From an uncultured Mycoplasmatota bacterium (GTDB taxonomy: Bacteria; Bacillota_I; Bacilli_A; RF39; UBA660), in NCBI GenBank assembly GCA_946490195.1, contig CAMLWN010000003.1, positions 1-52,399 on the forward strand: a stretch of 52,399 bases of DNA, in the 5' to 3' direction. The position numbers and the translations under genes were made by a program. Within the stretch, counting starts at the first letter, position 1. Each line of letters opens with the position of its first letter. This document shows, piece by piece, positions 1 through 52,399 of this stretch. The notes under the pieces are model-generated. The model was not told the DNA's origin, made no database searches, and saw only the letters and a list, made by a program, of their open reading frames with translations.

Positions 1-202
1 TCTACAGTCTCAAAGGAACTACTTATGTGTGCTTGAAACAACTGCATTTGCACTGTTTGTTATGCTGGTTTAATCCTAAGAGTTACAGGAAGTCTGCAAC
101 TCCTCCTACCGTGCTTTATAGTACACACTCCTTCATGACTGATATTATATAGAAAAATAAATTTAGTTCAAGGTTTTCGTTCCTATGTGCGCCTTGAACT
201 AA
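1..202. other. Unexplained structured non-coding stretch at the window edge
   Basis: No gene is recognised here. The stretch is visibly less AT-rich than its surroundings and folds well. One hairpin spans 80-102 (GAGTT/AACTC and CAG/CTG with one A-C mismatch, loop GAAGT). A perfect 11-bp inverted repeat spans 163-202 (TTAGTTCAAGG / CCTTGAACTAA, 18-nt loop) and ends directly before the next gene. Related words TATGTGTGCTTGAA (near 24) and TATGTGCGCCTTGAA (near 184) occur twice. Frame 3 is open from the window edge to about 152 but resembles nothing known. It could be the end of a mobile element, such as an IS200/IS605 right end with its guide RNA, or a structured leader. Neither is proven. Confidence 0.3.
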
Positions 203-223
203 GTGAAAGGAATGAAACTTGTT

Positions 224-1180
224 ATGAAAATAAATTATCCTATTAAGTATGCCGCTATGCCGATAATTGAGCAAGTTGGCTGGGTTCATGGATTAAATGA
301 ATTAGAAAGAGATTATGGTGTTGTTTGTTACATTGTATCTAAGTGCTATCTATTAAACGATTCGACGAAATATATGGCAAACGGAAAAAGTGTTAAAGAA
401 TATGAAGTGGTCTTTCCATATCAATCAAGTATCAATGGTAAATGGGAAAAAACAATACCTACGTTTAATTTATTTAATTATGTTTGTACAAATTCAAATA
501 AAACCGATGGTGTATTTGATACGTATGAAGAAGCACTAATACACGCAACAGAAAAAAATGAAAAATTATGTAAAAAAACGTGGAGGTGGCTACCTTGTTC
601 ATCTGATCTTTTAGAAAAAATTCACGAAAAAAAAGAAGAGTTTTCTGGTAGATTGGCAAAATATAAAAAATTAGAACGTCAAATGTTACTTTATACTAAA
701 GATATGGAAGTAAATAAAAAAACAATGTTAAATGAAGTAATAGGTTTTGAAAATAATAAAGTTAAAGTATTATCCTGCAATTTATATGAAGCAATCCATA
801 TGTTTAGAAATACAGGGTTTGTAGTTTTTTCAGTAACTCAAGAACAATATGAAAAGTTACTAGAAATAGCTCGATTAAAGAGTGTTGATGACATTCGGTT
901 TGTAGGTCCAACTAAATGTTTATTAATGCATGAAGAAACAGGTTCTGAGGTGTATGTCATAAACCAAAATGCAGAAGGAATTTATTATCTAGATGAAAAT
1001 GAATCATTACATTATCAAGATAAAGGTACACTACCTGAATTTAAAAGTATTGATGAAAACACTTATGTTTTATACACTACAGAAACATTTGAAGATATAA
1101 TAAATAGTTATAAAAGTCACAAAGGCATTGATTTATCAAAAATCAAGGGCCCTTCATTAAAAAAAGTTCAAAAAAAATAA
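224..1180 (+). CDS. Hypothetical protein, about 318 aa
   Basis: I do not recognise this protein. It has no signal peptide, membrane segment or catalytic motif that I can see. It is soluble-looking, rich in Lys, Glu and aromatic residues, and has a charged middle (about residues 125-165) that may be helical. I chose ATG 224 because an AAAGGA ribosome-binding site lies at 206-211. GTG 203 and ATG 212 are in frame but would put the start in the hairpin stem or directly on that site. The upstream 11-bp inverted repeat (163-202) ends right before the Shine-Dalgarno sequence and could modulate translation. The gene stands alone, and the region before it looks like a mobile-element edge or RNA, so it may be accessory. 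Confidence 0.65.
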   Translation: MKINYPIKYAAMPIIEQVGWVHGLNELERDYGVVCYIVSKCYLLNDSTKYMANGKSVKEYEVVFPYQSSINGKWEKTIPTFNLFNYVCTNSNKTDGVFDTYEEALIHATEKNEKLCKKTWRWLPCSSDLLEKIHEKKEEFSGRLAKYKKLERQMLLYTKDMEVNKKTMLNEVIGFENNKVKVLSCNLYEAIHMFRNTGFVVFSVTQEQYEKLLEIARLKSVDDIRFVGPTKCLLMHEETGSEVYVINQNAEGIYYLDENESLHYQDKGTLPEFKSIDENTYVLYTTETFEDIINSYKSHKGIDLSKIKGPSLKKVQKK

Positions 1181-1244
1181 TATAAACGTTTTATGAGACA
1201 AACTTAGTATAAAAAATAAAATCAAAAAAATTGGGAGGAAACGC

Positions 1245-2462
1245 ATGGCAAGAATCGCAATTATTGGAGGAGGAGCATCCGGATTAACAGCAAGTATTTA
1301 TGCTTCTAAAAATCATAAGGTAACTATTTTTGAAAGAAACAATGTTTGTGGGAAAAAAATCACAATTACAGGAAATGGAAAATGCAATTATTGGAATGAA
1401 GATCAAGAGTTAAAACATTATCATAGCCACACTCCAGAAGCATTAAAAAGTTTCTTTGATACCTCTATACAAAAAGAAGTTGAAACTTTTTTTAATAACC
1501 TAGGAATATTTCCAAAAATAAAAAATGGCTATTATTATCCATATTCCATGCAAGCGACAAGTATCAGAAATGCTTTAGTAAAAAAAGCTCTGTCAAATAA
1601 TGTGAAAATCTTATATGATTTTTTAGTTGAAGAAATAGAAAAAGAAAATGATATATTTATTATTAACCCAAAAAAAGAGCACTTAGTTTTTGATAAAGTG
1701 GTGCTAGCTTGTGGATCAATGGCAGCTAAAAAAACAGGATCAGATGGAATAGGCTACGAATTAGCTAAAAGTTTTGGGCACAAAATAGTCAAGCCAGAAC
1801 CAACTCTTGTGCAATTAGTAAGTAACACCACATTTTTAAAAGATTGGCATGGTGTTCGATGCGAATCAGTGGTGTCTTTACACATTGAAGATAAATTATT
1901 TTGCCAAGAAAAGGGAGAAATACAACTTACAGATTATGGAGTAAGTGGTATCTGTATATTTAATATAAGCCGTTACGTAAAAGAAAATTTGCATGCTAAG
2001 AAAAAAATACTATTACATATAAATTTTCTTCCAGAATTTCAAAATTCATCTTCTAAAGAATTAGCAAATTGGTTAGATAAACGTGCTGAAAATTTAAAAG
2101 GCTATAGTCTAGAAGAAATGTTAGAAGGAATTTTACCATATAAACTCCTTTTTGTGGTTTTAAAAGAAGCTCATCGAAAAAAAGAAGAGCATTGGTTATC
2201 ATTAAAAGAAGAAGAAAAAATAAACTTAATTCAAAAAATAAAAGATTTTACTATCCCAATTATAGATACTTTAGACTTTGAACACGCCCAAGCTTGTTCA
2301 GGCGGAGTATCTTTACAAGAAATAGATATGAATACAATGGAGTCAAAACAAATTAAAAATTTATATATTCTAGGAGAGCTATTAGATGTAGACGGAGATT
2401 GTGGGGGATATAATCTGGGCTTTGCCTGGATGAGCGGGATAAAATGTGGAAAAAATTTATGA
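1245..2462 (+). CDS. FAD/NAD(P)-dependent flavoprotein, HI0933/YhiN (BaiN-like) family
   Basis: This is a flavoprotein of the HI0933/YhiN family, cytosolic oxidoreductases whose physiological substrate is mostly unknown; one gut member, BaiN, acts on bile acids. The dinucleotide-binding GGGASG motif is near residues 8-13. The family's GKKITITGNGKCN block follows at about 35-47, and the FAD-binding GGYNLGFAWMSG motif is near the C-terminus (about 386-397). At 405 aa the length matches the family. The start ATG has a strong GGGAGGAAA site about 5 nt upstream. It is separate from the HD gene downstream, which has its own promoter. The family assignment is firm; any link to bile-acid metabolism is not shown by the sequence. 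Confidence 0.88.
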   Translation: MARIAIIGGGASGLTASIYASKNHKVTIFERNNVCGKKITITGNGKCNYWNEDQELKHYHSHTPEALKSFFDTSIQKEVETFFNNLGIFPKIKNGYYYPYSMQATSIRNALVKKALSNNVKILYDFLVEEIEKENDIFIINPKKEHLVFDKVVLACGSMAAKKTGSDGIGYELAKSFGHKIVKPEPTLVQLVSNTTFLKDWHGVRCESVVSLHIEDKLFCQEKGEIQLTDYGVSGICIFNISRYVKENLHAKKKILLHINFLPEFQNSSSKELANWLDKRAENLKGYSLEEMLEGILPYKLLFVVLKEAHRKKEEHWLSLKEEEKINLIQKIKDFTIPIIDTLDFEHAQACSGGVSLQEIDMNTMESKQIKNLYILGELLDVDGDCGGYNLGFAWMSGIKCGKNL

Positions 2463-2561
2463 GTGTGAAATAAATTGGATAAATCATAATACTAATTTCT
2501 ATGAACTCCTTTTTTAAAATACAATAAAATAGTATAAAAGTTTTAATAATCTATATCATAT

Positions 2562-2589
2562 TTGCATTTTTTTTGAAATATGATATAAT
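2562..2589 (+). promoter_or_regulatory. Sigma-A-type promoter of the HD hydrolase gene
   Basis: A -35 TTGCAT (2562-2567) and a perfect -10 TATAAT (2584-2589) are separated by 16 nt, 25 nt before the start codon of the HD-domain gene. Confidence 0.6.
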
Positions 2590-2613
2590 GATAAAGTCCG
2601 AGGTGAAAAGATA

Positions 2614-3111
2614 ATGAGTTTGAAAAAAGCTTATGAATTTGACCAGATTGTAAATGATATTGCAAATCATGAACAATTTTTGCTGTTAAAACATGAACTT
2701 CATCATGGAATCAGTCGATATGAACATTCGATGCGAGTTGCAAAAATGACATATTCCGTAACAAAAAAAATGCATTTGGATTATGAAAGAGCAACGAGAG
2801 CAGCATTACTTCATGATTTTTATACCGATAAAGATACGGAAAGTTATACAACAAAAGAAACGTTTAAAGTTCATCCTAAAATAGCAGTTATGAATGCTAA
2901 AAAATATTTTGATATAGATGCAAAGCAGGAAAATATGATTGAATCTCATATGTTTCCAGCAGCGTTGACAATGCCAAAATATACAGAAAGTTGGATTATT
3001 ACAGGAGCAGATAAAGTAATTGCTTCTCATGAGATGTATCGATATAAAGCTCAAATGGTTTTAGGAATATGGTTAATATTTTTATTTAACGTGATAGCGA
3101 TTCAAAAATAG
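2614..3111 (+). CDS. HD-domain phosphohydrolase
   Basis: This small HD-superfamily metal-dependent phosphohydrolase probably acts on a nucleotide or nucleotide-like phosphate. The metal ligands are visible: His38 in EHSMRVA, His67-Asp68 in LLHD, and a downstream Asp in the GADKV segment (about residue 132). The C-terminal 20 residues are strongly hydrophobic (GIWLIFLFNVIAI), so the protein may be tethered to the membrane by its tail. ATG 2614 follows an AGGTGAAAAG ribosome-binding site. A promoter precedes it and the pilus promoter follows, so it is probably transcribed alone. The exact substrate cannot be told from sequence. Confidence 0.75.
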   Translation: MSLKKAYEFDQIVNDIANHEQFLLLKHELHHGISRYEHSMRVAKMTYSVTKKMHLDYERATRAALLHDFYTDKDTESYTTKETFKVHPKIAVMNAKKYFDIDAKQENMIESHMFPAALTMPKYTESWIITGADKVIASHEMYRYKAQMVLGIWLIFLFNVIAIQK

Positions 3112-3121
3112 TTTTTTTGGA

Positions 3122-3150
3122 TTGTTATCCGTCTTTTTTTTTGATATAAT
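3122..3150 (+). promoter_or_regulatory. Promoter of the Tad pilus operon
   Basis: TTGTTA (3122-3127), a 17-nt spacer and TATAAT (3145-3150) precede the Flp pilin start by 24 nt. A ribosome-binding site AGGGGAG lies between. It is the only good promoter seen before the pilus genes, whose members overlap or nearly touch until TadC. Confidence 0.65.
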
Positions 3151-3174
3151 ATTGAAAGAATAGGGGAGTAAGTT

Positions 3175-3393
3175 ATGAATCGTAGGGGTCAAGCTTTAGT
3201 AGAGTATGTGTTAATTATTGCTTTAATCAGTGTAATAACAATCAGCATTGTGTCTTATTTTGGAGGCTATTTAAAAGATGCTATAACAAAATCTTCATGT
3301 GGCATTGCCGACAAAGTCTATGTTGAAGGAGAAAAACCAGGAGAAGCTAAATGCGTTTCTGAAAGCGAGTTAGAGGAAATGCAAAAGGAATGA
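3175..3393 (+). CDS. flp: Flp/Tad-type pilin (class III signal peptide)
   Basis: This is a short pilin of the Flp family, the main subunit of Tad pili. The N-terminus has the class III signal: a basic leader ending in Gly (MNRRG), then QALVEY with the conserved Glu at +5, then about 20 hydrophobic residues (YVLIIALISVITISIVSYF). After cleavage the mature protein would be about 67 aa, with an acidic, Lys-rich tail and two Cys that could form a disulfide. It opens the Tad operon. A 20-nt stretch encoding GQALVE is identical in the next gene, which suggests duplication. No prepilin peptidase (TadV) is in the window, so it must be encoded elsewhere. Confidence 0.8.
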   Translation: MNRRGQALVEYVLIIALISVITISIVSYFGGYLKDAITKSSCGIADKVYVEGEKPGEAKCVSESELEEMQKE

Positions 3394-3399
3394 TGAAAC

Positions 3400-3750
3400 A
3401 TGAAAAAGAAAAGGGGTCAAGCTTTAGTAGAATTCGTTATCATATTGCCAATTTTTGTTTTTATGGTACTTGCAATTATTGATATTGGAAAAATTTTGTT
3501 CATGCGAAACGAACTAGAAAATGAATTGAGTGACGTGATTGATTTATATCGTAACCAAAAAACGTATGATGAAATAACTAACGAATTAAAAAAACAAGAT
3601 GAAGATATTTTATTGGAAGTAAAAAATAATGATAATGAAACAGTAACATTTTATTTAAAAAAAGAAGTAGAAATAATCACACCTGGATTAAATTTGATTT
3701 TTGAAAACCCTTATACCTTAAAAGTACAAAGAGTGATAGGCTATGAATAA
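3400..3750 (+). CDS. TadE-like pseudopilin
   Basis: This TadE-like minor pilin has a basic leader, the processing motif RGQALVEF with Glu at +5, and a hydrophobic helix (VIILPIFVFMVLAIIDIGKIL) at about residues 12-32. The extracytoplasmic part of about 80 residues is charged and has no Cys. TadE/TadF-type pseudopilins are processed like Flp and are needed for pilus assembly. The start lies 6 nt after the flp stop, and the end overlaps the next gene by 8 nt, so the genes are translationally coupled. The pilin-like N-terminus is certain; assignment to TadE rather than TadF/G is by position and length. Confidence 0.75.
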   Translation: MKKKRGQALVEFVIILPIFVFMVLAIIDIGKILFMRNELENELSDVIDLYRNQKTYDEITNELKKQDEDILLEVKNNDNETVTFYLKKEVEIITPGLNLIFENPYTLKVQRVIGYE

Positions 3751-4114
3751 AAAAGGACAAACATTAATTTTATTCGTGATTTTAATTCCGATTTTAGTTA
3801 CTATTACAGCAGTAGTGGTTGACATTGGCACTTTAGAGTTTACCTACCAAAAACTAAAAGGAATTGTTGATGAAAGTATCAAAGAATACTATCTGAAAGA
3901 TGGAAGAAACTCTATGGAAGCCACTTTAGAATACAATGATTTATCTAAAGAACTTTATAAAATTTCGGAAAGCGATAATGAAGTAAATGTATATTTGACC
4001 TATGAAATGGATTCCATTTTTGGACGTCTTATTAATATTCCTTCCTATGAAATAATTGTGAATCGTAAAGGAAGAATAGAAATGGACCAAATTATTATTG
4101 AAGAAGGAGACTAA
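3743..4114 (+). CDS. TadE/TadG-like pseudopilin
   Basis: This second TadE/G-like protein starts KKGQTLILFVILIPILV, with a Gly-terminated basic leader and a long hydrophobic segment at about residues 8-28, then the TadE-type VVDIGTLEF. It lacks the Glu at +5 (Leu is found), which is usual for TadG-like proteins that stay membrane-anchored rather than being processed as pilins. The remaining 90 residues are extracytoplasmic and acidic. It overlaps the previous gene by 8 nt and lies 4 nt before tadZ. It probably links the pilus base to the envelope; the exact Tad role is inferred from gene order. Confidence 0.65.
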   Translation: MNKKGQTLILFVILIPILVTITAVVVDIGTLEFTYQKLKGIVDESIKEYYLKDGRNSMEATLEYNDLSKELYKISESDNEVNVYLTYEMDSIFGRLINIPSYEIIVNRKGRIEMDQIIIEEGD

Positions 4115-4117
4115 AAA

Positions 4118-4906
4118 ATGAAAAGAAAAACAGGAAAAAGCATTTGTTTATTCTCAGGAAAAGGTGGAGTTGGAAAAACCGTTTTAACTTTAAATTTAGC
4201 AGGAATATACAAAATGATTGGCAAAAAAGTATTAATAATGGACTTAGATTTATCTAGTGGAGGAATTTCCCTAGCCACAAACAAGCCTTCTGAAAAAAAT
4301 ATTTACACTTTAGTGGATGATCATAATAACAATCGTTTTCGTAATTTTCAAGATTATGTCGTAAAATATACAGAAAAAATAGATATACTTGCTAGCCCTA
4401 AAGATCCAAGACAAGCTTCGAAAATTGACTCAAAATACATTGAAATAGCCATTGACAAAGCTGAGTATTTATATGATGTAGTATTAATTGATACAAATCA
4501 TAATTTGAATGAAGTAAACCTAGTCATTTTAGATGCGGTAAAAAGCATTTTATTTGTAATGAACAATGACCCTATGGATTTAAAAAACATGAAAAGTCTA
4601 TTATCGATTTTCCGCGACTTAAAAAAAGAGAATTACAAAATCGTTTTAAATAATGCAAGAGACCCAATGAAAAAATATTTTACTCTTTTTGATATGAAAA
4701 ATATTATTAAAGCAAATATTGATTATGTAATATCAGAAGAATTCTATGTAAAAAATATAGACAATTATATTATGAATGGAGAAATCATTACCTTGCAAAA
4801 AAAAGCAGCAAGTGTATTTAACAAAGATTATACCACTCTAATGAAAATCGCTACGGATTTATATGGAAAGGAGGAACAAGAAAGTCATGAAGAAGAGCTT
4901 AGTTGA
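4118..4906 (+). CDS. tadZ: TadZ/CpaE-like ParA/MinD-family ATPase
   Basis: This P-loop ATPase of the ParA/MinD superfamily sits in the Tad locus, where TadZ/CpaE proteins position the pilus machine, often at the pole. The deviant Walker A motif SGKGGVGKT lies at residues 13-21. The Walker A' block VLIMDLDLSSGG is at about 38-49 and the Walker B-type VVLIDTNHN at about 124-132. Its 262 aa contain only the ATPase domain; the N-terminal receiver domain of many CpaE proteins is absent. The 3' end overlaps tadA by 20 nt, which indicates coupled translation. MinD as such is unlikely because of the neighbours. Confidence 0.82.
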   Translation: MKRKTGKSICLFSGKGGVGKTVLTLNLAGIYKMIGKKVLIMDLDLSSGGISLATNKPSEKNIYTLVDDHNNNRFRNFQDYVVKYTEKIDILASPKDPRQASKIDSKYIEIAIDKAEYLYDVVLIDTNHNLNEVNLVILDAVKSILFVMNNDPMDLKNMKSLLSIFRDLKKENYKIVLNNARDPMKKYFTLFDMKNIIKANIDYVISEEFYVKNIDNYIMNGEIITLQKKAASVFNKDYTTLMKIATDLYGKEEQESHEEELS

Positions 4907-6218
4907 AGCCTTTAATATTGAAAGAAAACCCCAAAAAACAGTTTATGTATCCGATTATGAAATATTCCCAGATAAAAAACTTCTAGATGATTTAAGAACC
5001 AAAATTGTTGAAAATTTAATTGATAAAGAAATACCCGAAGATAAGTTATTAAATCAATTTATTAATGACGAAATTGATAGAACGATTGAAGGATACGATT
5101 TGTCCAATCTAGAACGTAGCCATTTATACAATTTGATTGATAACGAAATCAATGGCTATGGACCTTTAACAGAGCTTTTAGAAGACAAAAACATCACCGA
5201 AATCATGGTAAATAGTCCAAAGGAGATTTATATTGAAATTGATGGCCAAATTATTAAAGACGAAAGTGTTTCATTTATAAATGACGAACACATTATAAGA
5301 ACGATTGAAAGAATGATCGGACCAATGGGAAGAACAATAGATGCCACCAATCCAATGGTTGACTCGAGATTAAAAGATGGTTCTAGAATTAATGCGGTTA
5401 TTCCTCCTTTAAGTACAAAAGGACCAGTTATTACAATAAGAAAATTTAGAGGAGAAATGACTAAAGCAGACGACATGATTCGTATTGGTTCCATGACTCC
5501 ATACATGGCAACATTCTTAGAAGCAGCAGTTAAAGGAAAATGTAATATCATCGTTTGTGGAGGAACTGGTTCAGGAAAAACAACTCTATTAAATATTTTA
5601 AGTAGTTTTATTCCTGATGACGAACGTATCATAACAATTGAGGATGCTGCAGAATTAAAATTAGAAAAAGAGCATGTAATATCCTTAGAAACACGAGTAA
5701 CAAATTACGACAACGAAGGTGAGATTACGATTCGTGATTTAGTTATCAATGCACTTCGAATGCGACCAGATAGAATTATTGTTGGTGAAGTAAGAGGAAA
5801 AGAAGCATTCGATATGTTACAAGCAATGAATACTGGACATGAAGGTTCACTTACAACACTACATGCAAATGGACCAAAAGATGCTTTAAACCGTCTTGAG
5901 ACAATGGTGTTAATGAGTGGTTTAGATATACCCATTAGAGCAATTAGAGAATACATTGCAAGTGCGATAGATTTAGTTGTAAATATTGAAAGAATGAGTG
6001 ACGGAAAAAGAAAAATTACAGCCATTTCAGAACTTGAGAAATTTGAAGATGGTGAATTAGAACTTCGAGATATTTTTGCTTTTCGTCAGAAAGGTTTAAC
6101 ATCATCCGGAGAAGTAGATGGTGAATACATTCTTTACGACCAACAATTACCTAAAGTTTATAAAAAAATAGTTACTAAAGGAATAACAGATATTGATTTT
6201 ATGTTTCATCAAAAATAA
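4887..6218 (+). CDS. tadA: TadA/CpaF secretion ATPase of the Tad pilus
   Basis: This is the hexameric GspE/VirB11-type ATPase that powers Tad pilus assembly at the cytoplasmic face. It has the family's helical N-terminal part, then GYGPLTELLED and ITEIMVNSP. Walker A is GGTGSGKTT near residue 230, the Asp box IITIEDAAEL lies at about 252-261, and the Walker B region RPDRIIVGEVRG and His box TGHEGSLTTLHAN follow. The start is ATG 4887, with a perfect AAAGGAGG site about 13 nt upstream. A longer in-frame reading from 4863 has no such site. The protein is then 443 aa, normal for CpaF. It overlaps tadZ by 20 nt and is followed 18 nt later by tadB. Confidence 0.92.
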   Translation: MKKSLVEAFNIERKPQKTVYVSDYEIFPDKKLLDDLRTKIVENLIDKEIPEDKLLNQFINDEIDRTIEGYDLSNLERSHLYNLIDNEINGYGPLTELLEDKNITEIMVNSPKEIYIEIDGQIIKDESVSFINDEHIIRTIERMIGPMGRTIDATNPMVDSRLKDGSRINAVIPPLSTKGPVITIRKFRGEMTKADDMIRIGSMTPYMATFLEAAVKGKCNIIVCGGTGSGKTTLLNILSSFIPDDERIITIEDAAELKLEKEHVISLETRVTNYDNEGEITIRDLVINALRMRPDRIIVGEVRGKEAFDMLQAMNTGHEGSLTTLHANGPKDALNRLETMVLMSGLDIPIRAIREYIASAIDLVVNIERMSDGKRKITAISELEKFEDGELELRDIFAFRQKGLTSSGEVDGEYILYDQQLPKVYKKIVTKGITDIDFMFHQK

Positions 6219-6236
6219 AAAAGAAAGGAGCAGGAC

Positions 6237-7244
6237 ATGGAAAACTATTCATGGCAAATATTAATTACTCAAAGCATAGTAATTATCATTTTACTCATAT
6301 TAATTATTTATTTATTTCGCCAGAAAAGAATTATTCGTTTAGAAAAGCGTTTTGAAGATTTTGCTTTACTAAGCGTCCATGATCATGAAAAATCTTTCTT
6401 TGATGGAGTTTCAGAAAGGTTATGGACTTGGATTCATAAGTTTGCTAAAGTCCTAAATAAAAGTGCCTTTTTAAAAAAATACAGTCTAAAATACGAAAAA
6501 CATATTAAATATGAAGATAAAGATTCAATGAGCGGAATGGATTATATTGCAATAAAATTTCTAGTAGGTATTGGTCTTATTCTTTTAAACATTTTAACAT
6601 TTATGTTCCAAGTTATGGTTATGACACCTATGAGTTTTTTGATTTCCTTTTTGATTGGCTTTTTTCTTCCAGATATCTTTATCCAAATTGATTATCAGAA
6701 AAAAAGAAAGAAAATTGAAGAAGATTTATTAAAAGCAATTATTATTATGAATAACAGTTTTAAATCAGGAAGAAACATTATGCAAGCTGTTCAAATTGTT
6801 AAAGAAGAACTTGATGGACCCATCAGTGATGAATTCAAAAAAATCTATTTAGATATGACCTACGGACTAAGTATTGAAGTGGTTTTTGACCGTTTCTACA
6901 ATCGAGTAAAATTAGATGATGCAAAATATATTACAAGTTCATTAACTCTTTTAAATAAAACAGGAGGAAACATTGTTAAAGTTTTTGGAACAATTGAACG
7001 ATCATTTTTTGACAAGAAAAAGCTAAAACAAGAAATGCAAAGTTTAACAAGTGCATCCATTTTTGTTTTTAGAACTCTTTGTTTCTTACCCTTGTTATTT
7101 ATCGTCATTATTTATATTTTGAATCCAACTTATTTTGCTCCAATGTTTACAACCAATTTAGGAAGAATGATACTATTTTTAGTAATCTTACTCTATATTC
7201 TTTATATTTTAGTAATTAAGAAAGTATTGAAGGTGAAATTCTAA
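6237..7244 (+). CDS. tadB: TadB inner-membrane platform protein
   Basis: This GspF-type membrane platform protein works with TadC to anchor the TadA ATPase and the growing pilus. It has an N-terminal membrane helix (IIILLILIIYLF, about 14-25) and a pair of helices at about 105-150. A cytoplasmic T2SSF domain follows with the typical AIIIMNNSFKSGRNIMQAV segment, and two C-terminal helices (CFLPLLFIVIIYIL and MILFLVILLYILYILVI) end the chain. At 335 aa it matches the family. AAAGAAAGGAG lies upstream of the ATG, and its stop overlaps the tadC start (TAATG). Confidence 0.88.
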   Translation: MENYSWQILITQSIVIIILLILIIYLFRQKRIIRLEKRFEDFALLSVHDHEKSFFDGVSERLWTWIHKFAKVLNKSAFLKKYSLKYEKHIKYEDKDSMSGMDYIAIKFLVGIGLILLNILTFMFQVMVMTPMSFLISFLIGFFLPDIFIQIDYQKKRKKIEEDLLKAIIIMNNSFKSGRNIMQAVQIVKEELDGPISDEFKKIYLDMTYGLSIEVVFDRFYNRVKLDDAKYITSSLTLLNKTGGNIVKVFGTIERSFFDKKKLKQEMQSLTSASIFVFRTLCFLPLLFIVIIYILNPTYFAPMFTTNLGRMILFLVILLYILYILVIKKVLKVKF

Positions 7245-7945
7245 TGAAAGAAAGAAGCTTAGTACGAAAAATTTATTCGGAAAAATCTATTCAAAAAATC
7301 GAAAAGAAAATTAAACTATTAGGAATTCATTGTCATTACAAAGCAATTGACCTTTTGAATTATCGCTTACTAATTAGTCTTGCTATCTTTTTTCTTTTAT
7401 TAGCATTTAACAAAAATGGATATATTTTAGCTCCAATAGTGGTTCTTATTTTTCACTATTTAAGTGAATATGTAGTTCTAGATTATCCAATTAAAAAAAG
7501 AGAAAAAAAATTAGAAGAAGAAGCCATATTCTTTTTTGAAGTTCTTGCGTTAACTTTAGAAAGCGGAAGGAACTTAACACTTTCTTTACAGATAACTTCC
7601 AAAAATATTCAATCAGAATTATCTGAAGAATTTCAAAAATCTTTACAAGAAATAAGTTTAGGTAAAACGTTTGCTGAAGCAATAACGGATATGAAACAAA
7701 GAATACCAAGTGATACAATTAACAATGCTTTATTAAATATTGTTCAATCAAGTATTTTCGGAAATAATATAGAAGAATCATTAAATAATCAATTAGACTT
7801 TTTACGAGACAAAAGAATATTAGAAGTAAAAAGTCAAATTGGAAAATTACCAACCAAAATCAGTATCATATCTGTAATCTTTTTCATTCCAATTATTCTA
7901 ATTGTGATTTTAGCTCCAGTAGTTATTGATTTTTTTGTAGGATAA
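7244..7945 (+). CDS. tadC: TadC inner-membrane platform protein
   Basis: This is the second GspF-family protein of the Tad machine. Residues 40-75 form a membrane hairpin. The T2SSF domain follows with ALTLESGRNLTLSLQITS, closely parallel to TadB's segment, and a C-terminal helix (ISVIFFIPIILIVILAPVVI) ends the protein. At 233 aa it is a little shorter than many TadC proteins. The start overlaps the tadB stop by one base (TAATG). It ends the tightly packed Tad core; the next gene begins 56 nt later with its own -10-like TATAAT. Confidence 0.85.
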   Translation: MKERSLVRKIYSEKSIQKIEKKIKLLGIHCHYKAIDLLNYRLLISLAIFFLLLAFNKNGYILAPIVVLIFHYLSEYVVLDYPIKKREKKLEEEAIFFFEVLALTLESGRNLTLSLQITSKNIQSELSEEFQKSLQEISLGKTFAEAITDMKQRIPSDTINNALLNIVQSSIFGNNIEESLNNQLDFLRDKRILEVKSQIGKLPTKISIISVIFFIPIILIVILAPVVIDFFVG

Positions 7946-8001
7946 ACTAGTATTTATTTTAAAAATTCGTTATAATAAATATAGAATAAAGGTGAAAAAA
8001 T

Positions 8002-9444
8002 ATGAACGATAACTTAAGTTTTAAAAATATATTTAAACGAGAAACCAAATTAGCAACATATATTGTTATTTGTATGACGATTGTTGTACTAAGTCTTTCA
8101 TATGCCATGTTTTTCAAAGTAGATGGAAATAGTAAAAATCAAGTAGTTGAAGCAGGAGATTTAGTATTTACCTATGAAAATTCATCACAAACAATTACAT
8201 CAGAAGGAAAAGAAAGTTGTTTCATGCCAATGAGTGTAGAGGAAACGAAACTCTATTTAGGAACATGTGATTATAAATTAAGTGTCCAAAATACAGGAAG
8301 TTTAAAAGGAGCATACACATTAAGACTCATAGCTAATGAAGCAAACACAATAGAAGCACATAAATTAAAAGTGGTTTTAAGAAGACAGGAAGGAGAAAGT
8401 TTTCAAGTCGTAAATGGATATGAAAATGGGAAAACAGTAAGTGAATTAACAGATGGAATACTTATAGAAGATGAAGAAATGGAACAAAATAGTACCACAG
8501 TTTACAGTGTATCCCTAATTATAGATGAAAGTGTAGCAACAGAAGAAGACACATCCAAAGTATTATCCTATAAAATAGAAGGAACAGGATTAGTACATGA
8601 AAGTCAAGATATTCATACTGATCCGACTTATTGTGAGAAAAATCCACAAACAAGCGCATGTGAAATCTTAGCCAAAGGAGAAACAGATGAATTAAAGTTT
8701 GATAATACACCAGATAACAATTTAAGATATATAGGAGCCAATCCAAATAATTATGTATCTTTTAATAATGAATTATGGAGAATCATCGGAGTATTTAATA
8801 ATATCGATGATGGAACAGGAACAAAAGAAACTAGATTAAAAATTATAAAAAATGAACCATATAACACGGGTACAGCAACAGTATGGGATAGTGAAAACTC
8901 AAACGATTGGACAACAGCAAGTTTACAAGAAGAATTAAATGGAAATTACCTAACTAGTATAGAAAATTCATATCAAGAAATGATAGGAAATGCTAAATGG
9001 AACCTAGGAGGATTATGGAGTTCAACATATATCCCATCAAGTATCTATACATCAGAAAGAGGTACGACAGTATCCAGTGGGCATGCAACAGAATGGATAG
9101 GCAAAATAGGATTAATGTATCCAAGTGACTATGGATATGCAACCAGTGGAGGAAGTACAACGAATAGAGAAACATGTTTAAATACAGAATTACTCAGTTG
9201 GCGTGAATATGATAATTGTTTCAACAATGATTGGCTATATGATAGTTCAAGTTGGCAATGGACCTTAACTTCTGATTCATTCTATTCGGACAACGTGTAC
9301 GGTGTGAGTAGTAGCGGCGCTGTCACTACCCTCAAAGCGTTCCGCTCGGGTAATGCTGTTTTCCCCGCCTTATATCTATCCTCTAACGTTAAAATAAGTG
9401 GAGGAGAAGGAACGGAAGATTCACCGTTCACCCTAAGTCTATAG
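8002..9444 (+). CDS. Secreted TasA/camelysin-like protein with a candidate hypervariable C-terminal domain
   Basis: This is an exported protein of 480 aa. A cytoplasmic leader is followed by one hydrophobic helix (LATYIVICMTIVVLSLSYAMFF, about 16-37) that ends in the SYA signature of TasA/camelysin-like secreted proteins. Residues 40-200 resemble that family's beta-sandwich (an NTGSLKGAYTLRL strand). After a Cys-rich linker comes a domain with NELWRIIGVF, WNLGGLWSS and PALYLSSNVKISGG, a C-terminal module I associate with surface proteins of gut Bacillota. The last 80 nt of that module differ sharply in base and codon use (separate entry). It stands between tadC and two prepilin-like genes and probably decorates the pilus or cell surface. 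AGGTGA precedes the ATG. Confidence 0.65.
   Translation: MNDNLSFKNIFKRETKLATYIVICMTIVVLSLSYAMFFKVDGNSKNQVVEAGDLVFTYENSSQTITSEGKESCFMPMSVEETKLYLGTCDYKLSVQNTGSLKGAYTLRLIANEANTIEAHKLKVVLRRQEGESFQVVNGYENGKTVSELTDGILIEDEEMEQNSTTVYSVSLIIDESVATEEDTSKVLSYKIEGTGLVHESQDIHTDPTYCEKNPQTSACEILAKGETDELKFDNTPDNNLRYIGANPNNYVSFNNELWRIIGVFNNIDDGTGTKETRLKIIKNEPYNTGTATVWDSENSNDWTTASLQEELNGNYLTSIENSYQEMIGNAKWNLGGLWSSTYIPSSIYTSERGTTVSSGHATEWIGKIGLMYPSDYGYATSGGSTTNRETCLNTELLSWREYDNCFNNDWLYDSSSWQWTLTSDSFYSDNVYGVSSSGAVTTLKAFRSGNAVFPALYLSSNVKISGGEGTEDSPFTLSL
9286..9380 (+). other. GC-rich, C-ending-codon patch: candidate retroelement variable region
   Basis: In a gene of roughly 35% GC, positions 9301-9360 are 57% GC (34 of 60). 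Of the 28 codons from 9286 to 9369, 13 end in C (GAC, AAC, TAC, AGC, GGC, GTC, ACC, CTC, TTC, CGC, TTC, CCC, GCC), while NNC codons are rare elsewhere in the gene. The patch is at the C-terminus, where diversity-generating retroelements place their variable repeat, and AAC template codons mutated at adenines give NNC codons. A hairpin follows 83 nt later. No template repeat or reverse transcriptase is in the window, so this is a hypothesis; a recent recombination patch is the alternative. Confidence 0.4.
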
Positions 9445-9462
9445 AATACCTAAAAATGGGGC

Positions 9463-9486
9463 CCAGCCACGTGTAATAGTGGCAGG
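9463..9486 (+). other. Hairpin downstream of the variable-looking gene
   Basis: GCCAC (9466-9470) pairs with GTGGC (9479-9483) around an 8-nt loop, extended by CC/GG across an A-A mismatch. It lies in an unusually GC-rich intergenic patch (about 9456-9505) just after the stop codon. There is no T-run, so it is not a simple terminator. Hairpins downstream of variable repeats are known to guide retroelement retrohoming, which is why it is noted. Confidence 0.4.
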
Positions 9487-9549
9487 GGAGCGCACTCAGT
9501 TATCCACATAAAAAATCAAATTTTTTCAAGTACAAGGAATAGTGATGTT

Positions 9550-10104
9550 ATGAATAAAAAAGGATTTATTTTTATTGAAACGATTATTGTGACAGCTGTT
9601 TTACTAGCATCTTTGATGCTAGTTTATTCCTTGTATGTTTCATCTTTGAGTGCTGAAACTATAAGGATTCGTTATGATGATCCAGTAAAATTATATGAAA
9701 CTTTTTATGTAAAAAAATATTTAGAAAGTTTTAATTTAAATCTTTTAAAAGAAAGAATCAATAATGGAGAACCATATCAAATGATTTATCGAGGTCAAAG
9801 TGATATCTTTGGAAGTTCTTACACTGCTGAAAAAGTATTTTTTGAAAATTTATGGATGGAATTAAATATTCGTAGTATTATTCTAATTCCATATAATGTA
9901 TCTACGTTAGTGGAATGTACATCTTCAAATACCGCGGCTATTTGTTCAAATTCAAGTTTGCTAGGCTATCTAAAAACTTTAGACGATGGAGATGAAAATT
10001 CGTATCGTTTAGTTATTGAATATGCGATGGATGCATCAGGTAATAGCTGTACAAGTAACATTGGGTGCTTTTATTACTATTCCAGCGTAAAGGTAGGTGC
10101 ATGA
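9550..10104 (+). CDS. Type IV prepilin-like protein
   Basis: This minor-pilin-like protein starts with a basic leader MNKKG and then FIFIETIIV. That is the N-methylation signal of type IV prepilins, with Phe at +1 and Glu at +5. A hydrophobic helix follows to about residue 32. The remaining 150 residues are extracytoplasmic and contain two Cys pairs (near residues 123/131 and 169/174) likely to form disulfides. Type IV style prepilins next to a Tad operon suggest minor pilins that prime or cap the fibre. The stop lies 1 nt before the next prepilin start. The function beyond pilin-like is inferred. Confidence 0.65.
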   Translation: MNKKGFIFIETIIVTAVLLASLMLVYSLYVSSLSAETIRIRYDDPVKLYETFYVKKYLESFNLNLLKERINNGEPYQMIYRGQSDIFGSSYTAEKVFFENLWMELNIRSIILIPYNVSTLVECTSSNTAAICSNSSLLGYLKTLDDGDENSYRLVIEYAMDASGNSCTSNIGCFYYYSSVKVGA

Positions 10105-10105
10105 C

Positions 10106-10726
10106 ATGAATAAAAAAGGTATGACTTTAGTAGAGGTTATTATCAGTGTAGGCTTAATTTCCGTAGTTATGTTATTTTTATTTAATTTGCTTTTAGATAT
10201 GCAATATGAAAATAGTCATGCTTCCTATTTAAAAGAAAATCAAGTAAACAGAGCAACGATTATTAAGACTGTGGAAGAAGATTTAATGAATAATACCTTG
10301 AATGAAGTAAGAATAGAACGTAACGAATCCAATTCAATTATTCGTTTTGATTTTACCACTTTTGTTACAGAACTAACTGTTATGGCAGACAGAATTTCTT
10401 ATGAAGGAGAAACTTGGCTACTTGAAGCGAACGGGAATGATGAAGCATACTATGATTTCGAAAATGTAAAAGTAAATCCGGAACGAGACATAGAAAGTTG
10501 TTCATATAATTTAAATGTCGATTCTGATGGAGATGGAGTGTGTAATTACAACTGTGATACAAATAATAACGGAATTTTAGATGAAAGTGAGCGTTCAACT
10601 GTTAATGAAACTTTTAAATCCTGCTCTTCATTTAAATATTATAAAGTCATTGTTCCAGCTATTACTGGTTCAGAAGATAACATCATTGATGACTTAGAAT
10701 TTTTCTATATCGGAAGAACATTATAA
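10106..10726 (+). CDS. Type IV prepilin-like protein with a calcium-loop motif
   Basis: The N-terminus MNKKGMTLVEVIISVGLI is a textbook type IV prepilin signal (Gly at -1, Glu at +5) followed by a hydrophobic helix. The body is 206 aa with several Cys. Near the C-terminus (residues 139-162; bases 10520-10591) is DSDGDG followed by DTNNNGILDESE. This matches EF-hand/dockerin-type calcium loops (Asp1, Asn3, Asn5, Glu12), as in some minor pilins where Ca2+ modulates retraction. ATG 10106 follows AGGTAGGTG by 5 nt; an earlier in-frame start at 10097 overlaps the upstream gene. A terminator follows, closing the surface-pilus block. Confidence 0.68.
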   Translation: MNKKGMTLVEVIISVGLISVVMLFLFNLLLDMQYENSHASYLKENQVNRATIIKTVEEDLMNNTLNEVRIERNESNSIIRFDFTTFVTELTVMADRISYEGETWLLEANGNDEAYYDFENVKVNPERDIESCSYNLNVDSDGDGVCNYNCDTNNNGILDESERSTVNETFKSCSSFKYYKVIVPAITGSEDNIIDDLEFFYIGRTL

Positions 10727-10736
10727 TTAACAAAAG

Positions 10737-10763
10737 AATCTCTTAAAAAACAGAGATTTTTTT
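10737..10763 (+). terminator. Rho-independent terminator after the pilus block
   Basis: AATCTCT (10737-10743) pairs with AGAGATT (10752-10758) around an 8-nt loop, followed by a run of T. It ends transcription of the prepilin genes before ruvA. Confidence 0.8.
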
Positions 10764-10870
10764 CTTTGTCATATACCAAAGCAATGTTTTTAACATAAGA
10801 ATTTTTGAAAAAAGTTTTCTAAAACTTTAATTTTAAACATATGTATGATATCATTAATGTGGTGATAATG

Positions 10871-11425
10871 ATGTATAGTTATATAAAAGGAATTGTGTGC
10901 GATCAAGAATCTAACTATATTGTGTTAGATAACAACGGGATAGGTTATCATATTTTTGTTGCCAATCCATTTCAATATAAAATAGATGAAGAAGCAAAAG
11001 TTTATATCTATAGTTATATTCGTGAAGATGAATATTCTTTATATGGTTTCTCTTCTAAAGAGGAAAAAGAACTTTTTTTAAAACTTTTAAATGTTAAAGG
11101 AGTAGGTCCTAAACTTATTATGCCTATGCTCGCTACAGGAAGCGTTAATGGAATTATTGATGCAATAGATAGAGAAAACATTTTATATTTAAAGAAATTT
11201 CCTAAAGTAGGCGATAAAGTTGCAAGACAAATTATTTTAGATTTAAAAGGAAAATTAACAGCATCGAATGATACAGCGAATATTGGTGGATTTGATGAAT
11301 TAGTTAGTGTATTAGAAGGATTAGGATATAAAACTATAGATATCAAAAAAATTCTTCCAAATATGGATGCAAACTTAAAAATTGAAGAGCAAGTAAAAGA
11401 AGCATTAAAACTTTTATTGAAGTAA
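10871..11425 (+). CDS. ruvA: Holliday junction DNA helicase subunit RuvA
   Basis: RuvA binds four-way DNA junctions as a tetramer and loads the RuvB motor for branch migration. The N-terminal OB-fold starts MYSYIKG, the family's typical beginning. Domain II has LFLKLLNVKGVGPKL and the second helix-hairpin-helix LKKFPKVGDKVARQI (about 102-116). The C-terminal three-helix domain that touches RuvB ends the protein. ATG 10871 is preceded by GGTGATA; ATG 10868 is also possible. Upstream in-frame starts lack a ribosome site. At 184 aa it is slightly short but complete. ruvB follows after 38 nt. Confidence 0.92.
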   Translation: MYSYIKGIVCDQESNYIVLDNNGIGYHIFVANPFQYKIDEEAKVYIYSYIREDEYSLYGFSSKEEKELFLKLLNVKGVGPKLIMPMLATGSVNGIIDAIDRENILYLKKFPKVGDKVARQIILDLKGKLTASNDTANIGGFDELVSVLEGLGYKTIDIKKILPNMDANLKIEEQVKEALKLLLK

Positions 11426-11463
11426 AAATTAAGAAAAATTCGCGATGAGAAAGGAAGATTTTT

Positions 11464-12471
11464 GTGGAAGATGAAAAAATATTAGATGCAGAAGAACAAG
11501 CAAGTGATGGCTTCGAAGCAAATATTCGTCCTCAAAGTTTAAAAGAATATGTTGGACAGGAAGAAATCACAAGCAATTTAAAAGTTTTTATTGAAGCAGC
11601 AAAAATAAGAAATGAATCTTTAGACCATGTTTTGCTTTATGGACCCCCAGGATTAGGAAAAACAACGTTAGCTCACATCATTGCTAATGAGCTAGGCGTA
11701 TCTATTAAAACTGCAAGTGGGCCATCAATTGAAAAAAGTGGGGATTTAGCTGCGGTTTTATCGACTTTAGAACCTGGAGATGTTTTATTTATCGATGAAA
11801 TTCATCGTATGCCAAAGTTTATTGAAGAAATTTTATATCCAGCAATGGAAGATTTTGAGATGGATTTAGTTTTAAATAGTGATGGAAAAAGCAGGAATTT
11901 AAAAATAGATTTACCACCTTTTACTTTGGTAGGAGCAACAACGAGAGCAGGGGATATTTCAAGCCCATTACGTGATCGATTTGGTATTGTTTCAAAATTA
12001 AATTATTATTCGGAAGATGAACTGCTAAAAATTGTAAAACGAACAAGTCGAGTATTTGAAATGCCTATAGAAGATGACGCAGCTAGATTAATTGCTAAGA
12101 GGTGTAGAAAAACGCCACGAATTGCCAATCGTTTATTTAAGCGAGTTCGTGACTTTGCCTTAGTTGGAGGAAAAGAGATTATCGATTACGAACTAGCAGA
12201 TGAATCTTTGAAAAAATTAAAAGTGGATGAATTTGGTTTAGACGCAATTGATATTGAATACCTAACAAGCTTAATTACAAAATTTAACGGAGGACCTGTA
12301 GGAGTCGAAACAATTGCCACATCTATTGGTGAAGAGCCATCTACATTAGAAGATGTAGTGGAACCATTCCTGCTTCAAGAAGGATTTATTAAACGAACTC
12401 CGAGAGGGCGTGTAGCGTGTGAAAAAGCCTATAAGCACCTAAAAATAGATAGGCAAGGTACATTATTTTGA
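11464..12471 (+). CDS. ruvB: Holliday junction branch-migration ATPase RuvB
   Basis: RuvB is the AAA+ hexameric motor that drives branch migration with RuvA. It begins with the usual [11 protein letters not shown] segment. Walker A is [10 protein letters not shown] at about residues 59-68 and Walker B is VLFIDEIHR at about 111-119. Sensor 1 [18 protein letters not shown] is at about 160-177, and a C-terminal winged helix ends in FIKRTPRGR. The start is GTG 11464, with AGAAAGGAAG upstream. The length of 335 aa is standard. The stop overlaps the TTG start of the next gene, so the two are probably coupled. Confidence 0.94.
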
Positions 12472-13247
12472 AAAATTTGTGTAAAATAATTGCTCCAAGT
12501 ACAGAAAATGAGATTTTTCTTCCATATTACTTATTAGAACAATATTGTCAAAACATTGTGAAAGAATACTTAGAAAATTCAGAAATTTCCGAAAAAGAAA
12601 GATTAGAAAGAAAAAAAACATATTTTCTTCATCAAAAAAATTATAAAACATTTTCTCCGTATTTTGACTTTGTGTTTATAAAGTTAGGGTATATTTTAGA
12701 AAATCCCATGTTACTTTTAAATACAAGATTAGAATGGAATAAAGAAACCGAAGAGTATTATGTAAAGTATTTAGGAAATAGTAAAGAACTTCCAGTTTAT
12801 TATCGAATTTCTTTAGGAAATCCAATTTTTATTGAAGGATGCGAATCAAATATTGTATGCAATAATCTTCCTGAAAATTTAGAAGAATTACCAGAGTGTT
12901 TTCTTGATGAAGACTGCCATATCATATATTTAAATAATGACTTTGCTTTTCATAATTTTTGGGCAAATATGTGGATTCATCAGATGCTTATGTCAGATAA
13001 AAACTTTTGTTTAGAATATATGAAAAATATTGATGAATATGGCATTCTAGAAAGAGACTCTGCTTCGTTTTTAATGGAATTTTATCCGTGGATGAGATTA
13101 GCCAGAATAGCTTTAAACATGCATGAAGAAACAATGCTTCTAGTTTTTAATTCACTACATGCATCTTTAAAACAAAAAAATCTTATTCATGAATTGCAAG
13201 ATAAAAAATTATTATTAAATAGATTTTTGAAAGATATGAACGATTAA
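12468..13247 (+). CDS. Hypothetical protein, 259 aa
   Basis: I do not recognise a family. The protein is soluble-looking, rich in Leu, Glu, Asn and aromatic residues, and has no signal peptide or clear membrane segment. A Cys-containing middle region (about 125-150) and several Trp near residues 165-210 are visible, but no known catalytic motif. The likely start is TTG 12468, which overlaps the ruvB stop (TTGA), so it belongs to the ruvAB operon; folD follows after 18 nt. Its place between recombination and one-carbon genes gives no clear hint of function. It is probably a lineage-specific conserved gene, since the frame is intact and well spaced. Confidence 0.65.
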
Positions 13248-13265
13248 CATAGAAAGAAGGGTTTT

Positions 13266-14120
13266 ATGGGAATAATTATAGACGGAAAAACTTTAGCTAA
13301 AGAAAAAAGAGAAGAGCTAAAAAAGAAAGTACAAGAATTAAAAGACAAAGAAGAAATTGTTCCGGGTTTAGCTATTATTCGTGTAGGAAATGATCCGGCT
13401 AGCGAAATATATGTTCGAAATAAATTAAAAGCATGTCAAGAAGTCGGGATTCATGCGGTAGAACAGCATTTTGATGAAAACGCTAGTGAGCAAGAAATTA
13501 TTGAGAGGATTGAATTTTTCAATCAGGAAAAATCTATAGATGGAATTTTAGTTCAAAGTCCTTTACCTAAAAACTTAAATGAGAAAAAAATTGTTTCCTT
13601 TATTTTAGGTAGTAAAGATGTAGATGGTTTTGGAATAAATAATCTAGGACATTTATTAGCAAATCAAGAACAAGTCTTGGCCGCGACACCATTGGGAATT
13701 TTACACCTGCTAGAAAAATATGAAATTCCGATTGCTTCAAAAAATGTTTTGGTGATTGGCCGAAGTCAAATTGTAGGAAGACCTCTTGCCATTATGTTTT
13801 TAAATCGAGATGCAACGGTGACTATTGCTCATTCTAAAACAAAAAATCTAAAAGAGCTTACTTTACAAGCAGATATTTTGGTTTCTGCAGTTGGGCGCCC
13901 TCATTTTATAACTGCGGATATGGTTAAAGAAGGTGCTGTATGTATCGATGTAGGAATCAACCGGGAAAATGGACATGTCATCGGAGATACGGATTTTGAT
14001 ACTATAAAAGAAAAAGCGTCTTTTATTACACCAGTACCCGGTGGAGTAGGACCAATGACAGTTGCAACCTTATTAGAAAATGTCTACGAGTTAGCCTCAA
14101 CAAGAAAGAAGGAAAAATAG
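13266..14120 (+). CDS. folD: Bifunctional methylenetetrahydrofolate dehydrogenase/cyclohydrolase FolD
   Basis: FolD interconverts 5,10-methylene-, methenyl- and 10-formyl-tetrahydrofolate in the cytosol. The substrate domain shows [23 protein letters not shown] with the catalytic Lys in the Y-x3-K pattern, and [13 protein letters not shown] (about 97-109). The NADP domain has [11 protein letters not shown] and the C-terminal signature [16 protein letters not shown]. At 284 aa it is full length. ATG 13266 has AGAAAGAAGG upstream. It overlaps glyA by one base (TAGTG), so the two folate enzymes that exchange one-carbon units are made together. Confidence 0.95.
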
Positions 14121-15331
14121 TGGATTCAAAGATTACGGAAATTTTAAAAAAAGAAGAAAAAAGACAAAAAGAAAACATTGAATTGATTGCTTCAGAAAAT
14201 TATGCTTCAGAATATGTTCGAGCTTTACAAGGAAGTATTTTTACAAATAAATATGCTGAGGGATATCCCGGAAAAAGATACTATGGTGGCTGTGAATATA
14301 TCGATGAAATGGAGAATTTAGCTATCTCTTATGTATGCCAATTATTTAATGTGAAGTATGCAAATGTACAACCTCATTCCGGTTCAAGCGCGAATATGGC
14401 TGTGTATCGCACATTACTAAAAAAAGGCGATAAAGTATTGGGAATGAATCTATCTAACGGAGGACATCTGACTCATGGTCATAAAATGAGTTTTAGTGGT
14501 CAGGACTATGAAATAGTCTCATATGACATTGATCCAGATACAGAAATGCTTAATTATGATGAAATTCGTAAACTTGCTTTGCAAGAAAAACCCAAAATGA
14601 TTATTGCAGGAGCTAGTGCTTATTCTAGAATTATTGATTTTAAAAAATTTCGGGAAATTGCTGATGAAGTAGGTGCATATTTATTTGTAGATATGGCTCA
14701 TATTGCAGGATTAGTTGCAGCAAGACTTCATCCAAATCCTTGTTTGTATGCAGATGTCGTAACATCAACTACGCATAAAACTCTACGAGGACCAAGAGGT
14801 GGAATTATCTTAACGAATAATGAAGAGCTTGCCAAAAAAATAAATAAAACCGTTTTTCCAGGAATTCAAGGAGGACCTTTAGAACATGTAATCGCTGCCA
14901 AAGCGCAGTGCTTTTATGAGGCTCTTCAACCAGAATTTATTGATTATCAAAAGCAAGTTTTAAAAAATATGCAAGCTTTAATTGGAGTATTAAAAGAAGC
15001 AGATTTTAAAATAATTTCAAACGGCTCTGATAATCATTTGATCCTTGTTGACGTGAAAACTTCTTGTGGTTTAACCGGAAAAGAAGCCGAAGAACTTTTA
15101 GATAAAATACATATAACCGTGAATAAAAATACAATTCCAAATGAAACAGAAAGCCCAATGATTACAAGTGGAATAAGAATAGGAACTCCAGCGATGACTA
15201 CTAGAGGATTTAAAGAAAAAGAATTTAAAAAAGTGGGAGAAATTATGGTAAAAGCTTTAAAAAATAGTCAAGATGAAAAACAATTACAAGAATTAAAAAA
15301 AGAAGTTTTAGACTTAACAAGCCAATTTTAA
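14120..15331 (+). CDS. glyA: Serine hydroxymethyltransferase GlyA
   Basis: GlyA is a pyridoxal-phosphate enzyme that converts serine and tetrahydrofolate to glycine and 5,10-methylene-THF, feeding FolD encoded directly upstream. It has [11 protein letters not shown] near the N-terminus, [15 protein letters not shown] at about 44-58 and the PLP-Lys segment [16 protein letters not shown] (Lys at about 225). [15 protein letters not shown] lies near the C-terminus. At 403 aa it is normal. The start is GTG 14120, overlapping the folD stop, with AAGAAGGAAAAA upstream. Confidence 0.95.
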
Positions 15332-15343
15332 TGATAGTAGAAA

Positions 15344-15937
15344 GTGAGTTTAAATAAAATAATGAAAAACAAATTAATTATTGTAGAAGGACCTCAAGGA
15401 ACGGGAAAAACAACATTAACAAATTACTTAAGAGAAAAATTATCTAGTTCAAATTTATACCGACTTAGTGGGCAAAAAGATAAGTCTAAAAAAGGAAAAA
15501 AATACAGTTATGAAATGTATTCTGCTTTGTTAGATTATCTTTCAAAAATGCAGGAAATACCTATGGATCTTATTTTCGACCGAACTTTTTTTACAGAAGA
15601 GATTTATGCTCGGTTAGGTTACAAAGATTATAGCTTTTCAGACATTTATGAGGAACTTTTAAAAAAATTCAATCAATTAAATTATGATAAATATTTACTT
15701 ATTCTTTATTTAAAAAATACAGAGCTTTATCGCAAAAGATTAGAAAGGGATTTTCACCATAATTATCAAACATTTAGTATAGAGAATAGTGAAAACCAAC
15801 AACAAGCATATATGATTTTAGGCGAGGAAATAATGCAGAATAAAGAAAATACGGTTAAAGTAATTTATTTGCCTATGGATGATTTTGAACAAGCTTATAA
15901 TCAAATTGACCATCTTTTTGGAGGTGAAGATAGTTGA
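15344..15937 (+). CDS. Thymidylate/deoxynucleoside kinase-like P-loop protein
   Basis: This P-loop nucleotide kinase resembles thymidylate kinase and deoxynucleoside kinases. Walker A is [10 protein letters not shown] at about residues 15-24. FDRTFFTEE (about 84-92) is the DRx-type substrate motif of the dNK/TMPK group, and the Arg-rich lid RKRLERDF lies at about 132-139. Overall length is 197 aa. GTG 15344 gives this frame; ATG 15362 ([10 protein letters not shown]) is an equally plausible start, since neither has a strong ribosome site. The queA start overlaps its stop. The substrate cannot be fixed from sequence, but deoxynucleoside or dNMP phosphorylation is likely. Confidence 0.75.
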
Positions 15938-16983
15938 GTACAGAAGATTTTAATTATGATTTACCAGAATACTTAATTGCTCAAACGCCATTAAAAGATC
16001 GATCTTCATCAAGACTTTTAGTTATGGATCGAGATACCGGAGAAATTGAGCATAAACATTTTACAGACATTATTGACTACTTAGTTCCTGGAGATGTTTT
16101 GGTAATTAATGATACAAAAGTTATACCAGCAAGATTAATTGGTGAAAAAGAAGAAACCAAAGCGGTAATTGAACTTCTTCTTTTAAAAGAATTAGGTAAC
16201 GATGAATGGGAATGTCTTTCTAGACCGTTTAAAAGATTGCACGTAGGAACGAAAATTTCTTTTGGTAATGGTTTATTAGAAGCAGTTGTTACAGAAAAAA
16301 TGAGTGAAGGAATTGTCCATGTAAAATTTAATTATCAAGGAATCTTTTTAGAAATTTTAGATAAACTTGGCGAGATGCCATTACCTCCTTATATTCACGA
16401 AAAATTAGAAGATAAAAACCGTTATCAAACGGTTTATGCAAAGAATGTAGGAAGTGCAGCAGCTCCAACAGCAGGACTTCATTTTACAGAAGAACTGCTA
16501 AAAAAAATTAAGGAAAAAGGAATCATTATTACAAATGTAACTTTACATGTTGGCTTAGGAACATTCAGGCCAGTTGAAGTTGAAGATGTAACAAAGCACC
16601 ATATGCATAGTGAATTTTATGAAATGAGTGAAGAAACCGCGGATATTCTAAATCAAGCTAAAAAAGAAAAAAGAAGAATCATTGCAGTTGGGACTACTTC
16701 AACAAGAACACTTGAAACCATTATGCATACCTATCATGAATTTAAAGCTTGCCATGGTAATACGGATATTTTCATTTATCCAGGCTTTGAATTTCAAGCG
16801 ATTGATTGTTTAATTACCAATTTTCATTTACCAAAAAGTACATTGGTAATGCTAGTAAGTGCATTTTCATCCAAAGAAAAAATTCTTCATGCTTATGAAG
16901 AGGCTATAAAAGAGGAATATCGTTTCTTTTCTTTTGGAGATGCAATGTTTATTAAGAAAAATAATAAGAAAGGAGAAAAATAA
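15934..16983 (+). CDS. queA: S-adenosylmethionine:tRNA ribosyltransferase-isomerase QueA
   Basis: QueA adds the cyclopentene-epoxide ring to preQ1 at position 34 of tRNA during queuosine synthesis. Diagnostic segments are [18 protein letters not shown] at the N-terminus, [15 protein letters not shown] at about 51-65, [17 protein letters not shown] at about 172-188, [10 protein letters not shown] and [11 protein letters not shown] near the C-terminus. The start is TTG 15934, with a perfect GGAGGTGA site 5 nt upstream, overlapping the previous stop. tgt, which inserts preQ1, lies 1.1 kb downstream, so both queuosine steps are encoded together. No preQ1 riboswitch was seen. Confidence 0.94.
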
Positions 16984-17492
16984 TGGATATTTCACAATAC
17001 TTAATGATATTAATTCCATATAATCAAGAAGATGAAATAGAAAAACAGCCTTATAAAATAGGTAAGCGTGAACATCGAGAATTTTGTCAAGAAATGATAA
17101 AAAAATATAAAATGGTTCACATGGGAGGAGAAAGTCACATTGATTATGCAAGAACTTTTAATTCATACGGTTTTACTGTAGTTTTTAGCTCTGGAGCAAA
17201 AGTGAATGGTAAACTTTTTGCATCAATTTTTCTGCCTGAGAATATGAGTTCGTATCAAATAGATTTTCTCTATGAAAGTAAAGAAGACTTTCAAAAAAAA
17301 TACCATGAAATAGTAAATTTATTTGAAACCTTAGTTTTTACAACCAAACCATTATCATATAATAGTGGCTATAAAGATTTTAGAAACCTAACAATAGAAG
17401 CAATTATAAATCGCAATCCGAATCAAAAAAATGGTCAAATTTTGTTATATGAAGAACTAGCAAAAAGAAAAGAAGAAGTGTTAAAAAGATAA
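16983..17492 (+). CDS. Hypothetical protein, 169 aa
   Basis: I do not recognise the family. The protein is soluble, with no signal peptide or membrane helix; residues 50-80 contain GGESHIDYARTFNSYGF and a hydrophobic strand FTVVFSSG. The first base of its ATG is the last base of the queA stop (TAATG), so it is translationally coupled to queA and probably expressed with the queuosine genes. Its final codons form the left arm of the bidirectional terminator at 17474-17511, a compact end. No role can be assigned from sequence. Confidence 0.65.
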   Translation: MDISQYLMILIPYNQEDEIEKQPYKIGKREHREFCQEMIKKYKMVHMGGESHIDYARTFNSYGFTVVFSSGAKVNGKLFASIFLPENMSSYQIDFLYESKEDFQKKYHEIVNLFETLVFTTKPLSYNSGYKDFRNLTIEAIINRNPNQKNGQILLYEELAKRKEEVLKR

Positions 17493-17511
17493 TCCTTTTA
17501 ACACTTCTTTT
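17474..17511. terminator. Strong bidirectional terminator
   Basis: A perfect 13-bp stem AGAAGTGTTAAAA (17474-17486) / TTTTAACACTTCT (17496-17508) has a 9-nt loop and T-rich flanks on both strands. It ends the queA operon on the plus strand and the converging broken gene on the minus strand. Confidence 0.88.
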
Positions 17512-17517
17512 TGTTAA

Positions 17518-17959
17518 CTACTTTTTTAAACTCGATAACTTAGTATTTGCACATGTTCGAACACGTCTTTGATTTTGAATACTTGTAGGAATGTATGTAT
17601 CTCTTGTACCATGTAATTGAGTTAAAAATGGTAAATCAATTTCGCTGTATGCTGCTTGATTCTCGATAAAACCAGTATGTTTATTTATTTTCCAAGGTAA
17701 GGACTTATGAGCTTCGTACAACAAAATAGCGTCTTCTAAAACTTGTATGCGAGCAATTCTATGAGTTGAATAATGCTTTAATATATTTGGACTTCTATTT
17801 GTTTTTAGTTCCTCTAATAGGTAAATACTCCCAATTATTCTCGATTTTTGCAAAAACTTTATTATCACAAAGTAGAATTTCTAATGGGGAAACCTGAGTT
17901 TGCTCTTCACTCATATTTTGAAAATGATGATTTTCAAATTCGCTTAATGAATTTTGCAT
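17518..17959 (-). pseudogene. Frameshifted gene of unknown function
   Basis: Two minus-strand reading frames join into one protein. The 5' part starts at ATG 17959 behind a good AAGAAGG ribosome site and reads 54 codons (MQNSLSEFENHHF...NNWEYLPIRG) to a TAG at 17797-17795. The second frame carries on from the same area (TNRSPNILKHYSTHRIARIQ...) to the stop at 17518. Removing one A from the A5 run at 17806-17802 fuses both into about 146 aa. This is a real one-base disruption, an assembly error in a homopolymer, or less likely a programmed +1 shift. The family is not recognised. A bidirectional terminator follows, and tgt diverges upstream. Confidence 0.5.
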
Positions 17960-18022
17960 GTAATATACCTTCTTTCCAAGAATATGTTACTAAAATTTTA
18001 CTAAAAATACAAGTTATAAGTA

Positions 18023-18051
18023 TTGGAGCTATGTAATGAATATGATATAAT
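18023..18051 (+). promoter_or_regulatory. Promoter of tgt
   Basis: TTGGAG (18023-18028), a 17-nt spacer and TATAAT (18046-18051) precede the tgt start by 21 nt; AAAGGAAGGG is the ribosome site. Confidence 0.65.
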
Positions 18052-18060
18052 TTTATTTAA

Positions 18061-19495
<1,435 letters not shown>

Positions 19496-19556
19496 AATTT
19501 ATAAGTGAAAAATTAAATAGATTCACGAATTATAATGATTTAAAGTGTATTGTGAT

Positions 19557-19589
19557 AAAATTATCTTAGGAAACTAGGATAATTTTTTT
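19557..19589 (+). terminator. Terminator after the tgt operon
   Basis: AAAATTATC (19557-19565) pairs with GATAATTTT (19578-19586), with an inner TAG/CTA and a GAAA loop, followed by T7. The surface-protein promoter region (TATAAT near 19626) follows. Confidence 0.78.
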
Positions 19590-19683
19590 GGATAAGAAGA
19601 GGTAGAAAAAATGCCAGAATATTGATATAATATGATAAGAGTATAAAGGCTAAAAAAGACCATACTACATAAAGAGGGATGCT

Positions 19684-22600
19684 ATGAAGAAGAAAGTTTT
19701 GTTCATTCTATTAGTATTAATTGTTCTAACCAGTATTCTAGGCATCAGCTATGCAAGTTGGTTGTTTAGAGACAAGCAAAAGGATTTTAATACATTGGGA
19801 AGTAAATGCTTTGAATTAACAATGATGAATGAAAGTGAAGGAATCAGCTTATCAAAAACATATCCCATAAGTGATGAAGAAGGACTATCTACAACAGGAT
19901 ATACTTTTACGATAAAAAACACTTGTAATACCCATGCAATCTATGAAGTAAATCTAGAAGACATGTTGGTAGAAGAAAAGAGATTGTCAGGAGAATATAT
20001 CAAAGTATCGATAAATGATGGAACACCTATGAATTTAAAAAACTTAGAAGAAAAAGAAGCACATATAGAAGAATCAGATAAATCTTATGAATTAACCAGT
20101 GGTTCTCTAGGACCAGAAGAAGAAACGACATATACAATCAAACTATGGATGGACGAAAGTACTCCAGCCATAGAAGAAACAATGAATGCAACATTCTTAA
20201 GTAAAATCAGTATCGAAGCAGGATATACTCCAGAAGAGAATTTGGAAAATGAAATTACTTTACAAGCAAAAAGTATAACCGAAAGCTTAAATAATAAAAG
20301 TGAAGTCTTTGAAATCACAGGAACAAGTACAAACTATAATCTAATCGAATATAGTTTAGATAAGAGTCATTGGAGTAGAATAGAAAGTCCAAGTAAAAAT
20401 GTCACAATAACTCAAGAATTTACAGAAGAAGGAAAGCATGCTTTCTATATAAGAGATGAAGTAGGAAATATAAAAGAGATAGAGATTCAAACAACTAAAC
20501 TAGATAAAACAGTACCAGAAATAAAAATAGAAGAAACAGATAACCAAGAGAATGTGGAATTACATATCACATTTACAGACAATGAGGAATTAGGAGGATA
20601 TGCCATAACCGAAAGTTCTGAAGAACCAACAGAATGGACAAGTATAGAAGGAAAAGAAACCACGATAGAGTATACTTTAACAGAGAATACCACATATTAT
20701 ATCTGGGTAAAAGACAGTGTAGGAAATATCAGTTATCAAAAATACAGTACAGATACAATAGATACTCAAGCGCCAGAGTTAACCATTACAAATACATTAA
20801 CAGACTGGGGAGTAAAGGATACAATTACTATTAAAGCCACAGATGATGTAGTAGGCATCAGTGGAATCAGTATAAGTAAAGTAGAGGGAACATATAATTG
20901 GGAAGTTGTAGAAAACACATTAAGTTATGAAACAACGAAAGAAGTTACAGAAAATGGAACCTATTATATTTCAGTAAGAGATGCATATGGGCATATTACA
21001 ACCAAGAGTATTGTGATCGATAAGATAGATGATATCCTTCCAACCATAGAGAATTTACAAACCTCAACAGAATGGGGAAAAACGAATCAAATAACAGGAA
21101 GTTTAAAAGATCCAGAAAGTGGATTAAGTGGATATCAAATAACGAAAGAGAAAATAGAACCAGAAGAATATATTGAAATAAATGGAACAAGTTATGAATT
21201 AAATTATGAAGTAAGTGAAAACGGAACGTACTATATTTGGGTCAAAGACAGTGTAGGAAATGTTTATCAAACGGAAGTTGAAGTAACCAAAGTAGATAAT
21301 ACAGCTCCAGTATTGTCTAGTGTAACTAATAGTAGTAATGGTTCATGGGCTCAAAGTATCACATTAAGCTGGGATATAGAAGAGAGTGGAAGTGGAATAA
21401 AGAGTGTTGAGTGGAGATTAAATGACGACTCAACATGGGGTTCATTTGGACAAAATGAATGGTATGGAATAACCAGAACCAATGAACGAAATGATACGAT
21501 TTATATTCGAGTTACAGACAATGCCGGAAATGTGAGTAATATAGAGAGTACAGTTTTAAAAATAGATAGAACAGTTCCAAGTGCACCTGTGATAACAAAT
21601 AGCAAGAATAATGTATGGAGTAAAGATGCTGTTCCTGTAAGTATGAAATCTACAGATAGTCGTTCAGGAATAGCAAGATATGAATGGTATGAAAATGGTT
21701 CATGGACTACAAGAGCTATTAGTATAAGTGATGGAATAGGAAGTATCACATATACAAATCAAAGAAATGAAACAATAAGGATACGAGCAGTAGATAATGC
21801 AGGAAATGTATCTAGTGAAAGTACTACTATAGTTAAGTTAGATACAACGAATCCAACAGCTAAGATAAGTGCCAGTGTAAGTGGAAATAATATAAGAGTA
21901 AGTGCCAGTGGTAGTAGTGATACCAATAGCGGGATAAAAAATTATCAATATAGCCGAGATAATTCAACGTGGTATACAAGTACAAGTGATAGCTATACAT
22001 TTACAGGGCTTGTTGATGGATCATACACAGTATATGTTAAAGTTACAGATAACTCAGGTAGAACAAGTAGTGTAGTAAGCACAACAACAGTAGTTGCATA
22101 TACAAATGTATACGTATCATCAAGTGGTAATGACTCGAGTGGTAATGGTTCATCATCAAAACCATATGCAACACTTGCTAAAGCCTATAGTCAAGTAAAA
22201 AGCGGTGGGAATATCCTTTTGTTAAGCAATACAACTGCATCTTCAACCGCCAATTTTAATACAGCGAGCAAGTCAGTAACCCTAAAAAGTAATGGTAGTA
22301 GTGTATATACTATAACAAGAGCATCAAGCTTAACTGGTGGAGGAATTCTTTCAATTTCTAATAAAAATAATGTAACTATTAGCAATATTACTTTTAACGG
22401 AAATAATGTAAGTTCAACATCAGCATTAGTGTCAGCATCTGGAAGTTCTACCCTAAATTTAAACAGCGGAACAACCGTTCAAAATGCAGTAAATACCAAA
22501 GAATATGCTGGTGGCGGAGTAAATGTTACAGAAAGCAGTACCATTAATGTAAATGGAGCTACAATCAAAAATAATAAATCTGCAAATCAAGGAGCGGGAC

Positions 22601-23592
22601 TTTATATATCAGGTTCAACTTTAGTAATGAATAGTGGAACGATTACAGGAAATTCAACGACTGGAAATGGAGAAGGCGGAGCAGTTATTCTTTGGCAAAG
22701 TACAGCCACTATTAAAGCTGGAACAATTTCTAATAATACTGCTAATGCCAATGGAGGGGCAATATTTTCTGGCTGTCAGACGGCCAATACGACTTTAAAT
22801 ATAAGTGGTGGAACATTTAGTGGAAATAAGACCAATGGTGGCGGTGGTGCTATTGTTGTTCGTTCCGATAATAAGAGTACTTGTACAGCAACTGTGAATG
22901 TTACGGGCGGAAACTTTACATCCAATTCAGGTAGTTATGGTGGTGCGATTGCTTTAACTCGAGCTACTGGTAATTTTTCAAATGTAACCTTCTCTAATAA
23001 TACTGTTACATACAGAGGTGGTGCTATTAATGTTGATGAAAGTTCACTCGCTTATTTTAAAACAGGAGCAAATTTTACCGGAAATACTGCTCCAGCAGCT
23101 GGTGCTATTCATGTTTCCAATTCTTCAACTATGCATTTTCAAGGAGCCTCAGTTAGTAATAATAAAGCAACTAGTGAAAGTGGCGGTGCTATTGTTGTGT
23201 TTAGATCAAACGGCAATATTTCTTCTGGAACAATAAATGGCAATACCGCTAAACAATTTGGTGGCGGAGTTTTTTATACGGATAATTCGACCGGAACAAT
23301 TAGTGGTGGAACAATATCAGGAAATACAGCTCAATGGGGTGGCGGAGTTAGCGTATGGGGAAGCAGTGCCTTCTATTTCAAAGGTGGAACAATACAAAAT
23401 AATACTGCAAATAGTAATGCAGGTGGAATTGATGTAAACAACTCTGCTTTATACATGCAAGGTGGTAATGTTTTAAACAACAAATGTAATACAGCTAATC
23501 AATACGGCGGAATCTTTGTCACAGACAATAGTACATATAGTTATACGTCAGGAAATATTTCAGGAAACACTCCTTTAAATTCCAATAAATAA
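19684..23592 (+). CDS. Giant surface protein: TasA-like start, Ig-like repeats, right-handed beta-helix
   Basis: A 1302-aa exported protein. The signal segment VLFILLVLIVLTSILGISYASW (about 5-26) ends with the SYASW signature of TasA/camelysin-like proteins, and residues 30-190 look like that beta-sandwich. About six Ig-like repeats follow (about 195-810), each with a DKTVPEI / NTAPVLS type linker and a WVKDSVGN / VDNAGNVS type end. Residues 820-1302 are a right-handed beta-helix of the Pmp/pectate-lyase kind, with many GGA(I/V) and N-NT / GN-T turns. There is no LPXTG motif, lipobox or C-terminal membrane anchor, so attachment is unclear. It stands alone behind a promoter. Adhesin or fibre function is inferred from architecture. 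Confidence 0.75.
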   Translation: MKKKVLFILLVLIVLTSILGISYASWLFRDKQKDFNTLGSKCFELTMMNESEGISLSKTYPISDEEGLSTTGYTFTIKNTCNTHAIYEVNLEDMLVEEKRLSGEYIKVSINDGTPMNLKNLEEKEAHIEESDKSYELTSGSLGPEEETTYTIKLWMDESTPAIEETMNATFLSKISIEAGYTPEENLENEITLQAKSITESLNNKSEVFEITGTSTNYNLIEYSLDKSHWSRIESPSKNVTITQEFTEEGKHAFYIRDEVGNIKEIEIQTTKLDKTVPEIKIEETDNQENVELHITFTDNEELGGYAITESSEEPTEWTSIEGKETTIEYTLTENTTYYIWVKDSVGNISYQKYSTDTIDTQAPELTITNTLTDWGVKDTITIKATDDVVGISGISISKVEGTYNWEVVENTLSYETTKEVTENGTYYISVRDAYGHITTKSIVIDKIDDILPTIENLQTSTEWGKTNQITGSLKDPESGLSGYQITKEKIEPEEYIEINGTSYELNYEVSENGTYYIWVKDSVGNVYQTEVEVTKVDNTAPVLSSVTNSSNGSWAQSITLSWDIEESGSGIKSVEWRLNDDSTWGSFGQNEWYGITRTNERNDTIYIRVTDNAGNVSNIESTVLKIDRTVPSAPVITNSKNNVWSKDAVPVSMKSTDSRSGIARYEWYENGSWTTRAISISDGIGSITYTNQRNETIRIRAVDNAGNVSSESTTIVKLDTTNPTAKISASVSGNNIRVSASGSSDTNSGIKNYQYSRDNSTWYTSTSDSYTFTGLVDGSYTVYVKVTDNSGRTSSVVSTTTVVAYTNVYVSSSGNDSSGNGSSSKPYATLAKAYSQVKSGGNILLLSNTTASSTANFNTASKSVTLKSNGSSVYTITRASSLTGGGILSISNKNNVTISNITFNGNNVSSTSALVSASGSSTLNLNSGTTVQNAVNTKEYAGGGVNVTESSTINVNGATIKNNKSANQGAGLYISGSTLVMNSGTITGNSTTGNGEGGAVILWQSTATIKAGTISNNTANANGGAIFSGCQTANTTLNISGGTFSGNKTNGGGGAIVVRSDNKSTCTATVNVTGGNFTSNSGSYGGAIALTRATGNFSNVTFSNNTVTYRGGAINVDESSLAYFKTGANFTGNTAPAAGAIHVSNSSTMHFQGASVSNNKATSESGGAIVVFRSNGNISSGTINGNTAKQFGGGVFYTDNSTGTISGGTISGNTAQWGGGVSVWGSSAFYFKGGTIQNNTANSNAGGIDVNNSALYMQGGNVLNNKCNTANQYGGIFVTDNSTYSYTSGNISGNTPLNSNK

Positions 23593-23599
23593 TAAGGCA

Positions 23600-23959
23600 T
23601 TATTTTCTGTTAATTCCAACCATACTTCCTAATGTACTAGATAAAATCAAAACAATATAATAAATTAAACGAGATATAGAAAAACCTGTTTGGTAAAACA
23701 ATAAATTAATAACAATTAAAAGAAAAATTAAAGATGCTCCGATTTTTAACCCTTCTAAGTATCCTTTAGAAGGGGCTTTTTTTCCAAAAGTAAAACCAAT
23801 GAAAGCAAAAACCAAAATCATTCCAATCATGATAATAACATCTGTACTTTTTGTATAAAGAATATTTCCTAAATTAAAACAAGCCAAAATCGCACATAAT
23901 ATAAGAATAATTCCTAAAAAAATTCCTAAAGTTTTTCCATATTTTTTTAAAGTTTTCAT
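23600..23959 (-). CDS. Four-helix membrane protein, TIGR04086/YrzE family
   Basis: This 119-aa integral membrane protein has four predicted helices (about 10-30, 38-58, 71-92 and 97-115) and the loop FGKKAPSKGYLEGLKIG between helices 2 and 3, typical of the TIGR04086 family of Bacillota membrane proteins. Its role is unknown. ATG 23959 has an AGGTGAT site on the minus strand. It is divergent from the DUF421 gene and converges on the giant surface protein with only 7 nt between stops. Confidence 0.75.
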   Translation of the reverse strand: MKTLKKYGKTLGIFLGIILILCAILACFNLGNILYTKSTDVIIMIGMILVFAFIGFTFGKKAPSKGYLEGLKIGASLIFLLIVINLLFYQTGFSISRLIYYIVLILSSTLGSMVGINRK

Positions 23960-24032
23960 AAAATCACCTAATAAAGTATATACAAATGATTAAAAAAATA
24001 GAAGTGAACCCATAATAAAATTAGGTGATAAT

Positions 24033-24680
24033 ATGTCTGAACTCTTAAATGTGATTTTTCGTACAATTTTCTTTTATTTCTTTATAGTTTTATTGTATCG
24101 TTTAATGGGCAAACGAGAAATAGGTCAATTGGGGATTATCGATTTAATTGTATCTATTTTGATAGCTGAATTAGTAGCAATTTCCATTGAAAATACAGAT
24201 AAAAGCTTATTTCAAACAATTATTCCCCTAAGTTTGCTTGGAATTCTAGAAATTTTTCTGGCATTCATTAGTATTAAATCTCGAACATTTCGAACTTTTT
24301 TTGGCGGAAAACCTTCTTTGATTATTTGCAACGGAAAAGTAAACTATAAAGAAATGGTGAAACAACGCTATAGTATGGATGATCTTCTGTTAAGCATGCG
24401 ACAAAAAAGTATTCACGATTTAAGAGAAATTGAATATGCATTTTTGGAGCCAAATGGTAAACTATCTATTTTTCCATATCGTCCATTTAAAATTTGTTCA
24501 AGTTATCCAATGCCTTTAATACTAGATGGAGAAATTAATAAAAAAACTTTGCAATTTATTCACAAAGATAAAATTTGGCTAAAAGAAGAACTGGCTAAAA
24601 AGAATTTAGAAATTCAAAATATCTTTTATGCATTTTATAAAAATAAAAAAATTTATTTAATAAAGAAAAGTGAAGTGTAA
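24033..24680 (+). CDS. DUF421 (YetF-like) membrane protein
   Basis: A DUF421 family protein with three N-terminal membrane helices (about 8-22, 32-50 and 60-80). The signature RLMGKREIGQLGIIDLIVSI lies in the first loop and helix, and a cytoplasmic domain has KPSLIICNGKVNYKEM, then LLLSMRQKSIHDLREIEYAFLEPNGKLSIF. Bacillus homologues (YetF, YrbG) affect spore or envelope properties; their biochemical function is unsettled. At 215 aa it matches the family. AGGTGATAAT precedes the ATG. A strong terminator follows. Confidence 0.86.
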   Translation: MSELLNVIFRTIFFYFFIVLLYRLMGKREIGQLGIIDLIVSILIAELVAISIENTDKSLFQTIIPLSLLGILEIFLAFISIKSRTFRTFFGGKPSLIICNGKVNYKEMVKQRYSMDDLLLSMRQKSIHDLREIEYAFLEPNGKLSIFPYRPFKICSSYPMPLILDGEINKKTLQFIHKDKIWLKEELAKKNLEIQNIFYAFYKNKKIYLIKKSEV

Positions 24681-24727
24681 GTGTTTTAAAACAGCAAAAT
24701 ATTTTCTTCTCGGGTTTCTATTTTTCG

Positions 24728-24749
24728 ACAAGCTTTGCTTGTTTTTTTT
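24728..24749 (+). terminator. Terminator after the DUF421 gene
   Basis: ACAAGC (24728-24733), loop TTT, GCTTGT (24737-24742) and a run of eight T. Confidence 0.85.
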
Positions 24750-24773
24750 GTTATGCTTTGGTAGGTGATGAAA

Positions 24774-25205
24774 GTGAAAAAAAAGCTTCTATTTATTTTT
24801 CTGGCATTAGCTGTTGGAGCTACTTTAGCTTTTTTTACTTTATTTTATTTAGAACCTGCCAATGATTCAAAAGAAACTCTTGCATTAAAAGTTTTACAAA
24901 CAGGTGTTTATGCATCTTATGAAAATGCTTTAGATGCTAAAGAAAAATTAGAAAATGCTATAGTGTATGAAGATAATGGCTTATATCGTGTTTTAGTTGG
25001 GGCATCGACTACAGATGCTGGGTTAGAGAAAGTAGAGACAATTATGAAGAAAAAAGGAATTAACTATTACAAAAAAGATTTAATCATTGAAAAAAGCGAT
25101 CAAGATTTGTTTTTTAAATATAACATGATGCTAGAAAAAACGAATGAAGAAGAAGTTATCTTGCTACTAAATACTCGAATTTTAGAAAAAATGGTGGAAG
25201 TATGA
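24774..25205 (+). CDS. Membrane-anchored SPOR-like domain protein
   Basis: A 143-144-aa protein with an N-terminal membrane anchor (LLFIFLALAVGATLAFFTLFYL) and an extracytoplasmic domain. That domain looks like a SPOR repeat: LQTGVYASYENALDAKEKL, then NGLYRVLVGAS and a KKKGINYY strand. SPOR domains bind denuded peptidoglycan at division or engulfment sites. I prefer GTG 24774 because TAGGTGAT lies 4 nt before it; ATG 24768 and GTG 24765 are alternatives. It overlaps radC by 4 nt and heads the radC-mreC-mreD group, which supports a cell-envelope role. Confidence 0.68.
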   Translation: MKKKLLFIFLALAVGATLAFFTLFYLEPANDSKETLALKVLQTGVYASYENALDAKEKLENAIVYEDNGLYRVLVGASTTDAGLEKVETIMKKKGINYYKKDLIIEKSDQDLFFKYNMMLEKTNEEEVILLLNTRILEKMVEV

Positions 25206-25891
25206 GTTATTTAATTAAAGATTTACCTACAAATGAAAAGCCTAGAGAGAAAGCCAAAAAATATGGAATTTCTTCCTTAAGCAATATGGAACTTTTAGCA
25301 ATTTTATTACGCACGGGCACTAAAGCTATCTCCGCTATAGATTTAGCAAGAAAATTACTTTTAGAATATCGTGACTTAGAAGGGCTAATGCAAGCTAGAT
25401 TAAATACATTAGAAAAGATTAATGGAATGGGAGAAGTGAAAGCAATTACGATTCTTTCAGCATTAGAATTAGGAAAAAGATTACAAGAAAAAGCTCAAAA
25501 TGAGAAAATTCAAATTCGAGAAAGCAAAGATGTGTATACCTATTTTTCTTATTTGTTTTTTCATAGTGACCAAGAAAAATTTTATGTATTATTTTTAGAT
25601 TCAAAAAATTATGTTGTCAATCAAAAATTATTATTTATTGGAACAGCCAATCAAAGTTTAGTTCATCCACGAGATATTTTTAAGGAAGCCATTTTAAATA
25701 ATGCTGTAAAAATTTTATGTGTTCACAATCATCCAAGCGGTAGAGCGACACCAAGTCTTGCAGATGAAGAAGTTACAAAGAGAATTAAAAAAATAGGAGA
25801 CTTGATGGGGATAAGCTTAGTTGATCACGTGATTATCGCTAAAGAAACTTATTACAGTTTTTTAGAAAATAGAAAGGATATATGGGAATGA
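25202..25891 (+). CDS. radC: RadC-family JAB/MPN domain protein
   Basis: A RadC/YsxA family protein with an N-terminal helix-hairpin-helix region (SNMELLAILLRTGTK; LEKINGMGEVKAITIL) and a C-terminal JAMM/MPN metalloprotease fold with the motif VHNHPSGRATPSLADEEV (His-x-His-Pro-x7-Ser-x2-Asp). All presumed metal ligands are present. RadC was long linked to DNA repair, but its true function is uncertain. At 229 aa it is complete. As in many Bacillota it sits directly before mreC. It overlaps both neighbours by a few bases. Confidence 0.92.
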   Translation: MSYLIKDLPTNEKPREKAKKYGISSLSNMELLAILLRTGTKAISAIDLARKLLLEYRDLEGLMQARLNTLEKINGMGEVKAITILSALELGKRLQEKAQNEKIQIRESKDVYTYFSYLFFHSDQEKFYVLFLDSKNYVVNQKLLFIGTANQSLVHPRDIFKEAILNNAVKILCVHNHPSGRATPSLADEEVTKRIKKIGDLMGISLVDHVIIAKETYYSFLENRKDIWE

Positions 25892-26547
25892 AAAAAAGTT
25901 TGGAATATATGGTCTTTGCATGTATATTATTATTTCTTTTTGTTGGAAAAGATATTTTATGTTCGTATTTAAGTAAAAAAGATTTTAATTTAGAAAAAAG
26001 CATTGTTTTAGATACAGAATATCAGAATTTAAAAAGAGAATATGAAGATTTACTTAAGACAAATGATTTAGACCTTCCATTTTTAAAAGAAGGAATAGTA
26101 AGCAAAGTCATCGTTCATGATCCTTATATGTTTTTTGAAGAAATGACTATTTTAAAAGGAAAAAAGCAAGGGATAAAAGAACAAGATGTTATTGTAAATG
26201 AATTAGGGTATGTTGGACGCGTGAAAACAGTTTTAGAAAATTCAAGTCAAATAGAATTGTTAACGAGTTCCAATACGATTCTTTCGGTTAAAGTAGAAAA
26301 TAGTTATGGAATACTAAAAAAAGAAGGAGAAAAACTAGTCATTGGAGATATCACAAGTAAAGAAGAGATTCAAAAAAATGCCATTGTTTATACATCAAGC
26401 TTTACGAATATTCCAGGAGAAATTCCGGTTGGAAAAGTTACTGAGATTCTCTCAAATACTTTAGAACAAAAAATTATTGTCGAGCCCTTTGTAGATTTTA
26501 ATAATTTAAATTATGTTTTTATCCGAAAGAGTGTATCTTATGAATAG
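25888..26547 (+). CDS. mreC: Rod-shape-determining protein MreC
   Basis: MreC links the MreB/elongasome to the periplasmic or wall-side synthases. It has an N-terminal membrane helix (MVFACILLFLFVGKDILC), then a short coiled coil (EYQNLKREYEDLLK). The MreC core with VIVHDPYMFFEEMTILKGKKQGIKEQDVIVN and SFTNIPGEIPVGKV follows. I chose ATG 25888 (AGAAAGGA 9 nt upstream; it overlaps the radC stop as ATGA); ATG 25882 is also in frame. At about 219 aa it is shorter than usual, mainly in the coiled coil. mreD overlaps its end. mreB is not in this window. Confidence 0.88.
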   Translation: MKKSLEYMVFACILLFLFVGKDILCSYLSKKDFNLEKSIVLDTEYQNLKREYEDLLKTNDLDLPFLKEGIVSKVIVHDPYMFFEEMTILKGKKQGIKEQDVIVNELGYVGRVKTVLENSSQIELLTSSNTILSVKVENSYGILKKEGEKLVIGDITSKEEIQKNAIVYTSSFTNIPGEIPVGKVTEILSNTLEQKIIVEPFVDFNNLNYVFIRKSVSYE

Positions 26548-26896
26548 TTTTTTACCCCTATATTTTTATGTTTCTTTTTTTACTTTTTCAAAAGAAAGAA
26601 TTTTACCATTTTTATTATTTTCTTCTTTATATTTAGATTGCATTGTTTATCCTTTTTCAATAATTCATACATTACTTACAGTAGTTCTATACATTCTAAA
26701 CGTATCTTGGCATATTCCTCATCGATTAAAATTATATTTAGGAAGAACAATTCTAAACACATTGCTTTATGTAGGAAGTCTTGAACTAATTTATCAAAAT
26801 TTCTCTATTTCATTTTTACTTATAAGCATCTTATGGAATCTTTTAATAACCTTTATCTTTTTTAAAAAGCGAAGTCTTAATTTTTCAAAAAGATAG
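26540..26896 (+). CDS. mreD: MreD-like membrane protein
   Basis: A very hydrophobic 118-aa protein with about four helices (LPLYFYVSFFTF, ILPFLLFSSLYLDCIVYPFSII, a middle pair near 55-85 and ISFLLISILWNLLITFIFF). Its position directly after and overlapping mreC, its size and its LYLDCIVYPFS segment fit a short MreD, the membrane partner of MreC in rod-shape maintenance. Sequence identity is low, so the call rests mainly on gene order. The start ATG overlaps the mreC stop. It converges on the Crp/Fnr gene with a 20-nt overlap of 3' ends. Confidence 0.68.
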   Translation: MNSFLPLYFYVSFFTFSKERILPFLLFSSLYLDCIVYPFSIIHTLLTVVLYILNVSWHIPHRLKLYLGRTILNTLLYVGSLELIYQNFSISFLLISILWNLLITFIFFKKRSLNFSKR

Positions 26897-27473
26897 TTTT
26901 CCCTTGTTTTTTAATTTTTTTCTTTTGTTCTAATTCATTTAATTTGCGCATTAAACTACTTCTATCTACCCCCAAATAATCAGCTAACTCTTTATAAGTA
27001 ATAGGGATTTCAAACTTTTTACTTTCATTTTTTTTGCTTTCAATCCGAAAATAGGTCAAAATTTTTTCTTCCATATTTTTTTTCTGTAAAATAGTGATTT
27101 TTTGATGTAAATAAGTCATATATTGAATCGATTTTTCTAAAAAAAAGTTTAAGTATTTCTGATTAGTTCCTTGAATAAACAAAGTGTAATCTAAAAAGTA
27201 AAGTTCTACAGGAGTAGTGCAAACAAAAAACAAATCATTTTCTTCATTATAAATCCAAAGCTTGGAAAACATTTCATTTTTTTTAAAATGATCAATATAT
27301 AACAAATTTCCATTAATATCAGATTTCATCAAAGAAACCTTTCCTTTTTTTATTAAAGCAATTTCTTTTTTGTTGCTTTGAAAAAGAGGGATAAATTCAC
27401 CTTTATTAAAAGAAAAAGTAGAGACATTTTTTTCAATTTCTTCAATAAATGTTTCTGTTTCTTTGTTTTTCAT
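26877..27473 (-). CDS. Crp/Fnr-family transcriptional regulator
   Basis: A 198-aa regulator. Residues 15-115 form a degenerate cNMP-binding beta-roll (IALIKKGKVSLMKSDINGNLLYI), followed by a long dimerisation helix and a C-terminal winged helix with ITYKELADYLGVDRSSLMRKL as the recognition motif. It has only one Cys, so it cannot hold an FNR-type 4Fe-4S cluster, and the effector is unknown. I chose ATG 27473, 5 nt after GAAGTGAT. It is divergent from the anaerobic ribonucleotide reductase operon, and both promoters carry the same 18-nt motif, so it probably controls nrdD-nrdG-dut and itself. Confidence 0.85.
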   Translation of the reverse strand: MKNKETETFIEEIEKNVSTFSFNKGEFIPLFQSNKKEIALIKKGKVSLMKSDINGNLLYIDHFKKNEMFSKLWIYNEENDLFFVCTTPVELYFLDYTLFIQGTNQKYLNFFLEKSIQYMTYLHQKITILQKKNMEEKILTYFRIESKKNESKKFEIPITYKELADYLGVDRSSLMRKLNELEQKKKIKKQGKTIFLKN

Positions 27474-27492
27474 AAACATCACTTCTAATAAG

Positions 27493-27532
27493 ATTATAGC
27501 AAATTCAAATGACTGTTGCAATTGTCACACGA
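27493..27532 (-). promoter_or_regulatory. Promoter of the Crp/Fnr gene with overlapping operator-like site A
   Basis: On the minus strand TTGCAA (27521-27516), a 17-nt spacer and TATAAT (27498-27493) form a good promoter. The plus-strand motif GTTGCAATTGTCACACGA (27515-27532) covers its -35 box, which suggests autoregulation. The same motif, differing only in the middle three bases, recurs at 27640-27657. Confidence 0.6.
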
Positions 27533-27553
27533 GTGTTTACAATTGACATTTCT

Positions 27554-27568
27554 TGACAATAATTGTCA
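27554..27568. promoter_or_regulatory. 15-bp palindrome between the regulator and nrdD
   Basis: TGACAATAATTGTCA is a perfect inverted repeat centred on one base, midway between the divergent promoters. TTGTCA/TTGACA words recur around it (27523-27549). Its symmetry and position suit a dimeric regulator such as Crp/Fnr. Confidence 0.5.
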
Positions 27569-27639
27569 TTAAAAACAAACGTTCTTTTTTTCGATAAAAT
27601 CTATGCTTTTTATACATGCATTTTTTTTGCTTTTTGATT

Positions 27640-27682
27640 GTTGCAAAAATCACACGATATAAAAAAGTTTATCTGCTATAAT
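27640..27682 (+). promoter_or_regulatory. nrdD promoter with operator-like site B
   Basis: TATAAT (27677-27682) has no good -35 box at the right distance. Motif GTTGCAAAAATCACACGA (27640-27657) lies in that place, inside the weaker inverted repeat TGATT-N8-AATCA (27635-27652), centred near -45 from the expected start. This is the layout of a Crp/Fnr-activated class II promoter. Confidence 0.55.
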
Positions 27683-27709
27683 TCTGATTATGGTAGGAGG
27701 AGTATTTAT

Positions 27710-29857
27710 ATGAGTAAATTGAAAACAAAAATTAAAATCATTAAAAGAAATGGCAATAAAGAAGATTTTGATCCTGAGAAAATCAAAATAGCCATAAGAA
27801 AAAGTGCAGAAAGAGTGATGATTAAGCTTACACCAGAAGCTGAAAACGAAGTCGTAAAAATTGTTTTAGACTATGTTGAGACGGGTACAGGAGACTTAGA
27901 TGTCGCTCAAATACATAATTGTGTGGAGGCTGCTTTAGAGCAAGTAAATCCTTTGGTGGCTAAAAGTTACCGAGAATATCGAAATTATAAAAAGGATTTT
28001 GTTCATATTTTAGATAAAGTATATCAAAAAGCTCAAGCAATTAACTATATTGGAGACAAGGAAAATTCAAATACCGATAGCGCTTTAGTAGCGACCCAAC
28101 GAAGCTTGACTTATGGAGCTCTAAATAAAGAACTTTATAAAAAATTCTTCTTAACAAAAGAGGAAATTGAAGCTTGTGAAGATGGATATATTTATGTTCA
28201 TGATATGAGTGCAAGAAGAGATACAATGAACTGCTGTTTATGCGATATCGGAGCAGTTTTAAAAGATGGATTTGAAATGGGAAATCTTTGGTATAATGAG
28301 CCTAAAACTCTAGAAACTGCATTTGGAGTAATGGGAGATGTAATCATTCATACTGCAGCAATGCAATACGGAGGATTTACAGTACCTGAAGTAGACACTA
28401 TATTAGCCCCTTATGCAAAGAAAAGCTATGATAAGCATTTTAAAGAGTACTTAGAAATTCGTGGAGAAAAAGAAGATAAAGAGGGTAAAGCGGATGCTTA
28501 CGCCTGGAAAAAGGTTATTCGTGAATGTGAACAAGGATATCAAGGAATTGAATATAAACTAAATACCATCGGGTCAGCAAGAGGAGATTATCCATTTGTA
28601 ACATTCACTTTTGGTATTGAAGAAGATCCATTTGGACAAATGATTACAAAAACAATTTTAGATACCCATCGCAAAGGCCAAGGAAAACCAGGCTTTAGAA
28701 AGCCAACGCTTTTTCCAAAATTAGTTTTCTTATATGATAAAAATCTTCATCAAAAAGGGGGTAAACTTGCAGAAAGTTTTGACACAGCTTTAAAGTGTAG
28801 TGCAAAAACAATGTATCCGGATTACCTATCTTTAACTGGTGAAGGATATGTACCAGAGATGTATAAAAAATATAAAAGAGTAGTAAGCCCAATGGGATGT
28901 CGTGCCTTTTTATCACCTTGGTATGAAAAAGGCGGTATGAAACCAGCAGATAGTAAGGATAAACCCGTATTTATTGGTAGATTCAATGTTGGAGCAATTT
29001 CTTTAAATTTACCAATGATTTTAGCAAAATCACGTGAAGAACAAAAAGATTTTCATGAGGTATTAGACTACTACTTGGAAATGATTCGAAAAATTCATTT
29101 AAGAACCTATCAATATTTAGGAAAAAGAAAAGCAAGTATCAATCCAATCGCTTTTTGTGAAGGTGGATTCTATGGAGGACATTTAAAACCAAATGAAGCA
29201 ATTGAGCCAGTGTTAAAAAGTGCAACTGCATCTTTTGGAATCACAGCTTTAAATGAACTTCAAGAACTATATAATGGAAAATCTTTGGTAGAAGATGGCG
29301 AATTTGCTTTAGAAACAATGAAATATATCAATCAAAAAATCAATGAATTCAAAGAAGAAGACGGACGTCTTTATGCAATCTACGGTACTCCAGCAGAAAG
29401 TCTATGCGGTTTACAAGTTGAACAATTCCGAAAAAAATATGGAGTTGTTGAAGGAGTAAGTTCTAGAGAGTATGTATCAAATAGTTTCCATTGTGGTGTT
29501 TGGGAAGATATTACTGGAATTCAAAAACAAGATTTAGAAGAAAGATTTTGGGATTTATTCCGTGGTGGTCGTATTCAATATGTTCGATATAATTTGAATT
29601 ATAATACCAAAGCTATGCGAACTTACATTGAAAGGGCAATGGAAAAAGGATTTTATGAAGGCGTAAATTTATCACTATCTTACTGTAATAAATGTGGTCA
29701 TGAAGAATTGGATATGGATGTTTGTCCAAAATGTGGTAGTGATGATTTAGTAAAAATAGATCGAATGAATGGATATTTATCCTATTCAAGAGTTCATGGC
29801 GACACAAGACTTAATCACGCAAAAATGGTCGAAATTTCTGAGAGAAAATCGATGTAA
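27710..29857 (+). CDS. nrdD: Anaerobic (class III) ribonucleoside-triphosphate reductase NrdD
   Basis: NrdD reduces ribonucleoside triphosphates to deoxy forms using a glycyl radical, and works only without oxygen. An ATP-cone allosteric domain starts the protein (KIIKRNGNKEDFDPEKI, about 8-24). The large barrel follows (AYAWKKVIRECEQGYQGIEY; SFHCGVWEDITG). The C-terminal zinc site CNKCG...CPKCG and the radical loop RMNGYLSYSRVHGD end it; the radical Gly is in NGYL. ATG 27710 follows GGTAGGAGGAG by 8 nt; a longer reading from 27638 runs through the promoter. At 715 aa it is normal. nrdG lies 10 nt downstream. Confidence 0.95.
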   Translation: MSKLKTKIKIIKRNGNKEDFDPEKIKIAIRKSAERVMIKLTPEAENEVVKIVLDYVETGTGDLDVAQIHNCVEAALEQVNPLVAKSYREYRNYKKDFVHILDKVYQKAQAINYIGDKENSNTDSALVATQRSLTYGALNKELYKKFFLTKEEIEACEDGYIYVHDMSARRDTMNCCLCDIGAVLKDGFEMGNLWYNEPKTLETAFGVMGDVIIHTAAMQYGGFTVPEVDTILAPYAKKSYDKHFKEYLEIRGEKEDKEGKADAYAWKKVIRECEQGYQGIEYKLNTIGSARGDYPFVTFTFGIEEDPFGQMITKTILDTHRKGQGKPGFRKPTLFPKLVFLYDKNLHQKGGKLAESFDTALKCSAKTMYPDYLSLTGEGYVPEMYKKYKRVVSPMGCRAFLSPWYEKGGMKPADSKDKPVFIGRFNVGAISLNLPMILAKSREEQKDFHEVLDYYLEMIRKIHLRTYQYLGKRKASINPIAFCEGGFYGGHLKPNEAIEPVLKSATASFGITALNELQELYNGKSLVEDGEFALETMKYINQKINEFKEEDGRLYAIYGTPAESLCGLQVEQFRKKYGVVEGVSSREYVSNSFHCGVWEDITGIQKQDLEERFWDLFRGGRIQYVRYNLNYNTKAMRTYIERAMEKGFYEGVNLSLSYCNKCGHEELDMDVCPKCGSDDLVKIDRMNGYLSYSRVHGDTRLNHAKMVEISERKSM

Positions 29858-29867
29858 AGGAGGCAAC

Positions 29868-30404
29868 ATGAAATATCATAATATTACAAAAGCAGATATG
29901 TTAAACGGCGAAGGATTACGTGTTGTTTTATGGGTAAGCGGATGTTCACACGCTTGCCCAGGTTGTCACAACCAAATTACTTGGAATGCAAACAACGGTC
30001 TTTTGTTTGACGAAGATGCAAAAGAAGAAATTTTTGCTGAACTAGAACATGATTGGTGCGATGGTCTAACTCTTTCGGGTGGAGATCCTTTATTTACTTT
30101 AAATCGAGAGACTATTGCGAGCTTAGTTAAAGAAGTAAGAGAAAAATATCCAACAAAAACCATTTGGTGTTACACAGGATATACTTGGGAAGAACTACAA
30201 AAAGAGAAGAAAAAAGATAAAAATCTTGATGCGATTTTAAGCAATATCGACGTCCTATTAGATGGAAGATTCATTTTGCAACAAGCAGATGAAAAAATTC
30301 ACTATGTTGGAAGTCGAAATCAACGAGTAATAAATGTCCCACAAACTTTAGAAGAAAAGAAAATAGTTTTATATATAGATAATACTAAGGAGGTAGAAGT
30401 ATAA
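29868..30404 (+). CDS. nrdG: Anaerobic ribonucleotide reductase activase NrdG
   Basis: NrdG is the radical-SAM enzyme that installs the glycyl radical on NrdD. The cluster motif is CSHACPGCH (CxxxCxxC) at about residues 26-34, and the SAM-binding GGDP comes later in LTLSGGDPLF (about 69-78). ATG 29868 has AAAGGAGG 5 nt upstream; a longer frame from 29769 lies inside nrdD and is not real. The protein has 178 aa. Its stop overlaps the dut start (TAATG), giving a compact nrdD-nrdG-dut dNTP operon. Confidence 0.95.
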   Translation: MKYHNITKADMLNGEGLRVVLWVSGCSHACPGCHNQITWNANNGLLFDEDAKEEIFAELEHDWCDGLTLSGGDPLFTLNRETIASLVKEVREKYPTKTIWCYTGYTWEELQKEKKKDKNLDAILSNIDVLLDGRFILQQADEKIHYVGSRNQRVINVPQTLEEKKIVLYIDNTKEVEV

Positions 30405-30865
30405 TGCGAGTAAGAGGCTTTGAAATTGCTAAGGGATATGAAGATAAAGATATTCATATGCCAGTTCGCAAAACTAAATATGCAGCTGGCTATGACGTCG
30501 AGGCCGCAGAAGACACAGTAATCCCAGTTTATACACCAGGAATCAAACCAACATTAATTCCAACAGGATTAAAAGCTTATTGTGCACCTGATGAGTTTAT
30601 CATGCTAGTAAATCGTAGTTCTGGACCAAAAAAAGGCTTTTTAATGGCAAATAGTATAGGCATAGTTGATCATGATTATTATGGAAATGAAGGAAATGAT
30701 GGTCATTTTTACTTTCAATATTTTAATTGTTCTGATCATGAAATAATCGTTCATAAAGGAGATATAATTGGTCAAGTAATTTTCCAAAAATATTTAACAG
30801 TAGACAATGATGTCGCATTAAATAATATAAGAACAGGTGGCTTCGGAAGTACAGACAACAAATAA
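30404..30865 (+). CDS. dut: dUTP diphosphatase (trimeric dUTPase family)
   Basis: This enzyme hydrolyses dUTP to dUMP, keeping uracil out of DNA and supplying thymidylate synthesis. Motif 1 is AAGYDVEAAED (about 27-37), motif 2 NRSSGPKKGF (about 70-79), motif 3 IGIVDHDYYGNEGN (about 86-99), motif 4 KGDIIGQVIFQKY and motif 5 RTGGFGSTDN at the C-terminus. The Ser-rich motif 2 and C-terminal arm are intact. At 153 aa it fits a trimeric dUTPase. It is translationally coupled to nrdG, which makes metabolic sense. Confidence 0.9.
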   Translation: MRVRGFEIAKGYEDKDIHMPVRKTKYAAGYDVEAAEDTVIPVYTPGIKPTLIPTGLKAYCAPDEFIMLVNRSSGPKKGFLMANSIGIVDHDYYGNEGNDGHFYFQYFNCSDHEIIVHKGDIIGQVIFQKYLTVDNDVALNNIRTGGFGSTDNK

Positions 30866-30870
30866 GGGAA

Positions 30871-30897
30871 AGAAGAGCATAAAATCTTCTTTTTTTT
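30871..30897 (+). terminator. Terminator after the nrdD-nrdG-dut operon
   Basis: AGAAGA (30871-30876), 8-nt loop, TCTTCT (30885-30890) and a T8 tract. Confidence 0.78.
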
Positions 30898-30921
30898 CAT
30901 ATACTTTTTTAGGTGAAAAAT

Positions 30922-31530
30922 ATGAACGAATTAGAAATGGTCGAACTCCGTCATAAAAAAAGATTAGAAAAAGAATTCTCTAAACAAGATGACAAAAAAA
31001 TTAGTAAAATATTTACAAAAATTCTTTTAAGTATCATCTTAGTTTTAAGCTGCACGATTTATGTGAAATTAAGTCCAGAAAATTTAGAGTTTTTCAAAAC
31101 CCATGTATTAGAAAATAATTTGACTTTTACCAAAATCAATAATTGGTATCATGAAGTATTCGGTTCGTTTTTACCCAGTGTAAAAGAACCAGATACTCAA
31201 ACCGTGGCTGGTGAAACAAATACTTTGGTAAAAGAAAAATACTTAGATGGATATAAAATTTCAACAAAAAAAGGAAACAGTATTCTTTCCTTAGCAAGTG
31301 GACTTTATGTATTTATTGGAGAAAAAGAAGGGTATGGCAATGTTTTGATAATTCAAGGAGTAAATGGAGTAGACATTTGGTATGGAAATTTAGAAAATAC
31401 CAATTTGAAACTTTATGACTATATTGAAACCAATACAGTTCTTGGAACTGCAAAAGAAGATTACTATTATCTAGCTTTTGTTAAAGATGGAAATTTTATA
31501 ACCTATGAAGAATATCAAAATCAAATGTAA
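30922..31530 (+). CDS. SpoIVFA-like membrane protein (degenerate LytM/M23 domain)
   Basis: A 202-aa protein with a charged cytoplasmic N-terminus, one membrane helix (ILLSIILVLSCTIYV, about 36-50) and an outer domain. That domain looks like a degenerate LytM/M23 fold: NSILSLASGLYVFIGEKEGYGNVLII, then VDIWYGNLEN (in true peptidases this is HxH-type and catalytic). The metal ligands are missing, as in SpoIVFA, which anchors and inhibits the SpoIVFB protease. ATG 30922 has AGGTGA 5 nt before it. The next gene, a site-2 protease, overlaps its end, which supports the call. Confidence 0.72.
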   Translation: MNELEMVELRHKKRLEKEFSKQDDKKISKIFTKILLSIILVLSCTIYVKLSPENLEFFKTHVLENNLTFTKINNWYHEVFGSFLPSVKEPDTQTVAGETNTLVKEKYLDGYKISTKKGNSILSLASGLYVFIGEKEGYGNVLIIQGVNGVDIWYGNLENTNLKLYDYIETNTVLGTAKEDYYYLAFVKDGNFITYEEYQNQM

Positions 31531-32287
31531 AATAAACATTACAACTTATGTTTTTTTTCTCATTTCTTTTCTCTGTGGATATTTCAAAAATATTCTTTTC
31601 ATTTTTTGCATTGTTTTCTTTCATGAAATGGGTCATGTTTTTTTGATAAAACTTTTTCACTATCAAATTGTTAAAGTAGAGTTTTATCCATTTGGAGGGA
31701 TAACCGAAGTAGATAAACCGATTAATTCATCCATCAACAAAGAGTTACTTATTTCTCTAGGAGGAATTTTTTTTCAATTTCTTTTTTATATAATCATTAT
31801 GTTAAGTTATAAAAATTCTTTGATTTCTTTTGAAAATTACTCATTACTATCATTTTATAATAAAACTATTATGATTTTTAATTTATTACCAATTATTCCC
31901 TTAGATGGGAGTGTCTTTGTTCATACTTTCCTTGAAAAATTTTTTTCTTATCAAAAATCTTTTCGATTATATCAAATTCTTTCCTTTTTCTCCTTTTTCC
32001 TTTTTATTTTATATAACATATTTTTCTCAATTGACAATTATTTTATATGCGTAGTCTTATTTGTTCAATTGCTACTTGTTCAAAAAAGAAAAAAATATTA
32101 TATTCATCGGTTTTATTTAGAAAGATTTTTATATTCCTTTCCTTACAAAAAAATACAAAATCAAAAAGAAGAAGATATATCTGTATTAAAAAAAGAAACA
32201 CGTCATTTTTTTTATGAAAAAAATCGATATTTAACCGAAAAAGAAAAAATTATGGAACACTTTAAGATGGGAAGAGAAAAATTCTAA
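31505..32287 (+). CDS. SpoIVFB-like intramembrane metalloprotease (M50, site-2 protease)
   Basis: A polytopic S2P-family protease. HEMGH (HExxH zinc motif) lies in the second helix (about residues 41-45) and FNLLPIIPLDGS, the NPDG-like third ligand motif, is at about 125-136. The segment YPFGGITEVD is typical of the SpoIVFB group. In Bacillus, SpoIVFB cleaves pro-sigma-K during sporulation. The C-terminus is basic and cytoplasmic, as in SpoIVFB, but lacks a recognisable CBS domain. ATG 31505 overlaps the SpoIVFA-like gene by 26 nt. The substrate in this organism is unknown. Confidence 0.82.
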   Translation: MKNIKIKCKINITTYVFFLISFLCGYFKNILFIFCIVFFHEMGHVFLIKLFHYQIVKVEFYPFGGITEVDKPINSSINKELLISLGGIFFQFLFYIIIMLSYKNSLISFENYSLLSFYNKTIMIFNLLPIIPLDGSVFVHTFLEKFFSYQKSFRLYQILSFFSFFLFILYNIFFSIDNYFICVVLFVQLLLVQKRKKYYIHRFYLERFLYSFPYKKIQNQKEEDISVLKKETRHFFYEKNRYLTEKEKIMEHFKMGREKF

Positions 32288-32367
32288 AATTTAAAGTTTA
32301 TATTGTAAATTAATGGTTGACGTTTTTTAAGAAATATAGTAAACTTAATAAGTAACCACTTGGTGAT

Positions 32368-32458
32368 GGAGTAGTACTCAAGAGGCTGAAGAGGCGCCCC
32401 TGCTAAGGGTGTAGGTCGGGAAACCGGCGCGAGAGTTCAAATCTCTCCTGCTCCGCCA
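32368..32458 (+). tRNA. tRNA-Ser (anticodon GCT)
   Basis: A 91-nt class II tRNA: acceptor GGAGTAG / CTGCTCC, anticodon loop CTGCTAA, a long variable arm (GTCGG...CCGGC) and T-arm GAGAG TTCAAAT CTCTC, with encoded CCA. It leads a cluster Ser-Ile-Glu-Lys and lies 80 nt after the SpoIVFB-like gene. Confidence 0.95.
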
Positions 32459-32523
32459 TTAATAGTTTATAATCCATTTAATGGTTTATATATAGAGTTT
32501 TTTTCAAAAAATGAAAAAAATAC

Positions 32524-32552
32524 TTGTCAAATGCATTATTATAAGGTAAAAT
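32524..32552 (+). promoter_or_regulatory. Promoter before tRNA-Ile/tRNA-Glu
   Basis: TTGTCA (32524-32529), a 17-nt spacer and TAAAAT (32547-32552), about 20 nt before tRNA-Ile. Confidence 0.55.
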
Positions 32553-32573
32553 GTAATAGTCGATTGACAAAAT

Positions 32574-32650
<77 letters not shown>

Positions 32651-32661
32651 TTTTGTTTTTT

Positions 32662-32738
32662 GGCCCGTTGGTGAAGTGGTTGAACACACATGCCTTTCAC
32701 GCATGCATTCATGGGTTCAAATCCCGTACGGGTCACCA
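32662..32738 (+). tRNA. tRNA-Glu (anticodon TTC), prophage integration target
   Basis: 77 nt; acceptor GGCCCGT / ACGGGTC, anticodon loop CTTTCAC, and encoded CCA. Its last 28 nt (32711-32738) recur exactly at 40491-40518 at the far edge of the prophage. This is the usual pattern when an integrase targets a tRNA 3' end and restores the gene. Confidence 0.95.
32711..32738 (+). repeat. Left attachment core (28-bp direct repeat)
   Basis: Exactly matches 40491-40518. It comprises the T-arm, 3' acceptor strand and CCA of tRNA-Glu. The flanking bases differ on both sides, so the core is 28 bp. Confidence 0.8.
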
Positions 32739-32741
32739 TAT

Positions 32742-32817
32742 GTCTCCATAGCTCAGTTGGTAGAGCAACTGACTCTTAATCAGTGGGTCCAGAGTTCGAA
32801 CCTCTGTGGGGACACCA
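32742..32817 (+). tRNA. tRNA-Lys (anticodon CTT), copy 1 at the prophage left edge
   Basis: 76 nt; acceptor GTCTCCA / TGGGGAC, anticodon loop CTCTTAA, and encoded CCA. It differs from the copy at 40557-40632 by one base in the T-loop (A versus G). It begins only 3 nt after the attachment core, so if recombination was in tRNA-Glu this copy belongs to the phage. Confidence 0.93.
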
Positions 32818-32889
32818 CGATAGATTAAAACATTTAAAATGTTTTAAAGAGTTTAAAAAAATTAAAATCATAAGTTAACGTAATAATTT

Positions 32890-33795
32890 TTAAAACTCAT
32901 TAGAAGAAAGCACATTCAATGTGTTTTTTTCGTTATGTAAATAAAAATCAAGAGTAGTAGATTTTTTTGCATGACCTAATAAAGTAGATACAAAATCAAT
33001 AGGTTGTTTTTTATGTATTCGATAAGTAGCACAACTATGCCTAAACTCATGTTGTGTAATACTAGGTAATTTAGCTTTAATATATGCTTTTTTCTTATAT
33101 CTATCAATAGTAGTAGGTGCTAACGGAGTTAAACCTCCAAAAATAAAATAATCATTATTACAACAACCATATTTTTTAATATAATATCTTTTCAAAAAAC
33201 AAATTCTAAGACGCATAGAAACATCAATTTTAAACAATCGAACAGATGATTGATTTTTTGGAGTATCTAATTCCCTTTTTCCTTTTCTTTGTAAACTATG
33301 TACAACACAAATATATTTATTTCTTTTAAAATCTAAAAATCTTAACCCCATAGTTTCACTCGGCCTAGTGCCATAAAAAAACATAAAAGTAAAAAATTGT
33401 TTGAGAATAAAATCATCTAAATAAAATCTAAACTTTCTAAATTGCCAAACATTATATGTTGTATGATGACTACATTCAATTTTACGTTGAAAAGGACCAA
33501 CACACTCAACAATATTTTCCTTTAAATATCCAAGACAAACACAATATTTAATAAACGAATTAAAAGCATAATATAATCTAGCATTATACTTATTTTTATA
33601 ATTATATTTCAAAATATTATTTTGCCATTCAACAACATCTTTCTTTGTTAAAGAACTAATATCTCTACCGACAAAATGTGGAAAGATATGATAATTAAAA
33701 TCATAAGTTAACGTAATAAATCCTTGTTTTTTATGCCGATTTTTAGCATAGTTTTTAAATTCTTCGTAAGCTTTTTCAAAGCTCATTTTTTTCAC
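32890..33795 (-). CDS. int: Prophage tyrosine-recombinase integrase
   Basis: A 301-aa phage integrase. The N-terminal SAM-like core-binding domain is at about residues 1-105. The catalytic domain has Arg in GTRPSETMGLRF (about 145-156), HEFRHS (His-x-x-Arg, about 250-255) and LLGHAKKSTTLDFYLH with the nucleophilic Tyr near the C-terminus. It should catalyse insertion at the tRNA-Glu 3' end and, with a partner, excision. It reads leftward toward the left attachment core 150 nt away. The promoter at 33831-33859 and an AAGGAGTG site precede ATG 33795. It diverges from the repressor gene. Confidence 0.93.
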   Translation of the reverse strand: MKKMSFEKAYEEFKNYAKNRHKKQGFITLTYDFNYHIFPHFVGRDISSLTKKDVVEWQNNILKYNYKNKYNARLYYAFNSFIKYCVCLGYLKENIVECVGPFQRKIECSHHTTYNVWQFRKFRFYLDDFILKQFFTFMFFYGTRPSETMGLRFLDFKRNKYICVVHSLQRKGKRELDTPKNQSSVRLFKIDVSMRLRICFLKRYYIKKYGCCNNDYFIFGGLTPLAPTTIDRYKKKAYIKAKLPSITQHEFRHSCATYRIHKKQPIDFVSTLLGHAKKSTTLDFYLHNEKNTLNVLSSNEF

Positions 33796-33810
33796 TCCTT
33801 ATCCTATATA

Positions 33811-33859
33811 ATCACTTCCTTTATAATTAAAGTATAAGTGATTATTATTTTATTTACAA
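33811..33859 (-). promoter_or_regulatory. Integrase promoter with flanking inverted repeat
   Basis: On the minus strand, TTGTAA (33859-33854), a 17-nt spacer and TATACT (33836-33831). The inverted repeat AATCACTT (33811-33818) / AAGTGATT (33836-33843) brackets the -10 box and transcript start, a plausible operator. Confidence 0.55.
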
Positions 33860-33880
33860 TATTTTTTTAACACAAACACC

Positions 33881-33951
33881 AAAAATAATGTATGGTTAAA
33901 ATAATACACGAAAAATAATGTATTGTCAAGTGTTAATTTTTGTACTATAAT
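33881..33951 (+). promoter_or_regulatory. Repressor promoter and paired operator-like repeats
   Basis: TTGTCA (33923-33928), a 17-nt spacer and TATAAT (33946-33951) drive the XRE gene. The 13-bp word AAAAATAATGTAT occurs at 33881-33893 and 33911-33923, exactly 30 bp apart (about three helical turns). The second copy abuts the -35 box and both lie between the divergent promoters, as expected for repressor operators. Confidence 0.6.
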
Positions 33952-33974
33952 AAAAACAAAAAGGAAGTGAAAAA

Positions 33975-34208
33975 GTGAACAGATTAAAAGAAGCAAGAGA
34001 AAAAAGAGAAATATGGCAAAAAGATATCGCAGATTATTTAAAAATAACTCAACAAACCTATAGCGAATATGAACTTGAAAAAAGAAAAATACCATTATGG
34101 TTAATGATAAAACTAGCGAACTATTATAATACTAGTATAGATTACTTAGCAGGATTAACAGATGAAGAAAAACCATACCCAAGAAAGGAAACAAAAAATG
34201 AAATATAA
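33975..34208 (+). CDS. Prophage XRE-family repressor
   Basis: A 77-aa protein made of one helix-turn-helix domain: RLKEAREKREIWQKDIADYL, then ITQQTYSEYELEKRKIPLW and a final helix LIKLANYYNTSIDYLAGL, close to Cro/CI-type regulators. It lacks a C-terminal cleavage or dimerisation domain, so induction would not be by RecA self-cleavage. The start is GTG 33975 with AAGGAAGTGA upstream. It diverges from the integrase, with paired 13-bp repeats between. It overlaps the next small gene by 11 nt. It likely maintains the prophage state. Confidence 0.85.
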   Translation: MNRLKEAREKREIWQKDIADYLKITQQTYSEYELEKRKIPLWLMIKLANYYNTSIDYLAGLTDEEKPYPRKETKNEI

Positions 34209-34365
34209 TGAAAATTTTGTAAAAGCAGTAGCAATAACAGTAATAATAGTACAAATAATTGTTTTAATACCTATACTAAAAAATCATTTTGAAAATTATA
34301 TAAATGATATAGTAGATAAAAGAATAGAAGAAAAAGCAATAGAAATAATAAATGCAATAAAATAG
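34198..34365 (+). CDS. Tiny prophage membrane protein
   Basis: A 55-aa protein with one membrane helix (AVAITVIIVQIIVLIPIL, about 10-27) followed by a charged amphipathic tail (INDIVDKRIEEKAIEII). The ATG lies after AAAGGAAAC inside the 3' end of the repressor gene, so it is co-expressed in the lysogen. I do not recognise it. Expression with the repressor could mean superinfection exclusion or immunity (inference). A bidirectional terminator follows. Confidence 0.6.
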   Translation: MKYNENFVKAVAITVIIVQIIVLIPILKNHFENYINDIVDKRIEEKAIEIINAIK

Positions 34366-34368
34366 AAA

Positions 34369-34395
34369 AAGAAGAAAATGAATTCTTCTTTTTTA
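34369..34395. terminator. Bidirectional terminator between the repressor and rep operons
   Basis: AAGAAGAA (34369-34376) pairs with TTCTTCTT (34383-34390) around a 6-nt loop, with T-rich flanks on both strands. It would end the repressor transcript and the converging rep transcript. Confidence 0.75.
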
Positions 34396-34407
34396 ATTTC
34401 AATAAAA

Positions 34408-34494
34408 GGGAAAGGGTGGACTCGAACCACCAACAACGCTACCATTCGCGTTTATGGACCATGGACCAAGCTTATCCAGTTTAGCTACTTTCCC
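34408..34494 (-). ncRNA. tRNA-like structure with a long variable arm and a non-canonical anticodon arm
   Basis: On the minus strand an 87-nt element has a 7-bp acceptor (GGGAAAG / CTTTCCC), a D-arm with GCT/AGC and loop GG, a class II variable arm (AACGC / GCGTT) and a perfect T-arm (GGTGG TTCGAGT CCACC). The anticodon region carries a tandem GGTCCAT-GGTCCAT and cannot form a 5-bp stem with a 7-nt loop; only TGG/CCA pairs. CCA is not encoded, unlike the host tRNAs. It lies downstream of rep, before the shared terminator, so it may be the 3' end of the rep mRNA. It could be a decayed tRNA or a functional mimic. Confidence 0.5.
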
Positions 34495-34523
34495 ATAATA
34501 GAAGACAACTAGTCTTCTTTTAA

Positions 34524-35123
34524 TTAATCAAAAAAATCACTACCGATATGATACCTTACACTTGATACTTTTGCATTATGTGAGTCAACTAACTTAGTAA
34601 AGTACCATGAGTTACGTCTAAATGCGTCCCACATATTAATTTTACGAGCATAAGCTCCAATAACAGGCCATTCTATATATTCTCCAGGAGAATAATTCAA
34701 AATAAATTTTTCAATAGTCTCAACTTTATCGGATTCAGGAACATTTTCAGTAACTAATTTTAGGAATCGCTGTATTAACTTATCAGAATTTCCCTTAACA
34801 TCCTCAGGATTATACTGAAATTTATCATCATAACCAAAATGAACCAAATATCTTAAGCAACCATTCATACTCTTTTTTACTGGCTCAATCATGTTTTCTT
34901 TGACTTCTATTCGTTTAGATAAAGCAGAAATAGTACAAGCGTCTTTACGTCGTAAAACATAATGATAATGTGGCTTTTTATCGTTTCCCTCATCATCTAT
35001 ATCTTTATCGTGTCTTATATAAATTGTTTCTCCCTCTTGAGATAAATAAAATGATTGCTTATCATAATCAGGGTCATCCTCATAAATGACAATTGTAAAA
35101 TTTCTAAATCTTTTTGTATTCAT
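34524..35123 (-). CDS. rep: Rolling-circle replication initiator (HUH Rep, plasmid Rep_2-like)
   Basis: A 199-aa HUH-type endonuclease related to small-plasmid Rep proteins (pMV158-like group). Motif 1 is FRNFTIVIYED, the metal-binding HUH motif is KPHYHYVLRR (His-Tyr-His, about 51-60), and the region after YSPGEYIEWPVIGAYARK (about 145-162) holds candidate Tyr residues for the nick. The enzyme would nick one strand of the circular replicative form and start single-strand synthesis. ATG 35123 overlaps the upstream 67-aa gene. A candidate origin hairpin lies 260 nt upstream (35381-35421). There is no helicase domain, so a host helicase is presumably used. Confidence 0.85.
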   Translation of the reverse strand: MNTKRFRNFTIVIYEDDPDYDKQSFYLSQEGETIYIRHDKDIDDEGNDKKPHYHYVLRRKDACTISALSKRIEVKENMIEPVKKSMNGCLRYLVHFGYDDKFQYNPEDVKGNSDKLIQRFLKLVTENVPESDKVETIEKFILNYSPGEYIEWPVIGAYARKINMWDAFRRNSWYFTKLVDSHNAKVSSVRYHIGSDFFD

Positions 35124-35323
35124 AATTTTTCTCCTCTCAACTTTTTAAATAAATAATAAAAAAGAAATAGTAATAATATTAAAAAAGAAATAAAAATTGC
35201 AATAGATAAAAAACTAATAAAAAAATATTTAGCAATAGAAAAAATAAATTCTTTTTCTTCTAATGTTAAAGGCTTACCATTACCTCTAATAATAATCGGA
35301 ATATAATGAAAAGCAATAATCAT
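35120..35323 (-). CDS. Small prophage membrane protein before rep
   Basis: A 67-aa protein with one long membrane segment (YFFISFLSIAIFISFLILLLFLFYYLF, about 33-59) and a short basic tail (KKLRGEKL). The stop overlaps the rep start, so they are co-translated. It is not recognised; its size, charge and position resemble the small accessory membrane proteins of filamentous phages. Confidence 0.6.
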   Translation of the reverse strand: MIIAFHYIPIIIRGNGKPLTLEEKEFIFSIAKYFFISFLSIAIFISFLILLLFLFYYLFKKLRGEKL

Positions 35324-35380
35324 AACTAATTCTCCTAAATTACACTAAAAATAGTAAAAATCACTAATTGCACAGAATAC

Positions 35381-35421
35381 ACAAAAATTACATACTATGA
35401 CGTAGCCCGTGTAATTTTTGT
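35381..35421. other. Candidate rolling-circle replication origin (nick-loop hairpin)
   Basis: A perfect 12-bp inverted repeat ACAAAAATTACA (35381-35392) / TGTAATTTTTGT (35410-35421) presents a 17-nt loop TACTATGACGTAGCCCG. The loop contains TACTATGAC, one base from TACTACGAC, the nick sequence of pMV158-type origins, which is also shown in a hairpin loop. TAC/GTA may pair inside the loop. It lies in a gene-free gap one small gene upstream of rep. If the phage strand is the minus strand, the nick could instead fall in the complementary sequence; this cannot be decided here. Confidence 0.6.
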
Positions 35422-35468
35422 CTTAAAAACGACAAATTTTAGTAAACATAATGCATATAAAACGTAAA

Positions 35469-35666
35469 TTAAATTGATTGAATAAAGGCAAGTAATGAAT
35501 TATAACAATCAATTGTTACTTCAATTTGATAATCATCAGTAAAATAGATTCTTACAAAATCTCCAAGAATGTCAAAATAAACAATATGAGAAACATTAAT
35601 CAATAAAGGATAAAAATAATCTTCTTTATCATAAAAATCATTTTCATTAATCATAAAAAATTTCAT
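35469..35666 (-). CDS. Small hypothetical prophage protein, 65 aa
   Basis: An acidic 65-aa soluble protein (MKFFMINENDFYDKEDYFYP...) without a membrane segment. I do not recognise it. Its place between the structured intergenic region and the candidate origin, and its small size with a beta-rich pattern (HIVYFDILGDFVRIYFTDD), would fit a regulator or single-strand-binding protein as found near rep in filamentous phages, but no motif proves it. AAAGGAG lies before ATG 35666. Confidence 0.55.
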   Translation of the reverse strand: MKFFMINENDFYDKEDYFYPLLINVSHIVYFDILGDFVRIYFTDDYQIEVTIDCYNSLLAFIQSI

Positions 35667-35993
35667 AGTAAAACTCCTTTCTAGTTTTTTTGTATTAACA
35701 AAATACCTTTTATGCAGGGAAACCTATGGTTTCCCTCTAAACCTTTCCTATAACTTATTTATCGCTAGAAATTCTATAGCATATAAATAGTGATAATTTT
35801 ATAGTCTATCTATAGTACACATTTCGAGAAAGAAGGAGAATTTTTCTTACGAAAAATTCATGATAAGGAAAAGCCCCCCTTACATCTAATTAAATCTACC
35901 ATAGAACGTTTTTAATTATAATGTATATGATTATACTATAGCTCTATTAAAGAGACGCTACGGCTCCGCCTTGCTGTAATTTCCAGCATATTT
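35667..35993. other. 327-nt gene-free prophage region rich in hairpins
   Basis: No gene is seen. Structures are AGGGAAACC / GGTTTCCCT (35716-35736, 3-nt loop), GAATTTTTC / GAAAAATTC (35838-35859, 4-nt loop), a C-rich run GCCCCCCTT near 35873, GCTG/CAGC near 35973 and short AGAG/CTCT pairings near 35945. In filamentous phages the large intergenic region holds the packaging signal, the complementary-strand origin and a strong terminator; this is the best candidate here. Confidence 0.5.
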
Positions 35994-36269
35994 TTAATCT
36001 AAATCAATTAAAGGTATTTTGTTGAGACACCAGATAATAAAATGATAAATATGCTCGAAATTGAGCACGATAACCAAAAGAGGTACCAAGGTTTTAATAG
36101 TATCTATATCGACAAAAAAACCTAATAAACCTAAATTATCAAAAATCAAATCCACAAAACTATTTAAATCAGCTAATAAAGTAATTTCTATTTGAGGAAT
36201 ATCTGGAATAATAGCAAAAATCAAAGCTATCAAAGAATAAACAACTTCTAAAAAAATTTCTAAAATCAT
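35994..36269 (-). CDS. Prophage membrane protein, minor coat gpVI-like by position
   Basis: A 91-aa very hydrophobic protein with an N-terminal helix (ILEIFLEVVYSLIALIFAIIPDI), a middle hydrophobic stretch (IFDNLGLLGFFVDI) and a third (LVPLLVIVLNFEHIYHFIIWCL). It directly follows the adsorption-protein gene, overlapping its stop by 4 nt (ATGA). In filamentous phages the gene after the adsorption protein usually encodes gpVI, the minor coat protein that holds pIII in the virion tip. The call is by position and topology; there is no sequence signature. Confidence 0.6.
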   Translation of the reverse strand: MILEIFLEVVYSLIALIFAIIPDIPQIEITLLADLNSFVDLIFDNLGLLGFFVDIDTIKTLVPLLVIVLNFEHIYHFIIWCLNKIPLIDLD

Positions 36270-38062
36270 AATCTTCGTCTCCTTGTAATTCGTCTATTAC
36301 TAACAGAACTAGAAGTATGTAGATTGCCACGCTCGTCAGTAGTGGAATTATCAGAAATAATCTCGGTATCGTAAGTGACTACAGAACCACCGAAAACTTC
36401 ATTAAATTTATTCCAGCACGTGTTCATAAACATCAAAAGCAAAATTGCATTTAATCCCATTATATAAATATCATGAGCATTCTTAATTGTAGGATTTTCT
36501 AACAAAGTAGCTAAATCATAAGAACCAGCATTAATAATATTCTGATTAAAATTAGGTACAGCAATATTCCCCCATGAAATTACATATGAACCAGTATCCT
36601 CAAGTGCGACAAATCGTTCTAAAAAGTTTAAAGTCCACGTAAATGGATAAGCAAGAAAACCCATTTGATTATTAATTAAATTATTCATTCGAGAGAGCCA
36701 TGACTCTAAAGACTCTTGACTAGGCAAAAATATACGTGCAGTCGCTTTCAAAAAATCCATAAACCAAATATTGAATTTCATTTGCCAATATTCAAAAGCA
36801 TCATTAGAAAAATCAGTTAAATTATCCCAAAAATCCGTAAAAAAGCCAACAATTGACTCCCAAAATCCTTTTTCTTCTTCGTATGGCGTTAATACATTAA
36901 TGTATTTACTTACTGTAGTTGAAAGATTACCATTGGCATCCTCAACTTTCATATAAACGTAATGATTACCAAAACCAACATTTACAAAAGTATAATTAGG
37001 ATTAGTAGTGGTATACCATTGACCATCATCAAGACGATAATAATACTTTACAATGTCAGACTCAACGCCATAGCTAGAGCTAGCATCAACAAAAATTGAT
37101 GCATTTTCTTCAGATGTACCAGTTTGCTTTAAAACGAAACTCGCAGTAGGCAAAGGACTATCAGTCACTGTAAATGTTGTTTGAGTCATACTACCTTGCG
37201 AGCCGTCACGATAAACCGCGTTTACATAAACCGTATAAGTTCCATTTGATAAATTTTCATAAGTATAGGTAGTTGAGGTAGAATAATTTTCTGTCGCATC
37301 TACAGTTGGTAGATAATAATAATATCCAACTACATCACTATCGGAACCACTAACGGTTATCGTAGCAGTGCTACCACTAACAGAACTAGAAAGTGTTAAA
37401 AACGGGTGGTCTAAACACTCATAATAAACATTTTCCTCAATAGAAATAGAATAATTAATAATTGTATAATGACCTGTTTCAGTAGTGAGTTCCTTAAATG
37501 GTTCACTATAAGTATGAAAATGAAGTCTATTATAATTTTGATTAATATATGGACATGTAACGGTTATATTACTTGTAGTATCAGCAACAGCAGTACATTT
37601 ATAAGTCTCGTCATGGTCATTGTTGTTAGATATCCAAAACTCCACATCTTCCCAATAATTATAAGCGTTAAAATTAGAGTCGATTTTTTCGCCTTGTTCA
37701 TCTATTTTAAACGCCTTTAATCGAAAAGTAATCGTTGCTTGATTATCTCCACAAGTAAAAGTATTATCATCTAAATAAAGCCGAATATTAAAACGATTAG
37801 GTGCAACATAATAATTATCTAAAGCATTAGTAAAAACACCAAATTTATCACTATAATAAGACGGACTAATTACATTACCGACAGAAGTAGAGGAACTATA
37901 CTGACTTTCCAACATATGCCAGTTAGTAAACTGATTTTCCTGTTCATTATTATTAATATAATAAAATGAAACATTTTCCATTGTTGTATTCAAAGCATTA
38001 GCGGTCAATGAGCCGACAAACAAAAGACCAATTAAAAATATAAAGAAAAGGATTTTTTTCAT
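36266..38062 (-). CDS. Prophage minor coat/adsorption protein (pIII-like) with Ig-like domains
   Basis: A 598-aa exported protein. Signal peptide MKKILFFIFLIGLLFVGSLTA, then an N-terminal domain with paired Cys (residues 30-215). Two Ig/PKD-like domains follow (about 216-300 and 305-392; GNHYVYMKVEDANGNLS at the end of the second). A Trp-rich amphipathic region (FWESIVGFFTDFWDNL) comes next, then a C-terminal membrane helix (IYIMGLNAILLLMFM) and a basic tail. This is the pIII layout: exposed binding domains and a membrane anchor. The second Ig domain resembles one in the host giant surface protein. Genes for small membrane proteins flank it. It probably recognises the host receptor. Confidence 0.68.
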   Translation of the reverse strand: MKKILFFIFLIGLLFVGSLTANALNTTMENVSFYYINNNEQENQFTNWHMLESQYSSSTSVGNVISPSYYSDKFGVFTNALDNYYVAPNRFNIRLYLDDNTFTCGDNQATITFRLKAFKIDEQGEKIDSNFNAYNYWEDVEFWISNNNDHDETYKCTAVADTTSNITVTCPYINQNYNRLHFHTYSEPFKELTTETGHYTIINYSISIEENVYYECLDHPFLTLSSSVSGSTATITVSGSDSDVVGYYYYLPTVDATENYSTSTTYTYENLSNGTYTVYVNAVYRDGSQGSMTQTTFTVTDSPLPTASFVLKQTGTSEENASIFVDASSSYGVESDIVKYYYRLDDGQWYTTTNPNYTFVNVGFGNHYVYMKVEDANGNLSTTVSKYINVLTPYEEEKGFWESIVGFFTDFWDNLTDFSNDAFEYWQMKFNIWFMDFLKATARIFLPSQESLESWLSRMNNLINNQMGFLAYPFTWTLNFLERFVALEDTGSYVISWGNIAVPNFNQNIINAGSYDLATLLENPTIKNAHDIYIMGLNAILLLMFMNTCWNKFNEVFGGSVVTYDTEIISDNSTTDERGNLHTSSSVSNRRITRRRRL

Positions 38063-38064
38063 TT

Positions 38065-38547
38065 TTACCGTCTCCTTTTAAACATTAAAACGAAAAATAT
38101 TAAAATAATTGAACAAGTGACCAGCAAAAAATATGGTTGATAATCCACAGTTTCAGATGTTGACTGTTGAGGCGGTAAAACTTCATAACCTAACATTTCA
38201 AAAAAATTAGTTTCATAAACATTAGTAGTTGGGTTACAAGTAGACAATGAAGAACTTCTATCATTAGTAGTATATAAACCGGTTATATCATTTTTAGTTA
38301 ATTTAAAAGAAAAATCAACTTTAGAAAAAATAACCTCATCAAAGTTTAACGAATAGTGCTGATAACCTTTAGTCATATCAAATTCTTTTTTTAAACAAAC
38401 TTGATAATCTTTACCAGTCCAATATATAAGATAATAACTATAATACTCTTCATTTTTTGAAAATTCATAGGCATCAAAATATTTTAAATTCATATAATTT
38501 TTAACATAATCCACTACATAATCAGGTACAAGATATTCACTATTCAT
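38065..38547 (-). CDS. Prophage membrane-anchored protein, 160 aa
   Basis: A Tyr-rich, mostly extracytoplasmic domain (EEYYSYYLIYWTGKDYQVCL) is followed near the C-terminus by one membrane helix (YFLLVTCSIILIFFVLMF) and a stop-transfer tail KRRR. No signal peptide is visible, so topology may be set by the tail anchor. It is directly upstream of the pIII-like gene (2 nt apart). Possible roles are a minor structural protein or an assembly partner; not recognised. Confidence 0.6.
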   Translation of the reverse strand: MNSEYLVPDYVVDYVKNYMNLKYFDAYEFSKNEEYYSYYLIYWTGKDYQVCLKKEFDMTKGYQHYSLNFDEVIFSKVDFSFKLTKNDITGLYTTNDRSSSLSTCNPTTNVYETNFFEMLGYEVLPPQQSTSETVDYQPYFLLVTCSIILIFFVLMFKRRR

Positions 38548-38552
38548 ATCAA

Positions 38553-38702
38553 TTAATCAAGTCGAATACGACGACGTCCACCGACAAAATCTAGAAACAT
38601 ATTCATTATTCTAGAGCATATTTCAAATAACACATAAATAGGTGCCATGAACATCATCAAATTGGCTAATAAATCAATAATAATTTGATAATTCACTTCC
38701 AT
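38553..38702 (-). CDS. Tiny prophage membrane protein ending in RRRIRLD
   Basis: A 49-aa protein starting at ATG 38702 (MEVNYQIIIDLL) with one hydrophobic helix (LLANLMMFMAPIYVLFEIC) and a basic end GGRRRIRLD. The acidic start, helix and basic RIRL end mirror the major coat protein (GRIRL), so it may be a minor coat protein. It overlaps the 3' end of the Zot-like gene by 29 nt, typical of dense phage coding. Longer in-frame starts exist but lie deeper inside the Zot-like gene. Confidence 0.6.
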   Translation of the reverse strand: MEVNYQIIIDLLANLMMFMAPIYVLFEICSRIMNMFLDFVGGRRRIRLD

Positions 38703-39411
38703 ATATATCGACTTCCTTTCTACTAACTTTAATATTTTTATTTTCAATAACTTTATAAGTGTCATAGCGATTAAATGAAGCAGGATTTTTAAAATAACGA
38801 TAAACCTTTTTTACGTCTCCCACGATATTCGTACCTGTTGACTCTTGAGAATTTATACTATTTCTGTCAATTAATGAATTTTTTTGCATAAAACCGAAGA
38901 ATTTTTTTTCGCAGAATATGACAACGTCGAATTGTTCGCGGAGTGGCTTCGCCATTCGCCCGAACACTTGCGACGTACAGACTATATGTTTACGTTGCTT
39001 GCGTTGTTGAGAAATTTGAGCCATTACAGAAATATCAATATTTTTACTCCCAAGAGAATTAAAATACAACTGTATTTCGTCAATTAAGAAAATCACGCCA
39101 TATTGTCCATTACTATATTTTTTTAAGTCGTCAGCTCCCTCAAAAAGAAAAACTCTTTCGTTATCAAAAGGATAATCAGTCAACTCAATATTTGTAACAA
39201 TTTTACACCTTGGATAAATTTTAGCTAAATTATAAACATAGTTAACAGCCGACAAAGTTTTTCCCGAACCTTGAGGACCACAAAAAACTATTAATCCGTC
39301 GGGGCGAAAGTAATAAGGATTTTTTTTGCGAAAATCTCTAGAAAACTTTATTTGCTTAAAAATGTTAAAAATATGACTTTCTTCTTTTAAAGCAAAATTA
39401 CTGGCTGCCAT
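38674..39411 (-). CDS. zot: Zot/gpI-type filamentous phage assembly ATPase
   Basis: This P-loop ATPase extrudes filamentous phage through the membrane. Walker A is FCGPQGSGKT at about residues 43-52, followed by IVTNIELTDYPF (about 71-82). Walker B is VIFLIDEIQLYFNS at about 105-118, and QQRKQRKHIVCTSQVFGRMAKPLREQ (145-170, quoted only in part as key residues Q-R-K-H) forms the Zot sensor region. At 245 aa it lacks the C-terminal membrane helix and outer domain of Gram-negative gpI/Zot. This is the hallmark gene for inoviruses. It overlaps small genes at both ends. Confidence 0.88.
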   Translation of the reverse strand: MAASNFALKEESHIFNIFKQIKFSRDFRKKNPYYFRPDGLIVFCGPQGSGKTLSAVNYVYNLAKIYPRCKIVTNIELTDYPFDNERVFLFEGADDLKKYSNGQYGVIFLIDEIQLYFNSLGSKNIDISVMAQISQQRKQRKHIVCTSQVFGRMAKPLREQFDVVIFCEKKFFGFMQKNSLIDRNSINSQESTGTNIVGDVKKVYRYFKNPASFNRYDTYKVIENKNIKVSRKEVDIYGSELSNYY

Positions 39412-39514
39412 TTTTTTTCAATCCTTTAATAAAACTAAAGGCTTTACCAATAACAACGTTTAAACCTTTAAAAACTAAATAAAAAATTACTAACGAAAAT
39501 AACTGTTCAGCCAT
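39398..39514 (-). CDS. Tiny prophage membrane protein, 38 aa
   Basis: Start ATG 39514: MAEQLFSLVIFYLVFKGLNV, then VIGKAFSFIKGLKKNGSQ. One hydrophobic helix and a basic tail, the size and charge pattern of gpVII/gpIX minor coat proteins. It overlaps the preceding 51-aa gene by 8 nt and the Zot-like gene by 14 nt. Too short for ordinary gene calling; supported by tight overlap and phage context. Confidence 0.5.
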   Translation of the reverse strand: MAEQLFSLVIFYLVFKGLNVVIGKAFSFIKGLKKNGSQ

Positions 39515-39662
39515 TTAAATCCCTCTTTTCTTCCATTTTTTCCCTTAATTGCTTTAATAATTGTTTTCTAACTCCCTTAGGATAACTATTAAACTCTTTC
39601 AACAAAATATATAAATTATTTAAATCTTGATAACTTAACTTATCTAATTCGTCAATTTTCAT
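39507..39662 (-). CDS. Tiny prophage protein, 51 aa
   Basis: Start ATG 39662 after GGGAGTTAAAA: MKIDELDKLSYQDLNNLYIL, then a basic helical part KGVRKQLLKQLREKMEEKR. It is soluble and highly charged, likely a helical hairpin. It lies between the major coat gene and the 38-aa membrane protein, overlapping the latter by 8 nt. No family recognised; an assembly or regulatory role is possible. Confidence 0.5.
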   Translation of the reverse strand: MKIDELDKLSYQDLNNLYILLKEFNSYPKGVRKQLLKQLREKMEEKRDLNG

Positions 39663-39679
39663 TTTTAACTCCCTCTAAA

Positions 39680-39741
39680 AAAATAAAGAGGGTAACCTAA
39701 CACGGAACCCCCTTAAGCTAGATTATAACTACTATAATCTA
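39680..39741 (-). terminator. Structured end of the major coat gene
   Basis: TAGATTATA (39719-39727) / TATAATCTA (39733-39741) is a perfect 9-bp inverted repeat over the coat stop codon. Next on the minus strand come a GGGT/ACCC pairing and a run of T (about 39680). Such signals after gene VIII limit read-through in filamentous phages. Confidence 0.5.
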
Positions 39742-39926
39742 ATACGACCAGCAGCAACTGCTGACGTGAACGCACGAATACACTTTCTAACACCTAACCA
39801 CATTAGGAAAAATCCCATTCCTACACCAACTACAGACGCTAAAACGGTTAAAACCTCTGCAGTAGTAATAGAACCGGTTAAGGCTTCAATGAACGCGCTG
39901 AAATCAACTACATTTGTTGGTTCCAT
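39732..39926 (-). CDS. Prophage major coat protein (pVIII-like)
   Basis: A 64-aa protein with an acidic, exposed start (MEPTNVVDFSAFIEALTGS), one glycine/alanine-rich membrane helix (VLTVLASVVGVGMGFFLMWLGV, about 25-46) and a basic DNA-facing end (RKCIRAFTSAVAAGRIRL). This is the classic layout of the filamentous phage coat, of which thousands of copies cover the DNA. There is no cleavable signal peptide, unlike M13 pVIII, so insertion would be direct. The ribosome site is a G5 tract 12 nt upstream. Two hairpins lie just before the gene. Its position before Zot fits gene order. Confidence 0.8.
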   Translation of the reverse strand: MEPTNVVDFSAFIEALTGSITTAEVLTVLASVVGVGMGFFLMWLGVRKCIRAFTSAVAAGRIRL

Positions 39927-39967
39927 AAAAACGTTACCCCCTTTTTATTCCTGTAATTGTTTTGTCA

Positions 39968-40057
39968 GATAAGAAGTGACTTATCGTGAATAAAGGGATT
40001 TATGTACCCCCGAGAGTTCGGAGTGTCTGGCACAACCACAGAAAAGCCAGAAACTCT
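39968..40057. other. Hairpin cluster upstream of the coat gene
   Basis: GATAAG / CTTATC (39968-39985, 6-nt loop) and a two-part stem AGAGTT (40013-40018) / AACTCT (40052-40057) enclosing CTGGC (40027-40031) / GCCAG (40046-40050). The region has no gene and precedes the major coat gene. Candidate packaging signal, leader structure or attenuator of the phage transcript. Confidence 0.5.
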
Positions 40058-40061
40058 AGTT

Positions 40062-40214
40062 TTAATGTTTAGACTCTAACAAAACTTCTAAGATGCGAAT
40101 ATCCGAAAAATTTGCATGAACTTCGAGCTTTCTATCGCCAATTGTTAAAAGTAAAACTTTATATGGATTTCCAGACTTGGAAATCTTTTCAATTAATTCT
40201 GCTTTAACTTGCAT
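40062..40214 (-). CDS. Tiny prophage protein, 50 aa
   Basis: Start ATG 40214 after AGGAGTGTATTAAA: MQVKAELIEKISKSGNPYKV, then LLLTIGDRKLEVHANFSDIR and ILEVLLESKH. It is soluble with a beta-rich pattern of small OB-like or single-strand-binding proteins, but no family is certain. It directly follows the 82-aa gene and shares its operon. Short ORFs here agree with phage gene V/X-type genes. Confidence 0.55.
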   Translation of the reverse strand: MQVKAELIEKISKSGNPYKVLLLTIGDRKLEVHANFSDIRILEVLLESKH

Positions 40215-40215
40215 T

Positions 40216-40464
40216 TTAATACACTCCTTTCATATATAAAAAAAGAGTAGCACACAAAAAAAGAGGTTTTGCCAATTCCTCTTTAAAATAATAAATTAAA
40301 TAATAAGTATTATTATATTGATATCTAATAAAATCACGTTTCAAAACTTGAAACTGTCTTAAAACATATCTTTTTCTTAATTCAGTAAACTTAACTAATT
40401 CTTCAATATTATCACAATAAGCGATTATATTATCATTTAAATCGTATACGATATAATATTCCAA
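40216..40464 (-). CDS. Small hypothetical prophage protein, 82 aa
   Basis: The first gene of the minus-strand phage operon, next to the right attachment core. It is Tyr-rich (MEYYIVYDLNDNIIAYCDNI at the start), basic in the middle, and hydrophobic at the end (PLFLCATLFLYMKGVY). The start is TTG 40464 with AAAGGA 6-8 nt upstream. No family recognised. As the operon leader near the attachment site it may be an early regulator or excision factor (inference only). Confidence 0.5.
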   Translation of the reverse strand: MEYYIVYDLNDNIIAYCDNIEELVKFTELRKRYVLRQFQVLKRDFIRYQYNNTYYLIYYFKEELAKPLFLCATLFLYMKGVY

Positions 40465-40490
40465 AAATAATCCTTTCTAGATTATTTTAT

Positions 40491-40518
40491 ATGGGTTCAA
40501 ATCCCGTACGGGTCACCA
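40491..40518 (+). repeat. Right attachment core (28-bp direct repeat)
   Basis: An exact copy of the tRNA-Glu 3' end (32711-32738). There is no tRNA body upstream, so it is only a fragment and marks the right prophage boundary. Confidence 0.8.
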
Positions 40519-40531
40519 ATTAAAAAATAAT

Positions 40532-40549
40532 CCCCAGAAATGGGGTTTT
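40532..40549 (+). terminator. Short terminator between the att fragment and tRNA-Lys
   Basis: CCCC (40532-40535), loop AGAAAT, GGGG (40542-40545) and TTTT. It is absent from the left junction, where tRNA-Glu and tRNA-Lys are only 3 nt apart. Confidence 0.6.
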
Positions 40550-40556
40550 AAAATAT

Positions 40557-40632
40557 GTCTCCATAGCTCAGTTGGTAGAGCAACTGACTCTTAATCAGTG
40601 GGTCCAGAGTTCGAGCCTCTGTGGGGACACCA
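40557..40632 (+). tRNA. tRNA-Lys (anticodon CTT), copy 2
   Basis: 76 nt, the same as the copy at 32742-32817 except for one T-loop base (G here). Encoded CCA. It is followed by a strong terminator. The nearest upstream sequence has no clear promoter, so its expression may depend on the prophage state. Confidence 0.93.
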
Positions 40633-40643
40633 TTGAAGTATAT

Positions 40644-40679
40644 AACAAACCCTTTGTTTATAAGGGTTTGTTTTATTTT
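40644..40679 (+). terminator. Strong terminator after tRNA-Lys
   Basis: An 11-bp stem AACAAACCCTT (40644-40654) / AAGGGTTTGTT (40662-40672) followed by T-rich sequence; it ends the tRNA cluster. Confidence 0.85.
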
Positions 40680-40699
40680 TAAAATGATTGAAGGCAGAT

Positions 40700-41875
40700 T
40701 TATGAAATTTGTTTTAAAACAGATTGATAAGATTCTTTATGTAAATAACTTTGATCTAAAATTTCGGTATTTTCTAGATAAGAAAATTTAAAATGCAAAA
40801 TTTTTTTAACAGATTCATCAATTCTTTCCTCACTAATATTTTCCTTGATAACTTGAATGGCTTTTTCTGGGTGACTTGGCATCAATAGAAGGTCAACACC
40901 AGCCTCAACAGCCATTATATAAATATCTTCTTCAGTATAATTATTGGTTAAAGCTTGCATATTTAAAGCATCTGTAATAACAAGCCCTTGATAATTAAGT
41001 TTGTTTTTTAAAATATCAGTAATAATAGTTTTAGACAGACTTGCCGGGGTAGTATCATTTGTTATATTTGGAAATGCAATGTGACCAATCATGATAATTT
41101 TTGCATGATTAGCTATAGCTTCTTTAAAAGGAACAAGTTCAAAATCTTCTAACTCATCTAAATTTTTATAGATAATAGGGAGCGATGTGTGAGAATCGGT
41201 ATTAGTATCCCCATGTCCTGGAAAGTGTTTATATGTTGCAATAACATTTGTTTCTTCAATTCCTTTAGCAAAATTTGTACACATTGAAGAAACGAGAGTA
41301 GGAGAACTACCAAAGCTCCTATCTCCTATTCCTGTATTTTCTTCGCTTGTTACAATATCACATACAGGGGCATACACTACATTAATACCTAATGTTTTCA
41401 CTTGATTTGCCAGAATTTTTCCAGTTTCAAATGCTAAAAACGGATTGTTAGTTTTTCCAATATCATTCATACTTGGTATATAAGTAGGGGAAACATCTTT
41501 TAAAAGTTGCAATCTTTGAACTCGACCACCTTCTTGGTCTACAGAAACAATTAATGGAAATAAACTTAAATTTTTAACATCTTCTATATATTTCTTCGTT
41601 TCTTGAAAAGTAGTGATGTTTTCTTTATTTAAAATAATACCTCCGGGTTTAATTTTATTAAAAAGAGCAATGACTTCTTCATCTACTTTGGAATGTGTCT
41701 CATATAGAATAAGCATTTGTCCAATCTTTTCTTCAATTGTCATAGTTGAAAGAGCTTGTAAAACCTTTTCATCTATAGGGTTTATATTTTTCTCTGTAAA
41801 TTGAATTCGAAGAGAAAATAACAAAAATACCAAAACCAAACAAAGCAAAAAAATCATTTTTTTCATATTCTTCAT
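40700..41875 (-). CDS. nagZ: Beta-N-acetylhexosaminidase (GH3, NagZ-like), exported
   Basis: A glycoside hydrolase family 3 enzyme that removes N-acetylglucosamine from wall fragments. It begins with a hydrophobic anchor (MIFLLCLVLVFLLFSLRI), so it is membrane-bound or secreted, unlike the cytoplasmic Gram-negative NagZ. Signature segments are SVDQEGGRVQRL, the catalytic His-Asp loop YKHFPGHGDTNTDSH and the nucleophile LVITDALNMQAL (Asp). At 391 aa it is a single-domain type. ATG 41875 and ATG 41866 are both possible starts. Its 3' end faces the tRNA terminator. It probably takes part in wall recycling. Confidence 0.9.
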   Translation of the reverse strand: MKNMKKMIFLLCLVLVFLLFSLRIQFTEKNINPIDEKVLQALSTMTIEEKIGQMLILYETHSKVDEEVIALFNKIKPGGIILNKENITTFQETKKYIEDVKNLSLFPLIVSVDQEGGRVQRLQLLKDVSPTYIPSMNDIGKTNNPFLAFETGKILANQVKTLGINVVYAPVCDIVTSEENTGIGDRSFGSSPTLVSSMCTNFAKGIEETNVIATYKHFPGHGDTNTDSHTSLPIIYKNLDELEDFELVPFKEAIANHAKIIMIGHIAFPNITNDTTPASLSKTIITDILKNKLNYQGLVITDALNMQALTNNYTEEDIYIMAVEAGVDLLLMPSHPEKAIQVIKENISEERIDESVKKILHFKFSYLENTEILDQSYLHKESYQSVLKQIS

Positions 41876-41913
41876 CTCTACAAATAGTATAACAAAAAAA
41901 TACTGGAAAATAC

Positions 41914-41937
41914 AAAAAAAGACGAGTAAATCGTCTT
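41914..41937 (-). terminator. Terminator after the ZnuA-like lipoprotein gene
   Basis: AAGACGA (41919-41925) / TCGTCTT (41931-41937) with a 5-nt loop and, on the minus strand, a T7 tract. Confidence 0.75.
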
Positions 41938-41941
41938 CGTC

Positions 41942-42805
41942 TTAGTAATTAGTAGCTGTTTTTAAATTATTAATAAAATCTTCCATAATAGTGAAGTAAT
42001 TTTCATTATTTTCACGATCTTCTTCAGATAAAGTATTCATCATATTGACAGTAATAGTCTTTGCATTGGTTTGCGTAGTAATTTCAGTAATCAATTCATT
42101 AGTTGGTTCCGTACTCTTAATAAGTAAATATTGATATGTCCCAGAATTAAAATTATTTTTTAATGTAGTTAAACTTGCACTTCCATTTTCATAGTCTTCT
42201 AAAGAAATCACTTGGAAACCATAATCTTCTAAAAATTTAAAAACATTTGAAGCAGCAATAATGGTATTTTGATTTCTTTCTTTTGCTTCTTTAGCGATAC
42301 TTCGAATATCTGCATCCATAATAGAAAGTTTTTCTTTTAATTCATCATATTTAGCGTCAATTTCTTCATTAATATACTTTGTACCAATTTGTTCTTCCAA
42401 ATTATCTTTAATATTGGAAGCAAGCATTAAATAATTACTTGGATTTAACCATAATTCTTCTACACCATATTTATATTTTAAGGAATATGCTGCATCAATA
42501 ACCTTTAGTTTACGATTACTGTTTGAAAAATCTTTTGCAAGTTCTTTTTCATCTGTTGTACCATTATATATAAAAATTTCAGCTTGACTATAGGTATCCT
42601 TTTGAGTATCAGTAAGTTCATATGTGGTAACATCTGTACCATCAGGATAAATAGATTGAATGGTTGAATGTGTTTCATATAAAGTCTTAGCCAGATATTC
42701 AATAGGATATGTAGTAGTATATAAAGTAGCGTTCTCCAAATTATTACATCCGCTTACAAGCAAACTCCCTATAAGTAAAAGAAGAATTTTTCTGATTTTT
42801 TTCAT
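41942..42805 (-). CDS. ZnuA/AdcA-like lipoprotein lacking the usual metal-binding histidines
   Basis: A 287-aa lipoprotein: signal peptide with lipobox LVSGC (Cys20), then the cluster A-I substrate-binding fold. TTYPIEYLAKTL, YPDGTDVTTYELT, AEIFIYNG and ELWLNPSNYLMLA match the ZnuA/AdcA order, but the ligands are changed. The usual DPHxYEPT is DVTTYELT and HxWLDP is ELWLNP, so two His ligands are absent. It overlaps yidD by 4 nt, with no ABC permease or ATPase beside it. It may bind another ligand or have an adhesin role. The fold call is good; zinc uptake is doubtful. Confidence 0.75.
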   Translation of the reverse strand: MKKIRKILLLLIGSLLVSGCNNLENATLYTTTYPIEYLAKTLYETHSTIQSIYPDGTDVTTYELTDTQKDTYSQAEIFIYNGTTDEKELAKDFSNSNRKLKVIDAAYSLKYKYGVEELWLNPSNYLMLASNIKDNLEEQIGTKYINEEIDAKYDELKEKLSIMDADIRSIAKEAKERNQNTIIAASNVFKFLEDYGFQVISLEDYENGSASLTTLKNNFNSGTYQYLLIKSTEPTNELITEITTQTNAKTITVNMMNTLSEEDRENNENYFTIMEDFINNLKTATNY

Positions 42806-43023
42806 TTTTCCAACTCCTTATGTAATGGTTGATACCCGTAAATTCCCCCTGGGCGACATTTGCTTATTCTTAAGAATCCTAATTTTAAACCTTTAAGCAC
42901 TCCATAATACTCTATAGCTTCAATCATATACTCGCTACAAGTAGGTATACATCTACAAAAACTATGAGAAGATAAAGGTGTGCATTGGTATAAGCGAATA
43001 AAAAAAATAAAAACCTTTTTCAA
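42802..43023 (-). CDS. yidD: Membrane protein insertion efficiency factor YidD
   Basis: A 73-aa YidD (haemolytic-like) protein that aids YidC-mediated membrane insertion. All markers are present: the N-terminal amphipathic helix (FIRLYQCTPLSS), CRCIPTCSEYMIEAIEYYG (about 23-41), and KLGFLRISKCRPGGIYGYQPL. The start is TTG 43023 with a strong AAGGTGAT site 4 nt upstream. A divergent promoter region separates it from rnc. yidC and rnpA, usual neighbours, are not in the window. Confidence 0.92.
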   Translation of the reverse strand: MKKVFIFFIRLYQCTPLSSHSFCRCIPTCSEYMIEAIEYYGVLKGLKLGFLRISKCRPGGIYGYQPLHKELEK

Positions 43024-43039
43024 ATAATCACCTTAAGAG

Positions 43040-43092
43040 TATTGTACTACAAAAAAGTTTACTTGTAAAACAACTTTTGCTTGTAGTATAAT
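43040..43092. promoter_or_regulatory. Divergent promoters of yidD and rnc
   Basis: Plus strand: TTGTAA (43063-43068), 18-nt spacer, TATAAT (43087-43092) for rnc. The minus strand has a TTTACA / TACAAT pair, 17 nt apart, for yidD. The two sets overlap, so their activities may compete. Confidence 0.55.
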
Positions 43093-43116
43093 GATTGTGT
43101 TGAAAGTAGGGTTATT

Positions 43117-43773
43117 ATGGACTTCAAAGAATTTTTTAAAAAATACAAAATTGAATTAAAAAATCCAGAACTTATGCAAGTCGCATTCACGCATAGTTCG
43201 TATTCTAATGAACACCAAACAGATAATTATGAAAGGTTAGAATTTCTAGGGGATGCAGTTTTAGAGCTCATAACGAGTGAATACTTTTATTTACATACTG
43301 ATTTAAAAGAAGGAGATATGAGCAAAACTAGAGCATCGTTTGTATGCGAAAATGCTTTAGCCACTTATGCTAAAAATATAGGTCTCGATAAATATATATT
43401 AGTTGGCCATGGTCAAGAAGGCAAAGTAAATGATACGATTATTGCCGATGTTTTTGAAAGTGTTTTAGGAGCTATTTATTTAGATTGTGGATTTCAAAAA
43501 GCAAAAGAATATGCAGATAAAATTATTTTACCATACATCAAAGAAGGAGCTCATTTCTTAGGAGATTACAAATCACTTTTACAAGAAATGATTCAAACAG
43601 ATAGAAAAAGTTTAAGCTATGAATTAATTCGTGAAACAGGTCCTGCGCACGATAAGACATTTACAGTAAACGTGATAATTGATGGTATAGTATATGGAAC
43701 AGGAATAGGAAAAAGTAAAAAAGAAGCAGAACAAAAAGCAGCGTATGACGCTTATCAGAAAAGGGCGAGATAA
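43117..43773 (+). CDS. rnc: Ribonuclease III
   Basis: This enzyme cuts double-stranded RNA in rRNA and mRNA processing. The catalytic signature NYERLEFLGDAVLEL lies at about residues 37-51, with Glu and Asp ligands; the second acidic pair is in DVFESVLGAIYLD (about 111-123). The dsRNA-binding domain runs from about 150, ending GIGKSKKEAEQKAAYDAY. At 218 aa it is normal. It directly precedes smc (1 nt gap), a common rnc-smc arrangement in Bacillota. Confidence 0.95.
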   Translation: MDFKEFFKKYKIELKNPELMQVAFTHSSYSNEHQTDNYERLEFLGDAVLELITSEYFYLHTDLKEGDMSKTRASFVCENALATYAKNIGLDKYILVGHGQEGKVNDTIIADVFESVLGAIYLDCGFQKAKEYADKIILPYIKEGAHFLGDYKSLLQEMIQTDRKSLSYELIRETGPAHDKTFTVNVIIDGIVYGTGIGKSKKEAEQKAAYDAYQKRAR

Positions 43774-43774
43774 C

Positions 43775-46729
43775 ATGAAATTAAAAAGTATCAGAGCATA
43801 TGGATTTAAATCCTTTGCAGATAAAATGGAAATTGAATTCAAAACAAATATAACAGCGATTGTCGGACCTAATGGCTCAGGAAAAAGTAATATTGTAGAT
43901 GCTGTTCGCTGGGTTTTGGGAGAACAGTCTGTAAAAAGTCTTCGTGGCTCATCTTCTATGAGCGACGTTATTTTTGCTGGTAGCGAAACAAGAGCCCCTT
44001 TTAAAAGGTGTGAAGTGGCTTTAACGTTTGACAATGAAAGTCATTTTTTAAATACAGATTTAAAAGAAGTAGAAATAAAACGAATTCTTTATTACACAGG
44101 TGAAAACGAATATTTTATTAATAACGTTAAAGTTCGACTTAAAGATATCACCAACATTTTACTTGATAGTGGAATAGGCATAGATGCTTATAATATTATC
44201 AGTCAAGGAAACATTGAAGCAATAGTAAACTCAAAACCTATAGATAGACGAGTAATTCTAGAAAGTGCTGCCCAAGTATTAAAATACAAAAATCGAAAAA
44301 ATGAGAGTTTACGAAAATTAGAAAAAACAAAAGACAACCTAGAAAAAGTAGATTTAGTCATCACAGAGCTAGAAAAAAGCGTTCTCCCACTAAAAGAACA
44401 AAGTGAAATAGCTAAAAAATATTTAGAATATGAAAGTGACTTAAAAAATCTAGAAATTTCTTTAACAGTTCATGACTTAAGTGAAATTCACGAAAATTAT
44501 CAAAGTGTGACAAAAAAAGTTGAAGAATTAGAAAGTGAAAAAGAAGCATTGCGAGCTAAAAATGCCAAAAAATCTTCTGAAGTGGAAAAATTTGAAGTCG
44601 AGCTATTAGATATTGAAAATAAAATAGAAGAAGCGAGCGAAAGACTTATTACATTAAACGAAAGATTAGCCAAATTACAAAGTGAAAGAACTTTATTAAT
44701 TGAACGTCAAAAATATGAAATCGCTAGCGAAAAAATAGATGAAAATTTATTGACATTAAAAGAAGAAGAAAATAGAATCCAAAAAGAAATGGCATTAGTA
44801 AAAGATGAAATAGAAAATTTAAAAGAAGAAAGCAAAAAAATAAAAAAAGAAATTGCTACTTTAGATGAACAAAATAGTTTATGGCAGTTGCAATATCGAA
44901 AATTTCAAAAAGAAAAAGAAGAATTAATTAAAAATGCCTTTACCTTAAAAAATGAAATTGACATTTTAGAGAATACTATAGAAAATGACCCAGGACTATC
45001 TTATGCGGTAAAAAATATTTTGAATCATCCTAGATTAAAAGGAATACATAACACCATTGGAAAAGTTATAGAGATAGATGAAAAATATAGTACGGCTATT
45101 GATGTAGCTTTAGGTGCCTCTGCAAATTTTTTAATTGTTGAAAATACCAAATGTGCAGAAGAAGCCATTAACTTTTTAAAAGAAAATAAATTAGGAAGAG
45201 CTACGTTTTTTCCATTAGATGTTATCTCTTCAAGGTATCTTCCGGGTACAATAGTTCACTTGATTGAAAAAGAAAAAGGATTTGTTGGTATAGCTAGCGA
45301 CCTAGTTAAAACTAACGAAACATATCAAAATATTTTAGAAAATCAATTAGGAAATGTAGTAGTCGTAGAAGATATGGATGCTTTAGAAAGAATTGGACAT
45401 ATTCTAAATCACAAATATCGCATCGTTACATTAGATGGCGAACTTTCTCATGCAGGCGGTTCTTTAACTGGAGGCTCATTGAAAAAAAGTATGAGCATTA
45501 TTGGAATGAAGATGGATGTAGAAAAAAAGAAAAAAGAGTTAGAAACCGTTCAAAATACATTAAAAGAGTATGAAAAAAGAGAAGGCAAATATCGAGAAGA
45601 ACAAATAGCAACAGAAGAGACTCATAAAAAGAATTTACTAAAAGAACAAATGATAGATGAAAATATTTTTAATAAAGAAAGACAAGCTACAGAATTAGAA
45701 AAAAAATTAGAAGAAATTTCAAAACAAATCGCAGGTGCATCTTCAATTAAAAGTGGCAGTTTAGAAGAAAGTATCCTTGGAATAATGAAAACCATTAGTG
45801 AAGTTGAAGTTGAAAAAGAAATTGTCACCAAAAAAATAGATGAAATGAAAACAAAGAAAAGTGAAATCTCTTCTCAAATTTCTAGCATAGAATTAGAAAA
45901 CAAAAAGTTTTCCACCAGCTTATATCAAACAGAGCAAGCTTTAAAAAATGAAAGTGTTTCTCTAGGAAAAATGGATACCAAAATGGATTATCTATTAAGC
46001 GTATTAAGCGAAAATTATCATTTGACTTATGAAAAAGCGAAAAGAGAATATCTTCTAGAAATCGAGCCGGAATTAGCTAGAATGAAAGTGAATTCTTTAC
46101 GAAAAGAAATGAAAGATTTAGGAACCGTAAATCTAGGAAGTATTGAAGAATATGAACGAGTAAATACGCGTTACGAATTTTTAAATACGCAAAAAAAGGA
46201 TTTAACAACAGCATGTGAAGACCTTTTAAAAATAATTGCTGAGATGGATGAAATTATGGTCGAAAAATTGAAAGAAGCTTTTGAAAAAATCCAAAAAGAA
46301 TTCTCTACGGTTTTCCATCAAATGTTTAAAGGTGGAGTAGGAAAGCTTGTATTAACAGACCCGGATAACATTTTAGAAACGGGTATTGATATTGTTGCAG
46401 AACCTCCTGGAAAAAAATTAAATAATATTCAATTATTATCCGGTGGAGAAAAAACTTTAACAGCCATTTCTCTATTATTTGCTATTTTAAACGTTTATCC
46501 AGTACCTTTTTGTATTTTAGATGAAGTAGAAGCAGCCTTAGATGAAGCAAACGTAGATACTTTTGGTAAATACTTAGTAAGTCAAAAGGAAAAAAGCGAA
46601 TTTATTTTGATTACTCATAAAAAAAGAACGATGGAATATGCCGACACTTTATATGGAATTACCATGCAAGAACAAGGAGTATCTAAAATAGTAAGCGTAA
46701 AATTGGAAGGAGTATCTGATGAAAAATAA
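43775..46729 (+). CDS. smc: Chromosome condensation ATPase Smc
   Basis: The condensin core ATPase that organises chromosomes with ScpA/ScpB. The N-terminal head has VGPNGSGKSNIVDAV (about 31-45). Two long coiled coils (about 165-400 and 590-830) flank the hinge (about 410-540; GGSLTGGSLKKS). The C-terminal head has the signature LLSGGEKTLTA and Walker B PFCILDEVEAALDEANV. At 984 aa the chain is about 200 residues shorter than typical Bacillus Smc (about 1186), because the coiled coils are short. ATG 43775 lies just after the rnc stop; a longer frame from 43745 is inside rnc. Confidence 0.93.
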   Translation: MKLKSIRAYGFKSFADKMEIEFKTNITAIVGPNGSGKSNIVDAVRWVLGEQSVKSLRGSSSMSDVIFAGSETRAPFKRCEVALTFDNESHFLNTDLKEVEIKRILYYTGENEYFINNVKVRLKDITNILLDSGIGIDAYNIISQGNIEAIVNSKPIDRRVILESAAQVLKYKNRKNESLRKLEKTKDNLEKVDLVITELEKSVLPLKEQSEIAKKYLEYESDLKNLEISLTVHDLSEIHENYQSVTKKVEELESEKEALRAKNAKKSSEVEKFEVELLDIENKIEEASERLITLNERLAKLQSERTLLIERQKYEIASEKIDENLLTLKEEENRIQKEMALVKDEIENLKEESKKIKKEIATLDEQNSLWQLQYRKFQKEKEELIKNAFTLKNEIDILENTIENDPGLSYAVKNILNHPRLKGIHNTIGKVIEIDEKYSTAIDVALGASANFLIVENTKCAEEAINFLKENKLGRATFFPLDVISSRYLPGTIVHLIEKEKGFVGIASDLVKTNETYQNILENQLGNVVVVEDMDALERIGHILNHKYRIVTLDGELSHAGGSLTGGSLKKSMSIIGMKMDVEKKKKELETVQNTLKEYEKREGKYREEQIATEETHKKNLLKEQMIDENIFNKERQATELEKKLEEISKQIAGASSIKSGSLEESILGIMKTISEVEVEKEIVTKKIDEMKTKKSEISSQISSIELENKKFSTSLYQTEQALKNESVSLGKMDTKMDYLLSVLSENYHLTYEKAKREYLLEIEPELARMKVNSLRKEMKDLGTVNLGSIEEYERVNTRYEFLNTQKKDLTTACEDLLKIIAEMDEIMVEKLKEAFEKIQKEFSTVFHQMFKGGVGKLVLTDPDNILETGIDIVAEPPGKKLNNIQLLSGGEKTLTAISLLFAILNVYPVPFCILDEVEAALDEANVDTFGKYLVSQKEKSEFILITHKKRTMEYADTLYGITMQEQGVSKIVSVKLEGVSDEK

Positions 46730-48050
46730 GAAAGTTTTTATATTAGGTATGGCTAGAAGTGGTTTTGAAGCAGCAAAGCTTCTAGCAAAAGACAATGAAG
46801 TATGGATTACAGATATAAAAGAACAAAATGAGCAGGATGTTCGCATATTAAAAGAATTAGGTGTGAAATATATCATAACGAATAATCCAACGGATTTATT
46901 AGATGAATCTTTTGACTTATTAGTTAAAAATCCAGGAATTAGAAAAGACCATCAGACGGTAGAAAAAGCTCGAAATCTACAAATTCCTGTTATAAATGAA
47001 CTGGAGTTAGCTTATCAGTATTTACATGTAAATACTCATATAATCGGGGTAACAGGTTCTAACGGGAAAACTACGACAACAACGTTAATTTACAAATTTT
47101 TATGTGCTGCAGAAAAATCCGCTTTTCTAGGCGGAAACATCGGCATTCCTTTTTGTCAGTTTGTTTTAGATGTGAAAGAAAATGATTATATAGTTTTAGA
47201 AGTAAGTGATCATCAACTATGTGATGTAAAAGATTTTAAAACGAGCATCAGTGTCCTAACAAATATTTATCCAGTTCATTTGGATTTTCATGATTCCTAC
47301 GACCAATATAAGCAAATGAAAAAGAAAATCTTTGCTCATCACACAAAAGAGGATATTGCAATTATTAATAAAGATAATGAAGAATCTTTGAAAATAACAA
47401 ACGATATTTTAAGTAGTAAACAGTACTTTAGTAAAAATAATGTAGAAGATTGCTATCTAGAAAATGATGCAATTTATTATCAAAAAGAAAAAATTATTGA
47501 TACAAAAGATATTTTATTAAAAGGAAGTCACAATTACGAAAATATCATGGCAGCAATTCTAGCAGTTAAAGCTTATCATGTTTCAAATGAAGCAATAAAA
47601 AGCGTTTTGACAACTTTCAAAGGTGTAGAACATCGAATTGAATTTGTCAAAAATATTAAAGGAATTTCTTATTATAATGATAGTAAAGCAACAAACTGTG
47701 AATCAACCAAAATTGCTTTGAAATCTTTTCAAAATCCAACTTTATTAATTTTAGGTGGATTGGATCGCGGACATTCTTTTGAAGATTTAAAAGATTCTAT
47801 GCAAAACGTTAAATATGTAGCTTGTTATGGAGAAACTAAAAAACGTATTGAAGAGTATTGTAAATCCATGAAAATCCCTTGTGATAGTTTTGAAAATTTA
47901 AAAGAAGCAACGCTTATGTGTTATCAAAAAGCAGAAAAAAACGACGTGGTTCTACTAAGTCCTGCTTGTGCTTCCTGGGATCAGTATGATTCGTTTGAAA
48001 CAAGAGGAAATGAATTTAAAAAAATTGTGGGAAGTTTAGGAGAGGAATAA
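46719..48050 (+). CDS. murD: UDP-N-acetylmuramoylalanine--D-glutamate ligase MurD
   Basis: MurD adds D-Glu to UDP-MurNAc-L-Ala in wall precursor synthesis. The N-terminal binding domain (VFILGMARSGFEAAKLL; VKNPGIRKDH) is followed by the ATP-binding central domain with GVTGSNGKTTTTTL at about residues 110-123, and a C-terminal domain with YNDSKATNCESTKIAL and LSPACASWDQYDSFETRG. At 443 aa it is complete. It overlaps smc by 11 nt and touches murC (TAATG), so smc and the mur genes form one operon. Confidence 0.93.
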   Translation: MKNKKVFILGMARSGFEAAKLLAKDNEVWITDIKEQNEQDVRILKELGVKYIITNNPTDLLDESFDLLVKNPGIRKDHQTVEKARNLQIPVINELELAYQYLHVNTHIIGVTGSNGKTTTTTLIYKFLCAAEKSAFLGGNIGIPFCQFVLDVKENDYIVLEVSDHQLCDVKDFKTSISVLTNIYPVHLDFHDSYDQYKQMKKKIFAHHTKEDIAIINKDNEESLKITNDILSSKQYFSKNNVEDCYLENDAIYYQKEKIIDTKDILLKGSHNYENIMAAILAVKAYHVSNEAIKSVLTTFKGVEHRIEFVKNIKGISYYNDSKATNCESTKIALKSFQNPTLLILGGLDRGHSFEDLKDSMQNVKYVACYGETKKRIEEYCKSMKIPCDSFENLKEATLMCYQKAEKNDVVLLSPACASWDQYDSFETRGNEFKKIVGSLGEE

Positions 48051-49426
48051 TGAACAAAGAAACGAAGCACATTTATATGATTGGCATCGGGGGCATTTCT
48101 ATGTCAGGTATTGCTGAAATTTTAAAAGAATGGAAATATGAAGTAAGTGGGTCAGATCGAGTAGAGTCTAACCAAACAAAATATTTAGAAGAACACGGCA
48201 TCAATGTTTATATCGGACAAAAAAAGGAAAATATAACAAAGGGCATTGATTTGGTTGTTTATACTGCAGCCATTAAGGCAGATAATCCTGAGCTTATCGA
48301 AGCAAATCGGTTACAAATTCCTTGCATGGAACGTGGAGCTTTTTTAGGGGAAATGACTAAACTATTTTCAAAAACTATTGGCATAGCGGGTACTCACGGG
48401 AAAACAACAACCACGAGTATGGTTTCTAGTGTCTTTCTCACAGCAAATCTTGACCCCACAATTCAAGTAGGCGCAGTCTTAGACATTTTAAAAACAAATT
48501 ACCGCGTAGGAAAAAGTCCTTATCTAATTATTGAAGCTTGTGAATACAAGGATTCTTTTTTGAATTTTCATCAAGAAAGCGCAATTGTTTTAAACATTGA
48601 TAACGACCATTTAGATTATTTTAAAAACATGGAAAACATGGAAAAAAGCTATCATGAATACGTTTCAAAATTACCAAAAAATGGTGTTCTTGTATTAAAT
48701 ATAGAAGACGAAAGGTGTAAAAATCTTGCTAACTATACCAAAGCGACGGTAGTAACAGTTGGAAAATCCAATGCATTATGGACGTATGATAATGTCACAT
48801 ATAACGAAGAAGGGTACCCATCTTTTGATGTATATTACCAAGACAAGTTTCAAAAACGTTTTTCTTTACAAGTAACAGGTGAATACAACATTTTAAATAG
48901 CTTGGCTTGCATCGCGCTATGCAGCTTCTATGGTATAGCTTTAGATATTATTCAAAAAGGTTTATCTTCTTTTTCAGGCGCGTCAAGAAGAATGGAATAT
49001 AAAGGACTTTTTGAAGATGCAAAAGTATACGATGATTACGCACATCATCCAACAGAAGTAAAAAAAACTGCCGAAGGAATTTTAAAGAAAAAATTTCACG
49101 AATCATGGGTAGTGTTTGAATGTCATTCTTATAGTAGATTTGTTACCTATTTAAAAGAATTTGCTGAAAGTTTATCCTTATTTGATCATATTATTTTAGC
49201 AGATATCTATGCAGCAAGAGAGACAAATACTATAGATGCAAATGAAGAAGACTTAGTAGGGTTGCTAAAAGAAAATCAAAAGGATGCAGTCCATATCAGT
49301 AGCTATGAGAAAATTAAAGATTATTTAAAAGAAAGAGTAAAAAAAGAAGATATAATTATCACAATGGGCGCAGGAAATATTACAAAGCTAGCAGAGATAT
49401 TAGTAAAAGAAAAGGAGCAAAGATGA
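48050..49426 (+). CDS. murC: UDP-N-acetylmuramate--L-alanine ligase MurC
   Basis: MurC adds L-Ala to UDP-MurNAc, the step before MurD. MIGIGGISMSGIAEIL starts the protein (about 10-25), GTHGKTTTTSMV is the ATP loop (about 113-124), and YDDYAHHPTEVKKT (about 325-338) with ECHSYSRF are MurC markers. At 458 aa it has three normal domains. Its ATG overlaps the murD stop, and its own stop overlaps the next gene. Order: murD-murC-unknown-murE. Confidence 0.93.
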   Translation: MNKETKHIYMIGIGGISMSGIAEILKEWKYEVSGSDRVESNQTKYLEEHGINVYIGQKKENITKGIDLVVYTAAIKADNPELIEANRLQIPCMERGAFLGEMTKLFSKTIGIAGTHGKTTTTSMVSSVFLTANLDPTIQVGAVLDILKTNYRVGKSPYLIIEACEYKDSFLNFHQESAIVLNIDNDHLDYFKNMENMEKSYHEYVSKLPKNGVLVLNIEDERCKNLANYTKATVVTVGKSNALWTYDNVTYNEEGYPSFDVYYQDKFQKRFSLQVTGEYNILNSLACIALCSFYGIALDIIQKGLSSFSGASRRMEYKGLFEDAKVYDDYAHHPTEVKKTAEGILKKKFHESWVVFECHSYSRFVTYLKEFAESLSLFDHIILADIYAARETNTIDANEEDLVGLLKENQKDAVHISSYEKIKDYLKERVKKEDIIITMGAGNITKLAEILVKEKEQR

Positions 49427-50358
49427 ATCATTTATATCTTGGAAGAATAATAAGGACGGATGAATTAGTAATTTGTATAGAATGCTTATTAAAAGCAAAA
49501 AATCCTCAAGAAGGCAAAAAAATGAAAGACTTTTTTACTCACTTTTTTGATTTATATTCTTCTTGTCAAAGCGTTGATTATATTTTAAGAAGTTTAATAA
49601 TTATGTTCCAATCATACGAACAAGAGCAAATCAAAGTAAGATGGAGTGGCAAAAAAAACGGTTTAATGGAAATTTCTCACAACAAATTGATAAAATACGA
49701 AGAAAACAAAGAAAATATTCGAATGACATATCAAAATCAGGAGGAAAAAGACCAAATAAAATTTGAAACCGCTTCTATAAATAATTATAATGAACTAAAA
49801 AGCTTCATGGAAGACACAATATTACAAGTGAATGCATTAAAAAATTATCAACCAGTAAAAAATGTGACGCCAGCTTACAATCAAATTTATAAAATTTATG
49901 ACTTATTTTACGGAAAAAAGCCAGATTTTCAAGAAGAAAACATTGAGAGTCAATTTCAGTATATGTTCGCGATTCTATGCCATTTTGGAATCGGTTTGGA
50001 TGAAATTCATTTTTATCAAAATAGCCAAAAAATTCCCACATCACATTATTTAAAATCGATGATAAATTCGATGAGACCATATGTAAATGTCCAAGAAATT
50101 CTTGAAGATGTCGCTTTACTTCCAGACGTCGCAAAAAGGATTCAAATTATTGGTCAAAATATATGTTCATCAACAAATGAAAAAGATAAAATGAAGCATT
50201 TAAAAGAGATAAGCCAAATTTTATATACAAAGGAATGGCGTTTATCTAGTAGTGCTTCATCAATGGAAATTGGTAAATATCTAGGAATTGAAGCAAAAAC
50301 AGTTGATGAAGTTCTCAAATTAAAAAGAGAGCTAAACAGAAAAATAGAAGGAGAATAA
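49423..50358 (+). CDS. Hypothetical protein in the mur operon, 311 aa
   Basis: I do not recognise this family. It is soluble-looking, with no signal peptide or membrane helix. Features seen are a Cys-containing N-terminal part, a charged centre (ENKENIRMTYQNQEEKDQ, about 96-113), and a helix-rich C-terminal third ending KYLGIEAKTVDEVLKLKREL. ATG 49423 overlaps the murC stop by 4 nt, and murE starts 3 nt after its end, so expression with wall-precursor enzymes is firm. A role in wall growth or its control is an inference from position only. Confidence 0.65.
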   Translation: MNHLYLGRIIRTDELVICIECLLKAKNPQEGKKMKDFFTHFFDLYSSCQSVDYILRSLIIMFQSYEQEQIKVRWSGKKNGLMEISHNKLIKYEENKENIRMTYQNQEEKDQIKFETASINNYNELKSFMEDTILQVNALKNYQPVKNVTPAYNQIYKIYDLFYGKKPDFQEENIESQFQYMFAILCHFGIGLDEIHFYQNSQKIPTSHYLKSMINSMRPYVNVQEILEDVALLPDVAKRIQIIGQNICSSTNEKDKMKHLKEISQILYTKEWRLSSSASSMEIGKYLGIEAKTVDEVLKLKRELNRKIEGE

Positions 50359-50361
50359 AAA

Positions 50362-51738
50362 ATGCTAAAATATGAAACAGATTCACGAAAAGTAAAACCA
50401 GGTCAAACATTTGTAGCAATAAAGGGACATACCGTTGATGGACACAATTATATCTCAGATGCAATAAAAAATGGAGCCGTAGCCATTATTGCTGAAAAAG
50501 AAGTTGAAGCTAGTGTTCCAGTAAAAATCGTTCCAAATTCTAGTGAATATTTAAAAGAACAATTAGTAAATGAATATAGCGAAGAACTAAATAAGTTAAA
50601 AATTATTGGAGTAACAGGAACAAATGGGAAAACAACAACTTGCTATTTAACGTATCAATTATTAAAATCATTAAATGTTAAGGTGGCCTATATGGGAACA
50701 ATTGGCTTTTTCTTTGAAGAGGAAAAAATAGAATTACCAAACACAACTCCAGAAATTCTAACCATTTATAAATTATTTTTAGAAGCTTTAGAAAAAGGCT
50801 GTACAACAGTTGTAATGGAAGTAAGTAGTCATGCTCTAGCTTTAGAAAGAGTTGCAGGTTTAAAATTTCAAATTGGAGCATTCACGAATTTAACGGAAGA
50901 TCATTTAGATTACCATAAAACGATGGAAGAGTATTTACAAGCTAAGTTAAAGCTTTTAAATTATATGGATACAAACGGAATTTTTCTTGTAAACCATGAT
51001 GATTTAGCAAGTCAAAGTTTTCAAAAGATTTTTAAAAATACCAAAACGATTGGAATGAAAGAAAGCGATTACTGGATAAAAGAATACACTTTTGATCCAA
51101 TCAAAACAAATATTTTATTAGAATATCAAAATCAAAATTATACAATTGAAACGAATCTTACAGGAAAATTTAATGTATATAATTATTTAACAGCTTTAGC
51201 AATTATTCATGAATATGGTTTTTCAATAGAAGAAATTACGTTAAATACAAATAAAATCTATCCTCCTAAAGGTCGTTGTGAAACATACAAAGTAAAAGAT
51301 GGTTACGCAGTAGTAGATTACGCGCATACTCCAGATGCTGTCGAAAAAGTAATTGATGCTTATAAAGAATTAGCTAAAGGAAAAATTATTACCTTAGTAG
51401 GTTGTGGAGGAGATAGAGACCCTTTAAAAAGACCAATTATGGGACGTATCGCAACAGAAAAAAGTGATTGGGTAATTTTTACAAATGACAATCCAAGAAC
51501 GGAAGACCCGGAAAAGATTATGCAAGATATTATAAAAGGAGTAGAGCAAACAAACTATGAAGTGATTCTAGATCGTCATGAAGCAATAAAAAAAGCATTA
51601 GATAAAATAAATAAAGAAGATATTGTTCTAATTTTAGGTAAAGGACATGAAGATTATCAAATTCTTGGACACGAAAAAGTTCATTTTGATGATAGTGAAG
51701 AAATAAAAAATTATATAAAAAAATGCGAAGAAAATTAA
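50362..51738 (+). CDS. murE: UDP-N-acetylmuramoyl-tripeptide synthetase MurE (meso-DAP type)
   Basis: MurE adds the third amino acid to the wall peptide. The N-terminal domain has TDSRKVKPGQTFVAIKG, the ATP loop is GVTGTNGKTTT (about 82-92), MEVSSHALAL follows at about 153-162, and VDYAHTPDAVEKVI is at about 318-331. The substrate motif is TNDNPRTEDP (DNPR), which is typical of ligases using meso-diaminopimelate rather than lysine, and so tells the wall type. At 458 aa it is somewhat short but complete. A bidirectional terminator closes the operon. Confidence 0.93.
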   Translation: MLKYETDSRKVKPGQTFVAIKGHTVDGHNYISDAIKNGAVAIIAEKEVEASVPVKIVPNSSEYLKEQLVNEYSEELNKLKIIGVTGTNGKTTTCYLTYQLLKSLNVKVAYMGTIGFFFEEEKIELPNTTPEILTIYKLFLEALEKGCTTVVMEVSSHALALERVAGLKFQIGAFTNLTEDHLDYHKTMEEYLQAKLKLLNYMDTNGIFLVNHDDLASQSFQKIFKNTKTIGMKESDYWIKEYTFDPIKTNILLEYQNQNYTIETNLTGKFNVYNYLTALAIIHEYGFSIEEITLNTNKIYPPKGRCETYKVKDGYAVVDYAHTPDAVEKVIDAYKELAKGKIITLVGCGGDRDPLKRPIMGRIATEKSDWVIFTNDNPRTEDPEKIMQDIIKGVEQTNYEVILDRHEAIKKALDKINKEDIVLILGKGHEDYQILGHEKVHFDDSEEIKNYIKKCEEN

Positions 51739-51755
51739 ATTTCTCGCATTTTTTC
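51717..51755. terminator. Bidirectional terminator between murE and def
   Basis: AAAAATGCGA (51719-51728) pairs with TCGCATTTTT (51744-51753), with an inner AGAAA/TTTCT. It lies over the two converging stop codons. Confidence 0.82.
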
Positions 51756-52286
51756 TTGATCTTTATATGGATCTTTTGGATCGATGTGGTCGATAAATAG
51801 AATACCGTTTAAGTGATCAATTTCATGTTGAAAAGCAATAGCAATATCTTCACGAACTCGAATTGTATATTTTTTTCCATCCATATCATATGCTTCAACA
51901 GTGATTCTGGCATGTCTTGGAACAATACCGTCTACTTCACGGTTAATGCTTAAACATCCTTCACCTTCGCCAACATAAATTTGTTCTTCACTATAGGATA
52001 CGATTTTAGGATTGATTACAATATAATTTTTAAACTTTTCTTTTTCTACTTCTTCAACAATAACAAAAATTCGTTTTAAAACGCCAATTTGAACTGCTGA
52101 CAAGCCCATACCAGCTCGCAAATCATATTTTTCTCGTTCTTCATCAATTTGACTAAGCGTTAAATAATCAATCATATCTTGAATCATTTTTTTATCAGTT
52201 TCTTTTAATGGAAAAGAAACTTCCTTACTTTTTTCTCGTAATCTTTTATCCACTTCATCTAAAATGGTTATATTTGGTAACTTCAT
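51735..52286 (-). CDS. def: Peptide deformylase
   Basis: Removes the N-formyl group from nascent proteins. Motif 1 is GMGLSAVQIGVLKRI (about 69-83), motif 2 EGCLSI with the metal-binding Cys (about 118-123), and motif 3 FQHEIDHLNGILFIDH with the HExxH metal site (about 160-175). At 183 aa with a short insertion between motifs it is the type 2 form of Gram-positives. ATG 52286 has AGGGGTGAATT upstream. It converges on murE and shares the terminator. Confidence 0.94.
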   Translation of the reverse strand: MKLPNITILDEVDKRLREKSKEVSFPLKETDKKMIQDMIDYLTLSQIDEEREKYDLRAGMGLSAVQIGVLKRIFVIVEEVEKEKFKNYIVINPKIVSYSEEQIYVGEGEGCLSINREVDGIVPRHARITVEAYDMDGKKYTIRVREDIAIAFQHEIDHLNGILFIDHIDPKDPYKDQEKMREI

Positions 52287-52308
52287 AATTCACCCCTAAA
52301 CACGGAAT

Positions 52309-52314
52309 ATTATA
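52309..52314 (-). promoter_or_regulatory. -10 box of def
   Basis: On the minus strand TATAAT (52314-52309) lies 23 nt before the start codon. The -35 box is weak. Nothing else is seen from here to the window end. Confidence 0.45.
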
Positions 52315-52399
52315 GCAAACTTTTTAAAAAATAGAAAGAATTTATTGTTACTATTCACAGCCAAAAAGAAGAAATAATCAAAAAAGATGAATTTCTTCT

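Follow-up and report, generated by a model that had tools for sequence, protein, structure and literature searches.

A probable remote variable repeat of a cellular diversity-generating retroelement within a type IV-filament locus of an uncultured Mycoplasmatota bacterium

Results

The target gene and its genomic neighbourhood

The window analysed here is a stretch of 52,399 nucleotides (contig CAMLWN010000003.1) from an uncultured Mycoplasmatota bacterium (GCA_946490195.1), the assembly of which (G000, with other contigs numbered C below) comprises 1.01 Mb and is 80% complete, 20% of the genome being unassembled. The forward strand between positions 3743 and 7945 encodes, according to Pfam, a TadE-like protein (a match under the curated cut-off), a MinD/ParA-like ATPase, a TadA-type secretion ATPase and two T2SSF membrane proteins. 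Downstream lies the target gene of this study (8002–9444, forward strand), taken from the list of open reading frames and coding for 480 aa, and then two prepilin-like genes whose N-terminal ends are of the methylation type (9550–10726, forward strand), the second of which matched Pfam N_methyl above the cut-off and the first below it. About 9–10 relatives of the target gene were found elsewhere in the same genome.

The target protein is composed of an N-terminal membrane segment, a conserved N-terminal half and a variable C-terminal domain (the last ~257 aa). The N-terminal part had been described as TasA-like in the initial annotation, but no match was detected for it in Pfam or NCBIfam. The C-terminal domain was modelled by AlphaFold2 with a pLDDT of 87 and its only strong match in the PDB search was the structure of the IgA peptidase of Thomasclavelia ramosa (E = 7.7e-7). 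This similarity says nothing about peptidase activity in the target protein. C-type lectins were retrieved in the same search at E > 1 only and a lectin fold is only weakly supported.

The GC content of the target gene was 33.5% (31.5% upstream of position 9259), with a GC-rich patch close to the 3′ end. The initial annotation had placed this patch at 9286–9380, assigned it 57% GC and suggested a possible origin in a diversity-generating retroelement (DGR), as its variable region. The jump in GC was confirmed, whereas the exact figure varied with the end chosen, from 53.7% (9286–9380) to 58.3% (9286–9369). Exactly 13 of 28 codons in 9286–9369 end in C, as had been counted, vs 41 of 419 earlier in the gene and 6 in the richest other stretch of 28 codons. 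The boundaries had to be moved: the template described below sets the repeat at 9267–9369 (forward strand, 103 bp, ungapped alignment), within the gene and near its 3′ end, as had been expected of a DGR target. This variable repeat (VR) encodes the part of the C-terminal domain that varies and spans approximately residues 200–233 of the domain model, where short strands with loops are predicted. The tail of the gene 3′ of the VR (9370–9444, forward strand; LYLSSNVKISGGEGTEDSPFTLSL) is conserved, being near-invariant across paralogs and relatives.

Prediction of the template and its identification on contig C24

In the codon alignment of the 3′ ends of the paralogs, the columns between CAATGGACCTTAACT and GCCTTATATCTA fell into two classes. 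Some were near-constant (GTG, TCG, GGC, GCG and CCC GCC), and the others had the form XXC/XXT with freely variable first and second bases, which is expected from adenine-specific mutation of AAC/AAT codons. Every variable codon of the alignment was set to AAY and the genome was searched with the resulting prediction. Both the skeleton pattern and the inferred sequence matched one place outside genes, C24:12466–12568 on the minus strand. This 103-nt template repeat (TR; AACTCCCAATTCCAGTAATTCGAACAACGTG...GATTCCCCCGCC) is located ~140 bp downstream of the C24 paralog of the target gene, between this paralog and the remnant of a reverse transcriptase (RT) gene.

The VR of the C24 paralog differed from the TR at 18 of 36 adenine positions and at 0 of 67 non-adenine positions (p = 1.7e-10). 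For the window VR the bias was weaker, with differences at 21/36 adenines and 18/67 other positions (p = 0.0018); 21 template adenines were lost and four gained (p = 0.0009), and the third positions of AAY codons were changed at 6 of 15. The window VR agreed with the TR at 49 of 67 non-adenine positions, in comparison with about 31 for the best independent place in the window (the second-best score, 32/67, came from a shifted overlap of the VR stretch). Because of the 18 non-adenine differences, which include AAY third positions, the window VR was not copied directly and recently from the assembled TR. We infer that it belongs to the repeat family of this TR, was written earlier or from a slightly different template and has since drifted. 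All congener templates were also tested as its source and none was clearly better than the TR of its own genome. In the paralogs on C9 and C14 the adenine bias relative to the TR was no longer visible.

The GC-rich 3′ end of the window VR (GTTTTCCCCGCC, 9358–9369, forward strand) and its TR counterpart GATTCCCCCGCC, delimited by comparison of TR and VR, are IMH-like and IMH*-like, respectively, and by analogy with the Bordetella phage BPP-1 system may act as such.

DGR cassettes in the genus

The TR sequence was matched in 17 genomes of the genus at E ≤ 0.01, a count which includes target genes. The sample comprised 37 genomes, with the pairs G008/G039, G012/G038, G036/G041, G010/G042 and G009/G040 being apparent duplicates with identical contig coordinates. 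Seven congener cassettes, each with its own template and target, showed the same A-specific pattern as the C24 pair, with 15–21 changes at adenines and 0–2 elsewhere (16/35 vs 0/64, 21/37 vs 1/64, 18/29 vs 0/72, 16/28 vs 1/67, 15/28 vs 0/71, 16/30 vs 2/64 and 21/36 vs 1/64, adenine vs non-adenine). These data are in agreement with the adenine-specific mutagenesis of AAC-type codons postulated initially.

Whole cassettes were arranged in the order target, TR, MutS domain I-like gene, Avd-like gene, RT and a small open reading frame. The RTs encoded beside the TR in congeners matched PF00078 and carried the motifs GLPIGN(M/L)(T/S)SQ and YMDD. The cassette of G012 was complete, with Avd-like and MutS_I-like genes and an RT containing GLPIGNMTSQ and YMDD, for which the closest PDB chain was the reverse transcriptase 8ub7 (E = 2.1e-17), which we take to be that of BPP-1. 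Matches to bAvd were obtained for G029 (E = 5.7e-13, above the cut-off) and G012 (E = 1.9e-5, below it), and the MutS-like gene matched PF01624 at E = 0.004 and 0.024, both under the curated cut-off. A pattern search of viral contigs revealed no relative of the cassette RT. In one locus (L232, G041:C32, ~1430–4840) the DGR RT was interrupted within GLPIG/NMTSQ by an element that carries three genes for tyrosine recombinases, and a contig of G039 (L233) starts at the same motif.

Variation of the target locus within the species

The same-species contig CALWZB010000139.1 (L180) was 99.66% identical to the window over 3.8 kb upstream of the target gene and 98.1% identical over the prepilin genes. 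Within the target gene, identity was 94.7% in the first 609 bp; the C-terminal domain was a different version with insertions (L180 4478–5404 vs window 8611–9444). The two VRs were 71% identical over just 59 bp and identity resumed directly after the VR. The patch thus differs within the species, as had been predicted for a DGR variable region, but the predicted confinement of variation to the patch did not hold, as the whole C-terminal domain differs at an otherwise near-identical locus. The target locus is therefore strongly variable within the species (or, if the contigs come from two very close species, between these), through whole-domain exchange and not in the patch alone. The two contigs look as if domains move between paralogs.

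Such exchange could also be read without any retroelement: as paralogs of a fast-evolving binding domain, the genes would have diverged through gene conversion and positive selection, and the jump in GC would reflect the codon bias of this domain. The moderate adenine bias of the window VR, taken alone, would fit this explanation too. It is, however, difficult to reconcile with a non-genic TR that has A at the variable bases and shows no non-adenine difference from the adjacent VR, or with the recurrence of the pattern in seven congener cassettes, most of which have RT and Avd. The TR–VR pattern strongly disfavours this reading, which we regard as very improbable. The window sequence 9267–9369 is instead very probably a remote VR of a cellular DGR family whose TR lies on C24. 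The initial proposal of a DGR variable region is supported by this template with A at the variable bases, placed beside the remnant of an RT operon.

The decayed cassette on C24 and the fate of the DGR

The alignment of the C24 locus with the G012 cassette broke off near codon 11 of the MutS-like gene and resumed within the RT. The deletion of ~1.4 kb encompasses most of the MutS-like gene, Avd and the catalytic part of the RT, with a short similarity of ~20 bp at the junction. The last ~98 residues of the RT were retained, in an open reading frame and 75% identical to the G012 RT. No complete RT for the C24 TR was present in the assembled 80% of the genome, and the only other assembled relative of the cassette RT in this genome was encoded on C12 (~30% identical). 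Of the RT and template that the initial annotation had placed elsewhere in the genome, the template was found and the RT was found in part, as the C24 remnant and a second DGR RT locus on C12.

The C12 locus (L031, G000:C12:22500–27736, positions 1944–5237) has a different type of target, with a VR ending in SFRVVLTP, a MutS-like gene, an Avd above the Pfam cut-off (E = 5.6e-21) and an RT with the motif IPIGNYTSQ, which represents a separate lineage, is frame-shifted near 5060 (L031 numbering) and is truncated by the contig end. Upstream of the target, three orphan copies of the C12 VR were detected (L031 392–538, 703–849 and 1012–1065, ~311 bp apart). They were rejected as the TR of the C12 locus, the changes not being A-specific, and are possibly a store of old variants. 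No Rfam match to a group II intron was obtained at the C12 contig end. Another RT, on C20 (L030, 5671–6579, minus strand), was rejected as a DGR RT, as it carries a QGAPTSP motif and is of retron type, closest to Ec107-like retrons according to PADLOC (E = 4.7e-103).

The clean TR–VR pair on C24 suggests either a recent loss of the RT or continued editing in trans. According to the first possibility, the window VR was written in the past and the DGR is now dead, so that the VR drifts under ordinary selection and is reshuffled solely by recombination between paralogs. The deletion that fuses the MutS-like gene to the 3′ end of the RT, the non-adenine changes of the window VR, the unbiased paralogs on C9 and C14 and the exchange of the whole C-terminal domain in the same-species contig all point in this direction. 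On the other hand, a fifth of the genome is unassembled and C12 carries a second DGR RT locus; the absence of non-adenine changes in the C24 VR and the open RT tail indicate that the loss, if real, was recent. On balance, a dead DGR seems to us only slightly short of an even chance.

The second possibility, which we consider rather unlikely, is that the scattered VRs are still edited in trans, with the C24 TR being read by the RT of C12 or by a copy missing from the assembly. DGR targets far from the RT have already been described (PMC4891356), and C12 carries an Avd above the cut-off and an RT with IPIGNYTSQ. Against this, the C12 RT is only ~30% identical to the cognate type and frame-shifted near the contig end, and the C12 target has a different VR.

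A conserved hairpin and a DnaA-box-like site downstream of the target gene

The GC-rich hairpin reported downstream of the patch was found at 9462–9487 (forward strand), 92 bp after the VR. It consists of 3 bp, an A.A mismatch and 5 bp with a loop of 8–9 nt and is a candidate DGR target-recognition element. The hairpin pattern occurred at 17 places in eight genomes of the genus, compared with none for the reversed-pattern control. All 16 assessable copies were located behind a VR gene, at 91–95 bp downstream of the repeat in those copies for which a distance was obtained. In the alignment, 99.2% of cells were paired and the structure is kept in relatives with compensatory base changes, seen in two of eight pairs and representing few independent events. 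No match for the hairpin was found in Rfam. The sequence TTATCCACA (9500–9508, forward strand), which is DnaA-box-like by the DnaA-box consensus, is present as a sole copy in the window and followed 16 of the 18 distinct hairpin elements without any mismatch, after a variable spacer of 9–12 nt.

Efficient homing in BPP-1 depends on a hairpin located shortly downstream of the VR (PMC3240598), and a recent study reports that the preferred target is set by the direction of replication (PMC12875486). A role of the hairpin as a DGR target tag is plausible by analogy with these findings. That the hairpin and TTATCCACA together form a portable tag, through which the editing of scattered surface genes by the DGR would be coupled to DnaA or replication, is an unlikely extension, and the DnaA link of TTATCCACA is speculation. 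If true, one template would control a family of filament-associated surface proteins.

Discussion

In the proposed mechanism, the TR RNA would be copied by the DGR RT together with Avd, with errors at template adenines, mostly in AAC/AAT codons, giving XXC/XXT codons and a jump in GC. In several target genes, including the one in the pilus locus, the cDNA would then replace the 3′-terminal VR, and the outcome would be a surface protein whose binding face can change. Most of the RT is missing from the C24 cassette of this strain, and therefore the window VR would now be either frozen or served in trans.

A DGR target of this type is known in kind and unusual in its setting, being remote and inside a type IV-filament locus, with a template found by prediction. 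The system resembles the BPP-1 DGR (mtd/avd/TR/brt; PMC3240598, PMC12875486) in its RT, Avd and TR with A-specific changes, in the GC-rich VR 3′ end followed by a hairpin and in 8ub7 being the best match of the G012 RT. Unlike that DGR, it is cellular and has several remote targets, a MutS-like accessory gene and a hairpin 91–95 bp after the VR, with a loop of 8–9 nt and an adjoining DnaA-box-like site. The hairpins of phage DGRs lie 4–34 bp from the VR (PMC3240598); the one described here is farther away and lacks the GRNA tetraloop.

Targets far from the core cassette are shared with the DGRs of Treponema denticola, some strains of which retain targets after the loss of the core, and in which a remote VR resembles the TR of another strain (PMC4891356). 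The accessory gene there is HRDC, in contrast to the MutS-like gene and Avd observed here, and the targets here include a gene within a type IV-filament locus. MutS-like (MSL) accessory genes of DGRs have been named and assigned to PF01624 (PMC10053308). A MutS domain I-like gene likewise lies between the TR and Avd/RT in the congener cassettes, although its PF01624 match is below the curated cut-off.

In the global survey of Roux et al. (PMC8144416), DGRs were enriched in Firmicutes and the human gut, and VR-bearing C-terminal regions were attached to varied N-terminal parts, as observed here. The targets of that survey differ from the present one, the VR of which is remote from the RT and for which a C-type lectin fold is only weakly supported; the survey states that VRs remote from the RT are undetectable by it (PMC8144416).

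The finding places a DGR-diversified protein in a type IV-filament locus of gut Bacilli with small genomes. There are several targets per genome and the template is distant from this one, a situation that a published metagenome survey would, by its own account, miss. Given the conserved putative target tag and an apparently recent natural deletion of the RT, two questions become testable: which feature singles out a remote target for editing, and what becomes of the targets after the loss of their writer.
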